Origin: Branchiostoma floridae
Taxonomy: Eukaryota; Chordata; Leptocardii; Amphioxiformes; Branchiostomatidae
NCBI RefSeq assembly: GCF_000003815.2
Contig: NC_049983.1
Coordinates: 8,707,943 to 8,771,942, forward strand
DNA length: 64,000 nucleotides
Reading direction: 5' to 3'
Position 1 is the stretch's first letter. Every line of letters starts with the position of its first letter. Below the pieces are notes generated by a model, which was given only the letters and a program-made list of their open reading frames with translations, had not been told where the DNA came from and did no database searches. The position numbers and the translations under genes are program-made. Below, piece by piece: positions 1 through 64,000 of this stretch.

Positions 1-556
1 GGGGGGTAACCGCTAACGCTAAATGAGCCTTTCGATAAAGCAAAAAGCGTCCCCTTGCGATTGGACTTACTAATTTTCAAACAAAATGTGCGTTACTTTC
101 TACACGTGAATATCATAGTAAAACGCGTTGGCAGAAGGTAGAAAGTTATTTGAGTACCAAAAATTTGACTTTTCTAGACACGAATGAAAGGCTCACCTCG
201 GGGGTAACCGCTAACGCTAAATGAACCTTTCGGTAACCGCAAAAAGCGACCACTTACGATTGGACTTACAAATTTTCAAACAAAATGTGCGTTACTTTCA
301 ACACGTGAATATCATAGTAAAACACGTTGGCAGAAGGTAGAAAGTTATTTGAGTACCAAAAATTACTTTTTGACTTTTCTACACACGAATGAATGGCTCA
401 CATTGGGGGTAACCGCTAACGCTAAATGAACCTTTCGGTAACCGCAACAAGCGACCCATTACGATTGGACTTACAAATTTTCAAACAAAATGTGCGTTAC
501 TTTCCACAACCTTGATTTATATCATTAAGTAAAACACGTTGGATGAAGTAGAAAGT

Positions 557-824
557 NNNNNNNNNNNNNNNNNNNNNNNNNNNNNNNNNNNNNNNNNNNN
601 NNNNNNNNNNNNNNNNNNNNNNNNNNNNNNNNNNNNNNNNNNNNNNNNNNNNNNNNNNNNNNNNNNNNNNNNNNNNNNNNNNNNNNNNNNNNNNNNNNNN
701 NNNNNNNNNNNNNNNNNNNNNNNNNNNNNNNNNNNNNNNNNNNNNNNNNNNNNNNNNNNNNNNNNNNNNNNNNNNNNNNNNNNNNNNNNNNNNNNNNNNN
801 NNNNNNNNNNNNNNNNNNNNNNNN
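557..824. other. assembly gap (N run) inside the satellite
   Basis: 268 unresolved bases. The flanks are both satellite units, so the missing bases are very likely more of the same array. Confidence 0.98.
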
Positions 825-2069
825 GTAACCGCTAACGCTAAATGAACCTTTCGGTAACCGCAAAAAGCGACCCCTTACGATTGGACTTACAAATTTTCAA
901 CCAAAATGTGCGTTACTTTCCACACTTGAATATCATAGTAAAACACGTTGGCAGAAGGTAGAAAGTTATTTGAGTACCAAAAATTACTTTGTGACTTTTC
1001 TAGACACGAATGAAAGGTTCACCTGGGGGGTAACCGCTAACGCTAAATGAACCTTTCGGTAACCGCAACAAGCGACCCCTTACGATTGGACTTACAATTT
1101 TCAACAAAATGTGCGTTACTTTCACACTTGAATATCATAGTAAAACACGTTGGCAGAAGGTAGAAAGTTATTTGAGTACCAAAAATTACTTTGTGACTTT
1201 TGTAGACACAAATGAAAGGCTCACCTGGGGGGTAACCGCTAACGCTAAATGAACCTTTCGATAAAGCAAAAAGCGACCCCTTACGATTGGACTTACAAAT
1301 TTTCAAACAAAATGTGCGTTACTTTCAACAATTGAATATCATAGTAAAACACGTTGGATGAAGGTAGAAAGTTATTTGAGTACCAAAAATTACTTGGTGA
1401 CTTTTCTAGACACGAATGAAAGGCTCACCTGGGTGGTACCCGCTAACGCTAAATGAACCTTTCGGTAACCGCAAAAAGCGACCCCTTACGATTGGATTTA
1501 CAAATTTTCAAACAAAATGTGCGTTACTTTCAACACTTGAATATCATAGTAAAACACGTTGGCAGAAGGTAGAAAGTTATTTGAGTACCAAAAATTACTT
1601 TGTGACTTTTGTAGACACGACTGAGAGGCTCACCTGGGTGGTAACCGCTAACGCTAAATGAACCTTTCGGTAACCGCAACAAGCGACCCCTTACGATTGG
1701 ACTTACAAATTTTCAAACAAAATGTGCGTTACTTTCAACACTTGAATATCATAGTAAAACACGTTGGCAGAAGGTAGAAAGTCATTTGAGTACCAAAAAT
1801 TACTTTGTGACTTTTGTAGACACGAATGAAAGGCTCTCCTGTGGGGCAACCGCTACAATAATGACCCTTTCGGTACCGCAACAAGCGACCCCTTACGATT
1901 GGACTTACAAATTTTCAACCCAAATGTGCCGTACTTTCAACACTTGAATATCATAGTAAAACACGTTGGCAGAAGGTAGAAAGTTATTTGAGTACCAAAA
2001 ATAACTTTGTGACTTTTCTAGACACGAATGAAAGGCTCACCTGGGGGGTAACCGCTATGCTAATGAACC

Positions 2070-2304
2070 NNNNNNNNNNNNNNNNNNNNNNNNNNNNNNN
2101 NNNNNNNNNNNNNNNNNNNNNNNNNNNNNNNNNNNNNNNNNNNNNNNNNNNNNNNNNNNNNNNNNNNNNNNNNNNNNNNNNNNNNNNNNNNNNNNNNNNN
2201 NNNNNNNNNNNNNNNNNNNNNNNNNNNNNNNNNNNNNNNNNNNNNNNNNNNNNNNNNNNNNNNNNNNNNNNNNNNNNNNNNNNNNNNNNNNNNNNNNNNN
2301 NNNN
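2070..2304. other. assembly gap (N run) inside the satellite
   Basis: 235 unresolved bases with satellite units on both sides. Confidence 0.98.
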
Positions 2305-3540
2305 GATTGGACTTACAAATTTTCAACCAAAATGTGCGTTACTTTCAACACTTGAATATCATAGTAAAACACGTTGGCAGAAGGTAGAAAGTTATTTGAG
2401 TACCAAAAATTACTTTGTGACTTTTCTAGACACAAATGAAAGGCTCGCCTGGGGGGTAACCGCTAACGCTAAATGAACCTTTCGGTAACCGCAACAAGCG
2501 ACCCCTTACGATTGGACTTACAAATTTTCAAGCAAAATGTGCGTTACTTTCCACACTTGAATATCATAGTAAAACACGTTGGCAGAAGGTAGAAAGTTTT
2601 TTGAGTACCAAAAATTACTTTGTGACTTTTCTAGACACGAATGAAAGGCTCACCTGGGGGGGTAACCGCTAATGCTAAATGAACCTTTCGGAAACCACAA
2701 CAAGCGACCCCTTACGATTGGACTTACAAATTTTCAACCAAAATGTGCGTTACTTTCCACACTTGAATATCATAGTAAAACACGTTGGCAGAAGGTAGAA
2801 AGTTATTTGAGTACCAAAAATTACTTTGTGACTTTTCTAGACACGAATGAAAGGCTCACCTGGGGGGTAACCGCTAATGCTAAATGAACCTTTCGGAAAC
2901 CGCAACAAGCGACCCCTTACGATTGGACTTACAAATTTTCAACCAAAATGTGCGTTACTTTCAACACTTGAATATCATAGTAAAACACGTTGGCAGAAGG
3001 TAGAAAGTTATTTGAGTACCAAAAATTACTTTGTGACTTTTCTAGACACGAATGAAAGGCTCACCTGGGGGGGGGGGGGAACCGCTAACGCTAAATGAAC
3101 CTTTCGGTAACCGCAAAAAACGACCCCTTACGATAGGACTTACAAATTTTTCAAGAAAATGTGCGTTACTTTCAACACTTGAATATCATAGTAAAACACG
3201 TTGGCAGAAGGTAGAAAGTTATTTGAGTACCAAAAATTACTTTGTGACTTTTCTAGACACGAATGAAAGGCTCACCTGGGGGGTAACCGCTAACGCTAAA
3301 TGAACCTTAGCTCTAGCGGATAGGTGCATTTGAAATGCTAAATTTCGTGTCATATTTTTTATTGCCTAACAAACGTATCACTGCAATAGAAAGCAAAACT
3401 CAAAATAATACTTTGTTTTGATTTAATATTGCGGACATAAATAATGTGTGTTTTTACTCTCCAATCAGAGGTTGGTGGAAAAAATCGTGACCTTTTCCTT
3501 TCATCCGTTTTTAATTATTGACCTTTCCACGAAAACTAGC

Positions 3541-3845
3541 TTTCCAGACCCCCGACTTTCGGGGTTGAAGTCCATTGCTATCAAGCCCTGTGGAAATGTA
3601 ACTTAGTAATTTTTGGTAGTCAAATGACTTTCTACATTCTCGTGATGAGGGCTCGTATGAAATTCAAGTGACAAAAGTAACGCACACTTTGTAATTTTGA
3701 CGCCAAAACGAATGAAAGTTAAGAATATACAGTGACAACACTGAAAAAGTAGCTTTCCAAACCCCCGGATTTTCGGGATGAAGTCCATTGTTATCAAGCC
3801 CTGTGGAAAAGTAACTAAGTAATTTTTGGTAGTCAAATTAGCCCA
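3541..3845 (-). repeat. diverged satellite relative, inverted, about 213-bp period
   Basis: Two partial units start at 3541 and 3754 (TTTCCAGACCCCC / TTTCCAAACCCCC), 213 bp apart. Read on the minus strand, one half of the unit matches the main satellite: AATGTGCGTTACTTT-like, CACTTGAAT, GTAGAAAGT, GTACCAAAAATTACTT-like blocks occur in the same order. The other half, containing CAGGGCTTGATA, is absent from the main array. It therefore looks like an older or sister satellite with a shared half-unit. Confidence 0.75.
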
Positions 3846-4079
3846 ATTAGGTGTCGCTCTGTACATAGCGGGCGGCCGCCGCTGTTGTACCTCCCCCTAC
3901 ATGTATAGAGAGGCGCCTATGGTGCCTTCAACCGTCTTTATCTCACTGATGTGCAATATATGTGTCAGTGTTACTGTCTGCTGTCTGTATACGTAATCCA
4001 AGGCATCTTACACTGCTTATTGGATCTCTAAACGTTATTGCGGCCCGATATCAGCTATGCCGACTGTTTCTTCAATCCT

Positions 4080-4830
4080 GCTTGAAAAATGGCGTCCACT
4101 GGAATCCGTTGTTACTCACGTGAATTTCTCTCAAGTTTACGTCGAACGACCAACCCGATCCATCCACACGCTAAGAGGTCCCTGCTTGCTCATGTCATGA
4201 TCATGGAGTACTTCGTCGCTGTGGGCGCCGGGGAAGTAAGGCAGGTAGAACTTTTATGAGAAACATCTGTACCATTGTTGGGCATCGCCCTCCCCATTCC
4301 CTACAAGGCGTTCTGTCATGCAAATCAGTTAGTGGTTTGCATTCCTACCGTCAACAACAACAACAGGCAAAGGCACCTGCGTCCCGTCTTACATGATCAC
4401 GTCATGTGCCCCATGCCCAATGGTATGCCAAGTATTTTGCTGACGAACACTCGTTCACTGGTAAAGCCCCGCTTACAAATCAAGAATTTAGCTCGGCCGA
4501 GTTGTCAGCGAGCTCTAAATTACGAGGAGGCATGAACCTTTGTTCTTTGTCGGCATCAGGGTCATACCTCCTCGTAATTTAGAGCTCTCTGACAACTCGA
4601 CCGAGCTAATTTCTTGATTTGTAAACGGGGCTTAAACAAACTTGACGAGTTTAGCCTTGTACTCTCCTCCTGTAGATCTGATATTGCTGTCGTAACTGAG
4701 ACATGGTTTTCTGAGGAACTGCCAGAGGAAGCCACTGCTATTGACGGCTACAGTTTGTTCCGTAAAGACCGTCAAGGAAAGAGAGGTGGCGGAGTAGCTG
4801 TCTATGTAATACCACCCTCACATTAGGCGC
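4080..4830 (+). pseudogene. CR1-like non-LTR retrotransposon fragment (5' region and start of endonuclease)
   Basis: Translated pieces show the start of an APE-type endonuclease: NTRSLV at 4448-4464, then after an insertion NKLDEF, IAVVTETWF with the catalytic Glu region, and DGYSLF...RGGGVAVYV up to about 4812. An upstream piece from about 4089 reads MASTGIRCYSREFLSSLRR and may belong to the same ORF. Only the N-terminal part of the endonuclease remains; no reverse transcriptase follows. The reading frame is broken by a palindromic element at 4465-4632 and ends at another at 4816. The CR1/L2-like assignment rests on remembered endonuclease motifs. Confidence 0.7.
4465..4632. mobile_element. 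168-bp palindromic MITE inserted in the retrotransposon, 3-bp TAA duplication
   Basis: The arms start AGCCCCGCTTACAAATCAAG and end with the reverse complement CTTGATTTGTAAACGGGGCT; the inverted arms run about 70 bp with few mismatches around a short loop. TAA occurs at 4462-4464 and again at 4633-4635. Removing the element and one TAA restores the endonuclease frame (SLV then NKLDE). A 3-bp TAA duplication is typical of PIF/Harbinger (Tourist-like) elements, so that superfamily is inferred. Confidence 0.85.
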
Positions 4831-4993
4831 GAATCGATCGGACGACGAGTCTACGAGCTCTAATTTACGAGGAGGCATGACCATGATGCCGACGAAGAAA
4901 TGGCAGAGTTCCCCCCTTCCCGTCAGGGTCATGCCTCCTCATAATTTAGAGCTCGCAGACTCGTCGTCCGATCGAATCGCGCCAAATGTGAGG
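4816..4993. mobile_element. 178-bp palindromic element sharing its core with the MITE at 4465
   Basis: The inverted arms begin CCTCACATT and end AATGTGAGG, about 65 bp each. The inner core (GAGCTCTAA-TTACGAGGAGG, then CATGA) is nearly identical to the core of the 4465-4632 element, but the outer arm sequences are unrelated. No convincing target-site duplication is visible. Confidence 0.8.
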
Positions 4994-5123
4994 AGGTCTT
5001 AGCAACCGCGCGCTAACGTGCAAAACGTAGAAGCCGGCCACCTTTCGAACAAGACATTGTCACGAACTAACTGCTAGTAAATTCCTGTGGCCTCTCCACT
5101 ATCATCTAATGAACCTGTCTACA

Positions 5124-5223
5124 NNNNNNNNNNNNNNNNNNNNNNNNNNNNNNNNNNNNNNNNNNNNNNNNNNNNNNNNNNNNNNNNNNNNNNNNNNNNN
5201 NNNNNNNNNNNNNNNNNNNNNNN
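5124..5223. other. assembly gap (100 N)
   Basis: Exactly 100 N, a conventional placeholder, so the true size is unknown. Confidence 0.98.
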
Positions 5224-7001
5224 CTGGTAGAGATGGTCGCTAGATAGCTGGGGTGCGCCTCCTCCAATTGAAACCCCAAATAAACTGATACCTATGGGTT
5301 CTCTTTAGATTCAATAAGCGCATTTGTTAAGAAGTGATGATTGAGAATCACAGAATGGGTGATCTAGTAATAGAGAACATTGGTAAAGATCGTTTGAAAA
5401 TTTGTTTTTCCCAGTTAGAAGAAAGCCTGTAGTATCGGCCTCTCGTGATTACGCCCCCCCAACCCACCCCACACACATATAATGATAGAGTCGTTCTGTC
5501 GTGCCCGGCCGCTTGTTCCCGGCTGTGGTGCCCACATATGGCTGGAACCGGGAGCACTCCTTCCCCAGATGCATATTCAGGCTTTCTTACGGTATGCGAA
5601 TAGCGCCTTCTATCGGCGGTCATTGTACAACCATGAATTGAAAAAAATGTTTTGCAGGAATCAATATCAGAACAAACATTTAACATATGCATATCAATAG
5701 GTCATTTGTTATTTCACTTTGCACCATTGTATGTTTCTTTCTGATGAGAACCTCGTAAGATGTCAGACAGAACTTGTCGTTCCATGGTGATGTACCATAA
5801 ATATTCACTAGGCGGCGCTTCAGTACCGTCCAATTGCTCGGCATTGACGGACATGATCGTATCATTGCTAGTTCAGATAAACAATATTGAAACCCGCAAC
5901 TTTGTCACTAATACGTTAGAGACATGTTAATATACTCTACATAGGACTCACAACAAGAACTGTTCAAGTCATGGCTGCATACTGCACCGTGTACTAAAAC
6001 AGCTCCGTAATCATGCATCAGTCCCATGGAATGTCCATGGCATCTGTCCTTGGTGCTGAATAAGGTATTAGTTACCAGCATTCATGTCAATTATGATTAT
6101 CTACTCCTCGCTTCACTATATACTATCACATAGATGATGCCAATACACTAGCATTCTTCAAGTGTCTGTAGGCTAGTAAAGGTCACTCGCACACTTTGGG
6201 CCTGAAACGAGATGTCATACAGATAAGAGACACTTGTGCGTAATCGACACACGTTGCAGCATTCCGAAATAAAAATTGCATCTTTTGATGTACAAACCGA
6301 CGGAAACACCGTGGTATTTTCTCTATGTCGCCTTATTTCACAATAAGTATTTGTCAATATTTCACAAACTATTGCAATTTGGACGTGGTACGTTGTACCC
6401 CTTCAAAATTTTGACCATGATGTACGTAGCAAATATCATTCAGAAAATCCACCTATACACGTTTATGAAATGAGGTGAATGGCAGATTAAGATTATTTAG
6501 CGTTATGAAATGAAATTTAGTCAAAGGAAGCCAAATATTAATATTAAAATTTCCAAATGAATTGCCGTTTCAACCAAGAAGCCATACAAAAAAACAACAG
6601 TAGTGCTAAGTGTGAGTCGATGTAAGTTCTGATACCACAGTGAAGATGCAGATCAGAATGAAAGGACCGAAAATTTATTTATTAGATGAAATCATGTCAC
6701 TGGTGGTAGCAAAGAATGGACAGGAAATACCTTTTTCAATGTATTTTTTAATGAAAGTTAGGTACAACGGTGTCATTACAATGCACAGTTGAAATCTCGG
6801 TCACGTGTACGCCAGGTGGAGAACATGTGAAGTAGGGTGCAAAGGTCACGGTCATAGGTCGTTACCTTGGCTTTGTAGCATGTGACCGAAAGTCAGCAGA
6901 AAGTAAATGTTTAGAGTACCACGCACAGTACGTTCCATATTGTGTGACGGACGAACGCATCGTATCATCTTAGATACATTTTTGACAAAGCATCAAACAC
7001 G
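5224..7001. other. intergenic, nothing recognised
   Basis: No ORF here has recognisable family motifs and no clear inverted or tandem repeat was found apart from a C-rich tract near 5453-5470. The last few hundred bases presumably hold the promoter and 5' UTR of the TRIM gene. Confidence 0.5.
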
Positions 7002-7988
7002 ATGGCGAGTAAGTTTCAAGCCTCAGATGACTTTGACGACCAGTTCCTGACGTGCCCAGTCTGTGTGTTACACTTCCGGGATCCCAGAATCCTGCCATGT
7101 CTGCACACATTTTGTAAGGGGTGTCTGGAAGAATGGGTCACCAAACAACAGCCGCTGGAGTGTCCAACCTGCCGCACACAGGTCAGTCTACCAGACCAAG
7201 GTGTGGACGGACTCAGGGCCAACTTCTACGTCAACAACCTGCTGGACTTCGCGGCGGCCAAGAAAGGGGCGGAGCCGGGCGTGCCGTGCCAGGTGTGCGA
7301 GGGAAATATGGAGGGATCAAAGTCTTGGTGTGCGGACTGCGCCATGTTGATGTGTGACTCTTGCACACTGTTACACCGAAAGTTTCCATCTTCGAAAGAT
7401 CACGAAGTCACCACAGAAGAGACTCTAAAGGCAGAGGAGGGTAGAAGCAAATTTCATCGCAAACGACACTGCGACAAACACAAGAAGTATGAACTGGAAT
7501 TCTACTGTGAGGTCTGCAAGACTTTGGTCTGTACCGCATGCACCGTGGTCGACCATCGGCCGGGCAAAGATCACAATCTGGTAGAAATCGCTACCGTTGC
7601 TCAGAGAAAGAAAGATACGCTACAAGGACTGCTGCAAGACATAGACCCGCGTCTGAAGGAAATAGAGGCCTCTGTCAAGGAAGTTGAAAGAAATATGTCA
7701 AACTTAATGCCTTCGAGAGAAGAAGCCACAAACCAAGCCAACGCATATTTCAACAAACTTGTTGACCTTCTGCGAGAGCGTGAAAAGCAATTCGTCATCC
7801 AGATTGACGAACAATGCCGAGCCGACGGCAAAGCTCTACAGACAAAGAAGGAAGCGATAGAGTTCGAGTTGGTCGGACTGACGAGTGCACGAACGTTCTG
7901 TCAACAAGCTGTAGAACACGGAAGTGACGTACACGTTGTGGAGGTGGGGCAAAAAGTACGGCATAAGACGCTACTCTACGGAAGGTAA
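7002..7988 (+). CDS. TRIM-family RING/B-box/coiled-coil protein, N-terminal half of a TRIM-NHL gene
   Basis: TRIM proteins are usually RING E3 ubiquitin ligases. This single-exon frame has a RING finger (C18, C21, C33, H35, C38, C41, C54, C57), B-box 1 (C96, C99, C110, C113, C118, C121, H125, H134), B-box 2 (C157, H160, C169, C172, C177, C180, H185, H191) and a charged coiled coil from about residue 200 to 300. The start ATG follows an untranslated leader and precedes the RING by 17 residues, as is usual. The frame stops at 7988, just after the coiled coil, while NHL repeats continue at once in another frame. So either the gene is damaged or the assembly has an indel or deletion. The TRIM2/3/71/56-like NHL class is the best fit; no single vertebrate orthologue can be named. 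Confidence 0.9.
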   Translation: MASKFQASDDFDDQFLTCPVCVLHFRDPRILPCLHTFCKGCLEEWVTKQQPLECPTCRTQVSLPDQGVDGLRANFYVNNLLDFAAAKKGAEPGVPCQVCEGNMEGSKSWCADCAMLMCDSCTLLHRKFPSSKDHEVTTEETLKAEEGRSKFHRKRHCDKHKKYELEFYCEVCKTLVCTACTVVDHRPGKDHNLVEIATVAQRKKDTLQGLLQDIDPRLKEIEASVKEVERNMSNLMPSREEATNQANAYFNKLVDLLREREKQFVIQIDEQCRADGKALQTKKEAIEFELVGLTSARTFCQQAVEHGSDVHVVEVGQKVRHKTLLYGR

Positions 7989-8508
7989 ACTTCTGAACAC
8001 GTTCCAGCCGGACTGTATGAAACATCCACTCGGAGTTGCAGTTCTGCAGGACGGCCGCATGGTGGTGGCGGACAACAAACAGAAGTCGTGTCTCCTCCTT
8101 CAGCCTGACGGCAGCCTCATCCGGGAGATCGGCAAGGGGCAGTTACGCAGCCCGTACTTCGTGTCGGTAGACGAGTCGCGTGATGTGTTGTTCGTCACAG
8201 ACAACAGCGCACACAAAGTATTCGCGTTCAACCTTGGCGGGAAATTGTTGTTTGACTTTGGCAAGCAAGGGGACAATGATGGCGAGATGAAAAATCCCCA
8301 CTGCGTAAGGGTAGACCCGGCAGGTAACGTCATTGTGGGTAACGCCGGTGACGGCCGTGTGCAAGTGTTTCGTCCTGACAGGACTTTTAAACAGAAAGTG
8401 GCAACAGTTGAAGGTGGCTATGCTAGTGGAATCGCTCTTACTCCTGATGGTAACATAGTTGTGGCATGCTCCCAGGGACATTGTATGGAAATTTACATGT
8501 ACAAGTGA
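7945..8508 (+). pseudogene. NHL-repeat C-terminus of the TRIM gene, out of frame with its N-terminus
   Basis: The frame ending at 8508 encodes about four NHL beta-propeller blades after RRYSTEGKLLNTF. The blade starts are HPLGVAV..GRMVVAD, SPYFVSV..DVLFVTD, NPHCVRV..GNVIVG and ASGIAL..GNIVVA. NHL propellers in this family usually have six blades and are often preceded by a filamin domain; those parts are missing. The jump from coiled coil to mid-propeller, with a frame change between about 7930 and 7985, suggests an internal deletion. No usable intron fits: the only GT-AG pair spans about 24 nt. The MTYTLW start at 7924 lies in the overlap and is probably not a real initiator. Confidence 0.8.
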
Positions 8509-9362
8509 TCTGAGATCTATCGGAACAACTATGTAACATCCGCATTGTGCTTTTTATTCATCTTGTTAGTGTTGTTCTTTTTGGTCTTGCGTAAATTGAA
8601 TGATGAGTCACGGGCTAAAATTTGGTATGTTTTTAAATCTTCCAACATTGTTTTCTTCCTGTTAAGCTTCACAAATGATATTTCAGTGTATACTTGGTAG
8701 AGTTAATTTCGCTGGCTGCATGAATGTCGGTAGCAACTTGCAAGAGACACTGTCTAGATCTGTACAAAATCATGAGATGTGTTGTTAGTCCGAGTTTGTC
8801 TACCAAACAGCATCATTTATGGTGTCTTCCTTTGTAACTGATCAGCACGTCTATTGTAAACACATGTAGTACAGGAACCAAAAACCAACATATATTACAT
8901 CGTACGATAGTGTATTAGTTTGATTACAGTCGCTAAATCATAGCTTTAATTTTCACGTTTCTTTTTTGTTTAGAAAGTTAAGTATGAATATTGCCTCATG
9001 CATTCAATTATGTCAAACAGTTACGAAGAGATTATCATTCAACGATTTATTTGAGTAGAAAACAAATTTAAAAAAAACATATGTTGAAAACCAATTGCTA
9101 GTGGATTCATTTTCGTAGTTATATTTAGTTGCGTTGCACTTACTATACCAATTCACTCAAGCTCGCTAAAAAGCTTCCCTTGATAATTGTTATTGTGGAC
9201 AGAAATTCAAAATAAATGTTTGTCTGTTGTGTAACTTCAACCGTAGTTCTGTTTGAATATCTCCTGAATTGTAATTTATTCGCTATTTGGCTAGGCATGT
9301 CTTTCATTGTTAAACATTTCATATATCAAAGTCCATATTCCAAAAAGAAACGACTGATCATG

Positions 9363-9621
9363 AAGCAACTGGATATGGTTCTGAAAACGGTCAAACGTTT
9401 TAGGTAGCATCCACTATATTTTGTCAGTGACACTGAGCAGATCTATTGAAGGGTAGTTTTATGCCCTTATCATGAATTGATGTGCAAAGGAATTGAAGAC
9501 AAATACCACCTCAATTCATAGTAATGGTATAAAACCTGGTCTTCAACAGATCTGCTCAGTGTCACCAACGAAAGATGTTACCTGAAACGCCTGGCCGTTT
9601 CAAAATCATATCCAGTTGCTT
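9363..9621. mobile_element. inverted-repeat element (MITE-like), about 259 bp
   Basis: AAGCAACTGGATATG at the left pairs with CATATCCAGTTGCTT at the right, and the arms continue inwards through ACACTGAGCAGATCT-type sequence on both sides with scattered mismatches. The right arm and about 70 bp of flank (GCGTATCTTATTACCT) have a relative at 26575-26725. Confidence 0.75.
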
Positions 9622-10001
9622 GAATAAGTGCTCTTTGGCGTATCTTATTACCTGGATGTCTAACCTACATCGACGTACCAAAGTCCTCATAATTTGCGTT
9701 TAGTTCACAGCCAACCATTTCTGGTAAGTGCAGTGTATAAACGTGACGTCATCAGTGTGCAGCATTTTAGCATAATGAATGTAGCTATCTAGGTTACAAA
9801 CTACTACCATTCAAAAAGCCATGACCAAATTAAAGCATGTAAATACGTCGAGGTTGCAAAACTGGATATTCCGCTGCAGTACCGTAACAAGCTGCTAGGG
9901 GCCCAAAATCTTATCATTCCAACTTCTCATCAAGACCAAATAACAAATATGATATACAATTCATCCAGGCGTTCTCGAGTTATAATGTTCATTCGCATAC
10001 C

Positions 10002-10002
<1 letters not shown>

Positions 10003-10051
<49 letters not shown>
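10003..10051. repeat. (AC)n microsatellite
   Basis: An uninterrupted run of about 24 AC dinucleotides. The antisense CVCVCV reading frame through it is an artefact. Confidence 0.98.
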
Positions 10052-10054
<3 letters not shown>

Positions 10055-10334
10055 GAAGAGAAATCCAAATTAATTGTTCTACTGTCTTCTGTATTGGTGA
10101 TATACATGAATCGTCCAAACGCAATACTGGTTAATTGCTCATAAACGATGGGCGAAACGAAACGTCAGCTATTTCTCTAACACTTTGCCTATTATCCTCG
10201 GTATAGAAGTACGAAATATGTTCTCTACTAACGGTAAAATTAAGTTCAAATTTTCCATTCACATTTTATTTGGTACTTTGAACGGTGTCCATTTCCGTTT
10301 CTAATCCCCTTGAATCTACTCTGTGCAAATACTA

Positions 10335-13300
10335 TCATTCAATTTGGTTAACAGAGTCTGTAATAATGTCCTTCCCCTTAATGGCCGCCATATCGATGGA
10401 CAGACGTCCGTATCTCTCCCTGAAGCAGCACAACATGGGGATCACTACAAAGGTCGCACCGAGGGTGGTCCAGTTCACCCACGTCACTCCTGTAATCAAA
10501 GCGATTAGGTGTAAGAAAATGTCGTGTGGTAATAAAACAAAGATCAGTTGATACATACAGCACTTGATATGTGGGTGAAATCTTTTCATATATTTGTAGA
10601 ATACCTTGCACATTTGCCGTGTTAATTAAGTAAACGGTAATAAAGAAAATATGCGAACTATTACCGGATTCCACTAGATTTTTTTTAGAATGTTGAGAGA
10701 TAACACAGTTCCAAACATTGGGCAGGTTTCTACTCAAAATGAAGTGATGTTTTATGTCAAAACGGAATGAAGGTCGCCAAGTTTGTTTGTTTTTAAATCG
10801 GTGAGTTAATATTTTGTGTTGCTGAAAAAGTTATTTTTGACAAAGACATATATGATGGCATCATATTAGAACCTTGAAACTGATACTAACATGTAAAGAA
10901 TAAAAATACGTTCATTTGGCAAAAACAAGTTTGCTGCAATATGAAATCTAAGAGGTTTTAAGCAGGTTGAATGACTAAACACACAGAATATGGTATACCC
11001 AGCAAGATATTCGTTATTTTTGTTTTTTGATATCTCTTCTCTAACTCTCTAACTTTAGAATTGACTTTGGCCTTCTACGACATTAGACTCCGTTTTCCGA
11101 TATTTTTTTGGCAATTTATTGCATAATATTATACGTCCTCATTTCGAAGCTGTTTTTTACGATTTACAGACAAAATTTAAACAGACGAAAATGTAGATAT
11201 GTGCTCGTGGATGTCATCCATATAATTGAATCAACATGGCCTTTCCTAGCCCTACAATAAAAATACACTAGCTTTATAGACAGGGCTTTCAGAAAGTGTT
11301 GTTCTTACCAAGAAATGGTATCATCGGAAGGAAAAGCACCAGTAGACAGAAGATGTAGTACACCAGAGTCAGCACCATGGTAGTGATGCCCTCCGCTACA
11401 GGATAGGTGAGCTCAGCGGACATCTCGTAAAATATCGGTGCCGAGCCGCTCAGGCACACTTGGGTCAGGGAGAAGGTTGTGTACAGCGAGGCTTCACGTG
11501 CAAACAAATAAACAAACAAAGAAACAAACAAACATTATTTGTTATACTGTGACAAGACACTATAAATATAAGACACTATAAGTATAATACAGAAGACTAA
11601 CTTTTTGAAATCAACACGAGAAGCGTGTAAAACAGAATCGCGGTTTGACCGAACAATGGCTTTCAATTATCTGTTGCTCATACTATTGTTTATATGAAGA
11701 TATGCTGTATATGCTGTATGATGATCAAGATTTCGAAATGTTTTGTAGTTGTCCTGTGTAAGTTAGCCTTTTCTGGCGCTTTAATGAAAGTAAAATATGT
11801 CAAGACTGACGTATATGATCTACAAATGTATAACACTCATTTGTTGTTGCTGTTAACGTTGATAGTATGATCCTACTGCTGCTGTTGGTCTTTATATAAA
11901 AATGGTAAAAATTGCAAGGAAACAAATTGCAACAGGCCCATGTTTTTTCAGCTACAAGATATAGTACTGTTCTTATGGTTTTTGTATTGAATTCTTTATA
12001 TGAATAAAGTTTTTAAAATATAACAAAAGAAAAGAAAGAAATAAAAAGCTGTTTGCGTACCCATGTTGAAGGGAATGAGGCTAACGTTGACCATGAAGGT
12101 GAACCACAGCATGGTGCCGGCCTGCAGCAGGGCCAGCAGCACCAGCATCAGCTTAAAGTGGCCGGCAAAATAGTCTCCCAGTCTGGGAGAAACAGTAGAT
12201 AAAGTTTATTGCAAGTTCTTGCCCGAGGGCTAATTGCAAGTGACAAAAATGACAGACAAACAATGGTAAACAGTATATTAGTAAGCGACCACTCCAGTAT
12301 AAAGTCGACAAACTGTAACTTATTGGGTTTGACTTCTTTTTCTGAGATAGTAGAAGACAAAGATCCCACCTTATCTGTAATGTGTGGGTTTTGTGATGTT
12401 AAGAGTAGACTTGATTTCTTTCTTTCGGTGACCAGCCCCCCATACTGTCCTGCCACTCTGCTACATATAACATAATGTAATAGACCACCACAGGTTGCCT
12501 GTCACCAGTAACCATGGTGACAGCTGTCTGGTCCAGGTCATTGATTTTTTTTAGAAGAAGAAGAAGAGAAGGGGCAAAAACAATGGGTTTCTCTTGTGTG
12601 AAGGTCACACAATATTGCTATATTGCACGTGCACGTACCTTGCCAAGACGAATGAAGAAGCACAGCCGATCAAATTTCCATAAAACCCCACCCAGCCGGC
12701 TTGGACCTATAACGATATTGCATCCTAAATCACATAATTCAAACAGTAGCAGCAGCACGGTAGCAGAAAGCAGTAGTGTACTCCATATAACATGTACATT
12801 TAAAATATCTCAGATCTCTATATATAGAGAGACAATCCTGCTGCTGGTACATTTTTTTTATCAAACGCCATCCATTCTAGCATAGAGTGCAGGGCATGAC
12901 AACAAAAACAAAGCAAAAACAAAATAGCGATATATAGTATACTAGTAGTACGTCCAACCCTATTGACTTTTAGGGTCTTCTAAGCGTTGCAGTCAAGTAT
13001 GGACTTTGTGCTTTTCGTCAAGAAGTATCTTATTGCAAGGCAGTGATTTATGAAATTTTGTTAACGTCATGATGACGCCATCGACAACCGCGCCAATTTT
13101 TAGAAAAAATGCTTTTCCTTACTTGTACTTCAATGTTTTCTCAATGATATTTGTATGCAAAGTGACGTCGAAGAAGTATACCTGAGTGACGTTATACGGA
13201 GACACGTTGACGTCCAGAATGTTGCCCCACCCCCCGAACGTACCCTGCACCATCCCGTAAGACAGGCACACCAGCCAAAATGTACCGTTCCTGTACAGAT

Positions 13301-16300
13301 TTTTCAAGGCAACAAATGAAATCAGGAAAAAGTGCATCATGATTGCATGTATCAATCTTCAAAACATGAGAGGCATTAGTCCAGTGTCACTGACAAAGCG
13401 TATTGTGTGAACTAGGAGCCCGCGACTCTATATGTATATATATGACCTCCAATCAAATGTACGTTTGAGCTTAGTGTTTTGTGGTATGTTGTGGTCAGTG
13501 TTTTCATCTTTTAGGGGAAAGCGAGGATCTAAACATGCGGGCCAATGCAAACGCGTACGAAACCCACTGAACACGCGAAGCCGGGACCTACATCTGCTTG
13601 GAAATTATACTAATCATTATTGGCACAAAAACGTGCCAACACTTTCGCAAGGTCTTCTACAATTTTTCATATACAATAGTGGCTACAAATGAATTAACTT
13701 ACGTACATGCACACAACTTACATTGATAAATAGATCAACATGTCGAGTCAATGTATCGTTTACATTACTTGTTCGACTGAGTTCTAAACATTCATTCTTT
13801 GTACATAGTAGTGGTTATCTTCTCTTAGACTACAACTGAATGTACACTAAACATACATTATATAGACGCAAGGTACTTACGTTACCAACCCTTTTACTCC
13901 TGACACGAAGTTGAGTCTGCTTATGGAGGCAGACAGACTGGGCGGAGATGGGGGACAGGCGGGGTAGTACACGACAATGGCGAGGAACAGCATGGCCGTC
14001 AAACCAAACTCTGTTAGTACATAACAATGGCGAGAAACAGTACAGCCGTCAAACCAAACTCTGGAAAAACGTATTCAAATATGGCAAACTAAATGTCTTG
14101 CTCATGTCTATGCCACTCACTGCCATGGGGTTGGCGGAAAGGAATTAACATAGAAAAACGTCCACATATAGCTTCACTCACAAAGAAACATTTCCGAATT
14201 AACATGTTAACCTTCATATTTCATGGAAATATGCATTAGAAGTATAGATGCAATAGATCACTAGTAGGCTTGCCATACACGAGTATACATGAGCGGCTGT
14301 TCATCAAATGTATAGTCTAGACTAAATTTTGTATAGTCTAGACATATTGATTCCGCTAAAATGGACTCAAAATAAATTATAAACACAATTTTCCATACTT
14401 ACCAATGTACATCAGCCGCATTATCTGCCCCGCCTCTATTGATCTGGTGTCTGGGGTAAAGTAGATTGTTAGATTATTGCATCATGTAATCAAAATTTAA
14501 AAAAAAATGACCATTTTAACCCTATTCAGACCGGGGGGGGGGGGGGCTTTTGAGGCCTGCGCCAAGTTCGATGTCCTATAACGCCAGAACGGCTTACGCT
14601 AGAGCCACCAAATTTGGTGAGTTTTCCTAAACTATTGTTGGCAACAATTTTACGAAGTTTGACAAATTTTCCATTTTTTCGTGTTGCCATGGCAACAGTT
14701 TGTTGACAGGCAGTTTTGCCAAAAATCACTATTTTTGGTTCTAACAATGTATTTTTCACATTTAGTTGCTATATTACTGGTATTTTGTTACATAAATAAA
14801 ATCTTATATTATTTAGCATATCTTTCATAATTATATATGCATAAATTATGCTAATTTGATGACGTCATCAGCCCAAAATCCAAGATGGCGGACCGTATGG
14901 CCAGATCAAGAATAACAAGCTAATCGTCCCATAAAATGTGTAACTACCTGGTATTTTTTCATCAAAAACCATCTAAATGAATGAATTTAGTCTATTTCCA
15001 GTGCCCTTTGTGATTATTTGTTGCAAAAAAAGGATTTTTAAAAATTCAAGGTGGTTGATATAATATGGCGGAGCCCAACTCGTATCTTAGATGTGCATGA
15101 CGTCATTTTATGACGTCATTTTCACGTCATTGATGTTGCTATTGGCAACGTATGTCGTAATAAACATTATTATTCTGTTATCTGCACTTGTTGTTACATT
15201 TTCGTAGCATAACTTGAATGTTTCTGAGAATACCCTTTTTTCATGGGTCCGGCCAATATAATCAAATTGATGACGTCATAATTACGTCATCTTACGTCAA
15301 CGTAACGTCATACGTCAAAAACTTGTCAGATATTATGTCGACATCACGTCCTGAAAATTTGGTGGCCCTACGGCACGTCGTAATAGAGTTATAAGACTTA
15401 GAAGTGGAGGGCCTCAAAAGCCCCCCCCCCCCCGGTCCAGGGATGACCAAAAAAGCCCGGTCTGAATAGGGTTAAAGACATGTGTAAATTACGAGGCAAA
15501 GAACGTGCAGACATGGGACAAGCAAAGCGCGCCATAAGCTGAGTGGTACCTGTGTTGTTGGCATAGCTGAGTCCCGGTATTTCCACAGGTATACTGCATG
15601 AAAAATATCAATACTGCTATAAGCAGAAAATAAGCACCGATGAATATTCTATTTTGGTTTTATAAGTTATCTGTGATACATTTGGCACAGTTTATTCAAA
15701 ATTATATCAAATAGAGGATTTACCTGTCCCAAAGTCGTTTACCAAGTATTTCGTTGAAATAATGTATCAAAGTTGAAAGGTAACGCGTGAAGCGTTGTCT
15801 AACTCACAGTGCGTTGCTGTGATTCCTCGTGTGATTGGTCACTTCTTCCGGCTGGTACACAGCCAACGGACCAATCACGTAGCTGAGAGCACAGCCCACG
15901 TTACCAAGGAGACCAGCAATGGCCGTGGCCGTGGTCCTCTGTTCTGGAGGGAACCAGGTCGCCGATATGAGAGGCGGAGCCGCCATCATGACCGGGGCTC
16001 CACAGCCGTTAAAAAACTGGCCCAGATATATCAACCTGCACACGAAAAAGTTATGGACAGATGTCAACCTGCACACAATTAGGTAATAGCCTCGTAAAAA
16101 AACGCCTTCGAAGTAGAAACTACTTATAACGTTACCTTCCATGCACACAAAAATCCAACACAACCGAAGCCTCGGCGAATTTTAAAAGTCGCCAGTTGGT
16201 CAAAAGTGCCGTCATATCTAGTTTGCCGACCTTTCAATTGATTAACAATATCTAGGAAGTCGACAGCACGCATGCGTATTTGCACTAAAAGGACGAAACT

Positions 16301-17886
16301 GCGTGCCGCAGCAGTATGCTAGTAGTACGTAACGTTACATGTAGTGGAACATAAACATGCATGTACCATGTAGCAACGGGTTCCTCCAGTGTGAAACACC
16401 TCATCCCCGTCCCCAAAGTCATGAAAAATGCCGCCAGTAGCACCGACGTACGGAGACCTGTATGTGCATGTTAGGCCACAGCAAGTAAATTTTATGGATG
16501 ACATCAGCGCATTAATTTTCGCCTGATTTCAGAAAAAAAATTCTTTCTTCTGCAGGGATGGTCAACATTACGATAAAATACCAAAATGAGCAAATATGTT
16601 GTGTTAATAATTGTACTTGTAGAAGTGACACTTACGAGGTACCCAGGGCTGTATTTGTAGAAATGAAACTTATTGGATAGTTGTAAATGTGACACCAATA
16701 TGGAAGCCATGAGTGTGGTTACCAACTTTGTTGGTGATGCCAATCTACCACACTAGTGTCACTTTTACCACACCAGTTCATGTCTTGAATACAGGAATGA
16801 ATGCCTTGTTGGCTCTGATACCATGTTTTGTCCCTTTAATTCTTGTTACAACATTCATCACAACTTTATGGTGCCTATTTTTGAAAATGTAGCCATCTTG
16901 TTTTTTTCACCCATCTTGTTTTTTTCCGCACTATTTTTGCAGTCTGCAAAGGATGTCATCCATAAAATTTACTTGCCGTGGCCTATTATGACATAAAACC
17001 CAGTTAATTTGGAAGAACGCCACTTGTAACCAATATGTATATCAAGAGAATAAAGTAGTTTTAACCTCTAAATAAAATCTACATCCTAACAATGCGCTGT
17101 TCCGTCAAACGACCTTAGGACAGGATGTTCAAGGTCACAAGACAGGAAGTGGATTAGCACAAGACGTATTTATGGTATAGTTTACATTGTAAAACACAAC
17201 ATGAAAGATAAAGCTAGATTAAAGACCACGAAATACTAGTATCGAAATATGAGAAAAAAAGACTACAAGCGTTTCCCATTACGGGCCACATCCGCGCGCC
17301 TATTGTTTTTCGCATATTCTACAAAAACACAACCTGTGGCCACATGTGGCCCACTAGTGTCCCTGCTCTATCAGAGTTTTATGCTCGCCAAGAGGATTAT
17401 GCTCTCCGGGGTGAGGGGGCACTTGCGGTCAGGGCATTGGGCTACAGTCTCCATTAAACCAAGGAGCTTTATCAACGTTGATGAAAGCTCCTTGCTCTAA
17501 CATATCGCAGACCAGTGAGATACAGTTTAATAGTACGGCCATACATCCTTACCTTTGACATCTAGTAGCCATGAGAACGGGACGGCCAGCAGAATGTAGG
17601 AGAAACAGCCACAGTTGTTAACGAGAGCAATGTTACTGTCCGTCCAGCCCAGCACCACCCCAGCCGAGTCCGCGATAGGCCCCCAGGTGTTGCCAATGGC
17701 ACACTGCGTCGACGCAAACAAAGAAAATATCCCTACAATATACCAGCGTCGCTTGTAAGCACGGCATTTGGACCCGTCGTCAGACGTAGGGACGTTGTCA
17801 TTGATCGAGGCGTACGTCTCTGCACTGTTTTCTTCCAAAAGTGGTCGGATTTCTTCGTACTGTTGATCGCCCTTAACGTCCGCCAT
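10335..17886 (-). CDS. SLC49A4: SLC49A4 (DIRC2) major-facilitator transporter, 11 exons
   Basis: Multi-pass MFS carrier; the human orthologue sits in the lysosomal membrane. Coding exons in transcript order: 17553-17886, 16367-16457, 15808-16035, 15550-15593, 14403-14450, 13881-14010, 13182-13290, 12639-12706, 12061-12182, 11309-11491, 10335-10489. All junctions are GT-AG with matching phases, giving 1512 nt (503 codons plus stop; human is 478 aa). Landmarks are NTWGPIADSA in the first membrane segment, GLRTSVLLAA, ATWFPPEQRTTATAIAG, GGWGNILDV, PIFYEMSAELTYPVAEGIT and CFRERYGRLSID at the C-terminus. An acidic N-terminal tail contains RPLLEE, which resembles a dileucine lysosomal sorting signal. 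The start ATG lies in a TISU/YY1-like context and an E-box lies about 110 bp upstream. Confidence 0.93.
14021..14062 (-). repeat. partial duplicate of SLC49A4 exon 6 with its 3' splice site
   Basis: About 40 bp repeat the first bases of exon 6 (same order: CCAAACTCTG, ACGGC, ACAATGGCGAG) just upstream of the real exon in the transcript. Read on the minus strand it carries a better polypyrimidine-AG (TTTTTCCAG) than the real acceptor (TACTAACAG). If that acceptor were used, the frame would reach a TAA after about 15 codons. Confidence 0.8.
14520..15471. mobile_element. 952-bp non-autonomous piggyBac-like element in an SLC49A4 intron
   Basis: TTAA at 14516-14519 and 15472-15475 flanks inverted ends CCCTATTCAGACCGGG / CCCGGTCTGAATAGGG. 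TTAA duplications with CCC-starting ends are the piggyBac hallmark. A second inverted layer (a G run then CTTTTGAGGCC) follows at both ends. No transposase ORF is present. The interior has many TGACGTCA-type sites and two matches to AAGATGGCGG / ATATGGCGGA. Confidence 0.9.
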
Positions 17887-17891
17887 CTTGA
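17880..17891 (-). promoter_or_regulatory. TISU/YY1-like initiator at the SLC49A4 start codon
   Basis: Read on the minus strand, CAAGATGGCGGA overlaps the ATG. It matches the TISU consensus SAASATGGCGGC at 11 of 12 positions; TISU is a YY1-related element that marks genes with very short 5' UTRs. Confidence 0.6.
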
Positions 17892-17992
17892 ACGTTACTG
17901 GGTCTTACTGAGGTAGGAAGTTGTCAAACCGGCAGTGCATGGACTCAAATAAACGTTCAATCGTATCTCCGTGTTCCCCAATGGTGTGCAAG

Positions 17993-18000
17993 GTCACGTG
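17993..18000. promoter_or_regulatory. E-box GTCACGTG upstream of SLC49A4 (CLEAR-like)
   Basis: GTCACGTG is the core of the CLEAR motif bound by TFEB/MiT factors at lysosomal genes. It lies between the divergent SLC49A4 start (17886) and the small ORF at 18020. That it is functional is inferred from the motif and position only. Confidence 0.4.
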
Positions 18001-18019
18001 TACCTTATCGTAGGCCACC

Positions 18020-18286
18020 ATGTCCGCTATCCGTCTGTGGAACCGTTCAACGTCCGATGAAGTTGAACTTCACAGCCTGTTGCATTGGGGAGGAAAGAAG
18101 AGCTGGCATCCGCCCAAAAGTGGCACTGACCTGCTGAACTGGTCATGCCAGATAATTAAGGACATACCAGGCGGAGTCGAAGGGAAGAAACCTCGAGAGA
18201 ACTTCAAGATGTTTGCTAAGAAGAGATCAGATGACACAGAGGATAGAGCCGTTCAAATGAATCTTAACGAAAGCGCAAGTCGATAG
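18020..18286 (+). CDS. hypothetical 88-aa protein, divergent from SLC49A4
   Basis: Not recognised. A complete ATG-to-stop frame starts 133 bp from the SLC49A4 start on the opposite strand, the spacing of a bidirectional promoter. Composition is soluble and charged, with a basic C-terminal half (for example KMFAKKRSDDTEDR), no signal peptide and no membrane segment. Codon choice looks like that of the neighbouring genes, but an unprocessed frame of this length could also arise by chance or be the first exon of a longer gene. Confidence 0.3.
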   Translation: MSAIRLWNRSTSDEVELHSLLHWGGKKSWHPPKSGTDLLNWSCQIIKDIPGGVEGKKPRENFKMFAKKRSDDTEDRAVQMNLNESASR

Positions 18287-18963
18287 GATAAAGATACAAC
18301 TGGAATGACTGAATGTATATGTTGCCCCAACGATATATACACAAAGTGACAGACGTCCGGGCGTTTCGAGTTTCAGGGAATGTTCACAAGTGCTTTTCAA
18401 CCGAATGATACATGTACAAATGGGGAGAACTGAAATGTCACCGTGACCTGGGCCCTTCTATGACTTAAAGTATAAACATGAACACACAATTCCTTTAGAC
18501 ATCCTAAAATATAGGTAGGCTTGTACGAAATGTTCACCAGAAAAGTCAAAGCAGGCCGGGGAAGCCAGGTCAAGGTCGCCCCACAAGGTGCGGAAAGATT
18601 CCTGTGTGAGAAGACAACCTTGGGGCGGAGGCGTTTTAGTTTTGAGGGGAGCGCTGATTCGCCCGTACGATACATTAGTATGTTCATTAGGAAAGCCAAA
18701 GCTGGCGATGAGGTCATTTGAGGACATTGGCGGCGGTTAGCCTCATTTGCAGGACTTCTGATTCGTGATTTTCGACATATAGCCAGCCCAGGTTCTTTAA
18801 GTTTAATATACTGGGGAGAACAATTTTGCGAGAGCCTCTACCTTTTCAGAAGTGAACTGCAACCGCGTGGATTTTGGTGCCCGTAAGACGGACTCGGCTA
18901 AGTTGTATTCCACTGGCGAGGATTTTTCAGGGGTGACCTGCAACCGCGTGGACTAACTAGTAT

Positions 18964-19099
18964 TGGTCTGTCCACAGGCACCAAGTGACTTGGTGCCTGT
19001 GGACAGACCAGTTACTAGGCCGAGCCATGGAAGTCCACTCGGCTTAGTTATATTTCACTGGCGTGGATTTTTCAGGGCCCCTGAAAAATCCACGCCAGT
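18964..19099. repeat. two adjacent near-perfect palindromes
   Basis: First, TGGTCTGTCCACAGGCACC pairs with its reverse complement GGTGCCTGTGGACAGACCA with almost no loop (about 18965-19011). Second, ACTGGCGTGGATTTTTCAGG pairs with CCTGAAAAATCCACGCCAGT around a central GCC (about 19058-19100). Sequence between and beside them (CTCGGCTTAGTTGTATTTC) also recurs near 18890 and 19115. Confidence 0.85.
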
Positions 19100-19124
19100 A
19101 GCAGGCTGTTATGGCTTAGTTGTA

Positions 19125-19510
19125 TTTCTCCTGAAAAGTCCACGGCTGTGCAATGCAGTGAAACCAAGACCGCCTCCAGTAGCGCTCCTTCTACAGACAT
19201 GAAGTCCCCGGCTGTGCAATGCCAACGAAGCCGAGACTGCCTCCAGAGCGCTACATACAGTTCTCCGTCTACAGACATGAAGTCCACTGACTTGCAATTC
19301 GATCCTGAAAAGTCCACGGCTGTGCAATGCAACGAAGCCGAGACTGCCTCCAGGGCGCTACATACAGTTCTCCATCTACAGACATGAAGTCCACTGACTT
19401 GGAATTTGATTCTGAAAAGTCCACGACTGCAACGAAGTCGAGACTGACTCCAGAGCTGGGCATGTAGTGCTCCGTCTACATGCATGCTGTCCACGTCTTT
19501 GAGTTGGATC
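19125..19510. repeat. minisatellite, about 107-bp unit, 3.5 copies
   Basis: TCTACAGACATGAAGTCC-like blocks recur at 19190, 19268 and 19375, with a diverged TCTACATGCATG at 19475. Each unit also holds CTGAAAAGTCCACG and a CCAGxGCGCTACATACAG-like block. Spacings are 78, 107 and 100 bp, the first reflecting a deletion. Open frames on both strands are by-products of the repeat. Confidence 0.85.
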
Positions 19511-20942
19511 TTGAAAAGTTTAGTTCAATCCTGAAAATTCAAGAGGCCAGACAACATTGAAGAAGCTTTGTTTCGTTATGGTCTTAGTGTTTGTTTATGA
19601 TTATACAGATGACTATCTCTGGGAACCTAAATACTAATGCAAGAATGCTTAAGGAGAAAAATGGTTAGAAAGGTTGAACAAATGACTGAACAAAGATAAA
19701 TTCTTCATTTCCGTTCCTTTTACATCTTCTTCTTGGACTTTGGCATTCTATGACATTAGAATCGGTTCTCTGATTTTTTTGTGTACAATTTAACAATTAC
19801 AATGTACATTTGCTCAAAAATTAACGTGTGCGTGTATGTCAACCATACAATTGATTCCACATGGCCTTTAAGTTAATAAAAACACAAAAGAAGAACATGG
19901 CCCCAAGACATCATGTGTGCTCTGTCATTTTATTAAGACATGAAAGCCGTTACGCAATTTTGGGCACATTAGCAAAGCTTTCCCCCGGACATCACACATT
20001 TTTATAGAATCGACCACAGACAAGAGGGGAAAGACCACAAATTCATAATATAAGTGAAAGCCTTTGTCAATAGTTGGAACTACTGTGTATTCTGTGTGCC
20101 AGGGCACACGCTAGATGACGTTGGAAATAGCTCTTACATAGTACGTCCAAACAGGTCTTCATTTGCACCACAAAGATATTAGGTCTCATTATGTACAATA
20201 ACGCAAATATTTCAGCTTTGGGGCCTTATCAATAATTTCAACAAAGCATGTCAGCTCAGCGAGCAAAATACATCTAAACTTACAACTCCTACAGTCAGTG
20301 TACAGGAGTAGGTAGGCTAGGGTAGAATTACTCTTCTTGCTTTAATCCCTTCTTATAATGATTTAGCTTAATTACAGATGGTAGAATAGAGCTACCACAT
20401 ACGCACGACTAGTGTTACCGGCAGGTATAGGCAGACATCTGTCAGTTGGCTATCTAGAAACCATGGCATGAAAAGAGCACGGAATCGTTAGAGCTACACA
20501 ATTAGGCTTGACACGCTCTCAAGATTTATGTAACAGAAGATTTTCATCAACGAGGCATTTTTTCTTTTCTTTTGCAGAGTTTGTGTGACACTGCCTCATG
20601 GATACATGTATGCCACAGACGGCACTCAAGTATTATCACAATTCTTGCAGACTACGTACGACGGCCTTGGAGCCTGGCTTGGCTTGGCAATACCTATCAA
20701 TATCAATCAATAAACGCTAACTCGCCTGCCTAGAACGGAGCCACAAATGCCTATCTGCGTCCTGTAGTGTCCCCTTCATTCTGGCATTATCAATTTCTAT
20801 CACTGGACATTTTTTTTTTTTCGTTTGGACAGCATGAGGGACTAAAAACCACACTCATCATTTTTAATCCTGGACTGTAACTGGAAGTACTAGGGTTTCT
20901 CTGAATGAATGTGCTGGTGCGCTGGAATCGCTGGCTTGGTCG

Positions 20943-35446
<14,504 letters not shown>

Positions 35447-36387
35447 GCTGACTTGAAGGCAGAGGAAATAGGCCAAAGGAACCAGCCAAACGCCTGGTCA
35501 ATGGAAGCCAAGATGGCGGATACCGATTCACTCACTTGACAAAATTATATCCTTTCACAAAAAAGGGGTCAATTTTAACCGCCTATCTTTAGCAAACCTT
35601 TCGCTATCCAGTGTTTGTAAATAAATTATTTACTAATTTGGAAGGATGATTGATAAAAGTAAGGTGTTTAAGTTTCGTAAAGATGATATGAACATCTGTG
35701 GCGGATGGATATATTCATCAGTGAAAAAGCACCAATTAATGAATTATTCTCGTAATTTGTTGTCCTGCACGAAATGTGGTTGACTGTGAACTGCAAGGTC
35801 TGGAAGTTTGCATCCTCATTTACCTGACCATTGATGACAGGAGATAGCAAGGATCATATGAACAGAAAAACCAAGAAAATTATATTGTTACTTTGGTGGT
35901 TGTCACGTGTAACGTGCAATATGAGGTCATCTGACAGATGACGTCACGGCGAGACGTCAGGATGATCTCCAAGCAGATGTAAGGCCTCAATTTGTCGTGC
36001 ACCAAACCAAAGTTATATTTCGGCATCTTTTTCGCTCGTGGACGAACAAAGATAGTAAAATGACTACGTGCAACTGCCTACATTACATTTTCACCAAAGG
36101 AAAAGGGAGTTAGCAATGACATGGTGATATTATTTTGGACACCTCTGGAAAAGATGCTCAAATGTTCCAGCCATGGAAATCTTAATATAAGACAGAGGAA
36201 GATGTCTTTAGTTACCACTTCCAGCTGTCCATAGGATGTTTTCACCCAGATTGGTGAAAAATGTATATTGCATAATGTACGGTGTCTGCTACCTGGTCTG
36301 CACAATGTGTAGTTAGTGCTCAGCACCAAGGACAGGTCTTTTGGTGTGTGAATGGTGTTACATTGTAGATGACTTTTGTGCCTACTT

Positions 36388-36830
36388 GGGGTGGGTACCC
36401 GTACAGAAAATTCAAGTCCAAGTCCGGTTCAGGTCCAGAGGATCAGGTCCAGGTCCAGACCTAAACCTGGACCTGATTCATTATGTGGAAACTTGTGCAT
36501 GAGACGATACTCAAAACTATGGTCCATTTTGCTACAAAGAAATCTGTTTTGTGTAGTATTCGACTCCCACTGGTGTTTTAAAAATCCTACATGGCTAACT
36601 TCCTCTGTACAATTGACTGTAAAAGTTGGTAAAAATGACTATAGAGTCTACTCTGCTTCGCTTTTGCCTAGACCGGTAACCCAAATACGTGTGAATGCCT
36701 GATTATATAATCAGTTCATTTTCCAATCAGTCCAACATCCGGGTCCATGAATTTTTTCAGGTCCGTTTTTTCTGGACTGGTCCAATAAGAAAAAACAGTT
36801 TTGTATCAGTACACCATACCGGTACCCAGC
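36388..36830. mobile_element. inverted-repeat element with GGGGTGGGTACC / GGTACCCAGCCC ends
   Basis: Left end GGGGTGGGTACCCGTAC, right end ACCGGTACCCAGCCC. The inside has alternating GGTCCAGGTCC and reverse runs. A related left end (AGGGGTGGGTACTGGTACAG) occurs at 44659-44678. Confidence 0.7.
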
Positions 36831-37001
36831 CCTAGTGCCTACCATTCACTGTAAGTAACATATTTGTACTCATCTGTGCAAGGGCAGTGTTTACTTTAAG
36901 GATTTGTCAATACAAATAGTAGAATAAAGTGGTAGCCTGGAATTCCAGACTGTTTTCATGCAGGGCCTACACAGGCCAAGTTAGACCCTGTACAACACAT
37001 G

Positions 37002-37410
37002 TAACACAATCCAGGTTAATTTTGGACTTCCATATTTATTCCGGACAAACCTTAATCATTTAAAAACAATTAACCAAATGAATTAAGGTTTGCAACTATG
37101 GTCTATTAAAAGGTAATTTATATGAAGATTGCAATTAGATGTCTCAAGGAACAAAGCTTCTGCAAAAGTCTGGCTTTAGCTTCCCAGAATTCTAGAGAAT
37201 TCTGACATAGGTTCCCAGAATTATGGCTCAGGTTTCCAGAATTCTGTAGAATTGGCTTTATTCCTGAAGACATCTAATTGCAATCTACATATCAATTACC
37301 TTTTAATATACCAAAATTTCAATATCTTGCTTCATTTGGTATAGTTTTTCAAATGATTTAGGTTTGTCCAGAATTAATATGGAAGTCCAAAATTAACCTG
37401 GGGGGTGTTA
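37002..37410. mobile_element. MITE, copy 2 of the family at 21131-21529
   Basis: Same order of blocks as copy 1: CAGGTTAATTTTGGA, TATTAAAAGGTAATT, CTCAAGGAACAAAGCTTC, then the mirrored half ending AAATTAACCTGGGGGGTGTTA. Confidence 0.85.
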
Positions 37411-38294
37411 TGTATATATGTTGAGTTTGGGCTGGGGGTCTGAAATCCAGGCTACACTGTAGGTGGTAAACACCATATAGTATGGAAATCAAGGAACAGT
37501 AAATTTGTTCTAGTACTAACAACAAATCTTGACATGCTCATTTTCATCCATACAGCAGAAATACAAACACTGAGATGTGTCTTATTAGCATGGATTTATT
37601 TCACAAAGTACGAATTGCCCAACCTTCTCAAATGAGCTGCCCCAATGACACCTTGAAGTATGGCATTTTGTGATGTCCAACCATTGACACTTAAGTTTAC
37701 AGCATTGAATCTATCAGTTAAAGACATAGATGTACAGGTTTAGCTGGTATTAGGAGACCAAAACTGTTCTTCAAAAAAAGTTCTAGAATTACACACATAA
37801 ATGTACAAAATAAAAGTAGTCCAGATACCAGACAGCAGTGGCGATCTATTTCTTTTTACATAATTTTCAATTTTTGTGACTCTTGTCTTCCAGTAGTCTT
37901 CTACAGGTCACTTCAGAACAGCAATTACCACCATTAATATTGCAAATAAAGTAGCAAACATGTTGCTGCATTTTACCTTAAAACTTTTACTACTTTTGTT
38001 TTATAAGCCCGGTATTTACCATGATTGGAGATAGAAATCCTGTGTATTTGGTTCATTCTAAACACATTTTTTTCATGACCTAATTTCTTTGATACAAGTA
38101 ACTTGATTTCAGCAGGGCACACTGGTTTCACCAAGTATATATTGTTTTTGTTTGACAAACTAATTTTTCCCTACACCACATGCAACTTGTTCAGTTACTT
38201 ACAAACTTGTACACAAAACTGTTACATCTTATGTTAACAGCTGAACAATACAATATGCCCAATGCACATTTCTATAAATTTTTTTCCTTTGTAC

Positions 38295-38646
38295 GGCCAC
38301 ACCAATTTTATTTCTTGGTTCTCGGATTTTGTCAGAAAAATATTGGGGCAGTCGGTTGAAAAAAAATTTGCAAAACGTCTGTGGTGAACTTATATAACAC
38401 ACAAAAAAAACAAGGTAAGTACAGTGTAGTCAAGTTTTCAGCTTTTCATGGCATGATTTATCCAATGAAACTCTTCCTTTGATTTTATACCACTGTTCTG
38501 ATCATCTGACTGCAAATAAGTGCTCTGATTGGTTTATCAGCAGTATATGCCCCTGGAATGGGTTTTTTTAAAGTCTGCAATAGCAAAGCCTATATTATTT
38601 TTCTTGGGACTAAATCTGATAACCAACAAATTGAATTGGTGTGGCC
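38295..38646. mobile_element. MITE with GGCCACACCAATTT / AATTGGTGTGGCC ends
   Basis: Inverted ends of about 13 bp, followed by partly mirrored sequence (TTGGTTCTCGGATTTTG against AAATCTGATAACCAACAAA). Flanking duplication is not clear. Confidence 0.7.
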
Positions 38647-38845
38647 TACCAATAATTCAATAGACAGAAATGGACAGAAAATAACATGCATATTCACTGA
38701 GAAAAAAATGTAACATTCTAGTAGTGCAGATCATTTTATAGTCTTGTCAATGGTTCAAACAATAGGCAAGATATTAGTATTACTGCATGTATTTTTGTCA
38801 TGTACAATTCAACTCCTGCAGTACAACTTAAGTCTATAACGCTAG

Positions 38846-39042
38846 TTCACCTTTATTTGCGGGGTGACCTTTATCCGTTGTCTTTACAAACAGCACATTT
38901 AGGAGTATCAAATCTGCGGACTGTGGTTTCAAATTTGCAATATTTTCAAAATGGTCCGATTTGAAACCACCGTCCATCAACTTTATATTCCTCAATAGGA
39001 TAAGTAAAAACAGGAGATATAGGCCACCCTCGGATAAAGGTG
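38846..39042. mobile_element. MITE with GTTCACCTTTAT / ATAAAGGTGAACC ends
   Basis: AGTTCACCTTTATTTGCGGGGTGACC at the left mirrors GGCCACCCTCGGATAAAGGTGAACC at the right. An inner inverted pair is GGTTTCAAATTTG and TCCGATTTGAAACC. Confidence 0.75.
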
Positions 39043-39893
39043 AACCAACATTACAACTTCATTTGTCATGAGGGTGTTGTATGTGAAAGCTTGCAATAAC
39101 CCATTTCTACCTGTCTGCAAGCAAACCTACATCTAATTAAGTACAATCTAGTTCCATCTGACAGGAGCAAACATATTTGTTCATTTGTTGGCTGTGCCCA
39201 AAGATTTGTCAACCGTTTTAGTAAGGATACTGAAATGGTACATAATGTCCATCTAACTACACACCCGAATCGTATGCTAAACTGTATACATAATGCATAT
39301 TCATGTTTGTTCAACTTCTAGCCTCTTTGTCTACCACAATGGCTTCATACAGGATATTACTTGAAAACATTGTAATTTGTAGTACGTACTAACTTTTTTT
39401 GTCCAATAGATCTAGCTCCCATAGATATCATAACCAATACTTGAGAATAAACAAAATGCCAGACCAAATGATCCACTTCTTGATTCCCCATGATTAGAGC
39501 ACAAATGTTCCAAAGTAGCTTCATACAGAATCCCAAGAAAGTTTCCCATATAGTCTCCTTTTTTACACATTGTTTATGGCAACACACTGTCTCATATCTT
39601 CTTTACACAGTTTACATTGTGGAGCAGCATATACCATTCATAGGACATTAAACCACCAGTCTTCTTTTTGTCTTTTTATAAAATTCACATTCAAATTTTT
39701 CTGCACAAGATATCACTTAAAGAGCTTAAAGATCTACTGCAATGTGCAGCAACAGCATAGTTTGAGGCTAAGCTTGTAAAAGCCAGGAGCATAATCTTGG
39801 AAAAGAAAGTCGACTAATTTCTTATAAGAAAGTGCTACATGTATGGCACTACTCTGTTTAGGTTACTGGCTGGTCATGTCCGGTCTGTGTATG

Positions 39894-54603
<14,710 letters not shown>

Positions 54604-54608
<5 letters not shown>

Positions 54609-54720
54609 CTTGCTTTTCCCGCCATCACGTGACTTCAAAATTCCACCCGCGCATGCGTAGTAATCTCTCGCGGTGCATGTTGGGAGCGCGCTCTCCCGTG
54701 TCGTCCTTTCCGGTTCTTGC
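54604..54720. promoter_or_regulatory. bidirectional promoter of MKLN1 and RPL18A
   Basis: The two start codons are 124 bp apart, head to head. Visible motifs are GCCATCTTG overlapping the MKLN1 ATG (TISU/YY1-like, CAAGATGGCGAC on the minus strand), TCACGTGA at 54625-54632 (E-box), CGCGCATGCG at 54648-54657 (NRF1-like), and TCTCGCGG near 54665. A pyrimidine tract TCCTTTCC near 54704 could be the 5'TOP start of RPL18A. Factor names are inferred from consensus only. Confidence 0.65.
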
Positions 54721-54732
54721 GCGAGTGCAGAA

Positions 54733-57309
54733 ATGAAGGCGAAGGGAACGGTGAGGGAAAAATGTCATTTTTGGACAATAACCATGTAAAATATAAAACC
54801 AAAACTGCGCAGAATTGTAGATAAGGAACTTGTCTATCATTTGAAGGGTTTATGTTATTGCCATTGTCCAAAATTAATACTACATGAGGTTTTAGAAAGT
54901 GGTAAAAATTCAGTCTGCGGAGAAAAAGATGGCGGCATGCATGTGGGCCTTTGCCATGTGAGGTGTACTGAACTACCGAATGTTGAAGTTTAGGATTATA
55001 TAAGATAGGCAAATAAAACGGGTTATTCAATGGTGCTGTGTTAAAAAATTGGTTGCTTAAAACTTCGATGGCAAAGTTGCAAGTCTATGCAAATTTATGT
55101 AAATATACTAGTGAAGATATTTCTAAAACGTTGGCTAGGTGGATAGCCTAACAGTGCTAACACCAAAGAATGTACATTTGTGTACAAAAAAATACAGTGT
55201 ATATTGTAAGAAATGTTTGCAACTTTTGTTAAAATGATTATGTAGAATTTTTCCTTGTGCATTAAAAAGTAACATTCACGCACAACTTAATAATTTTATT
55301 ACTGAAGTAAAGAACATAGTAGTACTGGTAGCTAGGACTAATGTGTATGAAAAATGTTTAAAAAATCATGCTTTCTGTAAAGTTTACGATAAGATATGAT
55401 CTTAACACACATACAGTGTCCAGCTCACTTGTATGTATCATTTTTACACAGCTTAAAGAGTTCTGCGTGGTGGGGCGTCGTCTTCCCAGCAAGACGCAGG
55501 GCACCCCACCCCTGTACAAGATGCGCATCTTCGCCCCCGACCATGTCGTGGCCAAGTCTCGCTACTGGTACTTCATGAAGCAGCTCAAGAGTGTGAAGAA
55601 GGCCAACGGTGAAGTTGTGTCATGTCAAAAGGTGCAGTATTGTGTATTACATGACCTACTACAATATTGTGTTGTTAAACGTGGTAAAACTGCCCAAGAA
55701 CACCTTAAAATCTGGTCTATGTGGATAAGTGGTCACTATACTATAGATGAGATTTTTATTGGTTGTAGCAATGGGAACGGGAAACACTATCGAGTGAACA
55801 CCAACAAATGGTCACTTGGATCAGGTTGTCTGTATGTAAAGGTGGTCTGCTGTACAGGTATGAACAGGCTGTATGTAATTTTTCTGCAGTTTCATGAAAA
55901 ATGGTACATTTGAAGAAGTGCAAAGTTGTATTTTTCTAGTAACATTATTGGATGGTTTCAAATGTGTGGGATATGTACTGTACTACCAATTAGTGTCAAT
56001 GAATGATAGAGCAGAAACAATGTTTTTCATAGAGCCTATCGTGTTTCCTTTACAGGTGAGGGAAAAGAACCCCACCAGCATCAAGAACTACGGCATCTGG
56101 CTGCGCTATGACTCCAGGAGTGGGACCCACAACATGTACAGGGAGTACCGTGACCTGACTGTGGCCAGCGCTGTCACCGCCTGCTGTGAGCCTGCTTTTA
56201 CTACCTCACTCGAGATTTTAAAAAAAATAATGTTACATTTAGTGCCTCATTAGTGTACACATTGATTTGTTACCTTACTTGAATTGCTAGTAATTTTTGG
56301 AATAGTAACATTTGGAATAGTGCTTAGTAGTAGGAACAAATCAGCAACAGCGTTAACTGGAAGAGTAGTTAAGCTTTTTTTTTTCCCCATTTACCACAAT
56401 CATGAATGCTTTCCATCATGATTTTACCTACAAGTATTTTATAAGGTTTAAAGTTTGTTTCTAAAAGAACTATAGAGCCTTATTGTATCTCTCTAACAGT
56501 GTTACATTAGATAGAGAGGAAAAAACTGTAAATGTTCAATCTGTTACTTGCCTTTCCCGCAGACCGTGACATGGGTGCCCGTCATCGTGCCCGCGCTCAC
56601 TCCATCCAGATTATGAAGATCGAGGAGATCCCGGCAGCGAAGTGCCGCAGACCTAGCGTCAAGCAGTTCCATGTAAGCCTCCAACATGCATATGTCACTT
56701 ATGTAGTTAGAAAGACACTACAAGTAGCTATTTGGGATTGCTTATTCAGATTTCTTTGTCACGGTAATCTTTTGTGGTACTGTTGATAGCTTGTTTCGTC
56801 AGAATTTTTAGCGAATGTTAGAAATTTCGGCCTGTATGATAATGATACTCTAGTATCTTACCAGATTTTCTATTGTACGTGAAGGCTTCAAGCATAGACT
56901 GAGGTAGACCGTTGCCCTTCCTTTGATCTATGACGCCTTTCGTAGTTTGCTGGGCGTACCTGACTTAAGCTGGTTTGATGTGGCCCTGTCTGAACGGGCC
57001 GATTCACATTAAAACCGCTACCTTGCATATTTTGACTATTTTGCTGAGAAATCCAACTTAAACCATTCTGCAACTTTGACACGATTCCAATGAGTCAGAT
57101 TGTCAAAATTAGGTCTGAGTGAACCCAAGTTGGTTGTGATCCGGATTCTACATGTTATTTGAATCTGAGCCTATATCAGTTTCAGACTTGTAGTGACACC
57201 TCTGTTCTTGTTTCAGGCCTCCAAGATCAAGTTCCCTCTGCCCCATCGTGTGACCAAGAGGCTGCACAACCCACGCTTCACCACCAGGCGTCCCAACACT
57301 TTCTTCTAG
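54733..57309 (+). CDS. RPL18A: 60S ribosomal protein L18a (eL20), 5 exons
   Basis: Component of the large ribosomal subunit. Exons are 54733-54750, 55452-55631, 56056-56185, 56563-56672 and 57217-57309; junction phases are 0, 0, 1, 0. Total 531 nt gives 176 aa, the same length as human RPL18A. Exon 1 encodes only MKAKGT before the first intron, as is common for ribosomal protein genes. Diagnostic stretches are [69 protein letters not shown] and the C-terminal [10 protein letters not shown]. The exon 2 donor (AAG|GTGCAG) is weaker than the others, but it is the only one that keeps the family length. Regulation through the shared promoter and a TOP-like leader is likely. Confidence 0.95.
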
Positions 57310-59356
57310 AATGGGTCCAGATGTGTGTGCTCAGATTTGGGAAAATACATAAAAAGCTACAATGTAACACCTCACAGTTGTCTGTTTTTGTGTACTTTGC
57401 ATTTGTCATTTTTACTCAGTTATTATGAGGTTACAAATGGCCAAGAACACCACTGGGAAGGGATAAAATTTGGACAGGTGTTCACTATTCTTAATGCTTG
57501 TGTTAATGAGGAAAATAATCTAACGGACCACCAAAAATGGTCATTGGTCACAGCCTGGTTTGTAGTACAGTTGTAAACTGTGTTGAAGTCCAGTTTTGAA
57601 AGCTGATCCTGGTAACTACATACTGTAATTCCTGATTTTTTCAATGTACTGTTATGTTCACGGTTTTCACGCTGACGACTGTAACGTGAACTTATCATTA
57701 CTGATAACAAATAATTCACAGCTTTTTTTTTTATGTGCACTCGCCGCAACAGTGAACATTTAGCTGAGAACAAGTTAAATTTTCTCAGACCATGAAAGTT
57801 TGGTACAGAGAAGACAAAGTGAATTACAGTATCTGAGATCTATTGGCTCTTTCAACTAAAAGCAAATTCAGTATATTCATACCTCACAGCACATTCCTTT
57901 AATGGAAAATCTTGAAGGTAGAAGTCTGTATAAACAAATCACTGCAATACATTATTCACTACAGTCATTAAGACTAAGAAAGGCATTTATAATGGGAGAT
58001 CCCAAACCTGCTTGTGAACATATAAAAAATACATCTACCCCGTTATATGATCTGACTGACCATAATGAAATGACCAGGAAACAAAAAGTGTTGAAATGTA
58101 TTTGTAATAATATTCAGTCTGGTGGTATTGCATTCAGAATTCCTAACGCCACTTCAAGTGTACCTGTAATAAAAAAAACACCTTTCCCAGTAATGCACCC
58201 AAATAAATGGATTTTTACCACAACATTACAATACCTGTACTAAACCAACATTAATGCACCCAGTATTACACAGTTAATGTCAGAGTTATAAACGGTAGAT
58301 GAAATTGCTAGTCACCAAATACAAATAAGTGTTAAAAACTGCTGCGTACATCGAGTCCCGCCAATCATACTTCTAGTGGTCTACAGACAAAATGTTTTCA
58401 CATGATGATATTTCCACAGTACAATACAGAAGTTAGCGGGAAGTCCCAAGTGACGAAAGCAGAATGAAAATTGAAATGATCAATTTTCTAACTTTGCCAA
58501 ACATCACATTGTAGTTGCAGTGACATGGAATACATGTATGTAAAGAGAAAGTTATAATTCAATGAAGAGATAACGATAAAATTGCTTTGAAGAAAGTGAC
58601 CCCCCCCCCCCCCACACACACTGCAGTGAGGATAGTCTAGAGCATCCAGAAAAAATTATTTGATTGTGAAGATACTGACTTGAATTTGACATCTCACTGA
58701 TGGTTTTGAATTAGCCACAATTTTTCCTCCATGATTATCAAATAAACTGCCCAAGTACACAACAAAATCAAAGAACAACTATTCACATGAAAGTGGTAAA
58801 AGTCAATTTTTAATGTTGTCTACTTCGTGCCAAATTGTTGGAACCATGATGTTTGGATTCAATCTGTGTATCTTTATATCCACTTTGGAAAAGCACAACT
58901 TCTATTACATAAACAATGTAACAGGTATCCATATATACAAACATAGAGCAACACAAACTTCATTGAATGGATGACATTGCATTTATACTGGCCAGTCTGA
59001 AAATATAAATGGCTTCTCTCAAAACAGGAACTTATGCAACATAACAATGCTTTCACAGCAGCAACAACATTGTAGTTGCAGGACATGTAGTTCTTTTCGT
59101 CCCTTTATATGCTGTACAGTATGAAACTGAGAGACTACATTATATGTAACACATCACCACCATAAAGTGATCTATAGTGATGTAATGTATTTGCAAAATA
59201 TTGCTTTTTCATGTATTAAAATGACCTTTTAAGCTTGCACTTTCCCTCATGAATTTATATCAAGAATATCCATAAGATGTTATCCATAATATCAAGTTTG
59301 TGTAACCTACGAACATAGAATTGTACAATTTAAGCATAGAAAAGGCACAGAGAACA
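57310..59356. other. convergent intergenic region between RPL18A and the Rab gene
   Basis: AT-rich, with a C run and CA repeat at 58602-58620. A 113-codon frame at 57902-58243 has no recognisable features. No poly(A) signal pair could be assigned with confidence. Confidence 0.5.
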
Positions 59357-62300
59357 TCAGCTTCCACAGCAGCTCCTCCCTTCCTTCGCCTGCCTGACGT
59401 TGTCCTTGAGTTTGATGTGTCCTCCCTCAGCTTCTGTCTCCATGTTCCGCTGGGGCTGTGTGTCAGTGTGTCTGGCCAGGATTTCTTCAAGGAGGAAACT
59501 ACAGGCACAAAGGTTACATGTAAGTTACAAGGCAATCAGTGACGGCAGACTTCACCACCTTACTTATACTGGTTTGTCTACATGTTCCTCTGGGGCTGTG
59601 TGTCAGTGTGTCTGGCCAGGATTTCTTCCAGGAAGAAACTACAGGCACAAAGGTTACATGTAAGTTACAAGGCAATCAGTGACGGCAGACTTCACCACCT
59701 TGCTTATACTGTTTTGTGACCCGTCCATTCCCAATTAGTCTCTATGTTCCTCTGGGGCTGTGTCAGTGTGTCTGGCCAGGATTTCTTCCAGGAGGAAACT
59801 ACAGGCACAAAGGATAGGTTACAAGGCAATCAGTGACGGCAGACTTCACCACCTTACTTATACTGGTTTGTCTACATGTTCCTCTGGGGCTGTGTCAGTG
59901 TGTCTGGCCAGGATTTCTTCCAGGAGGAAACTACAGGCACAAAGGATAGGTTACAAGGCAATCAGTGACGTCAGACTTCACCACCTTACTTATACTGGTT
60001 TGTCTACATGTTCCTCTGGGGCTGTGTCAGTGTGTCTGGCCAGGATTTCTTCCAGGAGGAAACTACAGGCACAAAGGATAGGTTACAAGGCAATCAGTGA
60101 CGGCAGACTTCACCACCTTGCTTATACTGTTTTGTGACCCGTCCATTCCCAATTAGTCTCTATGTTCCTCTGGGGCTGTGTCAGTGTGTCTGGCCAGGAT
60201 TTCTTCCAGGAGGAAACTACAGGCACAAAGGATAGGTTACAAGGCAATCAGTGATGGCAGACTTCACCACCTTACTTATACTGGTTTGTCTACATGTTCC
60301 TCTGGGGCTGTGTCCGTGTGTCTGGCCAGGATTTCTTCCAGGAGGAAACTACAGGCACAAAGGATAGGTTACAAGGCAATCAGTGATGGCAGACTTCACC
60401 ACCTTACTTATACTGGTTTGTCTACATGTTCCTCTGGGGCTGTGTCCGTGTGTCTGGCCAGGATTTCTTCCAGGAGGAAACTACAGGCACAAAGGTTACA
60501 AAAAAAAGTAAGTTACAAGGCAATCAGTGACGGCAGACTTCACCACCTTACTTATACTGTTTTGTGACCCATTGTTTCCAACTTAGTCTCCATGTCCCTC
60601 TGGGGCTGTGTCCGTGTGTCTGGCCAGGATTTCTTCCAGGAGGAAACTACAAGCACAAAGGATAGGTTACAAGGCAATCAGGGATGGCCGACTTCATTCC
60701 CTTGCCTATACTACTTTGGGACCCACCCAGTCCCACAGACTGAACAGCTGAGCACTAAGGAAGTGGTATCCAATGGCTAAGTGGTTAGGCTAGGACACAA
60801 GATCTAGATATAACAGGTTTGACTCCTGTCTAAATGTGTCATTGGGAAAAGCACTTTACATGACTCCCCTCTCTCCACCCAGATGTAAATATGGGTACCT
60901 GACTGTGGCTGAGAAATATAGGGTAGAAGGAAGAGACTCCACAAGCCACCTTTTATAACAGCCCCTTTAACTGTCTCAAAAGGCAATGGAAGTTACTCTG
61001 AGTTCCTTTTCTAGTGTGTGAGAGCGTAGCAACATAGAAAATGTATGACAACACTGTATTGTATATATAAAGAAGCAAGAGACACACAAAAAGGCCCAAA
61101 ACAATAGCTCACTTTCTAGAGGGAATTAACCAGAAACCATGATAGATAAATGTCACATAATTGCAGTGATACTATGCTAAGATGAAAAAGAACAATACCA
61201 ACTTACTTCATAGACTCCTTTACATTGACATTGTCCTTGACTGATATCTCTGTCCATCCTATAAAGTTGTGTTCCTTACAGAACTCATTTACTTCTTCCT
61301 CTGTCACCGCCTTTTCTTGTAAATCAATCTGAAAGTAGCAGAGGACAAATCTAAAACACAGTGTACAGAGTACAGTGAATATGATTGAGAAATACATGTA
61401 ACGTTACTAAGGCAACAATAAATGACCTAATTTATCAGAAAAATCATAATTTTATTCACCTGTATCAGCAAATAGCAAATAAGAATACTTGTTCACACAC
61501 ACAGATGGAAATGTTTACCAATATTACATACAAAACTTCATATAAAACACAGCACTCGCCTTATTTGCTAGCAGCATACAAGGTACACAACGCCCGTCAG
61601 GAAGAGACACTTTTGAATCTAAGTCCTTTTTCCACTTTATGCAATTGTGGAATGTCTGTTTGGCCGTTACGTCAAAGATGATGACACAAGCAGAGGCATC
61701 CTTGTAGTAAACTCTTGTCATCGACGTAAATCTCTCCTGGCCTGGAAGAAAGCATACACGTATGAATCACGCTTTACCCAGTGGCAAGATAGAGGCATTA
61801 AAATGCCTGTCTTCTTACAATGTTGTATGTCTGTCATAGAAACATGATTGCTGACAAATTAAGGTACATAATAGATTGTGGTACTAGTAGCTTGAGTATA
61901 TCCCACACCTAGTGGCCAGCCCTTCTGACAGGCCCCTAGTCCCTGGCAGCAAGAGACTTGGTGACATGAGCTTTAAGTAGCACAAGCTATCTGCATATGT
62001 TCTGTTTAAGTGTTTCACTATATACTAGCAATTGTCAGGAATAACTTTTTCTCACCTGCAACATCCCATAACTGCAATCAATGTTTTCATGATATGAAAA
62101 AAAGGAAAGAAAGAATGAACAGTTATTTTCAGCAATTGACCATTGATCCAGTTGATTACACCTACATGTAATGTTACATGCAATAATAACATTCTAACAG
62201 TATTAGAAGATTTTTAATTACCTTTAATAAACCATCAAAACTTATAAAAACATATAACGTTATATCTATATATGTATATGTGCTGGTATGATATCCATTA

Positions 62301-63331
62301 ATATTCTGTATCTTTTAATATCAAATATTGTTTCAAGCAAAACGATTTGTTATTCCCCATTTATCCGCACTGAGCAATGGCATAACGTCACATGTTTACA
62401 ATTACTTCCTCACCTGAAATCTAACTGTGTCTTCCTCTGATATTTGAATGACCTTAAGTGCAAAATCAACTGTGAAAAACAGAAAGGTACATATATGTTA
62501 TGAACAGTAGAATGATCAATCAATCAATCAGCACATGACATTTTGGCACATGATCATTCGTGCCAACATTGGAATTCAGCAGACAAATTTTCAAGTGATA
62601 TAAACCAATGAAATACAAACACAGAAAGCAGCAAAAGATCTAAAAGTACAACCACCCTTCAAATCCAGAGAGGTAATGTTGCGGTATGCCTAAACACCAC
62701 AAATGACCACGAGGTGTGGTTGTTTTTAGTCATTTGTGGTGTTTAGACAGGCCTGTAATGTTGGAAAAGATTTAACATTAAGTTCTTGGCTTAAATCATT
62801 CCACAACTAAGGACTGTATTCTGGTTACAATTAAGAGGACTGTATTTTGGTTACATTTAAGAAGACTGTATTTTGGTTACATTTAAGAAGACTGTATTTT
62901 GGTTACATTTAAGAAGACTGTATTTTGGTTACATTTAAGAGGACTGTACTTTGGTTACATTTAAGAGGACTGTATTTTGGTTACATTTAAGAGGACTGTA
63001 CTTTGGTTACATTTAAGAGGACTGTATTTTGGTTACATTTAAGAGGACTGTATTTTGGTTACAATTTGGAGACAATCAAAATGATACGTGATAAACACAG
63101 TCAAAACGATAAGGGTCTAGTAAATACAACTGCACTGCATAACCACAACCAATGAGGTTATATAACCTCCTTGCCACAACATACAAATCCATCGAAACCA
63201 GTCTTAAACCTACCTCCCACCGTCGCCTTGTACTCCCTTTTGAAGGAGTCGTTGACGTACCGCTGCACAAACGACGTCTTCCCGACGGTGGCGTCACCGA
63301 TTATCAGGATCTTAAAGAGTCGTTCTGTCAT
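59357..63331 (-). CDS. RAB29: Rab GTPase of the RAB29/RAB32/RAB38 subfamily, 6 exons
   Basis: Small GTPase; family members act at the trans-Golgi, endolysosomes and lysosome-related organelles, and RAB29 binds LRRK2. Exons: 63214-63331, 62414-62469, 62056-62071, 61560-61741, 61207-61328, 59357-59498; 636 nt, 211 aa. Motifs: P-loop GDATVGKTS (residues 12-20), switch I region YKATVGVDFALKV, switch II LWDVAGQERFTSMTR (V in place of the usual T after WD, as the WDIAG of this subfamily), LLANKIDL (NKxD), TEISVKDN, and a C-terminal KEGRSCCGS with paired cysteines for prenylation. FTSMTR, ASACVI and DLDSK resemble RAB29 (Rab7L1) more than RAB32/38, but a pro-orthologue of the group is possible. The intron after exon 4 appears to start with GC. 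The exon 6 acceptor region is amplified upstream (59499-60700). Confidence 0.9.
59430..60700 (-). repeat. nine-copy array of the Rab last-exon 3' splice site region, basic unit 132 bp
   Basis: CTGGCCAGGATTTCTTC begins at 59472 (the real exon 6), 59612, 59772, 59904, 60036, 60190, 60322, 60454 and 60620, giving spacings of 132 bp, or 140, 154, 160 and 166 bp where the linker differs. Each unit repeats about 55 bp of coding start plus the acceptor (minus strand TTGTGCCTGTAG then TTTCCTCCT). Because 132 is a multiple of three, long meaningless plus-strand frames run through the array. Units 2-9 lack the rest of exon 6 and its cysteines. Confidence 0.92.
60770..60935 (+). mobile_element. tRNA-derived SINE (copy 4)
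   Basis: Plus-strand head CAATGGCTAAGTGGTTAGGC (A-box-like), B-box-like GGTTTGACTCCTG, then TTGGGAAAAGCACTTTACA, CCACCCAGATGTAAATATGG and GTACCTGACTGTGGC. Same family as 25410-25588, opposite orientation. It lies beside the splice-acceptor array. Confidence 0.75.
62056..62071 (-). CDS. 16-nt microexon of the Rab gene (LWDVA-G)
   Basis: TTATGGGATGTTGCAG between a GATTGCAG acceptor and a GTGAGA donor. It supplies the invariant DxxG of switch II. It is the only segment that links exon 2 (phase 0) to exon 4 (phase 1). Confidence 0.88.
62687..62755. repeat. short palindrome, CCTAAACACCACAAATGAC arms
   Basis: GCCTAAACACCACAAATGAC pairs with GTCATTTGTGGTGTTTAGAC plus AGGC across a loop of about 25 bp. 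The flanks share GTAATGTTG (62672-62680 and 62756-62764 approximately), a possible target-site duplication. Confidence 0.7.
62812..63065. repeat. 26-bp minisatellite, about ten copies, in Rab intron 1
   Basis: GACTGTATTTTGGTTACATTTAAGA-type units recur every 26 bp (GACTGTA at 62812, 62838, 62864, 62890 and onwards) with few substitutions, mainly AAGAAG against AAGAGG. Confidence 0.95.
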
Positions 63332-64000
63332 GACCCTTACCAACCCAGGATCACTCTATCCCTGTTTAATCTATAGTGGCGCGCACTGCATATATAGACC
63401 GAGAATTTTCACAGGCAAGTGTTACGATATAGTAGAAGGCATCTGAGCTTGCCGTGTTGTCGACTCACATTACAGCAAGACGTTACATCTCTTAAACATT
63501 TTGCTGAAGTTCATCTAAAATGTTGACGTCTATTTGCGGAGATTTTCGATGTTGTCACTGGTGTTGGTAGTCCTGTAAACTTGAAGTTCCCACGACCCCA
63601 GCTGAACCGATATTTCCCGCGACCTGTGTGACCGTCATGTGACACCTGTGACCTCTGACCTTTATACATTCCTGGGTATGTTCCATTGAGAGAGAGGGGT
63701 GTGCTAACTTGAAATTAAAGGGATGAACTGTAAAGTTTGATCTCCCAAATTCAAAGCTCATTGATTCTCCTAGTGTCTGTTACGGGAATTTTAAGTATTT
63801 GACGGTGGAAGAGAATTTATCAGAATATATGCAACGTACAGTCTCCATTTCGTGTTTACATCAAGGTTATATATTAAACCTCCTTGTTTACATGTATGCC
63901 TTAAACTTTGATTAATAAGTTGTCTAAGAAGTAGCCCTTTATCTTCTTATCTAAGATTTTTTTTCCTGTCCTTCTTGCATTTTAATGCACACACCCTACA
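63332..64000. other. Rab gene upstream region
   Basis: No coding features. Two motifs stand out: TCATGTGA at 63635-63642 (M-box type) and TGACCTCTGACCT at 63649-63661 (perfect DR1 nuclear-receptor repeat on the minus strand). Both lie about 300-330 bp upstream of the start codon. Confidence 0.5.

Follow-up and report, generated by a model that had tools for sequence, protein, structure and literature searches.

Minisatellites whose units span exon/intron boundaries, termed mirages, have been published for the lancelet Adh, globin, troponin C and PGBD5 genes (passages of PMC3087553 and PMC3902484). In BflGb6, a globin gene of Branchiostoma floridae, each unit of 150-160 bp combines the 3' end of an intron with the 5' part of an exon, and the units are 81-100% identical to each other. 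Haplotypes of this gene carry six or three units, and concerted evolution acts in the centre of the array while the edges are left out (all from passages of PMC3087553). The same passages state that the copies could serve as cryptic splice sites, and that Adh3 data together with the authors' own RT-PCR suggest no interference with regular splicing. For Adh and troponin C the mirages are said to generate no aberrant mRNAs, and normal splicing of PGBD5 is the inference of the authors (excerpts of PMC3902484).

Here we describe an array of this kind in a Rab29/Rab7L1-like gene of B. floridae. The window, i. e. the whole stretch of DNA that was analysed, comprises 64,000 nucleotides (NC_049983.1, positions 8,707,943 to 8,771,942 of the forward strand), and all positions below refer to it. 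Each tandem unit of the array holds an exon/intron boundary of the host gene, as the units of a mirage do.

The Rab29-like gene and its surroundings

The gene lies on the minus strand (59357..63331). Its six coding exons (63331-63214, 62469-62414, 62071-62056, 61741-61560, 61328-61207 and 59498-59357) form a spliced frame without internal stop, which encodes 211 aa and ends in SCCGS. That the host gene is RAB29-like, as the original prediction had it, was borne out by the comparison with solved structures: among the best 60 of 250 matches, Rab-7L1 chains took the top two places (best E 3.5e-69), with Rab-32 and Rab-38 next. The stretch WDVAGQERFTSMTRVYYKD, which we take to be switch II of the protein, contains no histidine. 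The protein is thus without the two switch II histidines that are the mark of Rab32LO according to passages of PMC4728774, a paper that covers lancelet Rab32/38 and Rab32LO. The FALK stretch, described in the same passages as common to Rab7L1, Rab32LO and Rab32/38, is present in the translation (VDFALKVIQ).

In the gene model the last intron (59499..61206, minus strand, 1708 nt) begins with the donor GAA/GTAAGT and ends at 59499 with the genuine acceptor CCTGTAG; the donor at 61207 and the acceptor at 59498, both proposed earlier, are consistent with this model. The genuine last coding exon (59357..59498, minus strand) is copy 9 of the array and the only copy with a CC-containing C-terminus downstream.

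Two further features of the gene were noted. Intron 4 starts with AAG/GCGAGT (61559-61554, minus strand) and looks like a GC-AG intron. A second minisatellite, which spans no boundary, is located in intron 1 (62810-63063, 26 bp x 9.8 copies by TRF).

Elsewhere in the window, exon matches to a Rab GDI gene run from 35446 to 20976 on the minus strand. This gene contains two tandem homologous exons on the minus strand, 27939-27805 (135 nt) and 27738-27598 (141 nt), which are 66 nt apart, open in the same frame and bordered by AG and GT. Judged by their sequence they are a candidate mutually exclusive pair; the term 'mutually exclusive exon' was absent among the literature matches listed for them. 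A 205-bp satellite occupies positions 2-3308, where TRF counts 2.7 and 12.1 copies and N runs lie at 557-824 and 2070-2304. Reading frames at 6948-8508 are presumably RING/B-box (TRIM-like) and NHL-repeat-like. The motifs TACATGT/ACATGTA are in 5-6 fold excess in the window, which, like its gene content, looks typical of a lancelet, and self-comparison revealed other local repeats besides the array of the Rab29-like gene.

Anatomy and turnover of the array

The array (59435..60738, minus strand, outer limits approximate) consists of nine units, each joining about 80 nt of the 3' end of the intron to about 55 nt of the start of the last exon. Nine tandem copies within the last intron had been predicted. 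The number is right; eight of the units lie in the distal part of the intron, and the ninth is the genuine boundary with exon +1 at 59498. All units are on the minus strand, and the limits given for copies 1 to 8 are approximate. Copy 1, the outermost and most diverged unit, extends over 60592..60738 (exon +1 at 60646). Copy 2 (60425..60590, exon +1 at 60480) is followed by copies 3 to 7 (59744..60424, exon +1 at 60348, 60216, 60062, 59930 and 59798) and by copy 8 (59575..59743, exon +1 at 59638). The acceptor reads CCTGTAG in eight of the nine copies and CTTGTAG in the outermost, so that its conservation is not quite the complete one claimed before.

From the outermost unit inward the spacings are 166, 132, 132, 154, 132, 132, 160 and 140 bp. 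The spacing of 132 bp, previously said to hold for most copies, thus applies to half of the eight steps. The junctions between the units are either long (L) or short (S, without 22 nt) and form the series L S S L S S L S. Because this series repeats every three units, TRF reports a period of 418 bp (3.0 copies, 93% matches, score 2126). When the region 59301-60800 was doublet-shuffled, none of 100 shuffles reached the TRF score threshold of 50; the array is not a chance product. Open frames also run through the array on the opposite (plus) strand, at 59739-60137 (132 codons) and 60157-60567 (136 codons); they profit from the length of the 132-bp unit, which is divisible by three.

The units are not equally similar to each other. 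When only substitutions in the shared part are counted, copies 3-7 share 97.4-99.1% identity with one another. Copies 2, 8 and 9 reach 94.9-97.4% against this group, and copy 1 has 87.2-92.3% identity to every other copy. With gap columns counted, the identity of copies 2, 8 and 9 to copies 3-7 is 87.6-91.2%; the lower value is mainly due to one length difference near the branch-point region. Copy 8 is 96.8% identical to the genuine boundary, and a tree of the units, built on few sites, groups copies 8 and 9 with copy 2. Hence the centre of the array is homogenised and the edges are excluded, clearly so for copy 1 and mildly for copies 2, 8 and 9, which is the usual sign of minisatellite turnover. 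The mildness of the divergence of copies 2, 8 and 9, seen with length differences left out, counts against a neutral reading.

Substitutions were also compared between the two parts of the unit. Across all nine copies, substitutions affect 4 of the 52 columns derived from the exon and 14 of the 79 derived from the intron (Fisher p = 0.12); without copy 1 the numbers are 4 of 52 and 6 of 79 (p = 1.0). As exon and intron parts vary equally once copy 1 is left out, there is no sign of selection on the decoy exons, i. e. the exon parts behind the eight upstream acceptors, in this small sample of 52 and 79 columns.

The number of copies could in part be an artefact of the assembly, by collapse, expansion or merging of haplotypes. 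Two stretches of 300 nt spaced 418 bp apart are 99% identical, and five runs of N occur in the window. Moreover, the repeat numbers of lancelet PGBD5 vary by assembly (passages of PMC3902484), and assembly errors affected the BflGb6 array in the draft (passages of PMC3087553). However, no run of N falls within the array, copies 1, 2, 6, 8 and 9 have private variants, and the whole three-unit blocks are just 91.5, 91.6 and 95.1% identical with gaps counted. We therefore regard a partly artefactual copy number as unlikely; it would be compatible with the explanation that we prefer.

This explanation, which we consider highly probable, is that the array is a young, unstable and mostly neutral mirage with a copy number that varies between haplotypes, and that its decoy acceptors are passive and little used, splicing being nearly always from 61207 to 59498. 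The original prediction had left three options side by side: soluble isoforms, a splicing decoy and neutral expansion. Neutral expansion fits best because in anatomy, and largely in turnover, the array matches the lancelet mirages, whose authors inferred regular splicing (as far as described in passages of PMC3087553 and PMC3902484), and because its exon-derived part shows no extra conservation without copy 1.

The array may have arisen through a first tandem duplication that joined exon sequence near GGAGAC to intron sequence near 60738 (GGGAC), with short microhomology at the junction. Later unequal exchange or slippage would have amplified both single units and three-unit blocks of 418 bp. 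Throughout, the array would have stayed intronic. By analogy with the published lancelet mirages, nearly all transcripts would join 61207 to 59498 and encode the regular, prenylated Rab29-like protein. The acceptors further upstream would be passive decoys, and their number is expected to differ between haplotypes.

Splice signals and coding outcome of the decoy acceptors

In eight of the nine copies the intron ends in the same 15 bases, from which copy 1 deviates by one C-to-T change. Thus the acceptor itself offers no feature that sets the genuine site apart. A branch-point-like GTAAC is found not more than 40 nt upstream of all nine acceptors. CTTAC, also branch-point-like, occurs within this distance only in copies 2, 8 and 9; copy 2 in addition has a T8 run. 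The pyrimidine fraction just upstream is 0.62 at the genuine site and in copy 8, 0.67 in copies 1 and 3-7, and 0.71 in copy 2. Accessibility of the RNA, considered as a discriminator, was rejected, as the genuine AG was not singled out in predictions with three flank sizes. For two of these three sizes, the genuine site had a weaker predicted local fold than any of the eight decoys. As far as sequence features can tell, the genuine acceptor appears no better than the decoys, and its winning, if it does win, would not be explained by local sequence. That the acceptor cores are near-identical and that the genuine site, together with copy 8, is lowest in pyrimidine counts against simple neutrality. 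The same is true of the position of the decoys, which lie upstream and hence are transcribed first.

Two other candidate roles of the array were tried and rejected. A reading as cassette exons would need donors, and the best donor-like site in the array, TAA/GTAAGG at six places, scores 2.8 bits, compared with 4.7-6.8 bits for the gene's own four GT donors (scored with a matrix of approximate frequencies). Premature polyadenylation was rejected since AATAAA and ATTAAA are absent from the array. The interval 58000-61206 contains no AATAAA and a single ATTAAA, at 58814 and outside the array; apart from the latter, the gene's own signal was also not seen.

If a decoy acceptor were used, the reading phase would be kept in all eight cases. 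The last exon then adds 20-24 codons (including the split codon) before a stop, and the products have 184-188 aa and no C-terminal cysteine pair, compared with 211 aa of the normal protein. This agrees with the original prediction of a stop within about 30 codons and no paired cysteines. The claim that all upstream copies enter the same residues is correct for seven of the eight decoys, which read FLLEEILARHTDT, and fails for copy 8, which reads FFLEEILARHTDT. The endings differ: VDKPV in four copies, EEHRD in two, and EGHGD and PQRNM in one each, the latter being that of copy 8, where the stop TAG follows QPQRNM. Most simply, a decoy transcript would continue through the remaining array as 3' UTR.

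The upstream acceptors could define alternative last exons of functional soluble Rab29-like isoforms, i. e. of non-prenylated GTPases of 184-188 aa. The preserved phase in all eight decoys, the missing cysteine pair and the intact acceptor cores are in line with this. Furthermore, because no strong donor follows the stops, decoy mRNAs would not have to undergo junction-dependent decay. Yet the exon-derived part is conserved no more than the intron part, copy 1 aside, four different endings are found among only eight decoys, and published mirages are thought to splice normally (passages of PMC3087553 and PMC3902484). The lack of AATAAA and ATTAAA in the array also speaks against such isoforms, albeit weakly, because no such signal is close to the genuine exon either. 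Taken together, functional soluble isoforms seem very unlikely.

Alternatively, the many acceptors could slow or divert the removal of the last intron and thereby tune expression, the output of the Rab29-like gene falling with the copy number. The intact acceptors, the branch-point-like motifs and the lack of a strong donor would suit such a decoy, and the literature appears to cover decoy exons that promote the retention of introns. However, there is no evidence of selection, and the copies have diverged in the way that a neutral minisatellite would be expected to. We thus consider expression tuning improbable. A more far-reaching proposal appears extremely unlikely to us: the array would serve as a store of functional 3' splice sites, variable in copy number, and would thereby determine how much Rab29-like protein is membrane-bound and how much is soluble, with the consequence that individuals differ in Rab dosage. 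The neutral mirage with passive decoys remains our preferred reading.

Comparison with known splice-site minisatellites

The original prediction also held that no Rab locus built in this way had been described. For Rab genes this may hold, and a Rab locus with a mirage may be unreported in the literature that we searched: a search for Rab29 in amphioxus found nothing, the word Rab is absent from the main text of the two mirage papers (PMC3087553, PMC3902484), and the paper on chordate Rab32/38 (PMC4728774) uses neither 'mirage' nor 'minisatellite'. The type of structure as such is already described in lancelet genes. Thus a Rab gene probably joins the loci with splice-site minisatellites, and it does so with more extra units than BflGb6. 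Nine near-identical competing acceptors at graded distances from one donor provide a natural test of how a spliceosome could choose the last acceptor over the first. For the globin genes, such repeats have been proposed as material for intron gain (passages of PMC3087553), and the Rab29-like array might serve in the same way.

Outside lancelets, genes in human segmental duplications have internal tandem repeats at exon-intron boundaries that likewise may change splicing. These repeats can reportedly give rise to novel introns, whereas the Rab29-like array shows nothing of this kind (comparison with passages of PMC2812944). Within lancelets, the 60-bp and 108-bp repeats of PGBD5 are, like the units described here, imperfect repeats over splice sites, and assemblies disagree on how many there are (2 or 7, and 3 or 6). 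In PGBD5 the first repeat of each array is said to abut a 5' splice site, whereas in the Rab29-like gene it is the 3' splice site that is repeated, nine times (PGBD5 data from passages of PMC3902484). The Adh3 mirages of B. floridae and B. lanceolatum also span exon-intron boundaries, and regular splicing is suggested there as well; they differ in having units of 10-72 bp and in the somatic instability reported for them (Canestro et al. 2002, as cited in passages of PMC3087553).

BflGb6 resembles the Rab29-like array in several respects (passages of PMC3087553). In both, the units span the 3' end of an intron and the 5' part of an exon, with a spacing of 132-166 bp here and units of 150-160 bp there. 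In both, splice signals are kept in many copies, the centre is homogenised and the edges are more diverged. In contrast to BflGb6, where the array involves exon 2 and has six and three units (same passages), the array described here belongs to a Rab gene, involves the last exon, contains eight extra units and has a higher-order period of three units.
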